Assembly: GCF_030348945.1 (NCBI RefSeq)
Contig: NZ_JAUCEN010000002.1
Span: 992,001-1,056,000 of the forward strand
DNA from: Peribacillus sp. ACCC06369
GTDB taxonomy: Bacteria > Bacillota > Bacilli > Bacillales > DSM-1321
Direction of reading: 5' to 3'
Length of the DNA: 64,000 nt
Part shown: piece after piece, positions 1 to 64,000 of the stretch
How the letters are laid out: every line of letters begins with the position of its first letter
How positions within the stretch are numbered: position 1 is the first letter of the stretch
The notes under the pieces: generated by a model
Seen by the model: only the letters and a program-made list of their open reading frames with translations
Database searches by the model: none
Told to the model about the DNA's origin: nothing
Position numbers and translations under genes: made by a program

Positions 1-435
1 GCTTTATGGGAAGCCCGCCATAATCTTGCGTACGCATTCATTCACAGTGCCCCGGGAAAGAAGCTGATGGTGACCGACGTAAGTGTGCCCCTTCATGAAT
101 TATCGGATGCCATATTGGATGCAAGAAAGAAAGTCGAACAATCAAAAGTGGAGGGGGCGATTGTAGGACATGTAGGTGACGGGAATTATCATGTATTGTT
201 CATGATCGATCTGAAAAATCCTGAAGAAGTGAAAGAAGCGAAGTGGTTAAATGAAGAAATCGTTGAATTTGCCTTAACCAAAGGCGGTACATGTACAGGT
301 GAACATGGGGTAGGCCTTGGAAAATCGAAGTATCAGCGAAGGGAGCATGGAGCAGCTTACGAAGTGATGAAAACGATCAAACAGGCATTGGATCCGAAAG
401 GAATAATGAATCCCGGGAAAATTTTTATAGATTAA
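1..435 (+). CDS. FAD-linked oxidase (GlcD / D-lactate dehydrogenase type), C-terminal part
   Basis: The reading frame is open from base 1, so only the C-terminal ~144 residues are present. The GHVGDGNYH and TGEHGVGLGK motifs and the closing DPKGIMNPGK are the C-terminal signature of the FAD-linked oxidase family (FAD-oxidase_C: glycolate oxidase subunit GlcD, D-lactate dehydrogenase), flavoenzymes that oxidise 2-hydroxy acids to 2-oxo acids. An internal ATG at 67 is not the start because the frame continues upstream in homologous sequence. The substrate cannot be told from this part. The FAD-binding half lies outside the window. Confidence 0.85.
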   Translation, partial: ALWEARHNLAYAFIHSAPGKKLMVTDVSVPLHELSDAILDARKKVEQSKVEGAIVGHVGDGNYHVLFMIDLKNPEEVKEAKWLNEEIVEFALTKGGTCTGEHGVGLGKSKYQRREHGAAYEVMKTIKQALDPKGIMNPGKIFID

Positions 436-820
436 GAGGAATGTTTTAATTATGGTAGATTAGTAACAACCAAAAATGTACAATAAATCAATTGGTGAAA
501 AGGCAGACTTGCTGTCCCATATAAAATGTTAGTGCAAATCATAGCCTAGATATGGGGCCAATTCAAACACTAATTTCATATCATGTAATTTAAAAAAATA
601 AACGGATAAAATTTATTTTCGTCTTTAAACTGACCTATATTCGGAAAAATCGCCTGTTCGTGGTGATAATCCGACCCATATCGAGAAAAATCGCCTGTTT
701 GTGGTGATAAACCGACCCATATCGAGATAATTCAATCTTCATCGGAATAAATCGACCGATGAGCGTGATAAATCGATCTTTCATCCAAATAAATCTAACC
801 AATTCCCTTTCAAAAAAAAA
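436..820. other. Intergenic region without a gene, carrying a tandem repeat
   Basis: About 385 bases with no supported ORF. It follows the oxidase stop and ends at the ald terminator. The first 190 bases are AT-rich with nothing recognisable; the rest is occupied by the ~41-bp repeat array listed separately. Confidence 0.6.
630..795. repeat. Four degenerate ~41-bp tandem units with a ~20.5-bp half-period
   Basis: Units start near 630, 671, 712 and 752. Units 1 and 2 are nearly identical (GAAAAATCGCCTGTT then GTGGTGATAA), the third and fourth drift. Each unit is two related halves around GATAAATCGACC-like words, so the basic period is about 20-21 bp, two helical turns. The spacers are not unique and the repeats have no conserved palindrome, so this is not a CRISPR array. 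The same kind of word recurs in the array near 19.6 kb. Confidence 0.7.
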
Positions 821-850
821 TAAGACTCCAGATGTCTGGAGTCTTATTTT
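821..850 (-). terminator. Rho-independent terminator of ald
   Basis: A perfect hairpin with arms TAAGACTCCAGA / TCTGGAGTCTTA, flanked by a long A-run on the + strand that becomes the U-tract for leftward ald transcription. Confidence 0.9.
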
Positions 851-854
851 AATA

Positions 855-1988
855 TTAAGCGTTAATGTTATTTGGGTTTAAGGCGTTTTCAACACTTACG
901 TAGTTGTAGCCTAGGTCTGTTGCAACTGCTTCAAACGTGATTTCACCGTTCGCCACATTGACGCCTTTTGCAAGTGCATCATTTTCAAGGATCGCTTTGA
1001 TGGCGCCTTTGTTTGCGATTTGCAGTGCAAATGGCACTGTTACGTTAGTTAAAGCAACTGTAGAGGTTTGAGGCACTGCACCTGGCATATTTGCCACTGC
1101 GTAATGCACTACTCCATGTTTAACATAAGTAGGGTTATCATGTGTTGTTATGTGGTCAACCGTTTCGAAGATACCGCCTTGGTCGATTGCAACATCGACA
1201 ATGACTGAACCTGGAGACATCGATTTAACCATTTCTTCAGTAACGAGCTTAGGAGCTTTAGCACCTGGGATCAATACAGCACCAATCACTAAATCAGCAT
1301 CTTTGACTGCTTCTGCAATATTATAAGGATTGGAGATGAGTGTAGTCAGTTCATTTCCGAAAATATCATCAAGTTGACGTAGGCGGTCAGGGCTTAAGTC
1401 AAGAATTGTAACATCTGCGCCTAATCCTATAGCGATTTTAGCAGCATTCGTTCCAACCATTCCTCCGCCGACAACAGCGACTTTACCACGTTTCACTCCA
1501 GGAACTCCGCTTAAGAGGATTCCTTTACCACCGTTATTTTTTTCCAGGAACTGAGCACCGATTTGTGCAGCCATGCGTCCTGCAACTTCGCTCATTGGTG
1601 TCAATAAAGGAAGTGTGCGGTTCACTGCAACCGTTTCATAAGCAATGGCCAAGACACCGCTTTCTTTTAGGGCCTGAGCTAGTGCCGGTTCAGCCGCAAG
1701 ATGCAAATATGTGAAAAGGATTAAATCTTTTCGGAAATATTTATATTCAGATGAGATAGGTTCTTTTACTTTCATGATCATTTCTGTGCTTGCCCAAACG
1801 CTAGCAGCGTCCTCGACTATTACAGCACCAGCTTCTTGATATGATTCATTTGTAAAACTGCTTCCTAGACCTGCGTTCATTTCGATTAATACTTCATGCC
1901 CTGCATTGACTAATGCTACAACCCCAGCTGGAGTGATAGCTACACGGTTTTCATTGTTTTTAATCTCTTTTGGAATTCCTATTCTCAT
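855..1988 (-). CDS. ald: Alanine dehydrogenase
   Basis: NAD-dependent oxidative deamination of L-alanine to pyruvate and ammonia (cytosolic hexamer; alanine use as carbon and nitrogen source and during sporulation). It starts [20 protein letters not shown], the family's hallmark N-terminus, and has the nucleotide-binding [19 protein letters not shown] region near residue 170; the 377-residue length is normal. An ATG 39 bases further upstream is open, but the chosen start sits behind GGAGGG at the right distance. The PucR-type regulator two genes upstream is the probable activator, as AdeR is for ald in B. subtilis. A perfect palindrome lies ~100 bases before the start. Confidence 0.97.
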
Positions 1989-2087
1989 CTTAATCCCTCC
2001 AATAATATGTTTTACTATTTGTATCACAAGTATAGTTGGAAATAGAAACAGTTAGTATGTGGAAATTAGAAAAATGAAAAAGGTGTA

Positions 2088-2105
2088 TTTGTGGAATTCC
2101 ACAAA
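2088..2105. promoter_or_regulatory. Perfect 18-bp palindrome upstream of ald, candidate AdeR operator
   Basis: TTTGTGGAATTCCACAAA is a perfect inverted repeat about 100 bases upstream of the ald start codon, with a further half-site (TGTGGAAA) at about 2058-2065, closer to the gene. The position suits an activator site. That the AdeR-like regulator binds it is inference from neighbourhood and the known AdeR-ald pairing. Confidence 0.5.
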
Positions 2106-2185
2106 CGCAATATCAATAAACATGGACTCGTCAGGAACAAGACCCCTGATTCATATCATAAACGTTAGAAAATATAACGCTGAAG

Positions 2186-3007
2186 TTAATTTTTCGAAAT
2201 AGGTTCTTGGATGCGCTCTAAAATCCGTCTTTTTTTATAAAGCATGATTCCCGTATCGGCCATATCGGCAATCATCGATCGATTGGTAAGGGCTCCAAAG
2301 ATTATTCCAGCAACAGGAACCATTTGCAAAAGCTTTTTCCAGCCAAACTGATCGCGGTATGTATAAACGACTTCTCGCCATCCTTGCAGCTCGGATGCTA
2401 TTTCCCTTTTTGATTCGGAATCAGGCAGGTGCATTTTCGACAGTTCATTTAATAGTGCTTTTTTGCCTACAACATCCGATGTTGTGAATTGCAGACATTT
2501 GACGATGAAAATACGCTCTTGACGGTCACTGGGATCGAACCCATATGTGATGGCGATATCTTGAAGTGTTTTAATCGACATGCCGAGTAGAAGGGGGATG
2601 TCGATGGCTAAGGTGAAGATTCCGCCAATACCGGTAGTGGCACCTTGAACCGTTGCCAATTTGCTGCCTGAATTTTTAATATCTTGACTCACGCTATCCA
2701 TTATATGGAGGGGAATGCTTGATACATCTTCCAGGGAAGTAATTTTCAACTCGGGGTTCTTGGCCTGTAGCTGACTTAGAATTTGAGCTTCTTTCGTTAA
2801 ATATTTTCCGCCATTCTGAATATAGCTGCCGATTTCATCAAGCATGACACCCAATTTTTTCTGAATGAAATCCGGTGTCAGCTTATCCAATAGTTTGAAG
2901 GGGATTCGCCCAATCCGTTCCCAAAACCATAGCCCTTTCTGATCCTTCTCCCATTTTTCAATGGTTATTAATTCCTTCTCAAGTTCTTCTTTTGTTTCAA
3001 ATTTCAT
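2186..3007 (-). CDS. EcsC family protein
   Basis: A 273-residue protein matching the EcsC family in layout: charged N-terminus (KWEKDQKGLWFWERIGRIPFKLLDKLTPDF), then a glycine-rich hydrophobic stretch GATTGIGGIFTLAIDIPLLLGMSI (~125-150) and a second hydrophobic patch (VPVAGIIFGALTNRSMIADMADTGIMLYKKRR) near the C-terminus. EcsC is encoded with the EcsAB ABC transporter in B. subtilis but its molecular role is not established. Here it lies alone between ald and its presumed regulator, on the same strand. RBS AAAGG precedes the ATG. Confidence 0.8.
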   Translation of the reverse strand: MKFETKEELEKELITIEKWEKDQKGLWFWERIGRIPFKLLDKLTPDFIQKKLGVMLDEIGSYIQNGGKYLTKEAQILSQLQAKNPELKITSLEDVSSIPLHIMDSVSQDIKNSGSKLATVQGATTGIGGIFTLAIDIPLLLGMSIKTLQDIAITYGFDPSDRQERIFIVKCLQFTTSDVVGKKALLNELSKMHLPDSESKREIASELQGWREVVYTYRDQFGWKKLLQMVPVAGIIFGALTNRSMIADMADTGIMLYKKRRILERIQEPISKN

Positions 3008-3056
3008 ATGATCAGCCTTTCCACATTTCTAGTATTCCATATCAGGGAATTTATCA

Positions 3057-4313
3057 TTAATTTTTCTTGAAAAATTTATCATATTGATCAAGTTTAATGT
3101 TAAGAAAGAGGGACATTTTTTGAATCGGGTCTTTTAACCGGATATTTCCCACCTCTGAAATCCTTTTTAATCGGTAATTCAATGTATTCACATGGATATG
3201 AAGATTTCTTGAAGCTTCATTTGGGTTGCAGTCCTTTTCTAGATAGACAGTGAGTGTCTGCAGCATTTCCGTCTGGTTTTTCATGTCATATGCTTTTAGC
3301 TTCAGGATGGAAGGATGAACATGACGTTGTTTGTTGCTTGCGAGCGATTCAATCATTTGAAACATGCCAAGTTCCTCATAATGTAAGATGAGCTTCATGT
3401 CATCAGGGAAAATAGTCTTCATTTTTAGAGTGTATTGAGCTTCATCGTAACTTGTTTTAACATCCAATAAGTTTTTATACATATGGCCAGCCGTTCCAAG
3501 GATATGCTCAACACCGAAACGCCGTTTCATTTCCAAAATGAAAAAAGGGATGAAATCATAAATCGATGATGTGAAAGAAGGGCTGTTTTCCTGGTTGGCT
3601 CCTGCAAAAAGAATGAGCTTGTTATGGTCAATCGCAAATAAGGAACTGTTTATCTTTTGCGTAGTCGTTAACATGTATGAAATGTATCGCTCTACTTCCC
3701 GATTGATCTCTTCAGGAAATTCGAATACCAATATGGAAAAAACCACCGGAACATGTAAGGAGAATTTCGTGAAATTTTCAATTATTTCCGATTCTTCTTG
3801 GTAGTGTCCAGTCAGCATGCGCCAAAGGAACTCTTGATTACCCGCTTCTTTCCTTTTCTTTTTCAATTGCAATTGCTGTAACTGGTTTTTCGCCTCTTTG
3901 GCAGCGAATTGCAGAAATTCCATATCTTCTTCGGAGAAAGGTTCATTTACTTCTAAAGCCCAAATGAATCCAAGGACTTCATTATTTTTCCGAATGGACA
4001 CCGCAGCCCTGTTACCGAGACCGACATCATTGATGGCCCCGATCTTAATGGGGGCATCTTCTTTCAATAAAGCTGGGATGAAGCCATCTTTCCATAAACT
4101 GTTGATGACTTTTTCAGGGACGCGTCTTCCGATTATGGTCATGATACGAGCCTGATCCGTAGTATCATCGTGTGTGCTATAAGCAAGTAAGCGGTGATTA
4201 CCGTCCTCGATTGTAATGGGGCAACCTAAAACAGAACTGATTCTATCGGCAAACTCCATCATATCTCCATAAAGGTCTTTAAAAATATCTCTATTTTTTT
4301 CTAATTCCTTCAT
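3057..4313 (-). CDS. adeR: PucR/CdaR-type transcriptional regulator, probable alanine-responsive activator (AdeR-like)
   Basis: A 418-residue regulator with an N-terminal GAF-like sensor part (about 20-150), a central GGDEF-like linker region (CdaR), and a C-terminal PucR-type helix-turn-helix (YLEKDCNPNEASRNLHIHVNTLNYRLKRISEVG, last 60 residues). I place the start at the ATG behind GAGGGG; an earlier in-frame ATG at 4394 has no ribosome site. In B. subtilis the homologous AdeR lies beside ald and activates it; the same neighbourhood here supports the name. The other PucR-family protein in this window (near 56 kb) belongs to the purine cluster. Confidence 0.75.
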   Translation of the reverse strand: MKELEKNRDIFKDLYGDMMEFADRISSVLGCPITIEDGNHRLLAYSTHDDTTDQARIMTIIGRRVPEKVINSLWKDGFIPALLKEDAPIKIGAINDVGLGNRAAVSIRKNNEVLGFIWALEVNEPFSEEDMEFLQFAAKEAKNQLQQLQLKKKRKEAGNQEFLWRMLTGHYQEESEIIENFTKFSLHVPVVFSILVFEFPEEINREVERYISYMLTTTQKINSSLFAIDHNKLILFAGANQENSPSFTSSIYDFIPFFILEMKRRFGVEHILGTAGHMYKNLLDVKTSYDEAQYTLKMKTIFPDDMKLILHYEELGMFQMIESLASNKQRHVHPSILKLKAYDMKNQTEMLQTLTVYLEKDCNPNEASRNLHIHVNTLNYRLKRISEVGNIRLKDPIQKMSLFLNIKLDQYDKFFKKN

Positions 4314-4407
4314 TTTTTTGTGCCCCTCGCTTAAAAAAATTCCTTCTCCTTGAATTTTAAACGATTTCCTATTAATAAGCATAGATAAATCCATTCATAA
4401 AACAGAA

Positions 4408-4440
4408 AATCCCTGCCGACGGAAATCGGAAGGGATTTTT
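4408..4440 (-). terminator. Terminator downstream of pit copy 1 (bidirectional form)
   Basis: Hairpin with AATCCCT...AGGGATT outer arms and CCGA/TCGG inner arms, with T-runs readable in both directions. It lies just after the pit stop codon on the leftward strand. Confidence 0.8.
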
Positions 4441-4445
4441 TTATT

Positions 4446-5444
4446 TTAGAATAGGAAATTAATCAAAAGATAAATCAAACCTGCTAATGTTGCCGAGATG
4501 GGAATGGTAATGAACCAAGTGATGATCATTCTTTTTGCCGTTCCCCATTTTACGCCTTTGACACGATGGGCGGTTCCAACTCCAAGGATTGAAGAGGAAA
4601 TAACATGGGTAGTACTGACTGGCATGTGTATTACGGTCGCGCCGAAGATGATAAAGGCTCCGGTTAAATCCGCTGCAACACCATTGACCGGACGGATCTT
4701 CATAATTTTGCCGCCAACGGTTTTAATGATTTTCCATCCACCTACGGAAGTTCCAAGTCCCATTGCTAACGCACAGGAAAATTGAACCCAGAAGGGGATA
4801 TCGGCATTTGATGCATAACCATTTGCAATAAGTGCCATCGTGATGATACCCATCGCTTTTTGAGCGTCATTCGTTCCGTGGGTATACGATTGAAGTGCTG
4901 CAGTAGCAATCTGTATAGTACGAAATTTTTGGTTTGTTTTTGTCAGGTTATTGTTCTTAAAGACCACTTTAAAGATGCTGTATACGATAAACCCGATTGC
5001 AAAAGCAATTAACGGGGAGAAGATCAAAGCTTGAAGAATTTTCATGAATCCTTCCCATTTAATTCCGGCGAATCCAGCTGCAGCAATGGCGGCACCTGCA
5101 ATCGAACCAATCAATGCGTGGGAGGAACTGCTTGGTATTCCGTAATACCAGGTAAGAAGGTTCCATATGATCGCGGCAAGCAGAGCAGCCAAGATTACAT
5201 ATGAACCATTCGGAAGTGTGAACGGATCCACGATATCTTTGGTTATGGTCTTCGCTACTCCAGTAAATGTCATAGCTCCGACGAAATTCATGATAGCTGC
5301 CATGATGATGGCATGCCGAGGCTTCATGGCCTTTGTTGAAACAGCAGTGGCTATTGCATTGGCTGTATCATGGAAACCATTGATGAAGTCAAATGCTAAA
5401 GCAAAGAAAACGATTAATATTGTTAAAATTAATAAAGTATCCAT
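4446..5444 (-). CDS. pit: PitA-family low-affinity inorganic phosphate transporter, copy 1
   Basis: A 332-residue integral membrane protein of the PiT family with both signature repeats: GFHDTANAIATAVSTKAMKPRHA near the N-terminus and SYTHGTNDAQKAMGIITMAL in the middle, each with the conserved GxxDxxNA-type core. About ten hydrophobic segments. It imports metal-phosphate driven by the proton gradient. The start follows GGAGT, 15 bases after the DUF47 gene stop, so the two form an operon in the order DUF47-pit, a usual pairing. Confidence 0.93.
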   Translation of the reverse strand: MDTLLILTILIVFFALAFDFINGFHDTANAIATAVSTKAMKPRHAIIMAAIMNFVGAMTFTGVAKTITKDIVDPFTLPNGSYVILAALLAAIIWNLLTWYYGIPSSSSHALIGSIAGAAIAAAGFAGIKWEGFMKILQALIFSPLIAFAIGFIVYSIFKVVFKNNNLTKTNQKFRTIQIATAALQSYTHGTNDAQKAMGIITMALIANGYASNADIPFWVQFSCALAMGLGTSVGGWKIIKTVGGKIMKIRPVNGVAADLTGAFIIFGATVIHMPVSTTHVISSSILGVGTAHRVKGVKWGTAKRMIITWFITIPISATLAGLIYLLINFLF

Positions 5445-5459
5445 TTATTGGGGTACTCC

Positions 5460-6080
5460 TTAGGCGTTTTTCATTATGATTGTTTCAAGTGTATTGGCCA
5501 CTGCTTGACAGTGATCGGCAATCTCTTCAAGGCTTTCGTAAATTTCTTTATATTGAATGATCCTGATTGGATCTTTTTCAACTGTAAACAAGTTTTTGAT
5601 TGATTGACGTTGGATCCCGTCACAAACGGATTCAAGATCTTTAATTTTGATTGCATTTTCACGAATCATTGGTAATTTTTTAGTGGATAGTGTATCGACA
5701 GCTGTTTCAATCTCATACGTACACTGCTTGATTGCATCCACAAACTTAAGCATATACTCATCTGCATTGACTATTGAGTACATTTCAAATAATGCGGCAC
5801 AGTGTTCCAAACCGTCTATGACATCATCCATTCTCATGGTTAGTTCAAGGATATCCTCGCGTTCGATAGGAGTGATAAAGGCATTGTTCAGCTCTTTAAT
5901 CACGTTATGAACCATTGAATCGCCTTTATGCTCATAATCTTTCATAGTATCTGAAAATACTTTTAGATCGGAGATGTTTTTGAGTTTATAATCCGCGAAA
6001 TAGTCAGCACCTTCTTTAAGGTTTTGAGCAATGTTGAAAAGCATTACTGCGAATTTGTCTTTTTTTGATTTAAAAGCCAT
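5460..6080 (-). CDS. DUF47 (PhoU-like) phosphate transport accessory protein
   Basis: A 206-residue soluble alpha-helical protein starting MAFKSKKDKF and carrying the typical DUF47/Pit-accessory pattern (DYEHKGDSMVHNVIKELNNAFITPIEREDILELTMRMDDVIDGLEH). Members are PhoU-like and are encoded next to Pit transporters, whose activity they are thought to modulate; B. subtilis YkaA is the equivalent. The ATG behind GGGAGG is chosen over one 15 bases upstream. The only DUF47 gene here sits between two pit genes and is transcribed with the downstream one. Confidence 0.9.
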   Translation of the reverse strand: MAFKSKKDKFAVMLFNIAQNLKEGADYFADYKLKNISDLKVFSDTMKDYEHKGDSMVHNVIKELNNAFITPIEREDILELTMRMDDVIDGLEHCAALFEMYSIVNADEYMLKFVDAIKQCTYEIETAVDTLSTKKLPMIRENAIKIKDLESVCDGIQRQSIKNLFTVEKDPIRIIQYKEIYESLEEIADHCQAVANTLETIIMKNA

Positions 6081-6190
6081 GTTAAAGCCTCCCAATTAGT
6101 CATGCAATTTTACACACTTTTATCGTACGTTTAGTATTAACAAATTGATTGTAACGAATTCATGTAGTCTCAGGGAAGGTTTTTCGACGA

Positions 6191-6217
6191 AAATTTACAA
6201 AATCTTAATAAAACTTT
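6191..6217. promoter_or_regulatory. Possible Pho-box-like repeats upstream of DUF47-pit
   Basis: TTTACA, TTAATA and TTTACA words spaced 10-11 bases apart, resembling the TT(A/T/C)ACA direct repeats bound by PhoP in Bacillus. Only three of the usual four are seen and AT-rich DNA produces such words by chance. Confidence 0.25.
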
Positions 6218-6288
6218 ACAAACAAAAACAAGGATAAGTAAAAAATGGGAAACAGTTGCCACTTACAAAGGCGATATTTGTAGAAAAA

Positions 6289-6311
6289 AGCCTTCCCGAA
6301 GTGGAAAGGCT
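6289..6311 (-). terminator. Terminator of pit copy 2
   Basis: Hairpin AGCCTTCCC / GGAAAGGCT-type arms followed, in the leftward direction, by TTTTTTCT. It separates the second pit gene from the DUF47-pit operon. Confidence 0.8.
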
Positions 6312-6318
6312 GAAGGTT

Positions 6319-7317
6319 CTATAAAAATAAAGCAATTAAATAATAAATAATTCCAGCTAATGAAGCGGAAATCGGCAAGGTAATGAACCAAGTAATCAAC
6401 ATGCTTTTAGCAGTTCCCCATTTTACGCCTTTGATACGGTGTGCAGAACCGACACCAAGTATGGAAGAAGAAATGACATGTGTCGTACTGACCGGCATAT
6501 GCAGGAATGTGGCACCGAAAATGATTGCTGCACCAGTCATATCTGCAGCCACCCCATTAACCGGCCGTATTTTCATGATTTTACCGCCAACGGTTTTGAT
6601 GATTTTCCAACCTCCGATTGATGTACCAAGCGCCATGGCTATTGCGCAGGATAATTGTACCCAGAAGGGAACTTCCGAGGTAGAGGCATATCCGTTAGCG
6701 ATTAAAGCCATCGTGATGATACCCATCGATTTTTGAGCGTCATTCGTTCCGTGTGTATAAGACTGGATGGCTGCCGTGAGAATTTGTATTCTCCTGAATC
6801 GCTTATTGGTCTTTCCTAAATTATTATTTTTGAATACTACCTTGAAGATACTGTATACAATGAATCCAAGCGTAAAGGCAAGGATGGGAGATAGAATCAA
6901 TGCCTGGATAATTTTAGTGAATCCACTCCATTTTATTGCATCGAATCCACTAGCCACGATGGCCGCTCCTGCTATTGACCCAATGATTGCATGTGAAGAA
7001 CTGCTTGGAATGCCGAAATACCAAGTGATTAAATTCCACGTTATTGCAGAGAGCAGAGCAGCAAGGATTACATAAGAGCCGTTGTTTAATGTGAACGGAT
7101 CAACGATATCCTTCGTAATGGTATGCGCTACACCGGTAAAAGTCAGTGCTCCCAATAAATTCATGACCGCAGCCATGATGATTGCATGACGTGGTTTAAG
7201 CGCCTTGGTTGATACTGCTGTAGCGATGGCATTAGCCGTATCATGGAAACCATTGATAAAATCAAAGACCAAAGCAAATATAATAATTAGCGCTGTTAAG
7301 ATGAATATGCTATTCAT
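6319..7317 (-). CDS. pit: PitA-family phosphate transporter, copy 2
   Basis: Same length (332 residues) as copy 1 and matching it over the whole length, with the same two signature repeats and PSSSSHA loop. The genes are a tandem paralogous pair. This copy has its own GGGAGTC ribosome site, its own terminator and no DUF47 partner immediately upstream. Most differences are conservative and in membrane segments, so both look functional; separate regulation or a different metal or affinity preference is possible but not shown. Confidence 0.93.
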   Translation of the reverse strand: MNSIFILTALIIIFALVFDFINGFHDTANAIATAVSTKALKPRHAIIMAAVMNLLGALTFTGVAHTITKDIVDPFTLNNGSYVILAALLSAITWNLITWYFGIPSSSSHAIIGSIAGAAIVASGFDAIKWSGFTKIIQALILSPILAFTLGFIVYSIFKVVFKNNNLGKTNKRFRRIQILTAAIQSYTHGTNDAQKSMGIITMALIANGYASTSEVPFWVQLSCAIAMALGTSIGGWKIIKTVGGKIMKIRPVNGVAADMTGAAIIFGATFLHMPVSTTHVISSSILGVGSAHRIKGVKWGTAKSMLITWFITLPISASLAGIIYYLIALFL

Positions 7318-7695
7318 ACATGGAAGACTCCCTTGATTTCAAGTATATAATGTGAATTTGGATTGTGGCCCATGATTGGGCGCAGTACAGGACAGTTTGC
7401 AACCCCTCATTATTTAAAATGGGAGTTTTTAAGGTTGATTATTTTTTAAAGATGGCACCTTCTTTATTACTTGGTTTTAAAACGAACTATTTCATTGTAA
7501 CGAATTTCATATCTATAAGGATAGACGTTTGGTCATTTTTTTACAAAATATTTAACTTAGTGAAGGATTTAATGACAAATTATTCATTTAATTATATTAA
7601 AAGGATAATGGGACTTTTTAAATCCCGAGGCTTATGGTTAGAAATAGAAGTTGGGGCGATGTATAATTGGTAAATAAAAGTAAGGGGGATGAAGG
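7318..7695. other. Intergenic region between divergent pit copy 2 and the aldo/keto reductase
   Basis: About 380 AT-rich bases that must hold both divergent promoters. A 102-codon open frame across it has no ribosome site and no family resemblance, and I do not accept it as a gene. No clear operator seen. Confidence 0.5.
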
Positions 7696-8526
7696 ATGAT
7701 TTCAAATATTGCGGAAACGATCACTCTACATAACGGAGTTCAAATGCCACAGTTGGGTTTCGGTGTATTCAAAGTGAAAAATGGCAAAGAAACGGTTGAA
7801 TCCGTTAAGAAAGCAATCCAAGTAGGATATCGAGCGATTGATACGGCAGCCATTTATGAAAATGAAGAAGGTGTTGGACAGGCGATTCGGGAGAGCGGAG
7901 TACCTCGTGAAGAATTGTTCATAACATCTAAAGTATGGAATACGGAACAAGGATACGAAACCACGCTTCAGGCATTTGATGATAGTTTAAATCGCCTTGG
8001 GCTGGAATATTTGGATTTATACCTGATTCACTGGCCTGGAAAAGATAAATATCTGGAAACATGGAGGGCGCTGGAAAAGCTTTATAAGGATGGAAAAGTG
8101 AAATCTATCGGTGTAAGTAATTTCCATGTTCATCATTTGGAAAATTTACTTGCAAATAGTGAAGTGAAACCGGTCGTAAATCAAATCGAATTGCATCCAC
8201 TTTTGACTCAAGTCGAAATTCGTGATTACTGTGCAAAGCATGAAATAAAGGTGACATCATGGAGCCCGCTAGGCAGGGGGAACTTATTGGAAGAACCAAC
8301 AATTAATCATATAGCTAAGAAGCACGGGAAAAGTTCAGCGCAAGTGTTAATTAGATGGCATCTTCAACATGATCTCGTAGTAATACCCAAATCGATTACG
8401 CCGTCCCGTATCGAGGAAAATGCACAGGTATTTGATTTTTCATTAAGCCTTAACGAAATGAACCAAATAGATGCCTTGAACAAAAATGAACGGTTCGGAA
8501 GCAATCCAGATGAACTTTTGTTCTAA
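7696..8526 (+). CDS. Aldo/keto reductase (YvgN/glyoxal reductase type)
   Basis: A 276-residue NADPH-dependent carbonyl reductase of the AKR superfamily. The catalytic tetrad is visible: Asp49 and Tyr54 (VGYRAIDTAAIYENE), Lys79 (FITSKVW), His112 (LYLIHWPG). The C-terminal VIPKSITPSRIEENAQVFDF is the NADP-binding signature. In B. subtilis the closest types reduce methylglyoxal and other aldehydes. Start follows GGGGGATGAAGG. It is monocistronic with its own terminator. Confidence 0.92.
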   Translation: MISNIAETITLHNGVQMPQLGFGVFKVKNGKETVESVKKAIQVGYRAIDTAAIYENEEGVGQAIRESGVPREELFITSKVWNTEQGYETTLQAFDDSLNRLGLEYLDLYLIHWPGKDKYLETWRALEKLYKDGKVKSIGVSNFHVHHLENLLANSEVKPVVNQIELHPLLTQVEIRDYCAKHEIKVTSWSPLGRGNLLEEPTINHIAKKHGKSSAQVLIRWHLQHDLVVIPKSITPSRIEENAQVFDFSLSLNEMNQIDALNKNERFGSNPDELLF

Positions 8527-8549
8527 ATAAGAATGTTGAAAATGATAGG

Positions 8550-8582
8550 AGGATGTCCCGATAAAGGGGCATCCTTTTTCTT
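8550..8582 (+). terminator. Terminator of the aldo/keto reductase gene
   Basis: AGGATG...CATCCT stem with inner CCC/GGG, followed by TTTTTCTTTTTTC. Confidence 0.9.
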
Positions 8583-9003
8583 TTTTCTTTATGAACATAA
8601 TTGACACAGTTACTGCTTATACTAACTATGTGACAGAGTTAAGCATATTGTATACCCGTTTATTATGACTAATAATCCTATTTCCGTTGCCAAATATTTT
8701 TAAATAAAATTAGGTTTTAGATTAGTTAAACGGGGAAAATAATGAGTACAGCGGCAAACAAAAAGAAAAACACACTAACACATTGAGGATTGTCAAATCA
8801 GTTCCTCAGGGGCTCTAGCTAGCTAATTCTACCCAATAACTAAAACATTCACATTCATTAGATATTGTGCGTAATCGGCATCATACCATTTGGATGTAAA
8901 AGTTAAAAGAACTGAAGGCATGACAATATGGAAGTGTGATGAAATTTCTTGGAGTCTGCTGTAGATAGTAAAAAATCAACTAATTAGAAGGAGGAAATAT
9001 ATT
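8583..9003 (+). promoter_or_regulatory. Intergenic region with a sigma-B-like promoter for the GlsB-type gene
   Basis: No convincing gene. GTTTTA (8714-8719), 13 bases, then GGGAAA (8733-8738) resembles the general-stress sigma-B promoter pattern. It would leave a leader of ~260 nt before the small membrane protein gene. A 14-codon ATG frame starts at 8742 directly behind it, without a good ribosome site. The stress role of the family fits a sigma-B promoter, but the match is imperfect. Confidence 0.3.
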
Positions 9004-9258
9004 ATGGGATTTTTATGGTCATTAATTATCGGAGGTATCATCGGTTGGTTAGCAGGTATGATCGTTGGACGTGACGTACCATTTGGAATTATCGGTAACA
9101 TCATCGCTGGTTTTGTTGGTGCATGGTTAGGTTCATTAATTCTTGGGAACTGGGGACCGTCAGTAGCAGATTTCGCTATTATTCCAGCATTGATTGGTGC
9201 TATCGTGTTTGTCTTCATCTTAAGCCTTATCTTAAAAGGCATGAGAAAAGCTTCATAA
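9004..9258 (+). CDS. GlsB/YeaQ/YmgE family small stress membrane protein
   Basis: An 84-residue protein made of three hydrophobic, glycine-rich segments (LIIGGIIGWLAGMIVG, IIGNIIAGFVGAWLGSLIL, IIPALIGAIVFVFILSLIL), the transglycosylase-associated/GlsB pattern. Members are small inner-membrane proteins induced by general stress, molecular role unknown. A strong AGGAGG ribosome site is 8 bases upstream. Monocistronic, followed by a strong terminator. Confidence 0.88.
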   Translation: MGFLWSLIIGGIIGWLAGMIVGRDVPFGIIGNIIAGFVGAWLGSLILGNWGPSVADFAIIPALIGAIVFVFILSLILKGMRKAS

Positions 9259-9270
9259 ATACAAAAATAA

Positions 9271-9299
9271 AGCTGGCCCAAGTGGCCAGCTATTTTTTT
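9271..9299 (+). terminator. Terminator of the GlsB-type gene
   Basis: Perfect 8-bp stem AGCTGGCC/GGCCAGCT, 5-base loop, then ATTTTTTTAT. Confidence 0.92.
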
Positions 9300-9400
9300 A
9301 TACTGAACCGGAATTGAATTTGTCTGCGATGCGGAAAACCCGACCGTAGAGCAGTATAATTAGTCCCAGAACCAAATAATCCGTCCGTTAGTGCATTAAA

Positions 9401-9431
9401 AAACACCGTTCCGAAATGGAACGGTGTTTTT
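9401..9431 (-). terminator. Terminator of the pseudouridine synthase gene
   Basis: AAACACCGTTCC/GGAACGGTGTTT hairpin with A-run on the left side that gives the U-tract in the leftward direction; it starts right at the stop of the pseudouridine synthase gene. Confidence 0.9.
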
Positions 9432-10342
9432 CAATTATCGAATATTTCAGGTTTATCCAGGAAAGGAGCTTCAATAATCAATTTTTCTTCGGAAATGGGG
9501 TGGATGAATTCGATTTTCCTTGCATGCAGGGCTTGACGTGGAAATGTCCTTCTTCCGCCATACAGGGTATCTCCAGCCAAGGGGTGATTCAAATGGCTGA
9601 AATGGACCCTGATCTGGTGGGTTCGGCCGCTTTCCAAGGTGCAGCTGACGAGCGTCAAGTTTTTCTTGGGATTACGATTGAGCACCTGATAATGGGTAAC
9701 TGCCGTCTGGCCTGTAGGGGATACCCTTCGTCTCGTGGCATGGTGGCGGTCCCTGCCAATTTTTTCTTTGATTTCGCCTTCATCCTTTTTAATGTTTCCT
9801 TCAACTAATGCAAGATAAGTCCGTTTGATTTCCCTTTCTTCCAACATTCTGTCCAGCATGGACCCAATGAGGCGGTTTTTGGCAAAAAGGACCGCACCGG
9901 TGGTATCTTTATCAAGTCTATGAATATGCTTGATCATACAGTTCTGGCCAGTTTGTCGAAGGTGGTGCGCTACTCCATTGATGAGGGAGTGTGCTTCACC
10001 GGGGTGAGAAGGGTGAGTATCCATTCCAGCCGGTTTATTGGCTATCAACAACACGTCATCTTCATATAAGATGGATATTCTTAAGTCAGCCGCTTTAACC
10101 GGTTCATTTTCAACGTGATCAAGCAAGGGAATGCATATCGTATCTCCTTCAGTAAGGACAGTTGACCATGTGACGGAATGGCCATTCACTGTCACTTCTT
10201 TACTCATCCTCCATTCATGGACCAACTTCTTTGGGGCTTTCCACCGCTCCCTGAAAAGCTTTTCCAATGTTAATCCATTCCAACTTTGAAGAACTTCTAT
10301 TATTAAATGTTGGTTAGTTATTTTGAAATCTTCCAATTTCAT
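9431..10342 (-). CDS. RluA-family pseudouridine synthase (YhcT-like)
   Basis: A 303-residue RNA pseudouridine synthase. An N-terminal S4-like segment (LEKLFRERWKAPKKLVHEWRMSKEVTVNGH) precedes the catalytic domain with the hallmark HRLDKDTTGAVLFAK; its Asp is the nucleophile. SGRTHQIRVHFSHLNHPLAGD is the conserved RluA motif III. The RNA target cannot be read from sequence. It is followed divergently by a YhcU-like gene, the same neighbourhood as in B. subtilis, hence the YhcT comparison. Confidence 0.9.
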   Translation of the reverse strand: MKLEDFKITNQHLIIEVLQSWNGLTLEKLFRERWKAPKKLVHEWRMSKEVTVNGHSVTWSTVLTEGDTICIPLLDHVENEPVKAADLRISILYEDDVLLIANKPAGMDTHPSHPGEAHSLINGVAHHLRQTGQNCMIKHIHRLDKDTTGAVLFAKNRLIGSMLDRMLEEREIKRTYLALVEGNIKKDEGEIKEKIGRDRHHATRRRVSPTGQTAVTHYQVLNRNPKKNLTLVSCTLESGRTHQIRVHFSHLNHPLAGDTLYGGRRTFPRQALHARKIEFIHPISEEKLIIEAPFLDKPEIFDN

Positions 10343-10567
10343 TCCTACTTTCGACTTATTTGGTTGTGGTCAAATGAAAAAAATATATAATAATTACAGA
10401 TAAGTCATAAAAAAGTGATCTTGGACCTATTGTCAAGATTTCCGTGGTGGAAATTACCACATTTTTTTTACAATTTTTATGTTATTCTATGGGGAAAGAA
10501 ATGGCTTGTCCTAGAATATACATATATTAGATAGGTCTAACGGATCTGAAAAAAGGTGGTTTTTTTA

Positions 10568-10987
10568 GTGAAGACAGTCTTTTCTTCAACGGAAGAGCAA
10601 GAGCAAGAAATAGCGAGCCTCGTTTCTCGTTTCTACGAATCTGTATTTCCGAAATACTTCACGGAAAGTGAAATCCTTCATTTTCGCGAGATTGGCGTTT
10701 TGGAGCCCAATCAAGGTTCTTTTACCTACTTTGCAACATTAAGAGATGCATTTCAAGTAATGACATGTCTTCAAGTCCTCATGTCGATATTAGACAAACA
10801 GAAGAAAGCAGATTCTATTGTGTTGGAATCTAAATCTGAAGAATTGTTCCAACATAACATCACTCTATTGAATGAATACGGAATATTCTTCCCTTTTTAT
10901 TATGACCATTTTTCCTGTATAAACCATGAACTGAGTAATGATATGCAGATGATGGATATGCAGGTGGCGAATCAATATTTAGTATAA
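10568..10987 (+). CDS. yhcU: YhcU-like protein (DUF5365), function unknown
   Basis: A 139-residue soluble protein, rich in Glu, Phe and Met, that I recognise as the YhcU type mainly from its place beside a yhcT-like gene and from length. I choose the GTG start because AAAGGTGG lies 8 bases ahead; an upstream GTG at 10556 falls inside that ribosome site. No catalytic motif is visible. A strong bidirectional terminator follows. Confidence 0.65.
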   Translation: MKTVFSSTEEQEQEIASLVSRFYESVFPKYFTESEILHFREIGVLEPNQGSFTYFATLRDAFQVMTCLQVLMSILDKQKKADSIVLESKSEELFQHNITLLNEYGIFFPFYYDHFSCINHELSNDMQMMDMQVANQYLV

Positions 10988-10992
10988 GGGAT

Positions 10993-11049
10993 AAAAAATG
11001 AGCCGGCTATAACGGGAGAAGCATTTCCGTTAGGGCCGGCTCATTTTTT
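10993..11049. terminator. Bidirectional terminator between yhcU and the thioredoxin gene
   Basis: AAAAAATGAGCCGGC pairs with GCCGGCTCATTTTTT, with an inner AACGG/CCGTT stem. A and T runs at both ends serve both converging genes. Confidence 0.92.
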
Positions 11050-11055
11050 CCATCC

Positions 11056-11526
11056 TTAATTAATATCGTGGTCCTTGAACCATTTCTCGAAGGTTACCTC
11101 TTCATTAAAGCCAACGATCCGTTCTTGTTCTTGTCCATTTTTATAGTGAACGATGGTCGGAGTCTTTTTGATGCCATAATCGCTCCATCCTTGTTCAAAT
11201 TCCTTAAGGTTGTATTGAACTAGGTCGATTCCCAACTTTTCTGCCAAAGGCGCAACGATTGGTGTGGTTTTTTGACAGTGCGTGCAAGTAGGACTATAGA
11301 AATAAACGGTCATATCTTTATTATCCTGGAGGTCCTGCTCCAATTCTTCCGGCAGTATCAAGTTTTGATAATTGGGATCATCCAGCTGATCGACAGTAGC
11401 GGGATGAAGCTTATCCTTCCCGTATGGATTTCCTTTTGATTTTTCTTCCTTTTTCATGTTTGTAAAAACGCCCAGCAGGACAAATATCGCGACGATTATC
11501 ACTAAAAATATAGCCATTTTCTTCAT
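11056..11526 (-). CDS. Membrane-anchored thioredoxin-like protein (BdbA type)
   Basis: A 156-residue protein with an N-terminal membrane anchor (MKKMAIFLVIIVAIFVLLGVF), a charged linker and a thioredoxin fold: active site SPTCTHCQKT (CTHC) near residue 83 and cis-Pro loop KKTPTIVHYKNG. The CxxC domain faces outside. It overlaps bdbC by one base (TAATG), so the two are translationally coupled; a DsbB-like quinone-linked oxidase plus an outside thioredoxin makes a disulfide-forming pair. The ATG behind GGAGG is used; the open frame extends further upstream only because it overlaps bdbC. Confidence 0.85.
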   Translation of the reverse strand: MKKMAIFLVIIVAIFVLLGVFTNMKKEEKSKGNPYGKDKLHPATVDQLDDPNYQNLILPEELEQDLQDNKDMTVYFYSPTCTHCQKTTPIVAPLAEKLGIDLVQYNLKEFEQGWSDYGIKKTPTIVHYKNGQEQERIVGFNEEVTFEKWFKDHDIN

Positions 11527-11963
11527 TAAGCTGCAACCTCCTTGGATCTTGTCCATATGATGTAACTGCATATGAAAATAATGATGAATGCAGTCAAGGC
11601 TAGGAACGGGATGGTAATGAAACCAAATATGTTTATATATTGTCCTGTACATGGAACCCTTCCGCATGCAAGGGTGTGATCAGAAAAGAATGAAACCTTT
11701 TGTATCAAATAATGGTACGTGGAAATGAATGCACCGATAGCGGATAATATCATGGTATAAAAGCTGATCCAATAATCTTTTCGAATGATTGCAATTCCTA
11801 AAATGATTGTAAAAGGATACATGATGATCCGTTGATACCAACAGAGCGCACATGGTTCATATTGCTTGATTTCAGAAAAATATAAGCTTCCAAACATAGC
11901 AATGATGGAACCAGCCCAGGCTACAAATAATAAGTTTTCCACACTGCGTTTTGTATTGTTCAT
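11526..11963 (-). CDS. bdbC: Disulfide bond oxidoreductase, DsbB family
   Basis: A 145-residue four-helix membrane protein. The first active pair is in CALCWYQR after helix 1-2, and the second pair is CGRVPC in the loop before helix 4, the DsbB/BdbC pattern for passing electrons from a thiol partner to quinone. Start chosen at the ATG behind GAGGAA; a longer frame (to 12053) lacks a ribosome site. Partner is the overlapping thioredoxin gene. Confidence 0.92.
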   Translation of the reverse strand: MNNTKRSVENLLFVAWAGSIIAMFGSLYFSEIKQYEPCALCWYQRIIMYPFTIILGIAIIRKDYWISFYTMILSAIGAFISTYHYLIQKVSFFSDHTLACGRVPCTGQYINIFGFITIPFLALTAFIIIFICSYIIWTRSKEVAA

Positions 11964-12153
11964 GGTTCCTCTTCCCCATCTCTTTTTGCTCTCATGAAAA
12001 GTATAGTATGTATGGACGGCGTCTGTAAAATATATATTCTTTTTAAGGGACATTCAGAATGGATTTTATCAATGCCTTGGGCAGGTTCAGGTGTTTTAAT
12101 TTTTGAATAAGGGGTATAATTCTTATGGAAGAGATTAAAGGAGTCTGAGGAAA

Positions 12154-13701
12154 ATGCCTAATTTGGACCTGCATAAATATGAAAAAATAATGGAAATACG
12201 TAATATGAGGCTAGGAGACATAGATGAAATAATTGCTTTGCAGTCGAGTTGCTTTCCTGGAATGGTTCCTTGGAAGCGAAATCAGCTTGAGAGCCATCTG
12301 GAAATTTTTCCGGAAGGACAGTTTGTAGCTGAATATGATGGAAAAGTGATTGGCTCATGTTCCAGCCTCATTATTAATTTTGACGAATATGATGATCGCC
12401 ATACATGGGACGATGTAACAGATGGTGGGTACATCACTAACCATAATCCGGACGGTTATAATTTATATGGAATCGAGGTCATGGTCCATCCTAAATTCCG
12501 CAGGATGAAAATTGGTCAAAGACTATATGATTCTAGGAAAGAACTTGTTGCCCAATTGAATTTAAAAAGCATCATTATCGGAGGCAGGATCCCCAATTAC
12601 CATAAACATGCGGAGGAACTGTTACCAAGGGAATATGTGAAAGAAGTGCAATTGCATAAAATATATGATCCGGTACTTTCGTTCCAGCTTTTAAATGGGT
12701 TCACGCTAATGAGGATCAACCCGAATTATTTGCCGGATGATCTGCAATCCAATAAGTATGCTACGCTCATGGAGTGGAATAACGTCGATTATCAGCCGAA
12801 AACAAAACGTTATTATAAAACATCTGAACCGGTACGGATTTGCGTCGTGCAATATATGCTGCGTAAAATCGATTCATTCGAAGACTTCGCTAACCAAGTC
12901 GAGTATTTCACCGACGTCGCTTCGGATGCTAATGCGGATTTTGCCGTATTCCCTGAATTGTTCACCACCCAGCTGATGTCTTTCCTAAATGAAAGATCAC
13001 CAAGCTTGGCTGTACGGAAACTGTCCGACTTCACGGAGCAGTACATTGAATTATTTACCACTTTAGCTGTGAGGTATAACATAAATATCATCGGCGGATC
13101 CCATTTCGTAAAAGAAGATGATGACAACATCTATAATATCGCTTATTTATTCCGTCGTGACGGGACGATTGAAAAGCAATATAAAATTCACATTACACCG
13201 AATGAAAGAAAATGGTGGGGCATCAACGCAGGTGACCGCGTTCGTGTCTTTGATACAGACTGTGGAAAGATTGCCATACAAATTTGTTATGATATTGAGT
13301 TTCCGGAACTTGCCCGGATTGCTACCGACATGGGAGCCAAAATCATATTCACTCCATTTTGTACAGAAGACAGGCAAGGCTATCTGCGCGTTCGTTATTG
13401 TGCCCAGGCCCGTGCTGTGGAAAATCAAATCTATACAGTCATTTCCGGAACGGTCGGGAATCTTCCGCAAACGGAAAATATGGATATCCAATATGCTCAA
13501 TCCGGAATTTTCGCTCCATCGGATTTCGAATTTGCACGTGACGGCATAGTCGGGGAAACCAGTCCGAACCTAGAGATGGTCCTGATTGGTGATGTTGATT
13601 TGGAAATCTTACGCCGGGAGCGGCAGTCCGGTACTGTAACGCAATTGAAAGATCGCCGCCATGATATTTACAAACTGCATTATCAAAAAGGCGAAAAATA
13701 A
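12154..13701 (+). CDS. yhcX: GNAT acetyltransferase-nitrilase fusion (YhcX)
   Basis: A 515-residue two-domain protein. Residues ~14-210 are a GNAT fold (IEVMVHPKFRRMKIGQRLYDSRKEL is the acetyl-CoA loop). Residues ~228-505 are a carbon-nitrogen hydrolase with the Glu-Lys-Cys triad: FPELFT, KIHITPNE and IQICYDIEFPE. The fusion is a known, widely conserved family whose substrate is not established. Start behind AAAGGAG. It precedes pgcA, as in B. subtilis. Its own terminator follows. Confidence 0.92.
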   Translation: MPNLDLHKYEKIMEIRNMRLGDIDEIIALQSSCFPGMVPWKRNQLESHLEIFPEGQFVAEYDGKVIGSCSSLIINFDEYDDRHTWDDVTDGGYITNHNPDGYNLYGIEVMVHPKFRRMKIGQRLYDSRKELVAQLNLKSIIIGGRIPNYHKHAEELLPREYVKEVQLHKIYDPVLSFQLLNGFTLMRINPNYLPDDLQSNKYATLMEWNNVDYQPKTKRYYKTSEPVRICVVQYMLRKIDSFEDFANQVEYFTDVASDANADFAVFPELFTTQLMSFLNERSPSLAVRKLSDFTEQYIELFTTLAVRYNINIIGGSHFVKEDDDNIYNIAYLFRRDGTIEKQYKIHITPNERKWWGINAGDRVRVFDTDCGKIAIQICYDIEFPELARIATDMGAKIIFTPFCTEDRQGYLRVRYCAQARAVENQIYTVISGTVGNLPQTENMDIQYAQSGIFAPSDFEFARDGIVGETSPNLEMVLIGDVDLEILRRERQSGTVTQLKDRRHDIYKLHYQKGEK

Positions 13702-13709
13702 AGCGAAAA

Positions 13710-13767
13710 AAGGGCTCGTGATGTGAAGAACGCTGGATGCGGTTCTGTTCATTACGAGCCTTTACTT
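13710..13767 (+). terminator. Probable terminator of yhcX
   Basis: AAGGGCTCGTGATG...CATTACGAGCCTTT, long stem with a second GAAC/GTTC pairing inside, ending in a short T-run. Confidence 0.65.
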
Positions 13768-13854
13768 CATTTATTGGAATAAATGTGATAATTTTGTATA
13801 TGTAAGCTGATACATAATAATTACAAATCAGGCGTTTGGGAGGAGATGTTGGAG

Positions 13855-15585
13855 ATGAACTGGAAATCTTTATACACCACTTGGGCAGAGTACCATAATT
13901 TAAATGGGGAATTACGTGTCCTCCTTGAGGAAATGCAGCGGGATGAAGCAAAACTCGAAGATGCCTTTTATAAGAATTTAGAATTTGGAACAGGCGGAAT
14001 GCGTGGGGAAATTGGAGTCGGAACGAACCGGATGAATCTTTATACTGTAAGGAAGGCAACGGTTGGGTTGGCTCATTTTATCTCATCGTTTGGGGAAGAG
14101 GCAAAAGGAAGAGGGGCCGTGATTGCTTATGATTCACGACATAAGTCCCCGGAGTTTGCACTCGAAGCAGCTAAAACCTTGGCAACTTTCGGGATAAAGG
14201 CTTATTTATTCGATGAATTGCGTCCGACACCAGAATTATCATTTGCGGTTCGCGAGCTTAATGCTTTTGCTGGAATCGTCATCACGGCAAGCCATAATCC
14301 GCCTGAATATAATGGTTACAAGGTTTATGGACCAGATGGGGCCCAATTGCCACCTGAAGGAGCGGATCAAGTGATCGGCTACGTGAATGCCATTGAAAGT
14401 GAGCTTGAAATTCAGATTGAAGAAGCAGAAGTCCTTAAAGGGCGGGGCCTCATTGAAATGATTGGGGAGGAATTGGATGCAGCGTATAACCGGGAGTTGC
14501 TCACAGTTCCCGAGAACCCACAGCTTGCCGAGGAAATTGATGTGTCAATCGTCTTTACACCTCTTCATGGAACGGCAAATAAATCCGTCAGAAGGGCACT
14601 GCAAAGCTTAGGGTATCAAAATGTGCATATCGTTAGGGAACAGGAACTTCCAGATCCGGATTTTTCGACTGTCAAGTCTCCAAATCCTGAGGAACCGGCT
14701 GCATTTGAAATGGCGATAGAGCTTGGAAACAAAGTGGAAGCCGACTTATTGATAGCAACGGATCCGGATGCCGATCGACTTGGGATTGCCGTGAAAAACG
14801 AGATGGGCCAATATGTTGTCCTGACTGGAAATCAAACAGGTGCCCTTTTCCTGGATTATTTACTGTCCCAGAAAAAAGAAAAAGGGAAGATTCCTGAAAA
14901 TGGAGTCGTCTTAAAAACAATCGTCACATCAGAAATCGGTCGGACGATTGCGAAGTCGTATGGCTTGCAGACGGTTGATGTGCTTACCGGGTTTAAGTTC
15001 ATCGCCGAGAAAATAAATCAATATGATGAAAGCGGGGAAAATAGCTTTCTGTTCGGATATGAAGAAAGCTACGGTTATCTGATAAAAGACTTTGCACGTG
15101 ATAAGGATGCCATTCAAGCGGCAGTGCTGGCTGTCGAGGTCTGTGCTCATTATAAAAAACAGGGATTGACACTATATGAAGGGTTACTGAATGTGTTTGA
15201 AAAGTACGGCTTCTACTTGGAAGGATTGCGTTCATTAACTTTAAAGGGCATTGAGGGAGCGAAACAGATTCAAGGAATATTGAATGAATTCCGTCAAAAT
15301 CCTCCTGCTCGAATAGCAGGCATCCCGGTAGTCGTTGAAGAAGATTATCAAAGCAGCAAAAAGCGTACATTACTTTCAAATGGTGAAGAACAGATCGAGC
15401 TTCCGAAATCAAACGTATTGAAGTATTTCCTTGAAGATGGTACATGGGTTTGCCTCCGTCCTTCAGGCACTGAACCAAAAATTAAATTCTATTTCGGTGT
15501 CCAAGGTGAATCAATGCAAGAAGCTGAGTCCAAGTTATCTGGAGTCATGACAGATTTCATGAGCAAGATTGAAGCATTAGTTTAA
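13855..15585 (+). CDS. pgcA: Alpha-phosphoglucomutase
   Basis: Interconverts glucose-6-phosphate and glucose-1-phosphate, feeding UDP-glucose for wall polymers and glycolipid. The phosphoserine loop [13 protein letters not shown] (Ser about residue 145), the Mg site DPDADRLG, the sugar loop GYEESYGY and the phosphate loop [10 protein letters not shown] are all intact. 576 residues, normal for the PgcA group. The second ATG is used, 10 bases after GGGAGGAG; the first would be too close to it. Position after yhcX is conserved with B. subtilis. Confidence 0.95.
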
Positions 15586-15600
15586 ATGGATGAAAAGATA

Positions 15601-15631
15601 AACGAAAGACTTAGGTCTTTCGTTTTTTTCG
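15601..15631 (+). terminator. Terminator of pgcA
   Basis: AACGAAAGAC / GTCTTTCGTT stem followed by TTTTTTC. Confidence 0.92.
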
Positions 15632-15803
15632 GGTAAAGTGAATGAAAGTTGACTCTGGGAATTTCCAGTAGCATGAATAATCAAAATTCTAGGAATTTCC
15701 GTTTCAGTTTTGGTATACTGTATTGGCGAGTGATCTCGGAAAACATCGATTAATTATTGTATTTAGAGTGAACAGCATATAGGAATAATGGAGGTATATA
15801 TTC

Positions 15804-16331
15804 ATGAAATTAGTAATCATTAATGGTTCACCACGTAAACAAGGGCGTACAGGTATAGCCTCACGCTACATTTCCAAGAAATACGGAGCGGAACTTATTG
15901 ATTTAAGCAATAGTGAGATCCCTTTATATTCAGGTGAAGGTGAGCAATATCAATTGGACGTGATTCAAGGTCTTCGCAAAAGCATCGGGGAAGCGGATGG
16001 CGTGATCCTGGCCACTCCGGAATATCACGGTTTAATGAGTGGAGCTTTGAAAAATGCCTTGGATTTTCTTAGCAATGAACAATTCACGCATAAGCCAGTC
16101 GCTTTATTAGCCGTCTCCGGCGGAGGAAAAGGCGGGATCAACGCCTTGAATTCCATGAGGACAGTGGGCCGCAGTCTGTATGCAAATGTGATTGCCAAAC
16201 AACTGGTTTTGGATCCACATTGCTTCGATTATGAAAGTGATGGTTTATTTGAAGAATCTGCCGTACTTGTTGAAGGTTTAATTGAAGATCTTAAAATGTA
16301 TGCAACTGCATATGCAACAATGAAAAAATAA
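15804..16331 (+). CDS. azr: NADPH-dependent FMN reductase / azobenzene reductase
   Basis: A 175-residue flavodoxin-fold reductase. INGSPRKQGRTGIAS is the FMN phosphate loop, ATPEYHGLMSGALKNALDFLS the isoalloxazine loop, and AVSGGGKGGINALNSMRTV the third FMN contact. The sequence follows B. subtilis Azr (YhdA) closely, including VIAKQLVLDP. Azr reduces azo dyes and probably quinones in vivo. RBS GGAGG. A yhdB-like gene follows, as in B. subtilis. Confidence 0.93.
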   Translation: MKLVIINGSPRKQGRTGIASRYISKKYGAELIDLSNSEIPLYSGEGEQYQLDVIQGLRKSIGEADGVILATPEYHGLMSGALKNALDFLSNEQFTHKPVALLAVSGGGKGGINALNSMRTVGRSLYANVIAKQLVLDPHCFDYESDGLFEESAVLVEGLIEDLKMYATAYATMKK

Positions 16332-16338
16332 TGAAATG

Positions 16339-16376
16339 AGGGTCAGGTATTTAATACCTGACCCTTCCATATTTTT
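16339..16376 (+). terminator. Terminator of azr
   Basis: AGGGTCAGGTATT / AATACCTGACCCT, a perfect 13-bp stem, then TCCATATTTTT. Confidence 0.88.
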
Positions 16377-16461
16377 ATAGGGTTTCACCAGCCAAAGTTA
16401 AATCCCCGAAAATCAATCTTCTTGTATAAATTTTCCCGTTTAGCAAAAACTATAGTTGATT

Positions 16462-16704
16462 TTAGCTTGGAAGTTCACTTAAATAATCACTTGTTTTTTC
16501 TGCCGCATGATCCAGATAACGAAGCAGAGCATACAACTGGGATTGAATGATTTGATAATCATGCTCAAACCGGTAAGCGTGCAAAAAATGTTCTATTTTT
16601 TTCGAAAGAAAGTGATCTTTCGTTCGAACCATCAATACTAACAAGCTGTCCCAATCGGAACGGTGTGTGTGAAACAATGCCTGATCATAATCCGCAATCC
16701 TCAT
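16462..16704 (-). CDS. yhdB: YhdB-like small protein, function unknown
   Basis: An 80-residue, His/Tyr/Leu-rich helical protein starting MRIADYDQALFHTHRSDWDSLL; same length and place (after azr) as B. subtilis YhdB. No membrane segment, no known motif. Start behind GGGGGAG. It reads opposite to its neighbours. Confidence 0.75.
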   Translation of the reverse strand: MRIADYDQALFHTHRSDWDSLLVLMVRTKDHFLSKKIEHFLHAYRFEHDYQIIQSQLYALLRYLDHAAEKTSDYLSELPS

Positions 16705-16836
16705 GTAGTTCTCCCCCTTAATAAGGAGCTATTTGTATTTTGTTCAGATCGGACAGAATATCTCCTTACAATAAGTGGCGATGTATTTGGACCGCGGTTG
16801 TTGCTTTTTACCTGAATAAAAATAAAAGGTGAGTAC

Positions 16837-17805
16837 ATGAGAAAACTAATGGTAATTGGAATATTGGTCCTGCTTTTTTTTCCTGAAACCACACTGGCAC
16901 AAGAAGTGTATTCCCCTGAACAGATGGAAATGGATCTTCAAGGGATCCAAAACAAGTATGAATTGGACGTTCAAATAATCGGACAAACAGAAAAGGGGAA
17001 AAATATAAAGGCAGTCAAGTTAGGAAAAGGAAAAAAAACGATTATGCTTGTTGGATCACATCATGGTCGGGAATGGCTCAGCTCCAAAATTCTGATGAGC
17101 ATGCTTGAAGACTATGCAGCCGCCTATCGAGCGGGCAAACCTGTTGAAGGATATCCGTCAAGATCATTGGATGAAGTTAGCATCTGGTTTATCCCGATGC
17201 TGAATCCAGATGGAGTCAGCATCCAGCAAGGTGATTTATCAAACTTAAATATACTTGAAAAGGCAGCAGTATGGAAAATGAATCGATATAGCAAGAATTG
17301 GTCGCGATGGAAAGCTAATGCCAAAGGCATTGATTTAAATAGGCAGTATCCGGCTGGGTGGAAAGAAGTCATGAGTCATGAAACAAAGCCAACTTATCAA
17401 TTTTATAAGGGCGAACAACCACTTGAAGCAGCTGAAGTGAAGGCGCTTGCGGAGTTCACAAGGGAAATCGATCCCCTTATTGCCGTTTCCTATCATACTT
17501 CAGGAAGGGAAATCTTTTGGCATTACAAAAATAAACGGGAAAATATGGCGAGGGATTATGGGATTGCCAAAAAAACTTCGGAATTGACTGGGTATGAACT
17601 GACCTTTCCGGAAAAGGAAGCGGTAGGAAGCGGATTTACGGATTGGTTCATAACGGAATTCAGCCGCCCGGGAATGACAATCGAACTTAGTTATTTAGTG
17701 GATGAAACCAATCCTCCATTGACTGTATTTCCTGAGGAATGGAAGAGGAATCGATTAGTTGGAATCATGCTTGTAAAAGAAGCGATGCAGGTGCATAACA
17801 AATGA
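16837..17805 (+). CDS. Secreted M14-family zinc carboxypeptidase
   Basis: A 322-residue protein with a signal peptide (KLMVIGILVLLFFPETTLAQE, cut near residue 22). The zinc site is GSHHGREWLS (HxxE) and, about 110 residues later, the His in AVSYHTSGR; the catalytic Glu lies in MTIELSYLV. NPDGV and DLNRQYP are the typical M14 substrate motifs. M14 enzymes of this size in Bacillus often cut gamma-D-Glu-diaminopimelate bonds of peptidoglycan, which would fit export, but the substrate is inference. It sits between yhdB and yhdC, which are adjacent in B. subtilis. Confidence 0.9.
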   Translation: MRKLMVIGILVLLFFPETTLAQEVYSPEQMEMDLQGIQNKYELDVQIIGQTEKGKNIKAVKLGKGKKTIMLVGSHHGREWLSSKILMSMLEDYAAAYRAGKPVEGYPSRSLDEVSIWFIPMLNPDGVSIQQGDLSNLNILEKAAVWKMNRYSKNWSRWKANAKGIDLNRQYPAGWKEVMSHETKPTYQFYKGEQPLEAAEVKALAEFTREIDPLIAVSYHTSGREIFWHYKNKRENMARDYGIAKKTSELTGYELTFPEKEAVGSGFTDWFITEFSRPGMTIELSYLVDETNPPLTVFPEEWKRNRLVGIMLVKEAMQVHNK

Positions 17806-17854
17806 ACAATTTTACATAATAATATCAAGAGGAAAGTATGAGGAGGAAAAGATT

Positions 17855-18175
17855 TTGAAAAAAGTCATCGTGATGTTAATGGGGATTTTTTTGATTATAC
17901 AAGCAGGGTCCATTTCAGCACAAGCCCAAAAACCAGATTACGAAAAATACGGAAAGATTGCGATCACCGTAGTGCAGGCTGATTATCCTGAAGTTGAGAT
18001 TACCGATTATGCCTATAAGGGGAGAAAAACTGTAGCGAAAAATCTTGTCGAAGACGATTTCAGATTTTTAGTCGAGGATAAAGGAAATCAGTTCACTGTA
18101 ATCGTGACCGTACAACATGATTTGAAAAATGAAAAATTACTTAGTTTAAAGGTCACCGAGCAAAAAGGAAAGTGA
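17855..18175 (+). CDS. yhdC: Exported DUF3889 protein (YhdC-like)
   Basis: A 106-residue protein with a signal peptide (KKVIVMLMGIFLIIQAGSISAQA) and a small mature domain (KIAITVVQADYPEVEITDYAYKGR...FRFLVE...FTVIVTVQHD) of the DUF3889 type. Start is TTG behind GAGGAGG, 8 bases upstream. It follows the M14 gene by 49 bases and is probably co-transcribed. Function unknown; a PepSY-like extracellular inhibitor or modulator role for the neighbouring peptidase is conceivable. Confidence 0.75.
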   Translation: MKKVIVMLMGIFLIIQAGSISAQAQKPDYEKYGKIAITVVQADYPEVEITDYAYKGRKTVAKNLVEDDFRFLVEDKGNQFTVIVTVQHDLKNEKLLSLKVTEQKGK

Positions 18176-18215
18176 TTTAAGAACAAACGGAAAATCAAAG
18201 GTTTGTATCCTGTTC

Positions 18216-18247
18216 AACATCTTCACTTCGAGAAGATGTTTTTTTCT
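18216..18247 (+). terminator. Terminator of the M14-yhdC unit
   Basis: AACATCTT / AAGATGTT stem, CACTTCGAG loop, then a run of seven T. Confidence 0.9.
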
Positions 18248-18425
18248 GATTTGATTAAAAGAATGTCCAAAAAATGGTAGATCTCGGATGAGTTGCCAGT
18301 GGGAAGTGATACTATCCGTTCCTTGATATATGCTGCCATGAAGTTTTCATTGCATTTATGAGCAGCTAACCAGTATAGTTAGTATCAGATTGAAACAATA
18401 AGCTTGATAGTAGGGGTATTAGAAA

Positions 18426-19307
18426 ATGAGAAAGTTTAAGAAAGTTTATGTGGAAATTACTAATATATGTAACCTGAAGTGTAATTTCTGTCCAAGCTCC
18501 AGCTTGCAAAGGACGCTGAAATTCATGGATCCTGAAGGGTTTACGCGTGTAATCGAGAAAATCAAACCACACACCGATCATATTTACTTTCATTTGATGG
18601 GTGAACCATTTTTAAATAAAAATTTGGGTACATTCCTGGATATCAGTGCTGAAAATGACCTGCAGGTGAATATAACAACGAACGGCACTTTGATTCAAAA
18701 GGTCAAAGATAAGCTGCTCTCCAAAAAAGCCCTTCGTCAGGTGAATATTTCACTTCATAGCTTCGAGGCAAACGATACGAGCAACAGTCTTGACTCATAT
18801 GTCAGCAATATTGCCGATTTCATAAATGAAGCAAATGAAAAAAGTGAAATGATTTGTGCCATTCGATTATGGAATATGGATACGGATGAACTAAAAGCGA
18901 GTAATGGCCTGAACGACGATATTCTCAGCATGTTGGAAGAAAAGCTTTCATTGGACGTTCGCTTAAGTGAAGCCCTTCAGCAAAAGAATAATATTAAGTT
19001 GAAGGACCGTGTATATATAAACATGGCTGAAAAATTCGAGTGGCCGGAATTGGACCGTGACATTATAGATGAGAATATTTTCTGCTATGCTCTTAGAGAT
19101 CAGTTAGGCATCTTGGTGGATGGTACAGTCGTACCTTGTTGTTTGGATAGTGAAGGGAAAATTCCACTGGGTAATATATTTGAAACGTCACTTGAAGACA
19201 TTTTAAATGGTGAACGGGCTAAAAATATGTATGACGGCTTTTCAAGAAGATGTGCAGTTGAAGAATTATGTAAACGATGTGGCTATGCAAAGCGTCATAA
19301 AAAATAA
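18426..19307 (+). CDS. Radical SAM / SPASM domain protein, substrate unknown
   Basis: A 293-residue iron-sulfur enzyme. CNLKCNFC (residues ~17-24) is the CxxxCxxC cluster site for S-adenosylmethionine cleavage, HLMGEPFLN the GEP-like SAM contact. The C-terminal third is a twitch/SPASM-like domain: CYALRDQLGILVDGTVVPCCLDSEG, then CAVEELCKRCGYAKR, with cysteines for an auxiliary cluster. Such proteins modify peptides or proteins, but no precursor peptide gene is visible next to it. Start: the ATG at 18426 follows a weak GGGGTATT site. Monocistronic. Confidence 0.85.
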   Translation: MRKFKKVYVEITNICNLKCNFCPSSSLQRTLKFMDPEGFTRVIEKIKPHTDHIYFHLMGEPFLNKNLGTFLDISAENDLQVNITTNGTLIQKVKDKLLSKKALRQVNISLHSFEANDTSNSLDSYVSNIADFINEANEKSEMICAIRLWNMDTDELKASNGLNDDILSMLEEKLSLDVRLSEALQQKNNIKLKDRVYINMAEKFEWPELDRDIIDENIFCYALRDQLGILVDGTVVPCCLDSEGKIPLGNIFETSLEDILNGERAKNMYDGFSRRCAVEELCKRCGYAKRHKK

Positions 19308-19322
19308 ATGAAGGAAAACCAA

Positions 19323-19342
19323 GGAGTCCATCTTCGTGGTTT
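19323..19342. repeat. Direct repeat copy 1 (GGAGTYCATCTTCGTGGTTT)
   Basis: A 20-bp word that recurs with one mismatch at 19773-19792, bracketing the 21-bp array between them. Origin unknown; possibly a duplicated edge of an older insertion. Confidence 0.7.
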
Positions 19343-19345
19343 CAG

Positions 19346-19391
19346 ACTGCAGACAAACTTGATGAAAACTCAGTTTGCCTGCAGTTTTTTA
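19346..19391 (+). terminator. Terminator of the radical SAM gene
   Basis: ACTGCAG.CAAAC / GTTTG.CTGCAGT arms, 14-base loop, then TTTTTATTT. Confidence 0.85.
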
Positions 19392-19556
19392 TTTAACAAG
19401 TTCAGTTGATTTCAGAAATCCGCTCCCTTTCCGCCGACTGTCTGCCAGGCCCCCTCGGTGCAAGCGCCTTTGGTGTCTCGGCTAGCCAGTAATTCGGCAG
19501 GAGTGTCGCAAATTTCTTCAATCCAATGAGGATTACAGTAAAAAACCATAAAGACC

Positions 19557-19752
19557 GGAGCACTTTATTCGTCCCGCTTTACTGTCTTGGGCCGTTGACG
19601 CAGTTTATCGACCAAAACCACACTTTATTCAGCCGTTCACGCACTGTATTCGACCTACCCCGCACATTATTCGGCCGTTGAAGCACGATATTCGACTGTT
19701 CACGAATTTTTTTTTGACCTTCATCTCACTATTCGGACTCCGAACACCATTT
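19557..19752. repeat. Array of ~21-bp degenerate repeats (TTATTCGGCCGTTCACGCAC-like)
   Basis: About nine units, each CACTTTATTCGNCC-like then GTTCACG- or GTTGACG-like, starting about every 20-22 bases. Units drift and none is identical to another. Core words (TTTATCGACC, TTATTCGGCC) resemble those of the array at 630-795, so both look like one repeat family. Confidence 0.7.
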
Positions 19753-19772
19753 TGTCGCCAAGCTGAAATTAC

Positions 19773-19792
19773 GGAGTTCATCTTCGTGGTTT
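19773..19792. repeat. Direct repeat copy 2
   Basis: Second copy of the 20-bp word found at 19323-19342, one base different, on the far side of the array. Confidence 0.7.
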
Positions 19793-19957
19793 TTTTGCGA
19801 TTTAAGGACAGTAACCACCTTCTTGTTAAAAATTCTGAATATTATTGTTTTATTGAAAATCCCATGATAAAATACTCTTTATTATTGACGAAGCGAAAAC
19901 TTCATATTGGAATATTTAAAGTTTTGGATTCATATCTTGCAATAGAGGGGATGTTTT

Positions 19958-20800
19958 ATGGATTTACAGCAAAAAGTTAAAGAGGTGTTCCCTGATTTAT
20001 CAACTGGCCAAAAAAAGGTAGCAAAATACTTGTTAGTACATTCACATACATTTGCAGTCACTTCAGCTCAAAAGCTCGGAAAAGATATAGGCGTGAGTGA
20101 AACGACCATCATCCGCTTTTGTTATTCATTGGGGTTAAGCGGATTTGCGGAACTTCAAAAACTTATTCGCAATCAGTTGATATTCGAGAGCAGCAGTTTG
20201 AATGAATATCATTCTTCAAAACTTGAAGCTGCGAATCAGCCAAACTTCATGGCTCAAGTGATGGGGCAGGATATCGTCAGCATCGAAAAGACAATCAAAA
20301 ATTTATCAAATGAAGATTTCTCCAAAACAATTGATAAATTGGCGGCAGCAGACAATGTATTGGTATCAGGACATCGATTATCATTTTCGGCAGCACATTG
20401 GTTAACCTTTACGCTTAGGCTAGTAAGGGAAGAGGTCCATTTATATAGGCCGGATACAGATGATATTTTTTTATTGCTGAATAAAATGACTGAAAATTCC
20501 GTTTTTGTGGCCATTTCATTTCACCGTTATGTGAAAGAGACTGTGAAAATCACGGAAATGGCCAAACAAGCCGGGGCATTTGTTATTGGCGTTACGGATT
20601 CTGAACTGGCTCCAATTGCTGACTTCACTGACATTTTATTGCCCATTTCAACACCTAGGACTTCCACTATCGATACGGCACCGGTTTTATTCTCATTATT
20701 GAATAGTTTAGTAGCAGGTGTATCGATTAAAGATGAACAGGGTTTTAAAGAGAGAAAAGCTATATATGACGCGTTCAATCAAGACAATTATTTCTTTTGA
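19958..20800 (+). CDS. MurR/RpiR-family transcriptional regulator
   Basis: 280 residues: an N-terminal RpiR helix-turn-helix (AQKLGKDIGVSETTIIRFCYSLGLSGFAELQKLI, ~30-75) and a C-terminal SIS domain (~125-260) that normally binds a phosphosugar-like ligand. Here it precedes amino acid-processing genes, so the effector may be different. The gap to the M20 gene is 57 bases, so it likely heads the operon it controls. RBS AGAGGGG. Confidence 0.88.
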   Translation: MDLQQKVKEVFPDLSTGQKKVAKYLLVHSHTFAVTSAQKLGKDIGVSETTIIRFCYSLGLSGFAELQKLIRNQLIFESSSLNEYHSSKLEAANQPNFMAQVMGQDIVSIEKTIKNLSNEDFSKTIDKLAAADNVLVSGHRLSFSAAHWLTFTLRLVREEVHLYRPDTDDIFLLLNKMTENSVFVAISFHRYVKETVKITEMAKQAGAFVIGVTDSELAPIADFTDILLPISTPRTSTIDTAPVLFSLLNSLVAGVSIKDEQGFKERKAIYDAFNQDNYFF

Positions 20801-20857
20801 GATAAACATCAGTTCGAGATGCAAACCGATTAACCGGGATATAAGGGGGAGACATAA

Positions 20858-22012
20858 ATGGATATCACACAATCAATCGAAAAATTAAGGCCGCGTATCA
20901 TCGATATCTTCGACCATTTACACGCACATCCTGAAACGAGTTGGAATGAGGTGAATACGACAGCTTTCATTTCAAATATTTTAAGGGAAAATCAGTCTAC
21001 GGTAAAAACATTCGAAGACTGTACAGGAGTGATTGGGGAAATCGGGGATGGGAATTTCACAGTCGGGTTACGATCGGATATCGATGCACTTTGGCAGGAG
21101 GTACATGGGACGTTTCAGGCCAATCATTCCTGTGGACACGATGGGCATATGACCTTGGCCCTTGGAGTATTCCTGGTATTGAAGGAAATGGACTTTCGAC
21201 CAAGAGGTAAGCTGAAATTCATTTTTCAACCTGCTGAAGAAAAAGGTACAGGTGCCTTGAAGATGATTGAAGAAAAAGTTTTGGATGATGTGGATTTCCT
21301 TTATGGGGTGCACTTAAGGCCAGTCGAGGAAGTGAAGGATGGGCAGGCTGCACCAGCGATTGTACATGGAGCCGCCCGGTTCATTAAAGGAGAAATAGTG
21401 GGAACGGATGCACATGGAGCCAGACCGCATCAAGGACAAAATGCCATCGAGATAGGAGCGGCATTCATCACTTTGTTAAATGGGATCCATCTCAATCCAT
21501 CCATCCCTTATTCAGTAAAAATGACGCAGTTTTTTGCTGGTGGTGAAAGTTCCAATATCATCCCGGGGAGAGCCACATTTTCATTGGATTTACGGGCTCA
21601 GGATAATGCAGTGATGGAAGAGCTCACCCGAAAAGTGGAAAAGGTTGCAGAATCTTTGGCCATTGTCCATGGAGTTGATGTGAAACTCGAACCGGGGACT
21701 AAAGTTGCTGCAGCAACCGTGAACGATCAAGCCCAGGAAATAATGGCTGAAGCGATAGCCGATACACTTGGGGAAGAAAATCTGGTAGCGCCAGTCATTA
21801 CAACAGGAGGAGAAGATTTTCATTTTTATACGTTGAAAAGACCTGAAATCAAAGCGACGATGCTTGGATTGGGCTGTGATTTGACACCAGGGCTCCATCA
21901 TCCGAACATGACGTTCAACAAAGATGCTTTGTTATCGGGAATTGAAATCCTGACAAAGGCCATCATTCTTACTTTCGAGAAATATGGAGAGGGGGTCCAC
22001 TTACATGACTGA
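20858..22012 (+). CDS. M20-family amidohydrolase, probable N-succinyl-L-amino acid desuccinylase
   Basis: 384 residues of the AmhX/M20D type. Metal-binding features: SCGHDGHM (Cys and His), QPAEEKGTG (catalytic Glu-Glu), and the dimerisation-domain His in GARPHQGQNA. The family hydrolyses N-acyl amino acids. Its place before a GNAT transferase and an NSAR-type racemase matches the Geobacillus pathway in which D-amino acids are succinylated, racemised, and freed as L-amino acids; the hydrolase would do the last step. B. subtilis AmhX is the nearest named relative I recognise. Confidence 0.85.
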   Translation: MDITQSIEKLRPRIIDIFDHLHAHPETSWNEVNTTAFISNILRENQSTVKTFEDCTGVIGEIGDGNFTVGLRSDIDALWQEVHGTFQANHSCGHDGHMTLALGVFLVLKEMDFRPRGKLKFIFQPAEEKGTGALKMIEEKVLDDVDFLYGVHLRPVEEVKDGQAAPAIVHGAARFIKGEIVGTDAHGARPHQGQNAIEIGAAFITLLNGIHLNPSIPYSVKMTQFFAGGESSNIIPGRATFSLDLRAQDNAVMEELTRKVEKVAESLAIVHGVDVKLEPGTKVAAATVNDQAQEIMAEAIADTLGEENLVAPVITTGGEDFHFYTLKRPEIKATMLGLGCDLTPGLHHPNMTFNKDALLSGIEILTKAIILTFEKYGEGVHLHD

Positions 22013-22799
22013 TGAATTAATCATTAAATCCCTATCGACACTAGAGGATTTACAAGAAGTGCAGCGACTTGAAATCCTTGTATGGGGCATGGATTGCGTT
22101 CCTACCCATCAGACGATTACCGCAGTCAAAAACGGAGGGCTCGTTTTAGGTGGTTACATCAATGGCCAGTTAGTGGGATTTCAATACAGTTTCCCAGGAT
22201 TTAAGGATGGAAGGGTGTTTCTTTGTTCACATATGTTAGCCATCCATCCGGATCATCAAAAGAAGGGCTACGGTAGATTGCTTAAACTGGCACAACAAGA
22301 AGAAGCACTCAAAAAAGGCTACGACTTAATCACATGGACGTATGATCCATTGGAAAGTGTGAACGCAAACTTGAATATCGGTAAACTAAAAGCGGTTTGT
22401 TCAACATATATGGAAGATTGTTATGGAGATATGAAGGATGCCCTCAATGAAGGATTGTCGACTGATCGGTTCATGGTGGAATGGAATATACGGCAGGAAG
22501 CAAATGAAGAGCCCCCACTTCCTGATAAAGCCACACATATCGTAACCACTGGAATGAATGACCAAGGCTTTCCTTACATCAAGGATTATCATTTGGAAAC
22601 CAATGCCGATGTGGTCGCCATTCCCATTCCGACGGATATTCAAAAAATCAAAAAAGGTGATCTCAGCCTTGCGATAGATTGGCGGTCGAAAACGGGTGAA
22701 TTATTCAAAACGCTTTTTGCCAATGGGTATGTTGCAGTCGGAATAGCTCGGGAACAAGGTGAAGACATTCAAAACTACTTATTAAAAAAACAAGAATAA
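22005..22799 (+). CDS. GNAT acyltransferase, probable D-amino acid N-succinyltransferase
   Basis: 264 residues with an N-terminal GNAT fold; [21 protein letters not shown] is the acyl-CoA pyrophosphate loop (~77-97). The C-terminal half is the COG3375-type extension. It overlaps the M20 gene by 8 bases (ATG inside its end) behind GAGAGGGGG, so translation is coupled. In the known NSAR pathway the homologue transfers succinyl from succinyl-CoA to D-amino acids. The assignment depends on gene context. Confidence 0.8.
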
Positions 22800-22812
22800 A
22801 GGGGGAATCCAG

Positions 22813-23922
22813 ATGAAAATAAAAGAAGTGCGTTTACGCCATCTAAATATGGATTTGATAGCTCCATTTACAACAAGCTTTGGAACATTTGTAGATAAGG
22901 AATTCATACTTGTGGAAGTGAAAAATGGAGAGGGGCTTTCAGGTTGGGCTGAATCAGTGGCGTTTTCAGCACCTTGGTATAACGAAGAAACCATAAAAAC
23001 CAATTGGACCATGCTGGAGGATTTCTTGATTCCGCTTGTATTGGATAAAGATATAGAACATCCTCGTGATGTATCGGATATGTTCTCGCACATACGGAAA
23101 AATAATATGGCAAAATCGGCAATCGAGGGAGCTATCTGGGATTTATATGCAAAAGAAAAGAATGTTCCATTAAGTATGGCTTTAGGCGGGGAACTGGAAA
23201 AAATCGATGTTGGAATCAGTATCGGCATCCAAAAAACGGTCCCCGAATTATTGAAGAAGATAGAAGATGGATTGAAGGATGGGTATAAAAGAATCAAAAT
23301 AAAGATTCAACCAGGTTGGGATGTTGATGTAATCAGGGAAGTGCGCAATCGATATCCCGATGTACCGATCATGGCAGATGCAAACTCCGCTTATCGGATG
23401 AAAGACATCGAATTACTGAAACAACTTGATCAATTTGATTTAATGATGATTGAGCAGCCTTTGTCATCAGATGATATTGTCGATCATGCCACATTACAAG
23501 CGGAAATCAAAACACCGATTTGTTTGGATGAAAGTATACATTCCGTGGAAGATGCAAGAAAAGCCCTTGAATTGGGAAGCTGTAAAATCATTAATATCAA
23601 GATCGGCAGGGTAGGCGGTTTAACGGAAGCGAAGAAAATACATGATTTATGTAAAGAAAGAAATGTTCCGGTTTGGTGCGGGGGGATGTTGGAATCCGGT
23701 GTGGGACGTGCCCATAATATCGCATTGACAACACTTGATAACTTCACGATGCCTGGTGATACGGCGGCATCTGCGAATTATTGGCATAAGGACATCATTA
23801 AACCAGAGGTTACAGTGAAAGATGGAGTCATAACTGTTCCAAAGGCGGCAGGCATCGGCTATGAAGTCGATTACGCTGCGGTCGATGAATTCACTTCCTA
23901 TAGTAAAAGATATACAAATTGA
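22813..23922 (+). CDS. N-succinylamino acid racemase / o-succinylbenzoate synthase family enzyme
   Basis: 369 residues of the enolase superfamily. The catalytic set is complete: KxK in [11 protein letters not shown] (acid/base Lys, ~165), metal ligands in [14 protein letters not shown] and CLDES, and the second Lys in [10 protein letters not shown]. This subgroup contains NSAR/OSBS proteins with both activities. The operon partners (M20 hydrolase, GNAT) and absence of other menaquinone genes point to the racemase as the biological role: N-succinyl-D- to N-succinyl-L-amino acid. Confidence 0.88.
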
Positions 23923-23952
23923 TAAAAGAACAAGGTTGGAATAGTAACTCTA

Positions 23953-23996
23953 CCCAGCTTCATGGGCGATGGCTCGTTAAAATTAATGAAGCTGGG
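23953..23996 (+). other. Inverted repeat between racemase and permease genes
   Basis: CCCAGCTTCAT pairs perfectly with ATGAAGCTGGG across 22 bases. No T-run follows, so it is more likely an RNA-stability or processing hairpin than a full terminator. It lies in the 160-base gap that divides the operon. Confidence 0.55.
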
Positions 23997-24082
23997 AAGC
24001 TATTACGGAACAGTGATGAGAGGAAGATATTTTTTTAACTCAAATTGTCAGAATAATCATTTAATTGAAGGTGGAATTGGAT

Positions 24083-25162
24083 ATGAAAAACAGTATAAAT
24101 CTTGCAGGTGCATATATTGGAATCATCATTGGAGCAGGCTTCGCCTCAGGACAAGAAGTATTACAATTCTTCACGAGCTTTGGAATCTACAGTGTATTGG
24201 GAATTGTGGTGGCGACAGCTTTATTCTCGTTTTTAGGCATGCAAGTTACACAATTGGGGAGCACCCTCAAAACACGCTCCCATAAAAACATCATCGATCA
24301 TATTTGTGGCCGCTATTTAGGCAGGGTGGTCGATATTATTATCACATTTTTTTTGTTTGGAGTTACAGTCATCATGATTGCTGGTTCCGGAACGATTTTT
24401 GAAGAACAATTCGGGGTACCCAGTATAGCTGGTGCAATTCTCATGACTGTGCTGACGATAGGTACGCTTTTACTTAATGTTAATAAAATAATGTCCATCA
24501 TTAGTGCTGTAACACCATTTTTATTTGTTATCATGATTATTATTTCAGGTTATTCATTTTTCACCTCCAATCTAAATTTCAATGAAATCATATCTTCTTC
24601 TAGTAAAGGGAATGCTGCAACCGGAAATTGGATGATGGGTTCATTACTTTATGTTTCATATAATATGACGGCCGGAATTGCCATGCTAGCCGTAATGGGA
24701 GGGACCATTAAGAATAAGAAGGAGGCTGGTATGGGAGGCCTTCTAGGAGGTATTGGATTGGGGATCTTGCTATTCTTGATCAATATGGGGATGATGTCCG
24801 ACTTGAAGGGCATAGAAGGCTCAGGGATGCCTACCCTTCATTTAGCGAATCAGATTTCTCCATGGTTGGGATATATCCTATCAATCATCCTTTTAGGGAT
24901 GATTTATAATACCTCGGTCGGGATGCTGTATGCATTTACAGCCAGGATGGTGCCTGCCGACACGAAACGCTTCAAGATATCCGTGATTATGGTGGGAATC
25001 CTCGCATTCCTTGCAAGTTTCGTTGGCTTCATTAAATTGGTTGGAACAGTATATCCAGTCACAGGATATTTAGGATTTGTAATCATTGCTGCGCTTATCA
25101 TATCCTGGATCCGTTCAAAAGCGAAAAAAGGGGCAGTGACTATGGAACTCGCGAAATTATAA
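24083..25162 (+). CDS. YkvI-type membrane transporter
   Basis: 359 residues with about ten membrane segments and the N-terminal AGAYIGIIIGAGFASGQEVLQFF, a LeuT-fold-like pattern of the YkvI family. Substrate is not known for the family. Coming after the D-amino acid converting genes on the same strand, an amino acid import role is a reasonable inference. Start is the ATG 8 bases after GAAGGTGG; an upstream TTG would overlap that site. Confidence 0.8.
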   Translation: MKNSINLAGAYIGIIIGAGFASGQEVLQFFTSFGIYSVLGIVVATALFSFLGMQVTQLGSTLKTRSHKNIIDHICGRYLGRVVDIIITFFLFGVTVIMIAGSGTIFEEQFGVPSIAGAILMTVLTIGTLLLNVNKIMSIISAVTPFLFVIMIIISGYSFFTSNLNFNEIISSSSKGNAATGNWMMGSLLYVSYNMTAGIAMLAVMGGTIKNKKEAGMGGLLGGIGLGILLFLINMGMMSDLKGIEGSGMPTLHLANQISPWLGYILSIILLGMIYNTSVGMLYAFTARMVPADTKRFKISVIMVGILAFLASFVGFIKLVGTVYPVTGYLGFVIIAALIISWIRSKAKKGAVTMELAKL

Positions 25163-25335
25163 TAGGGAAGGGGAATTTAAGGATTAGAGTTTAAAACTGC
25201 ATGGATCTTTGACCTGACATCTTCTTCATGGAGGTGTTTTTTTTCTGTTATCGAGGACCTTTACTCATGATCACGGCATTTTTCCTCCTTTTTTTCATAC
25301 ATTAGTTTAAAGGCGGAAGACAAGGGGGATATCGG

Positions 25336-26751
25336 ATGAATGGAGCGGAGCAAAAGGCTCTGGAATATGCCATTAGTGAAATTACAGAAATAGCAACTGG
25401 GTTCGGGTTGGATTTTTACCCGATGCGTTATGAAATTTGCCCTTCAGAAATCATTTATACATTTGGTGCCTATGGGATGCCGACCCGTTTTTCTCATTGG
25501 AGTTTTGGGAAGCAGTTTCATAAAATGAAGCTGCAGTATGACTTTGGATTAAGTAAGATCTACGAACTGGTCATTAACTCTAATCCTTGTTACGCTTTTC
25601 TGTTGGACTCCAATTCACTTGTACAAAATAAATTGATTGTTGCCCACGTTTTGGCGCATTGTGATTTCTTTAAGAATAATATACGTTTTAATAATACTAA
25701 GAGAGATATGGTGGAAAGTATGTCGGCCACGGCAGAAAGAATCCGTGAATATGAAATCCTGCATGGCAAAAAGGAAGTGGAAACTTTCCTCGATGCACTA
25801 TTAGCCATTGAAGAACATATCGATCCGTCGTTGATGAGACCGAAGCTTGCCTGGACGATGGAAGATGAGGAAGAAGAAGAGGAAATAAAACCGACAGCCA
25901 CACAATACGATGATTTATGGAATCTTGAAAATAAGGATAAACCGAAGAAATCCACCGTGAAAAAAAGAAAAAAATTCCCGCCAAGGCCTGAAAAGGATAT
26001 TATGCTTTTCATAGAACAGTACAGCAGGGATCTAACAGATTGGCAACGGGATATCATGACGATGATCAGGGAAGAGATGCTGTATTTCTGGCCGCAGCTG
26101 GAAACGAAAATCATGAATGAAGGCTGGGCATCCTACTGGCATCAACGCATAATCCGTGAATTGGATTTATCCTCAGGGGAAGCGATTGAATTCGCTAAAC
26201 TGAACGCAGGTGTCGTTCAGCCATCAAAGACCAGCATCAACCCTTATTATCTTGGATTAAAAGTGTTTGAAGATATTGAAGAACGCTATGATAATCCAAC
26301 TGAAGAGATGATCAGGCTTGGCGTCATGCCCGGATCTGGACGGGAAAAGATGTTCGAAGTTAGGGAAATCGAATCTGACATTTCCTTTATCCGTAATTAT
26401 TTGACGAAAGATCTGGTCATGCGTGAAGATATGTATTTATTCCAAAAGCAGGGCAAGGATTATAAAATCGTCGATAAAGCATGGGAACAGGTTCGTGACC
26501 AACTCGTCAGTATGAGGGTTAACGGCGGATTCCCCTATATCACAGTAAATGATGGAGACTTCATGCGTAATGGCGAACTTTATCTGAAACATTGGTATGA
26601 AGATATTGAACTGGATCTGAAATATCTTGAGAAAGTCATGCCATATATCCATCAGCTTTGGGGACGCTCCGTGCATATGGAATCAGTCATGGAAGGAAAA
26701 GAAGTCCTGTTTTCCTATGATGGAAAAGGTATTCACCGGAAATATTTATAA
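25336..26751 (+). CDS. spoVR: SpoVR family protein
   Basis: 471 residues with the SpoVR pattern: [31 protein letters not shown] at the N-terminus, [11 protein letters not shown], and [16 protein letters not shown] in the middle. An acidic EEEEEE stretch near residue 180. In B. subtilis SpoVR takes part in spore cortex formation; the biochemical role is unknown. Homologues also occur in non-sporeformers. Monocistronic with a strong terminator. The gene supports a spore-forming host. Confidence 0.93.
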
Positions 26752-26757
26752 AGAGGA

Positions 26758-26789
26758 AGAAAACTGCCGGTCACTCGGCAGTTTTCTTG
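26758..26789 (+). terminator. Terminator of spoVR
   Basis: AGAAAACTGCCG / CGGCAGTTTTCT stem followed by TGTTTC. Confidence 0.9.
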
Positions 26790-26795
26790 TTTCAT

Positions 26796-26831
26796 CCAAT
26801 ACTTGCGATTTGCAAGTATTGGTGTTATATA
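26796..26831 (+). promoter_or_regulatory. Operator 1 (ACTTGC-N5-GCAAGT) and overlapping promoter of the ArsN1-like gene
   Basis: CCAATACTTGC / GCAAGTATTGG is a perfect 11-bp inverted repeat. Its centre TTGCGATTTGCAA matches the sites before the marR gene and the flavoprotein gene. TTGCGA (26803) and TATATA (26826) are 17 bases apart and could be -35 and -10, placing the operator over the -35 box. Confidence 0.65.
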
Positions 26832-26887
26832 TAATATAGAATATTTTGAATGAACTCATTTGGTAGCGAAAGGAGCAGGGGAAAGAT

Positions 26888-27373
26888 ATGATCATTCGTG
26901 AAGCGATGGAAACGGACATAGATTCCGTCAAAGAAATTTACAATCAAGGAATTGAGGATAGGGTTGCCACGTTAGAAACGGAACCGAAGGATCAAGCCTA
27001 CATGAAGGATTGGTTTGCCAAGCACATGGGACGATATAAGGTAATCGTCGCCGAGCAAGAAGGGGAAGTCGTTGGATGGGCTTCCTTGAATCCATATAAC
27101 AATCGCTGTGCTTATAAAGGGGTTGCTGATTTATCCGTTTATATCTCAAGAGATCATCGAGGAAAAGGGATTGGCGGTTTATTGCTTCAATCAATCGAAA
27201 AGATCGCAGAAGGAAATGACTTCAATAAAATTGTGTTATTCACATTTCCTTTTAACCAGGTTGGTCAAGGATTGTACAAAAAAAGGGGTTATCGTGAAGT
27301 GGGTGTGTTTAAGAACCAGGGAATATTAGATGGGGAATATGTCGATGTTATGGCTATGGAGAAATTACTGTAA
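26888..27373 (+). CDS. arsN1: GNAT acetyltransferase, phosphinothricin/arsinothricin type (ArsN1-like)
   Basis: 161 residues: GNAT fold with VYISRDHRGKGIGGLLLQSIEK as acetyl-CoA loop and the PAT-type start MIIREAMETDIDSVKEIYNQGIEDRVATLETEP. PAT-family enzymes acetylate the amino group of phosphinothricin; the ArsN1 branch does the same to the arsenic antibiotic arsinothricin and sits in ars clusters. The marR, flavoprotein and arsRBC genes that follow, and the shared operator, favour ArsN1, but a general PAT cannot be excluded. Confidence 0.7.
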   Translation: MIIREAMETDIDSVKEIYNQGIEDRVATLETEPKDQAYMKDWFAKHMGRYKVIVAEQEGEVVGWASLNPYNNRCAYKGVADLSVYISRDHRGKGIGGLLLQSIEKIAEGNDFNKIVLFTFPFNQVGQGLYKKRGYREVGVFKNQGILDGEYVDVMAMEKLL

Positions 27374-27394
27374 ACAAATAGGGGGTAGGAGGGG

Positions 27395-27586
27395 ATGACT
27401 GTTAACCATTCAAGCGTATTGTCTGTTGATTATTTTGATGCCTATTTCAAGTTGGTTTTAGCTTCTCGTGAACCTAGGGTGGAAAAGGCAAAAGAATTCA
27501 TCGAAACAAACTTTTTTAAAGGCAAAGCTTGCTATTATGGCGAGCAAACTCACCGAAATTTCATTACGGCTTTTAACAAGCTATAA
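27395..27586 (+). CDS. Small protein of unknown function (63 aa)
   Basis: Behind a strong AGGAGGGG site and 22 bases after the ArsN1-like gene, so probably translated from the same mRNA. The sequence (SVDYFDAYFKLVLASREPRVEKAKEFIETNFFKG...CYYGEQTHRNF) has aromatic residues, one Cys, no membrane segment and no family that I recognise. It could be an intact small gene or the remnant of a larger one. Confidence 0.55.
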   Translation: MTVNHSSVLSVDYFDAYFKLVLASREPRVEKAKEFIETNFFKGKACYYGEQTHRNFITAFNKL

Positions 27587-27616
27587 GGATAAATTAAAAA
27601 TAGTTGATTTAAATAG

Positions 27617-27645
27617 TTGCAATATGCAAATAATGTGAGTATAAA
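27617..27645 (+). promoter_or_regulatory. Operator 2 and promoter of the marR gene
   Basis: TTGCAATATGCAA is a perfect 13-bp palindrome. Its TTGCAA also forms a -35 box 17 bases from TATAAA, so a bound repressor would block the polymerase: a layout expected of MarR autoregulation. Confidence 0.7.
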
Positions 27646-27663
27646 TATAGTGAGGTGAAAGTA

Positions 27664-28119
27664 ATGGAAAATGAAAACCTTAGAGGTCTCTTCCAACTCT
27701 TAACTAGACGTTTTGGATTATTGAATAAAAATTGCTGCAGCGCAGATGGAATTGAGATATCACTTGTTCAAAGTCATATTCTATATGAAATAAACCGACA
27801 GAATAACGCTTCCATCCAGCAAATTGCAGAAACACTGGGAACGGATATTACGACGTTCAGCCGACAAATCCAATCCCTAATAAAATTGAATTTAGTCACA
27901 AAAACCCCTCATGCGGAAGATCGGAGAATTTCTATCCTTTCTCTGACCGATGAAGGAGTGAAAGTCAATCAAACAATCGATCAGCAAATGAATGATTACT
28001 TGAATGAGATCTTCAAGACGATGAATGAGTTTGAAAAGGAATCCGTCGTGCGTGCTCTGACATTGCTTAATGATCGAATGTTGAAGTCTTCCGTATGTTG
28101 TACTACTCCTTGGGGGTAG
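27664..28119 (+). CDS. MarR-family regulator with two vicinal cysteine pairs
   Basis: 151 residues with a MarR winged helix (NNASIQQIAETLGTDITTFSRQIQSLIKLNLVTKTPHAEDRRISILSLT). Unusual features are Cys24-Cys25 (NKNCCS) before the helix-turn-helix and Cys145-Cys146 (SVCCTT) near the end. In a MarR dimer both lie in the helical dimerisation region, so they could bring thiols together to bind As(III), Sb(III) or another soft metal, or act as a redox switch. Start is the ATG after GAGGTG; the GTG at 27655 would overlap that site. Metalloid sensing is inference. Confidence 0.85.
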   Translation: MENENLRGLFQLLTRRFGLLNKNCCSADGIEISLVQSHILYEINRQNNASIQQIAETLGTDITTFSRQIQSLIKLNLVTKTPHAEDRRISILSLTDEGVKVNQTIDQQMNDYLNEIFKTMNEFEKESVVRALTLLNDRMLKSSVCCTTPWG

Positions 28120-28138
28120 TATAATTTTTCAAGAATAC

Positions 28139-28151
28139 TTGCAAATTACAA
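28139..28151 (+). promoter_or_regulatory. Operator 3 upstream of the flavoprotein gene
   Basis: TTGCAAATTACAA, embedded in ACTTGCAAATTACAACT, is one arm-base off the palindrome seen in operators 1 and 2. It lies about 30 bases before the flavoprotein ATG. A -10 box is less clear here. Confidence 0.5.
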
Positions 28152-28182
28152 CTTTTTTGAAATGAAAATATAGGAGGGAATA

Positions 28183-29559
28183 ATGATGGTTCAATTTGAT
28201 AAAAGTGCATTACCCGTAGCAATTATAGGTGGGGGTCCTGTGGGGCTGGCCGCTGCCGCTCATTTACAAAAAAAAGGAGAGAAGTTTATTGTATTGGAAG
28301 TAGGCGACTCGGTTGGTTCCAGCATGTTGGAGTGGGGACACGTTCGAATGTTTTCTCCGTGGCAATATAACATCGATAAAGCAGCAAAGGAACTGCTGGA
28401 GAACTCTGGTTGGATGTCACCTGACGGAAATGCTTTGCCAACAGGTCGCGAACTGGTAGTAGAGTACCTTCTTCCGTTGAGTAACCTTCCAGAAATAAAA
28501 GAAAAGATCATCTTACAAGCAAAAGTAGTCGGTGTTGCCAAAAAGGCTCATGATAAATTAAAAACAGGAAAACGGGACACGGTTCCCTTTCAACTGTATG
28601 TAGAAGTGAATGGTGACACACAAGTCATTGAAGCGAAAGCTGTGATTGATTCCTCAGGTACTTGGACCAATCCAAACCCAATCCTTTCAAATGGAATTTG
28701 GACGAATGCCGAGAGAAAATTACACAATCAAATCCACTATGGCATTCCTAACGTCGAACAACTAGAAAACAGATATCAAAATAAAACCACCGTGGTGATC
28801 GGAAGTGGCCATTCTGCCATAAATGCTCTATTGGATCTGGCCACCTTACAGCAGAAATTTACGGATACAAAGATCTACTGGGTTCTTCGTAAAAAACAAA
28901 TCAAAGAAGTGTACGGCGGGCAAGAAAACGACGGCTTGGCCGCTCGTGGAGAATTGGGCATTAGAATTCAGCACTTAGTGGAGTCTGGACGCATAGTAAT
29001 ACTCACTCCCTTTCATATTAACGGAGTTTATCCAACAAACGATAAAATCACTGTGGTGGGAGAACTTAACGGCGAAGAATTCACACTCGGTGATATCGAT
29101 GAAATCGTTGTGAGTACGGGTTTCAGACCAGATACATCCTTTTTAAATGAAATTAGGATAAACCTTGATTCAGCTGTGGAAAGTATAGAAGCGCTTGCTC
29201 CGTTAATTGATCCCAATATTCATAGTTGTGGAACCGTGCGGCCGCATGGTGAACAAGAGTTACGGCACCCTGAAAAGGACTTCTACATTGTTGGCATGAA
29301 GAGCTACGGAAGAGCACCTACCTTCTTACTGGCGACAGGCTACGAACAAGTCCGTTCCGTGGTGGCTTATCTTACTGGCGATGTAGAGGGAGCAAAAGAA
29401 GTACACTTGGAACTCCCTGAAACAGGGGTGTGCAGTGTTAATATAACTTCTAGTTCCTGCGATTCTGATATTCCTGAAACTGAAACAAAGGATGGTTCTT
29501 GCTGTGGCGTCCCCGTTCTAGCGAGGTTGGAAATTAAAAATAATTCTTGTTGTAAATAA
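28183..29559 (+). CDS. FAD/NAD(P)-binding flavoprotein with cysteine-rich tail
   Basis: 458 residues. IIGGGPVGLAAAAHL (~11-25) binds FAD and VVIGSGHSAINALLDL (~204-219) binds NAD(P), the two-Rossmann design of flavin monooxygenases and related reductases. The last ~45 residues hold six cysteines as C..SSC..SCC..SCC, beyond the catalytic fold, a likely metal(loid)-binding tail. Homologues of this type occur in ars regions of Bacillaceae, but I know of no settled function. It might oxidise As(III) or organoarsenicals, or reduce a metal; both are inference. RBS AGGAGGG. Confidence 0.82.
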   Translation: MMVQFDKSALPVAIIGGGPVGLAAAAHLQKKGEKFIVLEVGDSVGSSMLEWGHVRMFSPWQYNIDKAAKELLENSGWMSPDGNALPTGRELVVEYLLPLSNLPEIKEKIILQAKVVGVAKKAHDKLKTGKRDTVPFQLYVEVNGDTQVIEAKAVIDSSGTWTNPNPILSNGIWTNAERKLHNQIHYGIPNVEQLENRYQNKTTVVIGSGHSAINALLDLATLQQKFTDTKIYWVLRKKQIKEVYGGQENDGLAARGELGIRIQHLVESGRIVILTPFHINGVYPTNDKITVVGELNGEEFTLGDIDEIVVSTGFRPDTSFLNEIRINLDSAVESIEALAPLIDPNIHSCGTVRPHGEQELRHPEKDFYIVGMKSYGRAPTFLLATGYEQVRSVVAYLTGDVEGAKEVHLELPETGVCSVNITSSSCDSDIPETETKDGSCCGVPVLARLEIKNNSCCK

Positions 29560-29564
29560 AACAG

Positions 29565-29600
29565 AAGACGAGTCTGGTGATACGAGACTGGTCTTTTTAT
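29565..29600 (+). terminator. Terminator of the flavoprotein gene
   Basis: AAGAC.AGTCT / AGACT.GTCTT stem with one mismatch, then TTTTTAT. Confidence 0.75.
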
Positions 29601-29716
29601 AGACATTGGTAAACATAATCTCTCGGGCACTAAGGAACTAACTCACCTTTAAGTTTAAGTACAATATTTCACAATCTTGCTTTCTTGATAACTATTACTA
29701 AAGGTTTGATATAAAA

Positions 29717-29751
29717 AAAGGGAACACCTGCTAACCAGGAAGTTCCCTTTT
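29717..29751 (-). terminator. Terminator, leftward orientation
   Basis: AAAGGGAAC / GTTCCCTTT stem with a seven-base A-run on the left, giving a U-tract in the leftward direction. It lies ~215 bases past the cwlJ stop, the nearest leftward gene. Confidence 0.7.
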
Positions 29752-29965
29752 CATTTCGTGAGTTAAAAATACACTAAAACAACGGTTGAAAAAATAGGCT
29801 GGGGATTCAAGCTTCTTTAACAGACAACCGTTACATTACCAACAGGAGTTGTATTGAATGAATGTGGTTGGCTATCAGCACCTACGACTAAAAGATTTTG
29901 TATTCGCGGAACCGAAAAGAAAAATTACAATAAAACTCCAGAATTAATAAGAGCTCCTAGACAAC

Positions 29966-30406
29966 CTAACCGGAATAAACACTTTCACATGTTCCAGGCT
30001 TTGGTTCATAATAACAATGATTTTTATATTGTCCAGCAAAAGGTTGACCGTACCATGTTGGTGGGCATGGAGCATATGGATTAAAATACCAAAGAGCGTA
30101 TTTCCCTGGGTGTTGCCTCCAATAATCCAAATTCTGTTTCGCTAATCTTTTTTCAGCAGTTCTCGCTCTTTGATAAAATACATTACCTTTTTGAACAGCT
30201 TCAAAAGAATAATTTCCTCCTTGAACTTGATAAACGACTTGTGGAATTGTTCTTAAATCTTTAAAGTCTATACAATTTGCTTTAAGACGATTTACAATTA
30301 CATTGCCAACATATAACATTCCTTGTAATCCTTCACCTTCAGCTTCTGCTCTCATCATCCTTGCCATTAAGTCAACGTCTGAACTTCGGTAATTTACTCT
30401 TGGCAT
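29966..30406 (-). CDS. cwlJ: Spore cortex-lytic hydrolase CwlJ
   Basis: 146 residues, close to the usual CwlJ length, without a signal peptide, as known for CwlJ, which is placed in the spore coat. The SleB/CwlJ domain is complete: DVDLMARMMRAEAEGEGLQGMLYVGNVIVNRL with the catalytic Glu, SFEAVQKGNVFYQRA, and KYALWYFNPYAPCPPTWYGQPFAGQYKNHCYYEP. It degrades cortex peptidoglycan during germination. RBS GGGGTG. It lies, oddly, between two arsenic-related transcription units, with gerQ, its usual partner, not in sight. Confidence 0.93.
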   Translation of the reverse strand: MPRVNYRSSDVDLMARMMRAEAEGEGLQGMLYVGNVIVNRLKANCIDFKDLRTIPQVVYQVQGGNYSFEAVQKGNVFYQRARTAEKRLAKQNLDYWRQHPGKYALWYFNPYAPCPPTWYGQPFAGQYKNHCYYEPKPGTCESVYSG

Positions 30407-30722
30407 TTTTTCACCCCAATAATATAGTATGAAAAAAGCCTACATTAATGTCATTGTTTATAAAATAAGAATGCTTAGTTTTTAAAGCTTACAGCTTTTA
30501 AGTAAGAAGTAAACTATGGCATTCTTTTTTATAACTTTATGTAACTATCCTGTCCCGTTAGGTCAATAAGAAAATCAACAACCCCTTTAACCGAGCCTTT
30601 GGATAAGATTTCCCAATGCTAGTGAAGTGCGGGCGTAGGCAAAGTTCGCCTTAGTCGGAATTATTTCGAAACATCTTTTAGCAGACTAAAATTAAAAAAT
30701 TATATTGTTGAATATTTAATTA
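30407..30722. other. Intergenic region between cwlJ and arsR
   Basis: About 315 AT-rich bases. It holds the cwlJ promoter region and nothing coding that I can support. No repeat or RNA gene recognised. Confidence 0.4.
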
Positions 30723-30784
30723 TTGATTAAATAAGAATATACTTATACAATTATCCTGAATAATCACATAAGCATATGATTATT
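30723..30784 (+). promoter_or_regulatory. Promoter and operator of arsRBC
   Basis: TTGATT (30723-30728), 17 bases, TACAAT (30746-30751). Just downstream, over the expected transcription start, AATAATCA and TGATTATT (30759-30784) form a perfect 8-bp inverted repeat with a 10-base centre: typical for an ArsR operator. A second weaker inverted repeat (ATAAG/CTTAT) lies within the spacer. Confidence 0.75.
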
Positions 30785-30810
30785 TATTTGATTAGACTAG
30801 GAGGGATTAA

Positions 30811-31158
30811 ATGCAAACGAATGAAGCTTTGGATATAGAAGGAACTGCAAACGTTCTTAAACTTCTAGGTGATAAAACTCGTTTGACTATGATTAAAATC
30901 ATGTATGATCATGAATGTTGTGTCTGTGAATTTGTGGACCTGTTCGAAATGAGCCAACCTGCCATCAGCCAACATTTACGGAAAATGAAAGATAGTGGAA
31001 TCGTGAAAGAATCGAGAAGGGGGCAATGGGTCTTTTATTCGTTAAACCAGTCTTCTTCCTATTACTCATTTATTCAGACGGTCATCAAGGATTTGCCAAG
31101 TCAAAACTTTAAATTAGAAGAATTATCAGCACAAGGAAAACGGATTTGTTGTGACTAA
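30811..31158 (+). CDS. arsR: ArsR-type metalloregulatory repressor
   Basis: 115 residues. Winged helix VCEFVDLFEMSQPAISQHLRKMKDSGIVKESRRGQWVFYSL. The inducer site is the cysteine cluster ECCVCEF (Cys36, 37, 39) at the start of the recognition helix-turn-helix, the classical As(III)/Sb(III) site. It should repress its own operon through the palindrome ahead of it. arsB follows after 18 bases. Confidence 0.93.
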   Translation: MQTNEALDIEGTANVLKLLGDKTRLTMIKIMYDHECCVCEFVDLFEMSQPAISQHLRKMKDSGIVKESRRGQWVFYSLNQSSSYYSFIQTVIKDLPSQNFKLEELSAQGKRICCD

Positions 31159-31176
31159 CTAGGAGGTACTATTTCA

Positions 31177-32475
31177 GTGGGACCAGTTATTTTGGCAGTT
31201 ATCATCTTTTTATTAACACTCATTCTCGTCATCTGGCAGCCAAAGGGATTGTCGATCGGTTGGTCAGCTTGTGGCGGTGCGGTTTTGGCCTTACTTGTTG
31301 GTGTGGTGGATTTTACTGATGTCATAGACGTGACATCCATAGTCTGGAACGCTACACTGGCCTTCATCGCCATCATCATCATCTCGCTTATTTTGGATGA
31401 GATAGGATTTTTTGAATGGGCAGCACTGCATATGGCTAGGGCAGCCAAGGGAAATGGAGTAAGGATGTTTGTTTATGTAAGTATCCTCGGTGCTCTTGTA
31501 GCTGCTTTTTTTGCAAATGACGGAGCTGCTCTAATCCTTACCCCGATTGTATTAGCAATGGTTCGTGCCCTAAAGTTTAATGATAAAATGATATTCCCAT
31601 TCATCATCGCCAGTGGGTTTATTGCGGACACAACCTCATTGCCTTTAGTGGTGAGTAATCTTGTAAACATTGTTTCTGCAGATTTTTTCAATATCAGTTT
31701 TGCCGAGTTTGCATCAAGAATGATCGTACCAGATCTTTTTGCATTGGTAGCAAGCATCTTGGTTTTATATCTGTTTTTCCGTAAAAGCATACCGGAAAAT
31801 TATGATGTATCCCAACTTAAAAAACCAGTGGAAGCCATTCGGGACCAAAGAATGTTCCGGTTGTCCTGGATAGTATTAGGAATATTGCTGGTAGGTTATT
31901 TTGCCAGTGAATTTATTGGAGTGCCTGTATCCATCATTGCAGGCATTGTGGCTATTTTCTTCCTCATGATGGCTAGAAGGAGTCCAGCAGTCAATACGAA
32001 AACAGTTATTAAAGGAGCACCATGGGCAATCGTCTTTTTCTCTATAGGCATGTATGTTGTTGTGTACAGCCTGCGGAATGTTGGATTGACGAATGTATTG
32101 ACGGATTTAATCCAAGTTACATCCAATCAAGGATTATTTACAGCAACGATGGGGATGGGCTTCATAGCCGCCATTCTTTCATCGTTTATGAATAACATGC
32201 CAACCGTGATGATTGATGCCCTTGCCATTTCCGATACCAATACTACAGGCGTGATCAGGGAAGCCCTTATATATGCAAATGTCATTGGTTCGGACTTGGG
32301 ACCGAAAATCACTCCGATTGGTTCTTTGGCAACGTTATTGTGGCTGCATGTCCTATCATTAAAAGGCGTGAAAATCTCATGGGGAACCTATTTTAAAACT
32401 GGAATCATCTTAACCATCCCAACATTGTTCATCACATTAGTTGGCTTATATATATGGTTACAAATTATTCATTAA
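31177..32475 (+). CDS. arsB: Arsenite/antimonite efflux permease ArsB
   Basis: 432 residues with ~12 membrane segments of the ArsB/ion transporter superfamily ([57 protein letters not shown] are family landmarks). It exports As(III) by proton exchange. GTG start 10 bases after AGGAGG. No ArsA ATPase is encoded, as usual for Gram-positive ars operons. Confidence 0.95.
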
Positions 32476-32506
32476 ACACTTACATTATTCATGAAGGAGA
32501 AACAGC

Positions 32507-32926
32507 ATGGCTAAAAAAACATTATACTTCTTATGTACTGGTAACTCTTGCAGAAGCCAAATGGCGGAGGCTTGGGGGAAGAAATATTTAGGTGACGAAT
32601 GGCAAGTGCTTAGTGCAGGAATCGAAGCACATGGGTTAAATCCAAAAGCTGTACAAGCAATGAATGAAGTTGGATTGGACATCTCCAATCAAACATCGGA
32701 TATCATCGACCCTGACATATTGAATAATGCCGATTTTGTCGTTACGTTATGTGGCGATGCGGCAGACAAATGTCCAATGACACCACCGCATGTTAAACGC
32801 GAACACTGGGGCTTTGATGACCCGGCAAAAGCGGAAGGAACAGATGAAGAAAAATGGGCTACCTTCCAACGTGTTCGTGATGAAATAGGAGAAAGAATCG
32901 AACGTTACTCTAAAACGGGCGTATAA
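32507..32926 (+). CDS. arsC: Thioredoxin-coupled arsenate reductase
   Basis: 139 residues with the low-molecular-weight phosphatase-like loop [12 protein letters not shown] (Cys10, Cys15, Arg16) and the second pair in [15 protein letters not shown] (Cys82 and Cys89). Cys10 attacks arsenate, then the disulfide moves to Cys82-Cys89 and is reduced by thioredoxin. It is the last gene of arsRBC, 31 bases after arsB, and supplies As(III) for export. Confidence 0.96.
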
Positions 32927-32996
32927 AAAATGTAAAGCCGTGGTATAAGTAAATGATTGTGTTTTAGTTAGTAGGCGAACCAAAGACCATTAAGAA

Positions 32997-33022
32997 AGAG
33001 CTGCCAATTTTGGCAGCTCTTA
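32997..33022. terminator. Hairpin between converging arsC and lipoprotein genes
   Basis: AAGAGCTGCCAA / TTGGCAGCTCTT perfect stem; leftward a TTCTT tail follows, so it best serves the lipoprotein gene. Confidence 0.75.
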
Positions 33023-33028
33023 AATGCA

Positions 33029-33808
33029 TTAAATCTTAATATCGACCTTAGCATTTTTCTGAAGTTCTTCCACATGTTTCACAAGCTTTTCTTGTTTCTT
33101 TTGCTGCTCTAGTTGTTTCTTGATTTGCGGCTTCATTTCTTCGAGTTTCTGTACCGGTTGCCCGCTTGTTTTAGCTTGCTCCGCAACCTGGTCGTAGTAC
33201 TTTTGAATTTCTTCATCAGTTGCTTCTTCCACTTTAATCTCTTTTTCAACGTACTTAGTATATGGAATATTCTCTGCAATCTGAGTATTCAACATTTCCG
33301 AATTCAGACCTGCTTGTTTCATCGCTTCCTTGAATTTCTCTTCACTTTCATATTCGTCTTTGATTTCGGCAAGTTGCTTTTCGATTTCAGCCTTGGTGGC
33401 TGTGTAGCCCTTTTTATCAGCAGCTTGAAGCAGCAATGTTTGTCCCACTAAAGAGTTGAGCGTTTGCTCTTTAATTTGTTTGGCTCCCTCTTTGGATGTT
33501 GGGTCTTGTCCGAATTGCTGCATTTGCATTTGTGTCGTGGACAACACTGTATTATATTCCGCACCTGAAATTTTTTCGTCATTGACGATGGCCACCGTTT
33601 TCTTTTCATCTACCTTTTGTTTATCCAGTTCCTTCTGCATTTCTTCCATCTTTTTTTGCTGTTCCTCAGTTGCTTTAGCCGTTTCTTTCTCCTCAGTTGT
33701 TTTAGTTTCTTTTTCGTCATTTTTTTTATCAGCTTCATCGTTCGAACCACAAGCTGTTAGAACAACTGCCAATAATCCAATAACGATTGGGTACAATAGT
33801 TTCTTCAT
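33029..33808 (-). CDS. SurA-N domain lipoprotein (PrsA/SurA-like, no PPIase domain)
   Basis: 259 residues with a lipoprotein signal (LLAVVLTACGSN, acylated Cys20). A charged Lys/Glu linker (~25-70) follows, then a SurA N-terminal chaperone domain (VAIVNDEKISGAEYNTVLSTTQMQ...LNSLVGQTLLLQAADKKGYTATKAEIEKQL). The parvulin domain of PrsA is absent and the protein ends in a helical KKQLEQQKKQEKLVKHVEEL. It should act outside the membrane as a holdase-like chaperone; clients unknown. ATG preceded by GAGGAGA. Confidence 0.87.
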   Translation of the reverse strand: MKKLLYPIVIGLLAVVLTACGSNDEADKKNDEKETKTTEEKETAKATEEQQKKMEEMQKELDKQKVDEKKTVAIVNDEKISGAEYNTVLSTTQMQMQQFGQDPTSKEGAKQIKEQTLNSLVGQTLLLQAADKKGYTATKAEIEKQLAEIKDEYESEEKFKEAMKQAGLNSEMLNTQIAENIPYTKYVEKEIKVEEATDEEIQKYYDQVAEQAKTSGQPVQKLEEMKPQIKKQLEQQKKQEKLVKHVEELQKNAKVDIKI

Positions 33809-34166
33809 ATTCAGTCTCCTCTCTTATTCGGTGCTAAAAAAATCATCTAATGCGCATTATAAAGGAATGTCCCATAGAAACACAATATATTCATTCTTTT
33901 TTTCCAGAAAACAGGAAGATAGTATAGGCATTATCTCATTATATAGGTGAAGCATTCGTGGAAATGAACCAATTTACCCTTCGTTAATCGTGTTAAAGCT
34001 CTAATCGTTATAGATTAAATAGCGAAGAGAGGAATTTCCGATAGCGGCCAGGCCGTGTTGATTGTTTTCCACCGTATTGCTGACTCGGGGGATTCCTTCA
34101 AGGTAATATCAAATTAACTTTCTTTTAGGTCGTATCTGCCGAGTTTAATAAAGAAGCCTTTTTTTT
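33809..34166. other. Intergenic region
   Basis: About 360 bases between the lipoprotein start and the VTT gene stop. No gene supported; the right part should hold the lipoprotein promoter. Nothing else recognised. Confidence 0.4.
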
Positions 34167-34718
34167 CTACATTCCTTTTTTCTTGTTTCTTTTAAAGTAA
34201 TAAATGACTGCAATTACCAGAATCAACAGCACCAAAACAATCCTCACATCGTCTGATGCCTTCAATACTTGTGTCACCGAATAGGCCTCGACAAGGAGGG
34301 CAGGCAGTTTTCCGATGGATGTGGCGAAGAAGAATATCATCAAGCCCGTCTTGCTTAATGCTGCTGTAAGGTTAATCACGCCGGATGGTATAAAAGGAAG
34401 GAGCCTAAGCATCAGGATCATCCAAAATGCATGAAACCCTTGTGACTTTTGCAGCTGCATGACCCATCGGTTCCTCATGAATTTGGGTTTGAATGTTTGA
34501 ATGCCCTTTCGATATAACCAAAAGCTGACCACTGCTCCTGCAATTTCCCCCAAGTAAGAAAGAGTCAATCCCTTTTCAAATCCAAATACGGTGATATTGG
34601 CAGCCGTGATGAATACGCTTGGAATAAAACCAAGCACGCTAATCAATATGTTCAATACTAAACTTATAGCAATGGAAAAAGGTCCGCTGGATGCTAATGC
34701 CTCAGAAATGAAATTCAT
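34167..34718 (-). CDS. VTT-domain (TVP38/DedA-like) membrane protein
   Basis: 183 residues with five or six membrane segments and the VTT (SNARE-associated) core: FIPSVFITAANITVFGFEKGLTLSYLGEIAGAVVSFWLYRKG and LRLLPFIPSGVINLTAALSKT. DedA/VTT proteins are linked to lipid carrier recycling and membrane stress. Its start is one base after the response regulator stop, so it is the last gene of the kinase-regulator operon and probably a target or partner of that system. Confidence 0.85.
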   Translation of the reverse strand: MNFISEALASSGPFSIAISLVLNILISVLGFIPSVFITAANITVFGFEKGLTLSYLGEIAGAVVSFWLYRKGIQTFKPKFMRNRWVMQLQKSQGFHAFWMILMLRLLPFIPSGVINLTAALSKTGLMIFFFATSIGKLPALLVEAYSVTQVLKASDDVRIVLVLLILVIAVIYYFKRNKKKGM

Positions 34719-34719
34719 A

Positions 34720-35394
34720 TCAACCCACAGAACTCCATTTATATCCGATGCCCCATACCGTTTTCAAATGTTGATCAACTGGAAAACCGGCATGACGCAA
34801 TTTCTCTCTAATATTTCGAATATGGGAATCGATTGTCCGATCTTCCGTATCCGTTTTAAATCCCCATATGGTCGAAAGCAGGTGATCTCTGGAATACACT
34901 TGATCTGGTGATTTTAAAAACAGGCACAACATGGAAAACTCTTTTGGGGTTAATGGGATGGTATTGGAATCATAATGCGCTTCATAAGCGGATTCATTTA
35001 ATTTTATCCCCCTAAAGATCACACCTTGATGATTATGTATTCGCCGCGTCACCGCTTCGATTCTGGCTAGTAAAACATCTTCATTAAAGGGTTTCGTTAC
35101 ATAATCGTCGGCGCCCTTTTTCAGCCCTTTGACCATTTCTTCTGCAGCATCCCGTGCGGTGAGCATGATTATGGGAATATTGGAAAACGCCCGGATCCTT
35201 TCGCACGTTTCCCACCCATCCATCTCAGGCATCATTACATCAAGAAGGACCATGTCAGCTTGTTTATGCTCTAAGAACTGTATGGCATCATTTCCGGAAT
35301 TCATCTTTATGCATGTAAACCCGTGAGGTATAAGGTATAGCTCTATAAGATCAAGCATTCTCTGTTCATCATCAACCAGAACTACTGTCTTCAT
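34720..35394 (-). CDS. OmpR-family response regulator
   Basis: 224 residues. Receiver domain with acidic pocket VLVDDEQ and phosphoacceptor Asp in MVLLDVMMPEMDGWE, Thr/Lys switch residues in MLTARD and DYVTKPF. C-terminal winged helix (VYSRDHLLSTIWGFKTDTEDRTIDSHIRNIREKL). It overlaps the end of the kinase gene by 23 bases, a tight coupling. Note the listing: on the leftward strand the kinase comes first. Target genes unknown. Confidence 0.93.
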   Translation of the reverse strand: MKTVVLVDDEQRMLDLIELYLIPHGFTCIKMNSGNDAIQFLEHKQADMVLLDVMMPEMDGWETCERIRAFSNIPIIMLTARDAAEEMVKGLKKGADDYVTKPFNEDVLLARIEAVTRRIHNHQGVIFRGIKLNESAYEAHYDSNTIPLTPKEFSMLCLFLKSPDQVYSRDHLLSTIWGFKTDTEDRTIDSHIRNIREKLRHAGFPVDQHLKTVWGIGYKWSSVG

Positions 35395-36763
35395 TTTTTA
35401 TCTCCTTAAATGTGATAGTGAAGCACGTTCCTTGCTCCAACTTGCTTTTAACTGAAATGGTTCCTCCTTGAACCTCCACTAATTGCCTGACGATGGACAG
35501 CCCCAATCCGAATCCACCGGTATCTCTAGCCCGTGATTTCTCGACACGATATAAACGATCAAAGATATGCGGGATATCTTCACTTGGAATGCCCACCCCT
35601 TGATCGATTATGGAGATCGAGATTCCGTCAGGTGATTCAGTGGCTTTGATGGCGGTGACTGTATGTTCGTTCGAGTACTTCAGTGAATTATCCAGCAGGT
35701 TAAGAATAACTTGCTCAAACCGTGTGGGATCTAAATCTATAAATAAATGATCCTTACATTCCAGATTCAATTGAATTTTTTCATTTGTAAAAGCTGGTAG
35801 CACTTTTTCATGAATGGTTTGCAGGAATGAAGAGAGCTGAATGGTTTCTTTTGATATGGTGAATGTATGTACATCCATTCTAGCCATATTGAATAGTTCG
35901 TCCAATAATCTGTTTAATCGTTGGGATTCATCATGGATGATCTCCAAGTATCGTGATCTTTCGTACGCATTCAAATCTTTCCGGCGGGCTATATCAGCGT
36001 ATCCCTTGATATAAGTTAGCGGCGTGCGCAGTTCATGAGAGATACTTGCCAAAAATTCATTGCGTTCCTTCTTTAAATAGTTCAATTCATTAGCCAAGCT
36101 TTGAATGGATTGGGCAAGTTCCCCAAGTTCATCTTGTGATCGTACTGGTACAGCCACTGAAAAATTCCCTTTGCTAAGTTTGGTGGTCGCTTCTTTCATC
36201 GCAATAAGCGGTCTAGTCAAAGCTTTTGATAAGAAATAAATGGTGATAAGCATGAAGAAAAGGAGCATTACAGTTGCAAAGAGGAAATGCCTATTCAATT
36301 GAGCGATTAAATCTTCAACATCCCTGGTATCTTTGAACATGTATACATAGCCTTCATTTTCTTTATCACTGATAAATGGTGTAACGGTGGCTATATACCT
36401 TTCATCCTTCCAACTTGATTGGATGATCAGACCTTTTCGGGATAACGGTGAGAGATTTTTTCCTAAAATTTTTTTCATTCCCCCATTAACCTTTTCGGAA
36501 GATATCAGGATATCTCCTCTTCTATTCGTTATCACGACATCTGTATCGGTATGTGATTCCATCAGGGCGATATGCTGAAGAGTTGAGTCAGAATAAGTGA
36601 TTTCCAACACATCACGATGACTATTACCCCGGGCCTTCAGTGATTCCAATTCTTGATTGATACGGGAGTGGATCACTTTATTATGTAAGTAAACCATGGA
36701 AACGGTTTCCATCAAAAAAATGCAAACAAATATACACAGTCCCAGCTTAAAGGAGATTTTCAA
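35372..36763 (-). CDS. Membrane sensor histidine kinase
   Basis: 463 residues: TM1 (LKISFKLGLCIFVCIFLMETVSMVYL), an extracellular sensor of ~125 residues, TM2 (HFLFATVMLLFFMLITIYFLS), HAMP, the dimerisation H-box SISHELRTPLTYIKGYA, and N/G boxes (NLLDNSLKYS, DQGVGIP, GGFGLGLSIV). TTG start is chosen because AGAAGGTGA lies 7 bases ahead; the earlier ATG at 36835 has no ribosome site. Signal unknown. Confidence 0.9.
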   Translation of the reverse strand: MKISFKLGLCIFVCIFLMETVSMVYLHNKVIHSRINQELESLKARGNSHRDVLEITYSDSTLQHIALMESHTDTDVVITNRRGDILISSEKVNGGMKKILGKNLSPLSRKGLIIQSSWKDERYIATVTPFISDKENEGYVYMFKDTRDVEDLIAQLNRHFLFATVMLLFFMLITIYFLSKALTRPLIAMKEATTKLSKGNFSVAVPVRSQDELGELAQSIQSLANELNYLKKERNEFLASISHELRTPLTYIKGYADIARRKDLNAYERSRYLEIIHDESQRLNRLLDELFNMARMDVHTFTISKETIQLSSFLQTIHEKVLPAFTNEKIQLNLECKDHLFIDLDPTRFEQVILNLLDNSLKYSNEHTVTAIKATESPDGISISIIDQGVGIPSEDIPHIFDRLYRVEKSRARDTGGFGLGLSIVRQLVEVQGGTISVKSKLEQGTCFTITFKEIKNEDSSSG

Positions 36764-36915
36764 AATATTCACCTTCTTATTCAATGGAGTCAGTATAGCG
36801 AAAAAGTATGTAGAAAGTATGCAGTTTTTTTTCAATTCCGTCGCATCTTCTTAAACAACGATAATCCGAATGATGACTGGTTGCAAGAATGGGCAGTTTT
36901 TTTATTTTAGTCTAT

Positions 36916-36946
36916 ACAAAATGTTTGCTCGCAGGAAACATTTTGT
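36916..36946. promoter_or_regulatory. Perfect 11-bp inverted repeat between kinase operon and small ORF
   Basis: ACAAAATGTTT and AAACATTTTGT with a 9-base centre, in the gap between the leftward kinase operon and a rightward 40-codon ORF. It could be the operator of the response regulator or a repressor acting on both. Confidence 0.5.
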
Positions 36947-36982
36947 CGCAAATGAATACTATGTAAAAAGGAGCTGATCCAT

Positions 36983-37105
36983 ATGAATTGTACAAACCGT
37001 ACCCAAAAAAAAATAATGGCTTATTCTGCATTATTCAAAAAAATGGGCATTCTCAATGACGAGGAATATAAAAGTATCGCGAAAACTTTACAAACAAGGG
37101 ATTGA
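36983..37105 (+). CDS. Small protein of unknown function (40 aa)
   Basis: An ATG frame behind AAAGGAG with 8-base spacing: MNCTNRTQKKIMAYSALFKK then MGILNDEEYKSIAKTLQTRD. Basic and helical, no membrane segment. The NDEEYxxIxKTL ending resembles short SHOCT-like oligomerisation tails, without proof. A C/G-rich imperfect hairpin follows at about 37156-37194. Confidence 0.5.
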   Translation: MNCTNRTQKKIMAYSALFKKMGILNDEEYKSIAKTLQTRD

Positions 37106-37313
37106 GGAAGGGTCCATTGGATACTCATAAACTTTTATCCTACTTTAAACAGGCTGTAAAACCCCCACCTTCAATTTCCGAATAAGGAGGGGGATTGAAG
37201 TCTGATAAATACTAATTTGTGCCCTTTAATTACAAAGAAGGGGATATATGGAATTCTAGGAAGATTCATATATATATAGGGTAAAGTCGGTTAAAAGGAG
37301 AGTATTAGATAGA

Positions 37314-38048
37314 ATGAATGGATTGTTTGATGCAGAAAAATATATGCATGCACCCTCTTTAATTTTTATAGCATTAAGTTACATGCTGATTGCGATAGCT
37401 TTTGCCATTATTTATAGAAGACAAGAGGATTCACCTAAGGTATGGAAGGCTTCAGTTGTCTTGGTACTTGGAATGATCGCTTTTAATTTTTCTTTTAATC
37501 TATCAGATGAGGTTGTTAGTGTACCCATTGTCCCTTTAGGGGTGGCTCTTTTATCATGGTTATTGAGAAGGAAAGGAAATGAAGGGCGGTGGCAGCGATT
37601 CCGTCGATTTGCCTGGCTCGGATTCCTATCGAATTTCATCTTTTTGACAGCTTCACTTTTAGCCATGCCTCTGGATGGAATTATATATCCTAAGTCTGAA
37701 ACAACTACATATATGATGGACGTTAACAAGGCTTCGCTGATAGCGACCCATTCGAATTCCAAAGAAGTCACTTTGAATAAAGAAGAACTGCAAAGACAAA
37801 TGAACAAGATGAAACAAAAAAAGATCGAGAGCGAATCTTGGTATTATGGGATCAATGAAGAGAGCGGGTATAAAGAAACGTTCCCTTATATTCTGACAGG
37901 GTCAGTTCCTAAAAAAGGAAGTGGTCTTGAAACACTCATTTTCATTGAAGAAGATGGCAAGGGTCTGCTGATTACACCAAATAAGGGGCACCAGGTCTAC
38001 TTCAGGTTAGAAGAGTCCATTTTAACCGGAGGTGTGTTGGAAGAATGA
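37314..38048 (+). CDS. Membrane protein of unknown function, first of a pair
   Basis: 244 residues: three or four N-terminal membrane segments (SLIFIALSYMLIAIAFAIIY, VVLVLGMIAFNFSF, VSVPIVPLGVALLSWLL, FLSNFIFLTASLLAM), then a ~120-residue outside or cytosolic domain with a Lys/Gln-rich helix. No family recognised. Its stop overlaps the next gene's start by four bases (ATGA). RBS AGGAGAG. Confidence 0.7.
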   Translation: MNGLFDAEKYMHAPSLIFIALSYMLIAIAFAIIYRRQEDSPKVWKASVVLVLGMIAFNFSFNLSDEVVSVPIVPLGVALLSWLLRRKGNEGRWQRFRRFAWLGFLSNFIFLTASLLAMPLDGIIYPKSETTTYMMDVNKASLIATHSNSKEVTLNKEELQRQMNKMKQKKIESESWYYGINEESGYKETFPYILTGSVPKKGSGLETLIFIEEDGKGLLITPNKGHQVYFRLEESILTGGVLEE

Positions 38049-38779
38049 CTAAAAAAGCAAAAATGAGTGTTTTAATTACAGCTGCCATCTTGATAGGAGG
38101 TATTCTTTTATTTGTACTATTCCAAAAAGAGCCGGAACCCTTTCTATCGGAAAAGCAAATCATTAAACGAATAAACTCAATCTTCCCTGAAGCACAACCA
38201 AAGTCCATTCAGAATAAAATCTTTTTAGATGATACACATGTGTTTGTCCCCTTTATCAGCGAAGAAAGTGGATATGGGATGAGCTTTTGGGTCTGGAAGG
38301 GTAACAAATGGAAAGCTGCTTCCGTGAACATGGGCGGTCAGCCACAGGTTTGGAATGGAGAAGAAAAATCATTGATCATGTGGAATATGAATCCAAAAGA
38401 TGACGTATCCGAAATCGGGGTTTTTATGAAGGGTGATAGGGATTTTTTGGTATCGGATGGAATAGCCACATATCAACCAGGTATAGAAATGATGCACAGC
38501 ATTGCGCTTAAGGGGAAAACGTACGGAGTCGAGAGGTTTCCTGACAATTGGCGGGAACTTATGAAACAGTATGTAAAACTACAGGCAGAAGATGGACAGA
38601 ATGACTTCCCTGATTTTAACGACCCGATACGGTTGGTCACTAATTTTCATGATAAAGAAGGGGAGGAGATAATCCCTGAGCACTCCTTTAACGGAAATAG
38701 CTATACGACTGGATATAATTTCGTGGATGTTCCTTTCCTGGTTACTGTGCAAGAGGAAGAGTTGGAGGGGGCTTATTGA
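38045..38779 (+). CDS. Membrane-anchored protein of unknown function, second of the pair
   Basis: 244 residues with one N-terminal anchor (MSVLITAAILIGGILLFVLF) and a soluble, aromatic-rich domain (FVPFISEESGYGMSFWVWKGNKWKAASVNMGGQPQVWNGEEKS) on the outside. No family recognised. Translationally coupled to the preceding gene, so the two likely work as one unit. Confidence 0.7.
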   Translation: MTKKAKMSVLITAAILIGGILLFVLFQKEPEPFLSEKQIIKRINSIFPEAQPKSIQNKIFLDDTHVFVPFISEESGYGMSFWVWKGNKWKAASVNMGGQPQVWNGEEKSLIMWNMNPKDDVSEIGVFMKGDRDFLVSDGIATYQPGIEMMHSIALKGKTYGVERFPDNWRELMKQYVKLQAEDGQNDFPDFNDPIRLVTNFHDKEGEEIIPEHSFNGNSYTTGYNFVDVPFLVTVQEEELEGAY

Positions 38780-38960
38780 AAAGGGGCTGTCAAAACTTGA
38801 AGGCCTTCATTCATTACTCAATCGGTTTATTTTGTTTGGGTATTGCTTAAATTCTGCCGTTTCTTGGAGGGTAAATTTGAAAGTGAAAAGGAAGAATGTT
38901 GTGATCCGGTGGTGTTCTCTGCGATAATGGAATTAAGAAATCGAAAAGGAGTTACATAGG

Positions 38961-39437
38961 ATGGCAGAGGACTTTAAGATTCCCAGCTTGAAAGTTGATG
39001 AGATCGATAAGAAAATCATATCGGTTTTACATGAAGATGCGCGAATTTCGTATACCGACTTAGCGAAGAAAGTGGAACTCTCCAGAGTTGCGGTTCAAAT
39101 GAGAATTAATCATCTTGTTGAAAACGGCGTGATCGAGAGATTCACTGCGGTCATAAATCCAGCTAAGGTCGGCATCCATGTCTCGGCTTTTTTTAACGTT
39201 GAGGTTGAGCCTAAATATTTGGAATCGGTCGCCCAGCAATTAGAAAGTGAACCGGCTGTAACGAGCTTATATCATATGACTGGTCCGAGTAAACTCCATA
39301 TGCACGGAATCTTTACTGATAATCAGGAGATGGAACGCTTTCTCAATGAGAAGCTATATGCGGTAGTAGGTGTTGTCAGCGTTGATTGCCAAATTCTCAT
39401 TAAACGTTATAAAAGCCGGATGGGCATGAAGCTTTAA
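38961..39437 (+). CDS. chrS: Lrp/AsnC-family regulator, probable chromate-operon repressor (ChrS/YwrC-like)
   Basis: 158 residues: AsnC helix-turn-helix ([36 protein letters not shown], ~25-65) and a RAM ligand domain. The neighbouring short-chain chromate transporter pair is the key: in B. subtilis YwrC (ChrS) is the Lrp-type repressor of ywrB-ywrA (chr3N-chr3C). Here regulator and transporter genes converge on a shared terminator that an IS has split. RBS AAAGGAG. Confidence 0.8.
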
Positions 39438-39444
39438 ATGAAAA

Positions 39445-39466
39445 AATCCCCCTATATAGGGGGATT
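39445..39466. repeat. Left 22-bp target duplication, the former terminator
   Basis: An A/T-flanked hairpin AATCCCCC..GGGGGATT that is repeated base for base at the right end of the IS (41211-41232). It was the bidirectional terminator of the convergent chr genes. On this side the chrS transcript has lost its T-run: the bases after the stem are now the IS end (CAGTTTG). Confidence 0.88.
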
Positions 39467-39480
39467 CAGTTTGTAGACAA

Positions 39481-39518
39481 AAGGGGTTCGGAATTAAAAA
39501 ATTCCGAACCCCTTTTTG
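39481..39518 (-). terminator. Terminator hairpin at the left end of the IS
   Basis: AAGGGGTTCGGAATT and its perfect complement with a 4-base loop, A-run left and T-run right, so it can stop transcription both ways: the transposase and read-through from chrS. Confidence 0.9.
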
Positions 39519-39577
39519 AGATTCCCTTTGAATTTTTGCCTGAAGTTAGGAGATTGGGGCTCTACGAGCCCACTATG

Positions 39578-40936
39578 TTAGGCCATTTTTGGACCTCGCC
39601 ATGTCCAATTGGCCATCTTCTTTAAATTAATGGCAGCGAAAGTAAGCATCGCCTGCATCGACAATTTTTTAAGTCCCCTTAAAGTTGTCCAACGCATACC
39701 ATGCTTTTCTTTTGCATCTGCGAATACACGCTCAATCGTTTCTTTACGTTTCGCATATATAGTTTTTACATCTTGATGATGACGCAGATGATCTGCTTCT
39801 TCCACATGTGTTTGCCAAATATGCCGTGTCACCACTTTTTGATGGTCTTTGCTTTCTGTACACTGAGATAAAAATGAGCATGTCGCACAAGTGTGTTTGG
39901 GTGATTTATACTCGCGATAGCCCTCTTTATTGGTTGTTGAGTACTTTAATAGCTCTCCCGAAGGACAAAGGTAACAATCAAAATGTTCATCGTATACATA
40001 GTCCTGTTTGCGGAAAAATCCTTCTTTGGTGCGAGGACGTGTATAAGGTAAAGCCGGTATGATTTCTTTGTTAAATAGGTAGCTTGTAATCGCTGGTGTT
40101 TTATAAGCTGCATCTGCGGCAACGGCTTCCGGTTTTCCAACTTTCTCAATCACTTGTTCAACTAGTGGCTCTAAGATCTGACTGTCATGTATATTTCCAG
40201 GTGTTACAATCGTTCCCAATACAAAACCGTTGCGGTCTGCGGCCGCATGGAATGAATAGGCAAACTGTTTTGTTCGTTCATCTTTCACATAGTAGCCACT
40301 CTCAGAATCCGTTGTACTTTCTTTAATCTCTTTGGTCTCTTCTTTATCAAATTTATCTGATGGAAAAGGCTTCTTTCCATGTTTTTCACGATCTTGATTG
40401 ATTTCTTCTTGAAGACGCCCTTGATACGCTCGTGTTTCTTTACGAACGATTTTCTTTTCAAATTTCCTTTTATTCGCACTGGCTTTCACATGTGTGGAAT
40501 CCACGAAAACGTGTTCAGCACTTATTAACTTTTTATTAGCAGCTGTCATTAAAATGCGATAGAAAATCTGTTCAAACAGGTCTGTATCTTTAAAGCGTCG
40601 CTCATAATTTTTCCCGAACGTAGAGAAATGAGGTACTTTATCATGGAAACCATAGCCTAAGAACCAACGGTAAGCCATATTGGTTTCAACTTCTTCAATC
40701 GTTTTACGCATGGAACGAATACCGAAGGTATATTGAATGAATGTCAGTTTAACTAAAATAACTGGATCAATACTTGGGCGTCCTACCTCTGAATACATCT
40801 CTTTCACCAAGTCATAAATGAAAGTGAAGTCAATGGCAGCCTCCATTTTACGAACCAAATGGTTCAGTGGCACCAGTTGATCTAACGTAATCATTTCAAG
40901 TTGATCTCGCTGAATAGAATCATGTTTAGAAAGCAT
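39578..40936 (-). CDS. IS1182-family transposase
   Basis: 452 residues: DUF772-type N-terminal DNA-binding part (VGRPSIDPVILVKLTFIQYTFGIRSMRKTIEEVETNMAYRWFLGY) and a DDE domain, with Asp in VFVDSTHVKASANK, Asp in VAADAAYKTP and Glu in RKETIERVFADAKEKHGMRW. A CxxC-rich insert (CYLCPSGE, CATCSFLSQCTES) lies before the last Glu, as in this family. The ATG 8 bases after GAGG is chosen; earlier GTG/ATG codons are too close to it. Intact. Confidence 0.92.
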   Translation of the reverse strand: MLSKHDSIQRDQLEMITLDQLVPLNHLVRKMEAAIDFTFIYDLVKEMYSEVGRPSIDPVILVKLTFIQYTFGIRSMRKTIEEVETNMAYRWFLGYGFHDKVPHFSTFGKNYERRFKDTDLFEQIFYRILMTAANKKLISAEHVFVDSTHVKASANKRKFEKKIVRKETRAYQGRLQEEINQDREKHGKKPFPSDKFDKEETKEIKESTTDSESGYYVKDERTKQFAYSFHAAADRNGFVLGTIVTPGNIHDSQILEPLVEQVIEKVGKPEAVAADAAYKTPAITSYLFNKEIIPALPYTRPRTKEGFFRKQDYVYDEHFDCYLCPSGELLKYSTTNKEGYREYKSPKHTCATCSFLSQCTESKDHQKVVTRHIWQTHVEEADHLRHHQDVKTIYAKRKETIERVFADAKEKHGMRWTTLRGLKKLSMQAMLTFAAINLKKMANWTWRGPKMA

Positions 40937-41019
40937 CCTCATCACCTCAAGTTTTAATACTTCTATTTTAAAACAAAAATGACTCCAGGCAAAAGTGTTT
41001 ATCTAAAAGGTAAGACAAA

Positions 41020-41145
41020 GTTGATTGGAACGGAAGGTACGAGACTCCTGCGGGAAAAGCGCGTCTAGGGGAGACCCCGCAGGCGAAAGCCGAGGAGGCT
41101 CCCCGACCGCCCGCGGAAAGCGAGTGCCTGGAGTGGAAAATCAAC
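41020..41145. repeat. GC-rich ~126-bp repeat of the widespread Bacillus type, inside the IS
   Basis: GTTGATT...AATCAAC bounds a sequence with CGAGACTCCTGCGGGAAAAG, CTAGGGGAGACCCCGCAGG and GGAGGCTCCCCGACCGCCCG. I recognise this as a repeat found in many copies between genes of Bacillaceae genomes. It can fold into several stems. It is much more GC-rich than everything around it and lies within the right arm of the IS, outside the transposase gene. Confidence 0.7.
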
Positions 41146-41172
41146 GGCCAAATTGTACAACTCATAAAAAAT

Positions 41173-41202
41173 AGACAAACTCGATTTTCATCGAGTTTGT
41201 CT
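41173..41202. terminator. Hairpin at the right end of the IS
   Basis: AGACAAACTCGAT / ATCGAGTTTGTCT, perfect 13-bp stem with a TTTC loop, overlapping the terminal inverted repeat. It would block read-through from the chromate genes into the transposase. Confidence 0.7.
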
Positions 41203-41210
41203 ACAGTCTG

Positions 41211-41232
41211 AATCCCCCTATATAGGGGGATT
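41211..41232. repeat. Right 22-bp target duplication
   Basis: Identical to 39445-39466. This copy keeps the original T-run only on its right side; for the leftward chromate genes the bases behind the stem are now IS sequence. Confidence 0.88.
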
Positions 41233-41240
41233 TTTTTTTA

Positions 41241-41792
41241 TTATGTGAGTGGGATGATAAAGCCGCCATACGCAAAAGCAAGAATGATTACGAATGCGGG
41301 GTGAATCTTGAATTTACCTAAAGCCAAGAATGCCAAACCAGCGATGACGATTGAATGGATGTAGCCGATGGAACCGACGGCATCAGCGGCCATATTCCAA
41401 GTGAGCAATAACATCATGATCGCAATCACGGGCTGCACAAGCAGGGACATGCCTTTTACGATAGGCGATTGCTTGTATTTTCGCAGGATTTTTAATAAAT
41501 ATATCAAAGCCACTGCTGAAGGGATGACGGTGCCCGCCAATGCAGCTAAAAATCCTGGCCACCCATATACATCATATCCGACATATGCGGCTATTTTGGT
41601 GGCGATCGGCCCTGGGAGTGAATTCCCTAACGCAAGCATTTGTGAAAACTCGGTATTATCAAGCCAACCGTACCGGGTGACGATTTGATCATACATAAGC
41701 GGAATCGAGGCTGGGCCTCCGCCGTAACCAAGGATATTGGCTATGAAAAACGCTAGAAAAACAGCGACTCCAATTGGGATTATAAGACCCAT
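41241..41792 (-). CDS. chr3C: Short-chain chromate transporter, C-type subunit
   Basis: 183 residues of the CHR family (half-size). Landmarks: NILGYGGGPASIPLMYDQIV, LALGNSLPGPIATKIAAYVGYDVYGWPG. Five or six membrane segments. Together with the overlapping gene it forms the two-gene equivalent of ChrA that exports chromate; B. subtilis YwrA is the counterpart. Start overlaps the previous stop by one base (TAATG). Confidence 0.85.
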   Translation of the reverse strand: MGLIIPIGVAVFLAFFIANILGYGGGPASIPLMYDQIVTRYGWLDNTEFSQMLALGNSLPGPIATKIAAYVGYDVYGWPGFLAALAGTVIPSAVALIYLLKILRKYKQSPIVKGMSLLVQPVIAIMMLLLTWNMAADAVGSIGYIHSIVIAGLAFLALGKFKIHPAFVIILAFAYGGFIIPLT

Positions 41793-42379
41793 TAAGCGGA
41801 TTCCTCCTTCCTATCAACCTTTTTATTTTTCAATCTATCTTTTAATTTAAAATGGAACGCCCCATATAAAAGGAAAATCATTATGACGATACCCGGATGC
41901 AGGGAAATGACCTGCAGAAGCAAAAAGGAAATCGCAAAAAAGATGATTCCGAGCACCTTCCCTAAACCTTTTACCGCCTTTTCGCCAAACTCGTAAGCCA
42001 TTTGGCCAAGCATGACGGCAACAACTGGCATGACAGCAGCGATCATATTGCTGATCATTGCTGAATTACTTAAAACATTAATGAACGCAATTAAGAAAAC
42101 CATCGCAAAGCATGAAGGTAAAACGTGAGCGGCCACACTTACGAGGGCTCCCGGCCAGCCTTTTAATTTATAACCAAGATATGCTGCCATCTTAGTGGCA
42201 ATCGGTCCTGGGAGTGTATTGGCGATCGCTAAAGTGTCCCCGAATTCATCATCGTCGAGCCAGTGATAACGGGAAACGGCTTCGTGGCGGATGAGCGGGA
42301 TGACTGATGGCCCGCCGCCGAAACCTAAAATCCCCGTTCTCATCATCCCAACCGTTAATTCCGTATATGGATTTTTCAA
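41792..42379 (-). CDS. chr3N: Short-chain chromate transporter, N-type subunit
   Basis: 195 residues with the partner motif set: RTGILGFGGGPSVIPLIRHEAVSRYHWL, IANTLPGPIATKMAAYLGYKLKGWPGAL. Charged C-terminal tail (KLKDRLKNKKVDRKEESA). First gene of the pair, RBS GGAGG. B. subtilis YwrB is the counterpart; both halves are needed for chromate resistance there. Confidence 0.85.
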   Translation of the reverse strand: MKNPYTELTVGMMRTGILGFGGGPSVIPLIRHEAVSRYHWLDDDEFGDTLAIANTLPGPIATKMAAYLGYKLKGWPGALVSVAAHVLPSCFAMVFLIAFINVLSNSAMISNMIAAVMPVVAVMLGQMAYEFGEKAVKGLGKVLGIIFFAISFLLLQVISLHPGIVIMIFLLYGAFHFKLKDRLKNKKVDRKEESA

Positions 42380-42652
42380 AACGATTCCTCCTTTGTTTTA
42401 AATTTAGAATTCATTTCCATGATTATGAATTAATGATAACAAAAATTCTTTCAAAATGTATATAAAATTTTAATGATTATTACGTAATGAACGAATAATT
42501 GGTATTTTTAAATAAAATAGGCTTATAAAAGTGATGAAAAAACAACTTTTTGTTTTGAGGAATGAAATTTGGATTACGTAAGAAAAACATACAAGTTATA
42601 ATACAATCATCATTATTTTTGAAAAATCAAATAATTAACAAGGAGTAGATTT
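42380..42652. other. Divergent regulatory region between chr3N and the ggt remnant
   Basis: About 270 very AT-rich bases holding the chr3N promoter. Several AT palindromic words, none assigned with confidence to ChrS. Confidence 0.35.
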
Positions 42653-43080
42653 ATGACCCAATCGATAATTGGAACGAAAAGTATGGTGGGCGCACGTTCC
42701 ATACATTGATGCGAGCAATAGCCTGCAAAGATGGAAAACAGAGCATTTTATATGGTACTCAGGGTGGGGAAGGCCAGCCGCAAACACAGACTGTGATCAT
42801 TACCAGGATGATAGATTACGAATGGACCCACAAGCGGCAATCAATGAACCGTGATTCGTCTGGGGAAGAACCTGGGGTCAAGATAGTGAGTCGTTAAAAT
42901 TAGAAAGCCGTGTCAAAAAGGTTGCGATAGAGGAACTAAAGGCAAGGGGACATCATGTCGAAGTGGGTAGAAGAATTCGATGGGGTGATGGGCCATGCAC
43001 AAGCCATTCGGATTGATGAGCATAACTTCCTCAAAGGCGGGGGCGATTCCCGTGGGGACGGTGGGGCGGTCTGTTCTTGA
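42653..43080 (+). pseudogene. ggt: Gamma-glutamyltransferase C-terminal remnant, frameshifted
   Basis: Translating in shifting frames gives a continuous GGT small-subunit C-terminus: GRTFHTLMRAIACKDGKQ, ILYGTQGGEGQPQTQTVIIT, RMDPQAAINEP, SESLKLESRVKKVAIEELKA, EFDGVMGHAQAIRIDEHNF and GGGDSRGDGGAVCS. At least three frame changes are needed. An AGGAG-ATG start survives directly before it but opens a different frame, so an internal deletion fused the 5' end to the C-terminal part. The catalytic Thr region is gone. Not functional. Confidence 0.85.
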
Positions 43081-43322
43081 AGATTCCCCCTTCTTAATAA
43101 CATAAATGGGAATAAATTAAGGAAATGACACTCCCAAAAACGTATAAATAATTAATACGAACCTATCTAATATAAAATTGGGAGCTATATTGTCCCTTCT
43201 TCAGATATAAAATAAAAGAATTAAGAACACATTTTGCATACTAAAGAAGATACCTCATTTCTGTTATCTGATAGCACCTTAATTATTTCTCTGTAAATAT
43301 CTTTCCCTTAATCCCCCTTTCT
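43081..43322. other. AT-rich spacer
   Basis: About 240 bases between the ggt remnant and the EamA terminator. ACTCCCAAAAA and ATTGGGAGCT form a loose inverted pair near 43132-43187. No gene seen. Confidence 0.4.
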
Positions 43323-43376
43323 AAAAAAGTACCCTATAGGCAGACTTTTTTAAAAGTCTCTATAGGGTACTTTTTA
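43323..43376 (-). terminator. Terminator of the EamA gene
   Basis: AAAAAGTACCCTATAG pairs with CTATAGGGTACTTTTT, with an inner AGACTT/AAGTCT stem. A and T runs on both sides. Confidence 0.9.
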
Positions 43377-43408
43377 ATATAAAACACCATTCAACGTTTT
43401 TATTACGG

Positions 43409-44281
43409 TTATTCTTCCCGAATGACTATTAACACACCAATAAAAATTAATATTGTACCTATCCAAAAAGACAAGCCGATTTGCTCACCTAGTAATAACC
43501 AGCCTAAAAACGTACCGACTATAGGTTGTAAAAAGAAAAATAATCCACCACTTGAAGCGGTAAGCATTTGCAGTCCGCGATTCCACAGTAAAAAGGCACA
43601 TGCTGTCGAAATAACGCCTAAGTATAAAAGGCCGCCCCATATGGATGGATGCATTATTGCTTGGAAATCGAGCTCATCCAATCGACTAATTGTAAAAGGT
43701 GTTAAAAAGACAATTGCCACAAGCACAGCATAGGTAGTTACAACCAGTTGTGAATATTGCCCAGGTACACGTTTAATTAGAACTGACATAAGTGCCCAAG
43801 TTAATGCAGCAATAAGCAGTGATACGCCCCCAAGTTGGTGAGATGAACCGATATGGGCATTTCCGACAATGATACCGACACCGATTGTCGCTAAAATAAC
43901 CGAAATTGATTTTTTAAAAGTAATCTTTTCTTTTAAAATGATACGTGCAAATATCACCATAAATGCAGGTGTAGTTGAAGTAATGATGGCTCCCATTTGT
44001 GCAGTAGAAAGTAGCGTACCGACTTCCTGGGTTACGATGGAGATTGTGTTTCCAACAAGTCCCATAATGAGAATTAATAGCCAGTCCCGTTTTTCAATCC
44101 GCCAAGATTGTTTTGTTATTAAACCAATGGTTAGCAATGCTAAAATCGCAATTACATATCGTAATAAAACTAATTCAAGTGGTGGAACAACGTCTACCAC
44201 AACTTTTACCACCACGTACATTCCGCCCCAAATGCTAGCAGCGAGTGATAAATATAAAGAACCTAATAAAGTGTTTTTCAT
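43409..44281 (-). CDS. EamA-family (DMT) transporter
   Basis: 290 residues, ten membrane segments as two EamA repeats (SLAASIWGGMYVVVKVVVDVVPPLELVLLRYVIAILALL and ALTWALMSVLIKRVPGQYSQLVVTTYAVLVAIVFL). Such proteins export amino acids or other metabolites; substrate not evident. RBS CGGAGGG. A structured ~150-base leader precedes it. Confidence 0.88.
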   Translation of the reverse strand: MKNTLLGSLYLSLAASIWGGMYVVVKVVVDVVPPLELVLLRYVIAILALLTIGLITKQSWRIEKRDWLLILIMGLVGNTISIVTQEVGTLLSTAQMGAIITSTTPAFMVIFARIILKEKITFKKSISVILATIGVGIIVGNAHIGSSHQLGGVSLLIAALTWALMSVLIKRVPGQYSQLVVTTYAVLVAIVFLTPFTISRLDELDFQAIMHPSIWGGLLYLGVISTACAFLLWNRGLQMLTASSGGLFFFLQPIVGTFLGWLLLGEQIGLSFWIGTILIFIGVLIVIREE

Positions 44282-44315
44282 TTTGTACCCTCCGTTTTAA
44301 CTAGATCTTTCCAGT

Positions 44316-44349
44316 CCTTAACGGAGTTGCAAGTTTTCTACCGTTAAGG
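44316..44349 (-). other. Hairpin in the EamA leader
   Basis: CCTTAACGG / CCGTTAAGG, perfect 9-bp arms with a 16-base loop, 35 bases before the start codon on the leader RNA. Further upstream the leader holds a GGTGACC-type palindromic stretch (44383-44391). A promoter-like TATGATAAAAT lies near 44424-44434 (leftward). It may be an attenuator-type control element; I could not match it to a known riboswitch or T-box. Confidence 0.4.
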
Positions 44350-44434
44350 AAGAATGACTGCAGGTACATCATTTTCGAATAGCGGTGACCACATCATAAG
44401 CTTTCAGCTCACTTTCAAAATATTTATTTTATCA

Positions 44435-44720
44435 TATCATACAATGGTTTTAGTTAATTGTGTAAAAAAACAGTTCCGAGATTCTACTAATCATTCGATT
44501 CAAAAATCAGTAAGCAATAACTACATACTCATTTAAATAAACAAAAAAATGTTTTATTGTCACTTTAATTATGTGAAAAATACCATCTTCGCTATTGAAG
44601 GCCAATTATCCAATTAAATTTGTGTCAGTCTCTTTTTTGTTAAGTGTTACGGTTAGCGAAGAACAATTGGGGTAATACTAAAGGTAATATGAGTTATTTC
44701 TAAATTTTCAGAAAATTACA
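44435..44720. other. AT-rich intergenic region
   Basis: About 285 bases with no ORF I can support and no recognised RNA, left of the promoter of the 46-codon gene. Confidence 0.35.
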
Positions 44721-44781
44721 TTGACATGGGAATAACTCTGTTATATATTGATTTTAAGTTAAATTAATTGTTATATAACAG
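44721..44781 (+). promoter_or_regulatory. Strong promoter with a 10-bp inverted repeat
   Basis: TTGACA (44721-44726), 17 bases, TATATT (44744-44749). CTGTTATATA (44738-44747), overlapping the -10, is repeated inverted as TATATAACAG at 44772-44781, next to the ribosome site. This arrangement suits a repressor that closes the promoter, or a leader hairpin that buries the ribosome site. Confidence 0.6.
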
Positions 44782-44794
44782 AAAGGGGAGCAAG

Positions 44795-44935
44795 ATGATG
44801 AACACTTATGATAAAGCTTATGAAAGTTATTTAAAGATTTGTGAAAGGTATGGAATGGAGTCGATAAATATCGATCACTTCATCAAAAATTTAACCAAAG
44901 ATCAGTTGGATGAATACAGTAAATTAGCTGTTTAA
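44795..44935 (+). CDS. Small protein of unknown function (46-47 aa)
   Basis: Two adjacent ATGs after GAAAGGGGAG. MMNTYDKAYESYLKICERYG then MESINIDHFIKNLTKDQLDEYSKLAV: acidic, helical, one Cys, Tyr-rich; no membrane segment. No family recognised. It has its own promoter with an inverted repeat and its own terminator, which is strong support for a real gene. Downstream, before the terminator, a 12-codon frame (44959-44997, MDLPVDVDVEGK) may or may not be translated. Confidence 0.6.
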   Translation: MMNTYDKAYESYLKICERYGMESINIDHFIKNLTKDQLDEYSKLAV

Positions 44936-44997
44936 ATGAAAGGGCGTGATTACACAAGATGGACCTCCCGGTTGATGTAGATGTAGAAGGCAAATAG

Positions 44998-45035
44998 AAA
45001 CCCCACCAGTTGTTAATAACAGGTGGGGTTTTGTC
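44998..45035 (+). terminator. Terminator of the 46-codon gene
   Basis: AAACCCCACC / GGTGGGGTTT, perfect 10-bp stem, then TTGTC. Confidence 0.88.
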
Positions 45036-45325
45036 ATGTGTATGAAGAGTTTATTTTTAATTAGTATTGCAAAAAACATTTTTCAAAAGTGGATTTTCAG
45101 TTGGAATAATAAAGAGGTTATTTGTAGGGAAGGCAAAGAACAAATGGAACTTGGTCAAATGTGGTATCGGAAATGATCGATATTATATAGTAATGTTTAG
45201 TGTTGGAAAGAAAACGTGGACTAGGAAAGATTGGATATTACTTTGGTATTAATAGGCTCTTAGGGAGTTTTTTTTATCCTAATCCACAATAATAGTCAAA
45301 GTTGGTACATGCCTTTCTAGAAATA
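45036..45325. other. Intergenic region, no supported gene
   Basis: A 61-codon frame at 45067-45252 has no ribosome site and looks random. AT-rich; nothing recognised. Confidence 0.35.
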
Positions 45326-45538
45326 TCACAATTTGGTATATTTCCTTTCAATTTTCCTGAATTCATTTGAAAGTTCAAATAAGGTGTGTAAAACGGCTGT
45401 TTGAATATATAGATTCATATAATTATCATTGCTCTTCTTTTGAAAAGATAAATCATGTTTTTCATCAATTACTCGATTTATACAATCATGAATTTCGCTC
45501 CACATTTCTTTCGTTCCTTCTTTAGTTTTAGTCTCCAT
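45326..45538 (-). CDS. Small helical protein of unknown function (70 aa)
   Basis: METKTKEGTKEMWSEIHDCI start, behind GGGAG; highly charged and helical throughout, one Cys, ending in NEFRKIERKYTKL. An earlier ATG (45571) is rejected because AGGAGTGGGAGA lies between it and this start. No family recognised. Confidence 0.55.
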   Translation of the reverse strand: METKTKEGTKEMWSEIHDCINRVIDEKHDLSFQKKSNDNYMNLYIQTAVLHTLFELSNEFRKIERKYTKL

Positions 45539-45836
45539 AATCTCCCACTCCTTTTTTATTAGTTTATCCACTCTATTACATTCTTATACTTTGTTTTTTT
45601 ATAAATATTAAATACAGTTGGTGATTAGCTCTTGATTTTGGGAGAGCGAAGCGAATATAGTATCCGGACACAATTATTTTTTGGTATAAATTACCTGATA
45701 AAAGTATAATGACTTTTCCTGTCATTTCCAAAGCATGGGGATTTGAATAAATCGTAATGGCTATGGGAATTCCAGCGTCTCAAAATAAAGTTGCCGAAAG
45801 GGGAATTTTGTAGGAGGGCTTTGTTTCACTTCGTCT
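45539..45836. other. AT-rich spacer
   Basis: About 300 bases upstream of the small helical gene and downstream of the response regulator remnant. No gene or RNA seen; the promoter of the small gene should be here. Confidence 0.35.
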
Positions 45837-46052
45837 CTATAGTTGCTTAATTGGGCCATATTCTTGAGTGACGTATTGTACAAAAGGCAGGAGTTTGGAA
45901 TAATTAGTATTAGATGCTAAAACGCAGGTTAAACCTTTATCGATTCTGTCCATGAATAGGAGATTGTTATGTTTAAAATTAACTTCATATTTCCACTTCG
46001 TTAGTGTATCAGCCACTATTTTTCTAATCTTTTCATCATCTTCAATTATCAT
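45837..46052 (-). pseudogene. Response regulator remnant (BceR-like N-terminus)
   Basis: The first ~25 residues, MIIEDDEKIRKIVADTLTKW, are the start of a BceR-type receiver domain (acidic pocket DD kept). After KYEV the similarity ends; the phosphoacceptor Asp, the switch residues and the DNA-binding domain are missing. It follows the ABC ATPase gene by 15 bases. Probably the relic of a deletion. Confidence 0.6.
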
Positions 46053-46067
46053 TCATATTCAGTAAGT

Positions 46068-46814
46068 TCACCTTTGAATCCCTCCCATGGCACTCTGGAT
46101 GTGAAGGATTCGATCAAAGAAGTCACTTTGACTTTGGTCACCTTTATAAAGCTCGTTTACGATTCCTCCATCAAGCAAGAAGATAACTCGTTTACAGAAG
46201 CTTGCTGCATACGAATCGTGCGTAATCATAAGGATAGTTGTTTGAAAGGTTACATTTAAGGTAGCTAACTGTTCCAATAATTGTGTTGCTGAACTGGAAT
46301 CAAGCGCACCTGTAGGTTCATCTGCAAAGACAATCGCAGGATTTGTAATGATGGCACGTGCAGATGATGCCCTTTGTTTCTGACCACCAGAAACTTCCGT
46401 AGGGTATTTATCCTGAACTTCTTCAATATTCAATGCCTGAATGACTGGTCTCAGCAGTCTTTCCATCTCATCTATAGAAAATTTCCTTAATGAAAGGGGC
46501 AGAAGAATGTTTTCTTTGATCGTTAAAGTATCAAGCAAGTTGTAATCTTGAAAGATGAAACCCATTCGTTCTTGGCGAAATGTACGTAATGCCTTTTTGT
46601 TTAAATCTAACAGCGCCTGTTCTTCAAGCCAGACCTCCCCGCCAGAAAATTTATCAATCGTCGATAGCACATTCATCAGTGTTGTTTTTCCTGAACCAGA
46701 AGGCCCCATAATAGCTGTGAATTCACCCGAAGTTATTGTCAGATCAATATTCTTTAAAACCTGTGTCTTTCCATAGGATTTAGATAAGTTTTTAGTTTGT
46801 AATACTTTTTTCAA
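46068..46814 (-). CDS. Bce-type ABC transporter ATP-binding protein, orphaned
   Basis: 248 residues: Walker A GPSGSGKTTL, Q-loop FIFQDYNLL, signature SGGQKQR, Walker B AIVFADEPTGAL, H-loop ITHD. It belongs to the MacB/BceA group that exports or removes peptide antibiotics together with a ten-helix BceB permease. No permease and no kinase gene is present, only a regulator relic downstream, so the system is broken. In the signature helix, SSARAI replaces the usual AAARA. TTG start 8 bases after GAGGAGGGG. Confidence 0.82.
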   Translation of the reverse strand: MKKVLQTKNLSKSYGKTQVLKNIDLTITSGEFTAIMGPSGSGKTTLMNVLSTIDKFSGGEVWLEEQALLDLNKKALRTFRQERMGFIFQDYNLLDTLTIKENILLPLSLRKFSIDEMERLLRPVIQALNIEEVQDKYPTEVSGGQKQRASSARAIITNPAIVFADEPTGALDSSSATQLLEQLATLNVTFQTTILMITHDSYAASFCKRVIFLLDGGIVNELYKGDQSQSDFFDRILHIQSAMGGIQR

Positions 46815-47262
46815 CGTAAATCCCCTCCTCATGTTACATACTATAAAATTCATCCTATTCTCCACCATAGATGTAACAGGAAGTTAGATTACAATTTTGT
46901 CACATTCCACTTTGAATATGTAAAATAAGTAATGAACAGTGAATGTAATAAAGAATTCCCCAAATCAATTATGCATTCTCAACATCTTGGTAGCAACAAG
47001 CTGAAATAGATGAGGGATAAATGGATAACCGAGTTCAACTCCAACAATAGGGCACGTTTAATTAGAATAGGCTTTTCCTAATGACTGACAGGCGCTTTAC
47101 TTCATTAAAGGAGTTGCTATGGCAGACTTTTTCTTATCGATTTTAATAGACATAGTTACATAAGGTGCTTTTTTCGATTAAAGGGATTAAATAATAGATA
47201 AGGAATAAAAACAAATTTTCTGCAGAGAATACTTCTATTAATTAAAAAGTAGGAGTGTATAT
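46815..47262. other. Intergenic region with a terminator-like relic
   Basis: About 450 bases. At 47089-47137, a stretch beginning CAGGCGCTTTAC and containing GGAGTTGCTATGGCAGACTTTTT resembles the terminator behind the haemoglobin gene (47641-47680), so this gene seems bracketed by copies of one sequence. The haemoglobin promoter should lie in the last 100 bases. No gene. Confidence 0.4.
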
Positions 47263-47625
47263 ATGGAACAAACACTTTATGAAAAAGTTGGCGGAGAAGA
47301 AGCGATTGCAAAAGTTGTGGACTATTTTTACTCTGAGTTGGTTCTTAAGGATGATACAGTTAATCATTTTTTTGAAAAAACGGATATGGAAAAACAACGC
47401 GGTCATCAGACAAAGTTTATAAGTTTTGCATTAGGTGGCCCAAAACAATATTCTGGACAATCCATGGCAAAAGCTCACCAAGGAATGGATCTGCAACCAT
47501 CCCATTTTAATGCTATTGTAAATCATCTTAGCGATGCACTTGCTCATTTTGGAGTGAATGAAGCTGACATAGATACAGCTTTAACTAAAGTTGCTTCACT
47601 AAGAGATGATATTTTGTATAAATAA
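47263..47625 (+). CDS. Truncated haemoglobin, group I
   Basis: 120 residues, the usual length of trHbN-type globins. Sequence starts YEKVGGEEAIAKVVDYFYSEL with the B-helix Phe-Tyr, and has the proximal His in MAKAHQGMDL. Binds O2 or NO; group I members detoxify NO. RBS AGGAG. It differs from the group II protein YjbI common in Bacillus. Single gene. Confidence 0.92.
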   Translation: MEQTLYEKVGGEEAIAKVVDYFYSELVLKDDTVNHFFEKTDMEKQRGHQTKFISFALGGPKQYSGQSMAKAHQGMDLQPSHFNAIVNHLSDALAHFGVNEADIDTALTKVASLRDDILYK

Positions 47626-47653
47626 CTGATATTGAATTAACAGGTGCTTTACC

Positions 47654-47682
47654 AGGAGTTGCTTTGGCAGCTCCTTTTCTTA
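47654..47682 (+). terminator. Terminator of the haemoglobin gene
   Basis: AGGAG.TGC / GCA.CTCCT stem followed by TTTCTT. Confidence 0.75.
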
Positions 47683-47880
47683 TGGAACCCTTCTTTAACG
47701 ACTAATTATGCAATCTTAAATAATTGATGTAAAATTGCATAAAACTATCAATTTATTGAAGATTCTATATATTGTAATTATTGGGAAGATGACTTTAATT
47801 CAAGCTCTAAATAATCATCCCTCACTTGGTATGATATTTGCATATAAGTTAATTAAGTACGATTAAGGGTGGAGTGATAC

Positions 47881-49236
47881 ATGGAGAATGCAAAATTAAG
47901 ACGTTCGTTAACAGTATTTCCTTTAGTGCTATTTGGATTGGCTTATATGGCACCTACAACAGTTTTTTCTACTTATGGGGTTGTTGCGGAAATAACGAAA
48001 GGGATGGTACCTGCCGCTTATATTATAGCTTTAGTTGGTATGTTGTTTACAGCCTATAGTTATGGTCAAATGGTTAAGGCCTATCCTGTTGCCGGTTCTG
48101 CATATACATTTACTCAAAAGGCTCTTAATCCTCATATTGGATTCTTAGTAGGCTGGGTTATACTATTAGACTATTTATTTTTGCCAATGATTAATGGATT
48201 ACTAATCGCTATTTACTTAAACGCATATTTTCCATCCGTTCCTTTTTCCGTCTGGTTAATTGGTTTTGTAATTTTAATCACCACTGTAAATATAATCGGA
48301 GTGAAAATAGCAACAAAGATAAATCTTTTATTAGTTGCCTGTCAGTTCTTAATAATAGTTATATTTACATTCCTCTCAATTAAAGGGTTACTAAACGGAA
48401 TGGGTTCAGGGACATTATTTATGGGTTCTCCATTTGTGAATGGAGATATACCACTATCCTTAGTATTAGCAGGATCCTCTATTTTATGTTTATCTTTTTT
48501 AGGATTTGATGCTGTCACTACATTTTCAGAGGAGACCATTAATCCTAAAAAAATAATACCAAAGGCAATTTTCCTCGTAGCATTAATAGGAGGAGGTCTG
48601 TTTATCGCCATCTCATACATCAGTCACCTTGTTTACCCAAATTTCCAATCCTTTAAAGATCCAGATTCTGCTGCCTTAGAAATTGCTATATACATCGGGG
48701 GTAATTTATTTCAATCTATTTTTCTAGCAGGATACATTACAGGGGGGCTAGCATCTGGTTTATCAGCTCACGCAAGTGTATCGCGACTTTTGTATGCGAT
48801 GGGAAGAGATGGAGTTCTTCCTAAGAAAATATTTGGTCATATTCATCCAAAATTTCAAACTCCAACACACAACATTATCTTAGTGGGAATTTTTGCTTTA
48901 TCTGCTTTATTTGTTGATTTAGTGACAGCATCATCCTTTATTAACTTTGGAGCACTCGTTGCATTTACATTTGTTAATCTTTCGGTTATTTCTCATTATT
49001 TTATTAGGGAGAAACAGCGAAACGGAATTAACAAACTAAAATACCTAATATTGCCTCTGATTGGAACCAGTTTCACAATTTGGTTATGGACTAGTCTTGA
49101 TTCAAAGGCACTTTTACTCGGACTAGGATGGTTTGGAATAGGTTTCATCATGCTCCTTTCCAATACGAAAATGTTTAGTGAACGGCCACCAGAGCTTTCT
49201 ATTGAAAGTGCGAAGGAAAATGAAATTCAAGCATAA
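47881..49236 (+). CDS. APC-family amino acid/polyamine permease
   Basis: 451 residues, 12 membrane segments. Start LFGLAYMAPTTVFSTYGVVAEITKGMVPAAYIIAL and SYGQMVKAYPVAGSAYTFTQKAL are landmarks of the group that includes the putrescine importer PuuP. First gene of a three-gene operon with an amidohydrolase and a nitrilase, 27 bases before the next ORF. RBS GGGTGGAG. The DNA is more AT-rich than the flanking core genes. Confidence 0.88.
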   Translation: MENAKLRRSLTVFPLVLFGLAYMAPTTVFSTYGVVAEITKGMVPAAYIIALVGMLFTAYSYGQMVKAYPVAGSAYTFTQKALNPHIGFLVGWVILLDYLFLPMINGLLIAIYLNAYFPSVPFSVWLIGFVILITTVNIIGVKIATKINLLLVACQFLIIVIFTFLSIKGLLNGMGSGTLFMGSPFVNGDIPLSLVLAGSSILCLSFLGFDAVTTFSEETINPKKIIPKAIFLVALIGGGLFIAISYISHLVYPNFQSFKDPDSAALEIAIYIGGNLFQSIFLAGYITGGLASGLSAHASVSRLLYAMGRDGVLPKKIFGHIHPKFQTPTHNIILVGIFALSALFVDLVTASSFINFGALVAFTFVNLSVISHYFIREKQRNGINKLKYLILPLIGTSFTIWLWTSLDSKALLLGLGWFGIGFIMLLSNTKMFSERPPELSIESAKENEIQA

Positions 49237-49263
49237 AAGCTAGATTTATCAAGGAGGACAAAA

Positions 49264-50889
49264 ATGATAAAGGCAGACATCATTCTTTCTGGTCAACAAG
49301 TTTTTACTGGGCTACAAGATGAGCCAATAAAAGCAGCTATCGCTATTAAAGATAATAAAATTGTTGAGATCGGTCCTAAAGAAGAAATATGGTCATTCAT
49401 TGGGGATCGAACTAAGGTGTATGACATGGAAGAGGGACTAATTATTCCGGGATTTCATGATTTTCATATGCACATAATGATGGGAAGCATTTTACAGAAG
49501 GATAGTGCCAAATTATTTGATGCTACTTCAGAAGAAGAGGTAGCTAAACTAGTAGGTGAATTTGCAGAAACAAGACCAAATGATGAGTGGATATTTGGTA
49601 TTGGCTGGGATCATACCAATTGGAAAAAGAAAGTGCTACCACATAGAACAACATTAGATAAATATATTTTTGATCGTCCCGTTTTATTATTCAATGCAGA
49701 AGTGCATTACGCATGGATCAATAGTAAAGCAATAGAAATGATTCAATTAACGAAGGATACCCCAGACCCGGAATATGGAGAAATTGGAAAAGATGAAAAT
49801 GGGGAACTGACAGGCCTTCTTTTTGAACAGGCTATTGGGTATGCATCGGAACATGCATATAAATTACCGAAAGAAAAACGTGTAAAACTATTCCAAGGTT
49901 TTCTCGATGAAACAAAAAGATTGGGAATCACATCCGTTAATGATTTATACGGAGCTAAAATTGCGCCAAACCCATTAGACGATCTTGAAATTTTTAAGGA
50001 ATTTGATAGAGAAGGGTTACTTACAACTAGAATTCACTTTTCTCCGGAGTTAAAAATGGATTTAGCTGTCGCGAAGGTATTACAAAAAAATTATCAGTCA
50101 GACAAGCTTACCTTTTCTGGATTAAAACAATTTATAGATGGTGTTGTGACAAGTCATACTGCTTTTTTATTGGATCATTACAAAGACCGTCCTGAAACAA
50201 AAGGTGGAACCACTTATCCATCTGAAACAATTAAACAATTAGTAAAAAAGGCAGATAAGGAAAAATTCCAAATTCGTTTCCATGCTATTGGTAACGGTGC
50301 TGTCCGCTTAGCATTGGATGCATTTGAAGAAGCAAGAAACGTAAATGGAGAAAGAGATGCCAGACATGTCATTGAACATGTGGAGGTATTGCATCCAAAC
50401 GATGTCCATCGCTTTAAGGAATTAGGTGTAATCGCTTCCTTTCAACCCAAACATATTGAATTAATGGAAAGTGAGGCTTATACAGCTAGAATTAGTGAAA
50501 AACAACAACCTCTCTATTATCCTATCAAAACAATAGAAGATACTGGTGCTGAAATTGCCTTTGGTACAGATTTTCCAGTAGTACCCCTAAATCCTATGAT
50601 GGGTATTTATCAGGCAATCACCAGAAAAGATTTAACCGGGAAGGCGTGGCAGGAGTCGGAAGGAGTTACTTTAGCACAAGCATTAAAATACTACACGGCT
50701 ACACCGGCATACGGATCTTTTAGAGAAAAAGAATTAGGTACATTGGAAGCAGGAAAGATAGCGGATATCGCAGTATTGAATAAAAATTTATTTAGCATAT
50801 CAACAGAGGAAATTCTTGAAACTGAAGTGAAGATGACGATTATGGATGGAAAGGTTGTATATGAAAACCAGGTCGTCCCAACTGTATAA
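49264..50889 (+). CDS. YtcJ-type metal-dependent amidohydrolase
   Basis: 541 residues of the amidohydrolase superfamily 3. Metal-site motifs: GFHDFHMH (HxH), the His of IRFHAIGN, HVIEHVE and GTDFPV (Asp). C-terminal ADIAVLNKNLFSISTEEI and MDGKVVYE are family landmarks. Such enzymes cleave C-N bonds of N-acyl or cyclic substrates; the nitrilase next to it suggests a two-step breakdown of an imported nitrogen compound. RBS AAGGAGG. Confidence 0.85.
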   Translation: MIKADIILSGQQVFTGLQDEPIKAAIAIKDNKIVEIGPKEEIWSFIGDRTKVYDMEEGLIIPGFHDFHMHIMMGSILQKDSAKLFDATSEEEVAKLVGEFAETRPNDEWIFGIGWDHTNWKKKVLPHRTTLDKYIFDRPVLLFNAEVHYAWINSKAIEMIQLTKDTPDPEYGEIGKDENGELTGLLFEQAIGYASEHAYKLPKEKRVKLFQGFLDETKRLGITSVNDLYGAKIAPNPLDDLEIFKEFDREGLLTTRIHFSPELKMDLAVAKVLQKNYQSDKLTFSGLKQFIDGVVTSHTAFLLDHYKDRPETKGGTTYPSETIKQLVKKADKEKFQIRFHAIGNGAVRLALDAFEEARNVNGERDARHVIEHVEVLHPNDVHRFKELGVIASFQPKHIELMESEAYTARISEKQQPLYYPIKTIEDTGAEIAFGTDFPVVPLNPMMGIYQAITRKDLTGKAWQESEGVTLAQALKYYTATPAYGSFREKELGTLEAGKIADIAVLNKNLFSISTEEILETEVKMTIMDGKVVYENQVVPTV

Positions 50890-50922
50890 GATAAAAAAAT
50901 AAAAAAGTCAGGTAGTGAGAAA

Positions 50923-51819
50923 ATGTCAAAAGTAAAAGTTGGTCTTATTCAAATTCATTGCGGGGAATTCATTGAGGAAAATATTCAAAAAACGATAGAG
51001 AAAATAAAAGAAACAGTAAATAAAGGTGCGCAAATCGTTTGCTTACAAGAATTATTTTCTTCGCAATATTTTCCACAAAATGTTAGTGTGGAAAATTATG
51101 ATTTAGCTGAAGATGTAGATAGCGGTGCATTATCCGAAATGGGTGAATTAGCAAAGGAATTAGGAATCGTCTTGATTGTTCCTTTTTACGAAAGAGCAGG
51201 TGCTGGTATTTATTTTAATAGTGCAGCTGTATTTGATGCAGATGGAGAATGTTTAGGGATTACAAGAAAAAATCATATTCCGGATGGTCCCCAGTATCAT
51301 GAAAAATATTATTTCGTTCCAGGCAATACCGGGTATCCTGTCTATGAAACTGCTTATGGAAAAATAGGTGTCGGGATTTGTTGGGACGAGTGGTTTCCAG
51401 AAGTTGCCCGAATTTTGAGCTTACAAGGTGCGGAGATATTATTCTATCCTTCTGCCATAGGTTCAGAGCCAGATCATCCTGAGATATCAACAAGACCATC
51501 CTGGGAAAAGGCAATTTCTGCTCATGGCATTTCTAATGGTGTATTCGTTGCTGCAACAAATCGAGTAGGCCAGGAAAAAGACATGAATTTTTACGGTGGT
51601 TCATTCATTAGCGATACATTAGGGAATATTTTAGCTTCACTTGATGATGAAGAAGGAATTATTGTAAAAGAGATTGATTTAAAAGAAATAGAAAAGACTA
51701 GAAACATTCTACAATTCTTTAGAGACCGTCGTGTCGATACATACGACCCTATATTACAAAAGGAAATACTCCCAACCCCACCCCCTTCAAAAAACAAACA
51801 AAGGATTATCGTGCAGTAA
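50923..51819 (+). CDS. Nitrilase superfamily amidase (N-carbamoylputrescine amidase/beta-ureidopropionase type)
   Basis: 298 residues with the Glu-Lys-Cys triad: LQELFSSQYFP (Glu), RKNHIPDGPQYHEKYYF (Lys), GVGICWDEWFPEVAR (Cys). The GPQYHEKYYFVPGN stretch is characteristic of N-carbamoylputrescine amidases and related ureido hydrolases, which release CO2 and NH3. With a PuuP-like permease ahead, a polyamine- or ureide-derived substrate is a sensible guess. Start after a weak ribosome site (GGTAGTGAG). Proline-rich tail PTPPPS. Confidence 0.85.
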   Translation: MSKVKVGLIQIHCGEFIEENIQKTIEKIKETVNKGAQIVCLQELFSSQYFPQNVSVENYDLAEDVDSGALSEMGELAKELGIVLIVPFYERAGAGIYFNSAAVFDADGECLGITRKNHIPDGPQYHEKYYFVPGNTGYPVYETAYGKIGVGICWDEWFPEVARILSLQGAEILFYPSAIGSEPDHPEISTRPSWEKAISAHGISNGVFVAATNRVGQEKDMNFYGGSFISDTLGNILASLDDEEGIIVKEIDLKEIEKTRNILQFFRDRRVDTYDPILQKEILPTPPPSKNKQRIIVQ

Positions 51820-51861
51820 TGAGAATCAACTGCAGTGGAAAAAAAGTAGTATGGCATCAAC

Positions 51862-52041
51862 ATGAACGGAACGCCCTTGCCGAAGCATTATAAGCTTATA
51901 CTGGCGGCTTGGCCATTGGTACATTCGGGGAGCGTGAATTAGGTAGGGAAGCTTGCTGATATCGTTGTCCTCGACCGTGATCTTCTTGCGGTTCCGCTTG
52001 AGGAGATACCTAGCATCTACGTTTCAAAACTCTATTCTTGA
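51862..52041 (+). pseudogene. Remnant of a second YtcJ-type amidohydrolase, C-terminus
   Basis: In one frame NALAEAL, a stop, then AYTGGLAIGTFGERELGR, and after a one-base shift KLADIVVLDRDLLAVPLEEI and a stop. This is the C-terminal end of a YtcJ-type amidohydrolase, but closer to the classical KLADLVVLDRDL version than to the intact gene upstream, so it is not a simple duplicate. The rest of the gene is missing. Confidence 0.75.
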
Positions 52042-52123
52042 AGTATCCCAGATATCGCAATCTATAATAGATCTTTATTACTCGGATTAATAGTGGAACG
52101 GTCCTGACTATAATCAATCAAAC

Positions 52124-52167
52124 AAGAAACTGCCGGAGAAGGAGGGAATCTTCTCCGGCAGTTTCTT
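52124..52167. terminator. Terminator of the puc operon, both orientations
   Basis: AAGAAACTGCCGGAGAA and its complement with a ~10-base loop, ending at the pucM stop. It stops pucJ-pucL-pucM and transcription arriving from the nitrilase operon. Confidence 0.92.
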
Positions 52168-52526
52168 TAACTTCCACGATATACTTGATAGCCCCATGGG
52201 GAAACGAGCAAGGGCACATGATAATGAGAGGATGGGGAAGATAGTCCGAATCGGACGGGAACCAGGTCCAAAAAGGGCGGATCAGGGAGTTCGATGGATT
52301 TATTCCGGAAGTAATCCCCGATATGAAAAACGATTTCGTAGTTTCCCGTTTTGGTGTTATCTGCTTTCAGCAGCGGGACATCGAGCCTCCCGTCTGGATT
52401 TGTGACAGCTGACTGGAGCAGCTGCCAGCTAGCGGTGGATGATTCGGAAAAGTATAATTCAATCGTCACGTTTTCGGCTGGCTGGCCATGCATTAAATCC
52501 AATATATGTGTTGTTATACCAGGCAT
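52167..52526 (-). CDS. pucM: 5-hydroxyisourate hydrolase
   Basis: 119 residues of the transthyretin-like family. Start MPGITTHILDLMHGQPAENV, RFG core and C-terminal SSHYHVPLLVSPWGYQVYRGS, whose YRGS end is the family hallmark. His and Arg of the active site are present. Hydrolyses 5-hydroxyisourate to OHCU, after urate oxidase. RBS AAGGAG, 9 bases after pucL. Confidence 0.95.
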   Translation of the reverse strand: MPGITTHILDLMHGQPAENVTIELYFSESSTASWQLLQSAVTNPDGRLDVPLLKADNTKTGNYEIVFHIGDYFRNKSIELPDPPFLDLVPVRFGLSSPSSHYHVPLLVSPWGYQVYRGS

Positions 52527-52535
52527 ATATACTCC

Positions 52536-54029
52536 TTAACCGATGTTTTCTTCAGCGGCAGCCAGGATTTTGTTGTTTTCGAGATTTTCTTTTTTAACGG
52601 TGAAGACCTGAAAACCATATGGCGGGCGCGGCTCGGTATATACTTTTCCTTTGGAGTCCGGTATTTCGGAAACAACTGTATCCCATGTGTGGTTTTGGGA
52701 TTCGAATGTAACTTCAAGAAGCTGAGGGAATCTAGTTAAAATGCGGCAGCCGATTTCATAAATCAGATTTTGGATCGAAGGAGTTTCCATTTCATGAAAA
52801 ACGGATGTAGCAATATCGATTACCTGTTCGGCAGCTACGTATTTAGAGGGATCCATGCCGAATGCATCCTTTTGATCCTCATAGACCCAATGGAGATTCA
52901 AATAGATGAAAAGCGGCCGATTTCCATCTTCGGGAAGCGTCGTATACTCATCACGGACAAAACCGACAAAAGAGTTCCCGCTTACTTTGATTAATTGAAG
53001 GTCGAGGATGGAACTGCTTTGCTGAACGATCTCGTTGCCAGTTTCCCCACGGATGATTTCGACGGCAGCCTTGGCCCGTTCATTGCGGGACTTTTTGAAT
53101 ACAAGGTCACTCGGTTTCAATTGGGGGTCCGTTGCTTCAGTCACTGCTTCGAAAGGGATATCTTCAGCAATCAACTTAACAGTATCGATTTGAGGATATT
53201 TGTTTAGGAAGGCTTCTGATACATATGAAGCAAATCCTTCTAATGTTGCGCCTTTGAATGTAGCTAAATGCCTTTGGATGAAGTTTTTCATCGAATCAGT
53301 CGCGACGACCATGGAATTGTCTCCTTCCGTGAATGAGGGAAGAAAAGAGGAGCCGCCAACGGAAACTTTTACATTCGTGCCAAAAATGATATGACCTCTT
53401 CCTGAAAAAGTGGATTCTGGAATTTGCTTGATTCCGGTTAAAGGATTCGAATAGGTCCTATAGGCAAAAACATTCCCTTTTCCATAACTAAGTGTTTGTG
53501 CGGCTGATTTATTTTTCATTAAATTCTCTCCTTCAATTTTAATTTTATCCTGTAAACGAAATAGGGCTATTTGATAGATTTCAGTTAAGGCCTTATCGAA
53601 CTCGGCTGCTTCTGCATGGTGAATCCTTGTATTCATCGATTGATATATGTCATTTTTATCTTTGCCTCGCACAGCCAGGATAAATGGAAAGTCAAACTTA
53701 TCCATATATTTCCGGTTCAATGATATGAAATCTTCATATTCATCGGACGTAAGGTCCTTTAAACCGGCGCCATGCTGTTCCTTAATCGAATCATCACTCA
53801 TTTCAACTTTGTCCCCAAGGTTCGGATGCTTCCTGATTAACGATAACTTATCTTCCTTTGACGAATTGCCTACAATGTCCACCATGCATCGATGCAGGTG
53901 GATTATTGAAGAAAAGGGCTTATTGCCTGCCGATTTTTCTGCAATCCAAGGTGAATGTTCGAAAGTATCCCCAAGGAACTTCGTAAATTCCTTTTCGGTT
54001 AGTGCATTTAATGAAGTAAGAGTAATCAT
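52536..54029 (-). CDS. pucL: Bifunctional OHCU decarboxylase - urate oxidase
   Basis: 497 residues. N-terminal ~165: OHCU decarboxylase (FLGDTFEHSPWIAEKSAGNKPF, catalytic His in IRKHPNLGDK). From ~175: urate oxidase with LSYGKGNVFAYRTYSNP, MVVATDSMKNFIQRHLATFKG and WGMDPSKYV-like LNLHWVY region. The same fused design as B. subtilis PucL, which together with PucM turns urate into S-allantoin. Middle gene of pucJLM. Confidence 0.95.
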   Translation of the reverse strand: MITLTSLNALTEKEFTKFLGDTFEHSPWIAEKSAGNKPFSSIIHLHRCMVDIVGNSSKEDKLSLIRKHPNLGDKVEMSDDSIKEQHGAGLKDLTSDEYEDFISLNRKYMDKFDFPFILAVRGKDKNDIYQSMNTRIHHAEAAEFDKALTEIYQIALFRLQDKIKIEGENLMKNKSAAQTLSYGKGNVFAYRTYSNPLTGIKQIPESTFSGRGHIIFGTNVKVSVGGSSFLPSFTEGDNSMVVATDSMKNFIQRHLATFKGATLEGFASYVSEAFLNKYPQIDTVKLIAEDIPFEAVTEATDPQLKPSDLVFKKSRNERAKAAVEIIRGETGNEIVQQSSSILDLQLIKVSGNSFVGFVRDEYTTLPEDGNRPLFIYLNLHWVYEDQKDAFGMDPSKYVAAEQVIDIATSVFHEMETPSIQNLIYEIGCRILTRFPQLLEVTFESQNHTWDTVVSEIPDSKGKVYTEPRPPYGFQVFTVKKENLENNKILAAAEENIG

Positions 54030-54043
54030 CTCCAGTCTCCTTC

Positions 54044-55366
54044 TTATATACTTTTTGCCATTAGATCTGAATCGGGGATGGTACTATCGGCGGCTTTTTT
54101 CTTGCGTGGAGTCAAGATCAAATTCAGGATGATGGCTGTCAGGCTTCCTGTTATGATTCCATCACCGACAACGATACGGATTGCTTCCGGCAGGCTCGAG
54201 AATAACTCGGGAACGACGGTGGCGCCCAGTCCGAGTGAGACTGAACAAGCAATGACCAATAAATTGGCATTATCCGAGAAATCGACGTCATTCAACATTT
54301 TAATTCCTGATGAAACAACCATTCCGAACATGACGACGGTAGCACCCCCGAGGACGGCAGTAGGAATCAGTGTAGCGAGAGCTGCGATTTTCGGAACCAG
54401 TCCAAGCCCGATTAAAATGAAGCCGGCTACAATGGTGATCGTTCTTTTTTTCACTCCGGATAATTGAACGAGACCTACATTCTGCGCGAATGTACTATAA
54501 GGGAAGGCATTGAAAATGCCACCTAAAGTGAATGCCAGGCCTTCTGCGCGGTAGCCTTTGACAATATCTTTTTCACTCAATTCCCTATCTGTTATTTTTC
54601 CGAGAGCAAGGAATGCGCCAGTGGATTCGATAAGGATGACTGTGCCAACCAATATCATCGTAAGAATGGGAGTTATTTCAAAGGTGGGTGTACCAAAGTA
54701 GAAAGGTGCAGGGATATGGAACCAAGAAGCCTCGACAACCGTGGAAAAGTTCATTTTCCCAAAAAATGTTGAAGCGATCGTTCCTGCGATGATGCCAATC
54801 AGAACGGAAATGGCGCGTATGAATCCTGTGAAATAGCGATTAATTAACAGAATGACAGCGAGGACACCGAAAGAAAGCATTAAGTTTTCGGCTGAACCGA
54901 AGTCTTGGCTGCCAGAACCGCCAGCCATATTCTTTATGCCGGTGGGCACTAAGGATAATCCAATGATGATGACGACGGTACCGGTCACGACAGGCGGAAA
55001 TAATTTAAGTAGTTTACCAAATATGTTGGAGAATAAAATGATGAATAACCCAGCGGCGATGATTGATCCATATATAGCGGAAATGCCATAATTGCTGCCA
55101 ATGGATATCATGGGGGTGACTGCCACGAAAGAAGTTCCCAATACTATCGGGAGGCCAATGCCAAAATATTTATTTTTCCAGGATTGCAATAATGTAGCGA
55201 TTCCGCAGGTTAATAGATCAATGGCAATAAGGTAGGCGAGCTGTTGGGAAGTGAACCCCAATGCTCCGCCGACGATGATCGGTACCAAGATGGCACCAGC
55301 ATACATGGCAAGAACGTGCTGAAGACCTAACGAGAAGGCCTTGGACTTATTAATTCTTTCATTCAT
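54044..55366 (-). CDS. pucJ: Urate/purine permease, NCS2 family
   Basis: 440 residues with ~12-14 membrane segments, QHVLAMYAGAILVPIIVGGALG at the N-terminus, and the NCS2 signature near MILVGTVILIESTGAFLALGKITDRELSEKD. Place before pucL and pucM indicates urate as substrate. B. subtilis has two adjacent copies (PucJ, PucK); here there is only one, and the symbol could be either. Confidence 0.9.
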   Translation of the reverse strand: MNERINKSKAFSLGLQHVLAMYAGAILVPIIVGGALGFTSQQLAYLIAIDLLTCGIATLLQSWKNKYFGIGLPIVLGTSFVAVTPMISIGSNYGISAIYGSIIAAGLFIILFSNIFGKLLKLFPPVVTGTVVIIIGLSLVPTGIKNMAGGSGSQDFGSAENLMLSFGVLAVILLINRYFTGFIRAISVLIGIIAGTIASTFFGKMNFSTVVEASWFHIPAPFYFGTPTFEITPILTMILVGTVILIESTGAFLALGKITDRELSEKDIVKGYRAEGLAFTLGGIFNAFPYSTFAQNVGLVQLSGVKKRTITIVAGFILIGLGLVPKIAALATLIPTAVLGGATVVMFGMVVSSGIKMLNDVDFSDNANLLVIACSVSLGLGATVVPELFSSLPEAIRIVVGDGIITGSLTAIILNLILTPRKKKAADSTIPDSDLMAKSI

Positions 55367-55473
55367 AAAAAAACTCCCTCCTCTAATTGGTTGTCATATT
55401 ATATCACACGAATTCGTTATGATTAATACCATCATAATGAATAATCAGAAAATTGTCATTAGTTAGATTAGAC

Positions 55474-55486
55474 AATTTTTGGTTGT
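55474..55486. promoter_or_regulatory. Possible PucR box upstream of pucJ
   Basis: AATTTTTGGTTGT contains the TTGGTT core of the B. subtilis PucR site (WWWCNTTGGTTAA) but lacks the C and the final AA. Located between pucR and pucJ. Weak match. Confidence 0.3.
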
Positions 55487-55531
55487 TGATATAGACAACT
55501 TGCATAAAGTGAAGGGGGAAGAGGTTGGGTT

Positions 55532-57157
55532 TTATATATTAAGTAAGGATTTAATGCGAAGGGCAAGTCGTATCTGTAGTGTGGTCTCTGAATCTTTTAA
55601 GCTCTTGCCGAGCAGCTCTTCACATTTCTCGAGTCTGTATACAACGGTGTTACGGTGAACGAATAATCTTTTGGCAGTTTCGGATATTTGGCAATGCGTT
55701 TCGAGATAGACTGATAATGTCTGTAATAAGGATTGCTCCTCCTCGGTGAAAATCTTTGAAAATCCCTGTAATGCGAAAAGGTAAAAATTCATTAGGTCTT
55801 CTTCGGGGATGATTCTCAATAATTCCATAATATCCTTCGTCCGGAATATCTGGATGTAATCTGTCCTTTTCGAAAGGCCTCCTTCCAGAAGGGAGTCGTT
55901 CGCCTCTTTGTAAGCGTTCTTGGTCTGTAAAAAGTTCGGTCTCATATGGCTCACTCCGAAAGATATCGTGCAGTCGAATTGGCTGGCTGTTATCTTTTGC
56001 AATGATTTTAGCGAGGTTTCGACATATTGAAGAACATCGCCAGAGACTTCGTTCACTTCGTATAAAAGAATGCATTTCTTACCTTTTGTAAAGAGGTGAA
56101 TGGGATTAGGTGATAGGCGAAGCTCATCTTCCAAAAACTCGTATATCGAATCAGCCCTTCGTTGTAGCTGTGTGTAACTTTTGGCCAATTCGGATTCATC
56201 GATTTTTCCGACTGCGCATATATAGGCTTGTTCATTATGTAAGGAAAACTCTTTTGCTCGGTTTATGATTTCCTCTTGTGAAGAGAAACTCCCATCCAGG
56301 AAATGAAGGAAGAAATCATTTCGGATATTCCGATCATGCTGTTTAAGGGCATGTTCTTTCATCAAGGCAAAAGAAATGACATTAGTTGCCTGCTCTATCG
56401 TCAGTGTTATCAGGTTATCGCTATTCTTGATTTCTCCTGATATTGTCAAATAGCCAAATTTTTCTTCATTCATATAGATGGGGAATACGGTATAGGTTTG
56501 TTTATTGGATAGAGATGAAAATGAAAAGAACGAAGCTATGGTTTTATGAAATCTGTATCCTTCACTGTTCATTTTTTTGATTATTGGAATAATTCCGGAT
56601 GTTGAGGTTGGATGGAATATCGGTTTAAGGTACCGGTCAACTAATAAAATGGGGTATCCAATCATATTCGATAAATGATCAAGCAGTTTTTGAATCCCTT
56701 TACCCCGCATGATTAAGTTTGTGAATTGCTTATGTGTTTCCATGGCGAAAGTCAATTCAGCTGCCCGTTGATCCAAAATCGCCCGGAATGTATGGTTGAT
56801 GATTTCCCCAAGTGACAATTCTGCTGGAAGATCAATGATTGGTAAGGATAATTCATTGGCTAGAACCAGTACTTCCTCGGGTATTTCTTTTAGGAATCTA
56901 CGTGTCTTTATCCCTAGGGCTGCGCAGCCTTGATTTGCCATCGCTTCGACAAGTGATAACAAAAGGTGTGGCTTGTCCTTTACGTGATAAGCTGTGGTTA
57001 CAAGGAATTCATTTGGTTTTAAAAAGTTGATGATATCTGGAGCATCCATCATATTGACAGTCTTGACTTCGCGTTCGAGCCCTGTTCCTCCGGCAATTAA
57101 ATGCATGCCGGTTAATGCGGGCAATGTTAAAAGTTCGGTTACCTTCATCTGATACAC
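55532..57157 (-). CDS. pucR: PucR-type regulator of purine catabolism
   Basis: 541 residues: N-terminal PucR_1 domain (VTELLTLPALTGMHLIAGGTGLEREVKTVNMMDAPDIINFLKPNEF, ~1-125), central CdaR-like region, and C-terminal helix-turn-helix (TEEEQSLLQTLSVYLETHCQISETAKRLFVHRNTVVYRLEKCEELLG). In B. subtilis PucR senses allantoin-type metabolites and controls all puc genes. It lies between the two arms of the cluster, transcribed like pucJLM but separated by 165 bases. Confidence 0.93.
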   Translation of the reverse strand: MYQMKVTELLTLPALTGMHLIAGGTGLEREVKTVNMMDAPDIINFLKPNEFLVTTAYHVKDKPHLLLSLVEAMANQGCAALGIKTRRFLKEIPEEVLVLANELSLPIIDLPAELSLGEIINHTFRAILDQRAAELTFAMETHKQFTNLIMRGKGIQKLLDHLSNMIGYPILLVDRYLKPIFHPTSTSGIIPIIKKMNSEGYRFHKTIASFFSFSSLSNKQTYTVFPIYMNEEKFGYLTISGEIKNSDNLITLTIEQATNVISFALMKEHALKQHDRNIRNDFFLHFLDGSFSSQEEIINRAKEFSLHNEQAYICAVGKIDESELAKSYTQLQRRADSIYEFLEDELRLSPNPIHLFTKGKKCILLYEVNEVSGDVLQYVETSLKSLQKITASQFDCTISFGVSHMRPNFLQTKNAYKEANDSLLEGGLSKRTDYIQIFRTKDIMELLRIIPEEDLMNFYLFALQGFSKIFTEEEQSLLQTLSVYLETHCQISETAKRLFVHRNTVVYRLEKCEELLGKSLKDSETTLQIRLALRIKSLLNI

Positions 57158-57475
57158 CTCATTCTGGAAAATTAGATTATTGAAGTGATTTTATAATTAA
57201 AGCTGTATATGAATCCAGGGAATTGATCGGTTTTAAATTAGTGCATGTAACTGATATTTATCTGAATCCCTCCGTTCACTCACATGCTTTGCAGATTTTC
57301 ATTATCATATCATACAATTCCTTTGGTATATCTTACAAATTTCATTGTTTGGGTTGTTGAGGTATACAAAAATGGGTTTGTGTGTAAGGTTTTATAACAT
57401 TGTTAGTGACATAATATCTGAATTTTGTTAATATTTATAAAAATAAAATAACGTGGGAATAAGGGAGACGATAAA
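57158..57475. promoter_or_regulatory. Divergent promoter region pucR / Rieske gene
   Basis: About 320 AT-rich bases that must hold both promoters. TATAAAAATAAAAT lies ~40 bases before the Rieske start. No clear TTGGTTAA PucR box found. No gene. Confidence 0.35.
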
Positions 57476-58531
57476 ATGAATGAAGGCACAGTTGCTTCAA
57501 GTAAGAAAAAAAGAGTCACGCCGTTTCCAAAAGAATGCACATTCAGCAAAGCGGACTGGGATGTATTATCGCAATATTGGTTTCCTGTGGCAGCAGTCGA
57601 GGAAGTGTCGGAAAAACCGATAGGCATTAAGCTTCTCGATGTGCACCTTGTCCTTTATCGGGCTAGTGGGAAGATCATCGTTGCGAGGGACCTTTGTCTG
57701 CATCGTGGTGTGCCATTAAGTATGGGGTGGGTGGAAGATGATAATATCGTATGCCCTTACCACGGTTTTAGATATGGCCCTGAAGGTAATTGTACTGGGA
57801 TTCCTGCACATCCCAATGCTAAAATATCCCCGCGTCTTTGTATTAATATTTATCCCACGGTAGAACGCTACGGTTTGGTTTGGACATCGATTGCGAGCGA
57901 TAAAGAGGATATTCCGAAGTTACCGGCATGGGATGATGATGAATATTTGAACATCCTGCCTCCATCCATTGACATTGCTGGTTCAGCCGGTCGGCAGATG
58001 GAAGGCTTTTTGGATGTGTCCCACTTTGCTTGGGTACATTCAGAAAGCTTCGCTGATCGTAACAATCCTATCGTTCCTAGTTATAAAGTGGAAAAAACGG
58101 AGTATGGCCTGCACGTGGAATACTTAAGTTCCGTCAGTAATTATGGCAAAAGCATGCAGCATTTAGAACCTGCCAACTTTGAATGGCTCCGTGTTTTTGA
58201 TATCTATCCACCGCTTGCGGCCAGGCTGACTGTCCACTTCCCGGAGGACGGAAAACTTCATATCCTGAACTGTGCCAGTCCAGTTTCTGCACGTAAGACA
58301 AGAATGTTTTCGCCGATGGCCCGTAACTTTGATTTAGATGCTCCGATAGAAGATACCTATGAATTCAATTTACAGATCTTCAATGAAGATAAGGAAATGG
58401 TTGAAAATCAAAAGCCGGAGGAGCTGCCTCTAGATTTACAAGCGGAAGCGCATATCGTCGCAGATAAGACGTCGATTGCGTATCGTCAGCTATTAAGGGA
58501 ATTGGGCTTAGGTTCGAATTATACAAGTTGA
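57476..58531 (+). CDS. Rieske non-haem iron oxygenase, HpxD-like
   Basis: 351 residues. Rieske cluster ligands CLHRG and CPYHGF (~75 and ~97). Mononuclear iron site DVSHFAWVHSE (two His plus preceding Asp, ~180-190). The single-subunit, ~350-residue form next to purine genes resembles HpxD, the Klebsiella oxygenase that oxidises hypoxanthine to xanthine with reductase HpxE. No reductase gene is in the window. It precedes pucF-pucG-pucH and lies opposite pucR. Purine substrate is inferred from context. Confidence 0.8.
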   Translation: MNEGTVASSKKKRVTPFPKECTFSKADWDVLSQYWFPVAAVEEVSEKPIGIKLLDVHLVLYRASGKIIVARDLCLHRGVPLSMGWVEDDNIVCPYHGFRYGPEGNCTGIPAHPNAKISPRLCINIYPTVERYGLVWTSIASDKEDIPKLPAWDDDEYLNILPPSIDIAGSAGRQMEGFLDVSHFAWVHSESFADRNNPIVPSYKVEKTEYGLHVEYLSSVSNYGKSMQHLEPANFEWLRVFDIYPPLAARLTVHFPEDGKLHILNCASPVSARKTRMFSPMARNFDLDAPIEDTYEFNLQIFNEDKEMVENQKPEELPLDLQAEAHIVADKTSIAYRQLLRELGLGSNYTS

Positions 58532-58577
58532 GAAGAAGAGGGTGTCCATGTTTAGTGGGCACTCTCTTCTTCTTTTA
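58531..58577 (+). terminator. Terminator of the Rieske gene
   Basis: AGAAGAAGAG / CTCTTCTTCT arms with GGTG/CACT inner pairing, then TTTT. The stem begins at the last base of the stop codon. Confidence 0.75.
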
Positions 58578-58597
58578 CAGGCATTATTGGATTGGAT

Positions 58598-58610
58598 TTT
58601 AGTTGGTTAT
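58598..58610 (+). promoter_or_regulatory. Possible PucR box upstream of pucF
   Basis: TTTAGTTGGTTAT matches WWWCNTTGGTTAA at 11 of 13 positions and lies 130-145 bases before the allantoate amidohydrolase start, a usual distance for an activator site. Confidence 0.4.
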
Positions 58611-58742
58611 TTTGCACAAAAAAACACCAAAATACTAACAGAATTGCCAATGAAGTTATATGCGAAAAGAAGTAAAATAGTAGATAACATATATTTGTGA
58701 ATATTCATAACATGAATGGATATTGAGAAGGGAAGCGAAGTG

Positions 58743-59990
58743 ATGGCAATTCAAATCGAAAAATTCATAGATGAAAAGGATGATGTTGCTTCGATGATTG
58801 AATGGTTAGCATCTTTCGGGGCAACTGAGAGTAATGGGGTGACCCGTTTATTATATTCCAAGGAATGGATGAGAGCTCAGCATGCAATGAAAGCAAAGAT
58901 GGAAAAAGAAAGCCTGATTACATATTTTGATAGTGTAGGCAACTTGTTTGGCAGGCTTGAGGGGACCGATTCCACCGATGAAACCATTCTGACCGGCTCT
59001 CATATAGATACGGTCAAGGATGGGGGGAAATATGACGGTGCATATGGGGTCATCGCTAGTTTCCTGGCAGTTAAGAGGTTGTTTAAAGCCTATGGGCAGC
59101 CTCGGAGGACGATTGAAGTCGTTTCTTTTTGTGAGGAAGAAGGAAGCAGATTTCCCTTGACGTTTTGGGGATCGAGGAATATCAAAGGAGTCTATGGTCT
59201 TGAGAACGTAAAGCATTTAAAAGATACAGAGGGAATTTCTTTTTTGGAAGCCATGAAAAAATCAGGGTTTGAACCTGAAGCCTATATGACCCCCGTCCGC
59301 GATGATATTGACCGATTCGTTGAAATTCATATAGAACAGGGGATGGTGCTTGAAAAGAATGAGAATACGATCGGGGTCGTCAGCCATATTGTCGGGCAGC
59401 GCCGTTATACGGTGAAAATCATTGGTGAAAGCAATCATGCGGGCACCACTCCTATGTCTTACAGGAAGGATGCAGTCAGTGCAGCTGCGGAATTCATTTC
59501 TTTTTTAACGAAAAAAGCGAAGGGGATGGACTCGGATTTAGTTGCGACGGTTGGCAGAATGGATGTTGAACCTAATGTTCCGAATGTCATTGCTGGTGAA
59601 GTGGAATTCAGTCTCGATATCAGGCATCACGAGGAAGTGATTCTTGATAGGTTTTGTAAGGAAATCTTTTCGGCTTTCGATGCCTTGGCGAAAGAAGCGG
59701 ATATGAAGATGGAGATTTCACAATGGATGGATGTCAAACCTGTTGCCATGGATCGGGAAATGAATCGCCTTGTCCGCAAAATTGCTGAAGATAAAAATAT
59801 ACCTTATCAGGATATGGTCAGCGGAGCCGGGCATGATGCGCAAGTGTTTGGTTCATTTTGTCCGACGTGCCTGCTGTTCGTCCCAAGTAAGGACGGAGTC
59901 AGCCATTCGCCTAAGGAGTTTACGAGTGTTCCGGATTTGGAAAGGGGAATCGATGTTTTAAGCGAAATACTATATAAATTAGCCTATTGA
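58743..59990 (+). CDS. pucF: Allantoate amidohydrolase (M20/M28-type)
   Basis: 415 residues. Metal ligands: GSHIDTV (His), KYDGAYG (Asp), FCEEEGSRFP (Glu pair), EIHIEQG (His) and near the end the His of GAGHDAQVF. The GSNHAGTTPM-type loop (ESNHAGTTPM) and the GGKYDGAYG segment are typical of allantoate/N-carbamoyl amino acid amidohydrolases. Converts allantoate to ureidoglycine, NH3 and CO2. Start at ATG after GAAGGGAAGCGAAG; an earlier ATG lacks a site. pucG follows after 14 bases. Confidence 0.9.
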   Translation: MAIQIEKFIDEKDDVASMIEWLASFGATESNGVTRLLYSKEWMRAQHAMKAKMEKESLITYFDSVGNLFGRLEGTDSTDETILTGSHIDTVKDGGKYDGAYGVIASFLAVKRLFKAYGQPRRTIEVVSFCEEEGSRFPLTFWGSRNIKGVYGLENVKHLKDTEGISFLEAMKKSGFEPEAYMTPVRDDIDRFVEIHIEQGMVLEKNENTIGVVSHIVGQRRYTVKIIGESNHAGTTPMSYRKDAVSAAAEFISFLTKKAKGMDSDLVATVGRMDVEPNVPNVIAGEVEFSLDIRHHEEVILDRFCKEIFSAFDALAKEADMKMEISQWMDVKPVAMDREMNRLVRKIAEDKNIPYQDMVSGAGHDAQVFGSFCPTCLLFVPSKDGVSHSPKEFTSVPDLERGIDVLSEILYKLAY

Positions 59991-60004
59991 AGGAGTTGGG
60001 TAAA

Positions 60005-61267
60005 ATGTCATATTCAGAATTGAATGCACCGATGAGAACGATCATGACGCCAGGTCCAGTCGAAGTGGACCCGCGTGTTTTAAGAGCGATGAGCACACCG
60101 ATATTAGGTCAATTCGATCCTGCATTCACTAATATCATGAATGAAGTGATGGAAATGTTGCGTTTGGTTTTTCAAACGAAAAATAAATGGGCGTTCCCGA
60201 TAGATGGCACTTCAAGATCAGGAAATGAAGCGATTCTATGCAGCATCATTGAGCCGGGAGATAAAGTTCTGGTTCCCATCTTCGGAAGATTCGGTCATTT
60301 ATTGGTGGAAATTTGTGAGCGATACGGAGCTGATGTTCATACGATCGAATGTCCTTGGGGAGAGGTGTTCGACCCGCAAGCAGTCATTGCGGAAATCAAG
60401 AAAGTCTCACCTAAAATAACGGCAATCGTCCATGGGGAAACTTCCACGGGATGTATGCAGCCATTGAAGGAAATCGGGTTGGCCTGCCGTGAAATGGGTG
60501 TCCTGCTTGTGGTGGATGCGGTTGCGTCCATCGGGGGAACGGATGTAAAGGTGGATGAATGGTGCATTGATGGATTGATAGGAGGGACGCAAAAATGCTT
60601 GTCCGTTCCTTCGGGTATGGCGCCGATTACGTATAATGAGCGAATAGAAGAAATCATCCAGTTCCGCAAAAAGGTGGAACGTGGTATTGCGACAGATGAA
60701 GACAACCAAAAGATTTCAATCCGCCGTCCCATCACCAGTAATTATTTCGATTTAAGCATGCTGCAGGATTATTGGGGACCGCGCCGTTTGAATCACCACA
60801 CAGAAGCGACTTCAATGCTTTATGCGTTACGTGAAGGTTTGCGCCTGGTAATTGAGGAAGGTCTGGAAGCCCGATTTGCCCGTCATGAACTCCACGAAGC
60901 TGCTCTCGTTGAAGGGGTTAAGGCGATGGGACTAACGTTATTCGGGAATGGGAAAAACAAACTTCCGTGTGTAACTTGCATCGAAATTCCACAAGGAATC
61001 GACGGGGAAGCCGTTCGAGCAATGCTGTTGAATGAATTCGGTATCGAGATTGCCTCCTCGTTTGGTCCGCTTCACGGAAAAATATGGAGAATCGGCACAA
61101 TGGGATTCAGTTGTAGGAAAGAAAACATCCTCTTTGTATTGGCCTCCTTGGAAGCTGTCCTTTTGCGCCAGGGGTTTCAAGTGAATCGGGGAGAGGCTTT
61201 GCAGGCTGCACTCGATGTGTATGTGGGAAAAACGGAGAAAGTGTCTGCATCCAGGGGATCTCTTTGA
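60005..61267 (+). CDS. pucG: (S)-ureidoglycine-glyoxylate aminotransferase
   Basis: 420 residues, fold-type I PLP enzyme of the alanine-glyoxylate transaminase group: TPGPVEVDPRVLRAMSTPILGQFDP start, HGETSTG, VVDAVASIGGTDV (Asp-Ala-Val) and the PLP Lys in GGTQKCLSVPSG. PucG transfers the amino group of ureidoglycine to glyoxylate, giving glycine and oxalurate. RBS AAGGAG. Part of pucF-pucG-pucH. Confidence 0.93.
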   Translation: MSYSELNAPMRTIMTPGPVEVDPRVLRAMSTPILGQFDPAFTNIMNEVMEMLRLVFQTKNKWAFPIDGTSRSGNEAILCSIIEPGDKVLVPIFGRFGHLLVEICERYGADVHTIECPWGEVFDPQAVIAEIKKVSPKITAIVHGETSTGCMQPLKEIGLACREMGVLLVVDAVASIGGTDVKVDEWCIDGLIGGTQKCLSVPSGMAPITYNERIEEIIQFRKKVERGIATDEDNQKISIRRPITSNYFDLSMLQDYWGPRRLNHHTEATSMLYALREGLRLVIEEGLEARFARHELHEAALVEGVKAMGLTLFGNGKNKLPCVTCIEIPQGIDGEAVRAMLLNEFGIEIASSFGPLHGKIWRIGTMGFSCRKENILFVLASLEAVLLRQGFQVNRGEALQAALDVYVGKTEKVSASRGSL

Positions 61268-61299
61268 TTCTATAAAAATATTTTGGAGGAGTGGTCTGT

Positions 61300-62679
61300 A
61301 TGTCAATATATGATCTTATTATCCGCAATGGGTATGTAGTTTTTCCAGATGAAGTGAAGAAAGCTGATCTTGCAATCAGAGATGGGGTGATTGTTAAGAT
61401 TGGGGATCGTCTGAGTGGTAAAGCGGATGAAGAGTATGATGCGGATGGCCAACATATCTTTCCGGGTATGATTGATGTCCATGTACATTTTAGCGAACCT
61501 GGCCGCGCTCATTGGGAAGGCTTTGAAACAGGATCGCAAATGATGGCAGCGGGAGGTTGCACCACATATTTCGATATGCCATTGAATGGAATCCCTTCAA
61601 CCATCGATCGAAAGGCTCTCCTTGAAAAGGGCAAGATCGGTGAAGGGAAATCAGTTATAGACTTTGGATTATGGGGAGGGCTGGTCCCGGGAAATATTGA
61701 TGAATTAGAGGAGCTATCAAAATCTGGAGTCATCGGTTTTAAAGCTTTTCTCTCAGAGACGGGAAATGATGAGTTTGAGCGTGCGGATGATTTCACCCTT
61801 TTACATGGTATGAAGAAAATTGCAGAATTGGGCAAGGTCTTGGCCCTTCATGCGGAAAGTGATTCGATCACTCAATGGCTGAAGCAAGAAAAAGAGAAGG
61901 ATGGACTATTCAGTGCGAATGATTATGCAGCCACAAGACCTGTGCAAGCAGAAGCGGAGGCTGTGGAACGTGCCATCGCATATTCCGAGTTAACAGGCTG
62001 TCCCCTGCACTTTGTCCATATTAGTAGTGGCTTGGCCATTGAAAAAATTGAATCGGCCAAACAAAAGGGACTGGATGTAACGGTTGAAACGTGTCCACAT
62101 TATTTATTATTCAATCAGGGTGATTTAATAGAAAAAGGTGCGGTTGCAAAATGTGCTCCCCCACTAAGGGAAAGAGAAGAACAAGAAAGATTGATAGCCT
62201 GTTTAATGGAAGGGAAATTCGATATGATTTCTTCCGACCACTCACCATGTCCTTATGAGTTGAAAGACCCTGGCGTACATAATATTTTCGAAGCGTGGGG
62301 TGGAATAAGCGGGGGGCAATTTTCACTGATGTCGATGATAGAATTGGCTGTATTGCACGATATCCCACTTCACAAAGTCGCTGAGTGGACAGCTTCAGCC
62401 CCGGCAAATAGATTTGGTCTCTCTTCCAGAAAAGGACAAATTAAGGATGGAATGGATGCAGATCTTGCCATCGTTTCCCTTGATGTTCCGCATGAAGCTT
62501 CGGAAACGAATTTTTTCGCGAAACATAAGCAAAGCCTTTATATGGGCCATTCCTTTCCTTGCCGAATCACCGCTACCTTTAATAGAGGGAAAATAGTTTA
62601 TAAAAATAATGTAATAAGTGAAAGGGAGCGTGGGGAGTGGTTAAAAGTGATAGATTCCAGTATTGCGGTCAATAAATAG
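61300..62679 (+). CDS. pucH: Allantoinase
   Basis: 459 residues, amidohydrolase superfamily. HxH in IDVHVHFSEPGR, bridging Lys in GFKAFLSETG, His in LALHAESD and HFVHIS, Asp in SSDHSPCP. Opens the allantoin ring to allantoate. The ATG after GGAGGAG is used. Last gene of the operon and followed by a strong terminator. The gene order F-G-H differs from a strict pathway order. Confidence 0.95.
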   Translation: MSIYDLIIRNGYVVFPDEVKKADLAIRDGVIVKIGDRLSGKADEEYDADGQHIFPGMIDVHVHFSEPGRAHWEGFETGSQMMAAGGCTTYFDMPLNGIPSTIDRKALLEKGKIGEGKSVIDFGLWGGLVPGNIDELEELSKSGVIGFKAFLSETGNDEFERADDFTLLHGMKKIAELGKVLALHAESDSITQWLKQEKEKDGLFSANDYAATRPVQAEAEAVERAIAYSELTGCPLHFVHISSGLAIEKIESAKQKGLDVTVETCPHYLLFNQGDLIEKGAVAKCAPPLREREEQERLIACLMEGKFDMISSDHSPCPYELKDPGVHNIFEAWGGISGGQFSLMSMIELAVLHDIPLHKVAEWTASAPANRFGLSSRKGQIKDGMDADLAIVSLDVPHEASETNFFAKHKQSLYMGHSFPCRITATFNRGKIVYKNNVISERERGEWLKVIDSSIAVNK

Positions 62680-62705
62680 GAAGAACGCTTAGATTATCCA
62701 TTATA

Positions 62706-62737
62706 AGGGGTGATTCCAAATCGGGAATCACCCCTTT
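62706..62737 (+). terminator. Terminator of pucFGH
   Basis: AGGGGTGATTCC / GGAATCACCCCT stem, 6-base loop, then a short T-run. Confidence 0.88.
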
Positions 62738-63043
62738 ACCTGCTCTACATATTTATGAACAGTACTTCAGGAAAATTGTTTTCCTAATATTTTAATACGT
62801 TTTTAAAACGAGTGTTTGATAAAATGATATATCATTGTTAAAATTAAGATAGTCTGAAAATTTAGTAAATTGTTTTTTTGTCTATTCGGCCATTTTGCTT
62901 AATTCAAAAAAACATTATTGACAACGTAGAAATGACGTATTAATCTTAAAATCAAGCATAACAATTATATAATATCCGTTTTATTACCGTTATATATGGA
63001 GAATCGGATGGGACACGAGCAAAATTAAGGGGGGACTGAAACG
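62738..63043 (+). promoter_or_regulatory. Intergenic region with promoter for paaK
   Basis: About 305 AT-rich bases. TTGACA (62928-62933), 17 bases, TAATCT (62951-62956) is a good sigma-A promoter ~90 bases before the ATG. AATGATATATCATT at 62823-62836 is a perfect palindrome further upstream, possibly an operator. No gene. Confidence 0.55.
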
Positions 63044-64000
63044 ATGTACAATCCGGAAGTTGAAACGGCTACGCGTGCTGAAATGGAAAGTTTACAGATG
63101 GCACGCCTCAAAAAAACGATAAGCCGTGTATATGAAAATGTACCTTATTACAGAAGGAAATTTGAAGAGATGGGCCTTGATCCAGGAGATATTCAAAATC
63201 TGAACGATGTGTCAAAGCTTCCTTTTACAAAAAAACAGACTCTTCGTGATCAGTATCCATTCGGTTTATTCGCCGTTCCAATGGAGGATGTAACACGCAT
63301 TCATGGTTCATCCGGAACAAGTGGAAAGCCTACCATTGTCGGGTATACGAAAAACGATTTGGAAAACTGGGCAACGATCGTCGCACGTGGAATTGTAGCT
63401 GCAGGAGGCCGGAAGTCGGATATTTTCCATAATGCATATGGATATGGCCTGTTTACAGGCGGATTGGGTCTCCATTACGGAGCAGAAAAGCTAGGAGTTG
63501 CCACAGTACCCATTTCAGGTGGAAATACCGATCGCCAGATTACGATCATCAATGATTTTAAACCTCGCGGTATTTGCGGAACCCCTACTTATATTTTGAA
63601 TATCGCTGAAAAGATGGAAGAAATGGGGATTGACCCTGCTGATAATGGGCTAGAGTATGGGATTTTCGGAGCTGAGCCGTGGTCTGAGGAAATGAGAGCT
63701 ACACTTGAGAGAAAACTGAATTTGAAAGCAATCGATATTTACGGACTAAGTGAAATCATGGGTCCAGGAGTTGCGATAGAATGCCAGGAAGCGCAGGAAG
63801 GACTGCATATCGCAGAAGACCATTTCCTTGTTGAGGTCATTAACCCTGACACACTTGAGCCAGTTGAGGACGGCGAAGATGGGGAACTGGTCTTTACCAG
63901 CCTTACCAAGGAAGCGCTGCCAATCATTCGTTATCGTACTGGTGATATCGCATCCATTACCCATGAACCGTGTAAATGCGGACGGACCACAACAAGAATG
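63044..64000 (+). CDS. paaK: Phenylacetate-CoA ligase, N-terminal part
   Basis: The frame runs from ATG to the window edge (319 codons). AMP-binding loop [16 protein letters not shown] (~86-101), RIVGGAE-like [27 protein letters not shown] and RYRTGDI are the PaaK signature. Activates phenylacetate with ATP and CoA, first step of the paa pathway. RBS AAGGGGGG. Other paa genes, if present, lie to the right. Confidence 0.93.

Follow-up and report, generated by a model that had tools for sequence, protein, structure and literature searches.

The window, that is, the whole stretch of 64,000 nucleotides of Peribacillus sp. ACCC06369 analysed here, carries a gene module that is probably controlled by a MarR-family repressor, which would regulate its own gene together with an arsenical-detoxification regulon and would sense a trivalent, most likely organic, arsenical via pairs of cysteines. 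In the mechanism that we propose, a MarR homodimer would bind a 23-bp palindrome that occurs in three copies, two of them over the -35 elements of the marR and arsN1 promoters and one between marR and the flavoprotein gene, and would thereby silence the regulon. The N- and C-terminal Cys-Cys pairs would capture a trivalent arsenical, for which an organoarsenical such as methylarsenite is the likeliest candidate; the MarR would then leave the DNA, and ArsN1 with a small protein, MarR itself and a Cys-tailed flavoprotein would be made. Read directly from the sequence are the palindromes and how they are conserved, the link between them and this MarR, the overlap of two of them with promoters, the gene content of the loci and the cysteine pairs; from these features we infer binding, repression, the effector and the enzyme activities. 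The features of the module are listed in Table 1.

Table 1. Features of the module and its neighbourhood; positions count from the first nucleotide of the window.
Feature	Position	Strand	Remarks
Candidate operator S1	26798..26820		near-perfect 23-bp palindrome AATACTTGCGATTTGCAAGTATT; over the -35 element (TTGCGA, 26803-26808) of the arsN1 promoter
Candidate operator S2	27612..27634		23-bp palindrome AATAGTTGCAATATGCAAATAAT; over the -35 element (TTGCAA, 27617-27622) of the marR promoter
Candidate operator S3	28134..28156		AATACTTGCAAATTACAACTTTT; between the marR hairpin and the flavoprotein gene
arsN1, arsinothricin N-acetyltransferase family A	26888..27373	+	NCBIfam NF040503, 221.8 bits (cut-off 170)
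Small ORF, 63 aa	27395..27586	+	between arsN1 and marR
marR regulator	27655..28119	+	Pfam MarR, 47.3 bits (cut-off 24.6)
Terminator-like hairpin	28097..28125	+	over the marR end, just before S3; z -4.3 (window, against mononucleotide shuffles)
Flavoprotein (FAD/NAD(P), Pyr_redox_3)	28183..29559	+	Cys-rich tail with CC pairs
arsR-arsB-arsC	30811..32926	+	neighbouring context, outside the regulon

The first-pass annotation of this DNA had claimed three copies of one palindrome in front of arsN1, marR and the flavoprotein gene. This was confirmed, the copies being the 23-bp sites S1 to S3 with the operator core ACTTGC-N5-GCAAGT, and the coordinates 26803, 27617 and 28139 given earlier correspond to the first T of TTGC in S1, S2 and S3, respectively. 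S1 shares 78% identity with S2 and likewise with S3, and among the direct repeats of positions 26000-30000 these sites form the first-listed family. A loose pattern, ACTTGCNAWWTGCAAGT with at most two mismatches, matches the genome at 12 places (17 strand rows; 10+10 in the backward control). Three of these places fall inside 1.4 kb and the sole place without a mismatch is S1, but since the backward control was not exceeded the loose pattern alone is not significant. The tighter pattern ANTTGYRWWWYRCAANT, which was composed to fit S1-S3, matches only these three sites in the 5.62-Mb genome (backward control, 2+2 rows). Scored with a matrix to whose training set all three belong, S1, S2 and S3 reach 32.0, 29.5 and 29.5 bits, and 6 Mb of simulated sequence (first-order Markov) contained four scores of at least 15 bits, one of at least 18 and none of at least 20. 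A candidate for a fourth regulon site (L008, 19.7 bits) was rejected, as it lies inside an ORF that by eye resembles an alpha-glucosidase and scores near chance level.

To build the matrix, sites were collected from relatives. A strong MarR orthologue is present in the window genome and in 17 others of the family's 43 genomes, the copy of G015 being in two pieces, and the window and 16 of the 17 relative stretches supplied the 30 distinct 23-mers of the symmetric matrix. There were 47 site matches, of which 39 (30 distinct) were entered, while seven at unrelated positions and the single one of L057 were dropped by hand, so that weaker sites of the family are absent from the matrix. A scan of genome contigs yielded 460 relatives, the best 80 of which were retained (L090-L169); omission of L090-L097, whose contigs are, judged by length, those of training loci, left 72 test loci. 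A site was counted as preceding marR if it scored at least 15 bits and lay at most 120 bp upstream of the marR match.

A matrix scan of related genomes, which the first-pass annotation had suggested as a check, found the motif again beside MarR orthologues. Among the 72 test loci, which are kin rather than phylogenetically independent (many are from Paenibacillus, and L153, L154, L157 and L158 are near-identical), sites of at least 15 bits were found before marR in 68, just behind marR in 69 and at both places in 67. The two sites are the top two of their locus in 66 of the 72, the median best score elsewhere being 2.3 bits. In L114 and L115 both expected sites are missing and sites precede an ArsO-like gene instead; the upstream site of L125 and L147 scores below 15 bits, and L166 has no site behind marR. 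Extra sites of at least 15 bits outside the expected stretches occur in five loci (L114, L115, L138, L147 and L159), one preceding arsN1 in L138 and L159 and another preceding arsP in L138. Two results would suit an origin of the palindromes by chance or as simple AT-rich palindromic sequence, namely that the loose pattern with two mismatches does not beat its backward control and that one unrelated site of the genome, L008, comes close to 20 bits. Such an origin is nevertheless barely conceivable given the recurrence of both sites in the test loci, the simulated sequence devoid of comparable scores and the uniqueness of the fitted pattern in the genome, and we regard it as already refuted by the conservation data.

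Of 398 Bacilli genomes sampled, 84, from 42 of 146 genera, have a match to the profile of this MarR at E 1e-30. Brevibacillus invocatus contains a second, diverged MarR copy (37% identity; L147:6761-8737); next behind it is a gene of the flavoprotein type, and a weaker site of 17.7 bits separates them. A module of this kind is also carried by plasmid pBO1 of Cytobacillus oceanisediminis 2691 (L140) and can therefore be mobile.

The conserved palindrome covers the -35 element of marR's own promoter. The -35/-10 layout described earlier for S1 (TTGCGA-17-TATATA) and S2 (TTGCAA-17-TATAAA) was seen as stated, and no comparable -10 or ordinary -35/-10 promoter was found at S3. In 83% of 72 distinct sequences of sites before marR, TTGNAA is followed at 17 bp by a TATAAT-like hexamer (at least 5 of 6 positions); with TTGNAA as the -35 element, such a layout corresponds to steric repression and autoregulation. 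The sites after marR showed no clear sigma-A promoter, promoter-like scores before them being below those of shuffles. A candidate S3 promoter in the marR end (TTGTAC-16-TATAAT) was rejected because it falls within the hairpin and because of these low scores. In many loci, the site behind marR is a short way upstream of the next start codon. A repressor bound there may prevent initiation from a start that went unrecognised, or may halt read-through transcription as a roadblock. Many loci show a terminator-like hairpin over the marR end directly before the operator, the T-run being absent in some; over 69 distinct stretches, its mean z is -1.74, with 52% below -1.5 (against mononucleotide shuffles).

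The distribution of the sites also ties them to this MarR. The arsN1 site is present in 10 of the 11 loci in which arsN1 adjoins this MarR (the window and several training loci included) and lost in G027 (L177), and it was found in none of the 11 family loci without this MarR alongside, whose ArsN1 proteins are 64-72% (seven loci) or 35-40% (four loci) identical to that of the window. Likewise, seven flavoprotein loci from genomes without a strong MarR match contain no site, the highest score being 6.4 bits. An ArsR-type gene was recognised by eye in all seven (L071, L072, L074, L087, L076, L077 and L078), and the three of these regulators that were checked score above the cut-off of NF033788. 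In five of them arsN1 is present too, immediately before the flavoprotein gene in L071, L072, L074 and L087 and after it in L076. Together, these seven loci show a natural exchange of the regulator.

It is conceivable that the palindromes serve another regulator, such as the neighbouring ArsR, with the MarR as a bystander, since binding by the MarR is a prediction from sequence and the training sites of the matrix all came from the neighbourhood of this MarR. We consider this highly improbable. Judged on the site distribution, another regulator is unlikely, as the 11 arsN1 and seven flavoprotein loci without an adjacent MarR lack the site despite their ArsR-type genes. Moreover, the half-site ACTTGC is also found in the operator of Escherichia coli MarR, catacttgcctgggcaatatt (5H3R; passages of PMC6480146), in which TTGC and GCAA are 4 bp apart, compared with 5 bp here.

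Operators were further counted per gene, 15-330 bp upstream, in 90 sources, 18 of which are training loci or the window. They precede marR in 87 of 92 cases, ArsO-like genes in 41 of 44, arsP in 11 of 11 and the flavoprotein gene in 29 of 35, and are rarer before arsN1 (12/29), arsM (9/33), arsI (2/21), small ORFs (2/31) and arsR (15/65); genes without a site of their own are often located further along the same gene run. No operator was found in this interval before arsB (0/43) or arsC (0/62), which distinguishes this MarR from the ArsRs but is a weak control, because both genes mostly sit inside arsR-led operons. The 15 arsR genes with an operator have the gap in common with a facing marR, their number being equal to that of the loci in which a reverse arsR faces a site-bearing marR, and such an arsR may share control. 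The earlier proposal of a co-regulated module separate from ArsR control is supported for the window, where matrix scores reveal no MarR operator before arsR-arsB-arsC, but not as a universal rule. Between the module and arsRBC lies a reverse-strand ORF, 29966-30406 (-), which by eye resembles a SleB-like spore cortex hydrolase.

The genes behind marR vary among relatives, but nearly all loci contain arsenic-related ones. Genes were called by tblastn with one or two queries each, and representatives were named by models. Within the best 80 of 460 loci, the first sought gene in the 900 bp that follow marR is an ArsO-like one in 34, of the flavoprotein type in 21, arsM in eight, arsP in seven and arsI in four, with none in six. 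At least one of arsP, arsM, ArsO-like, arsI, arsN1 and flavoprotein genes is present in 77 of these 80, the exceptions being L123, L132 and L166, and, anywhere in the best 80, ArsM occurs in 32, ArsO-like in 38, arsR in 54 and arsB in 36. In 12 control loci of weak-MarR paralogues (approximately 3.3 kb, compared with 5.8-10.5 kb elsewhere), none of the sought genes was found and the best site scored 8.7 bits. Representatives of ArsI/CadI (2/2), ArsM (one, PRK11873), ArsN1a (L138) and Pfam ArsP_1 (2/2) lie above the respective cut-offs. The nearest NCBIfam models of the ArsP representatives, SaoE and SO_0444, score far below theirs, so that ArsP is a Pfam-level name here, and with 226.6 bits in L107 and 273.9 bits in L138, neither ArsO-like representative reaches the ArsO cut-off of 425. 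The presence of ArsO-like, ArsM, ArsP and ArsI genes in the regulons of other species makes (organo)arsenical detoxification the likely common denominator. Small proteins with Cys-Cys pairs are encoded behind an operator or arsP in L052:6828-7013 (-), L053:6357-6527 (-), L055:6899-7102 (+) and L056:5237-5419 (-), and are possibly arsenical-binding.

In the window, ArsN1 scores above the cut-off of the family A equivalog model (Table 1), and acetylation activity is predicted for it. The fourth gene of what had been described as a four-gene module is the 63-aa ORF, which had no match in Pfam or NCBIfam; in relatives it is kept next to arsN1, marR or the flavoprotein gene, although it is broken in L047 and split in L045. 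In relatives (e.g., L130:7009-7230 and L077:1220-1417 (-)), those devoid of the MarR included, the small protein that accompanies one or other of these three genes has approximately 63-80 aa. The flavoprotein resembles ArsO, a flavin monooxygenase, in its FAD/NAD(P) family, and ArsO-like genes are those that follow marR most often in the best 80 loci; it differs in being longer, in its Cys-rich tail, with Cys pairs in the C-terminal 45 residues, and in a score of 58.9 bits for the ArsO equivalog NF040505, whose cut-off is 425. The top fold match of its predicted structure is the bacillithiol disulfide reductase Bdr/YpdA, a lead only, because the model is poor (mean pLDDT 65). A decayed piece resembling the flavoprotein tail is found in the same genome behind a gene that by eye is glmS-like (L192:1791-1931), and pieces similar to it are present in relatives (L193 and L194).

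The regulator belongs to the MarR family by its Pfam score (Table 1) and by its fold, which matches MexR and MarR entries. Its best model matches are MarR models, while the ArsR-type HTH model NF033788 gives 20 bits against a cut-off of 55. The closest solved structure by sequence is MexR (1e-8), and the predicted monomer (mean pLDDT 84) adopts a MarR fold with MexR as its nearest match. Translation could start at GTG 27655 or at ATG 27664, the latter being better placed behind the RBS. Cys27-Cys28 and Cys148-Cys149 (GTG numbering) do not vary among the 17 family sequences that were aligned, the least similar of which has 52% identity, and a CC pair near each end was found in all of the best 80 of the 460 MarRs. 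In the predicted monomer, the first pair is in the strand behind helix 1 and the second in the coil after the last helix, where the block 141-150 has a mean pLDDT of 77 and residues 152-154 are below 50. By analogy with MarR proteins, both pairs presumably lie in the dimerisation region. These two conserved pairs are the likely sensor element, and we hypothesise that they might join in one arsenic site.

Cysteine pairs able to form disulfides would also be expected of a thiol-redox sensor (OhrR-, MexR- or HypR-like) that responds to oxidants or disulfide stress and has the arsenic genes as collateral targets. The MexR entries, which are the best solved-structure matches by sequence, and the Bdr/YpdA match of the flavoprotein, weak as its model is, would fit such a sensor. 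We find it improbable in view of the arsenic-related genes in nearly all of the best 80 loci and of the ArsR-type regulators that take the place of the MarR in relatives.

The same regulon and repressor could, however, respond to inorganic arsenite or antimonite, the organoarsenical genes being just extra arsenic genes. This we consider unlikely, though several observations agree with it. Four cysteines could form a three-thiol As(III) site, and known ArsRs have three-Cys sites (excerpts of PMC11868830). ArsM and ArsO-like genes are frequent in the best 80 loci, and where arsM is the target arsenite is an equally sensible signal; moreover, ArsR-type proteins with a CVCD motif (by eye) replace the MarR in relatives, and some arsR genes share the operator-bearing gap with marR. 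On the other hand, 50 of the 65 arsR genes are without a MarR operator, and in many of the best 80 loci arsR is near inorganic arsenic genes, arsB among them. In addition, the functions of ArsP, ArsI and ArsN1 concern organoarsenicals: ArsP is an exporter of trivalent organoarsenicals, ArsI breaks C-As bonds, and arsinothricin is the substrate acetylated by ArsN1 (excerpts of PMC12607644 and PMC6465285). In SpArsR of Shewanella putrefaciens, two cysteines are enough for MAs(III), while the three As(III) site types listed alongside use three (excerpts of PMC11868830). Because of these gene functions and of the two-Cys precedent, we favour an organoarsenical over arsenite as the effector of the MarR.

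SpArsR is also a close parallel in function, being an organoarsenical-responsive repressor that acts via a cysteine pair (excerpts of PMC11868830), as we infer for this MarR. It differs in belonging to the ArsR family, whereas the window regulator is of the MarR family, contains two CC pairs and goes with an operator of the form TTGC-N5-GCAA. The repressors R773, AfArsR, CgArsR and ArArsR are comparable as thiol-based arsenic repressors of ars operons, but all four belong to a protein family other than MarR, and R773, AfArsR and CgArsR have three-Cys As(III) sites; the arsenic sensors named in the excerpts of that paper are of the ArsR family. Alike in fold are the MarR of E. coli, with the half-site noted above, and MexR of Pseudomonas aeruginosa. 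The targets of these two proteins are multidrug genes. The mention of MarR in the passages of PMC8060452 likewise concerns multidrug genes, whereas the term stands for author names in PMC11653729 and PMC6947025, belongs to a reference title in PMC9137774 and is absent as a whole word from PMC12608789. No MarR-type organoarsenical regulator was found among the matches listed in the open-licence PMC literature, judged by titles, abstract starts and passages, and the first-pass annotation likewise knew of no description of this module. As a lead from a more distant bacterium, activation of arsP in Paraclostridium is given as "mechanism unknown" in the excerpts of a 2024 paper (PMC11653729).

The wider finding is that many Bacilli carry a MarR-type protein with a defined operator, a candidate sensor of (organo)arsenicals. 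Whether this is the first organoarsenical-responsive regulator outside the ArsR family, of MarR type with a double Cys-Cys site, and with a modular regulon of ArsP, ArsI, ArsM, ArsO-like protein, ArsN1 and the Cys-tailed flavoprotein as a new organoarsenical enzyme, its profile being found in approximately one-fifth of the sampled Bacilli genomes, we judge to be evenly balanced. To our knowledge, the sensing of methylarsenite and of arsenic-containing antibiotics by Gram-positive soil bacteria is largely open. If the proposed role holds true, arsenicals would be sensed by two protein families, the MarR type being the second. The regulator could then also serve as a component of biosensors, and searches with its operator could uncover new organoarsenical genes, those of the flavoprotein and the 63-aa protein being examples.
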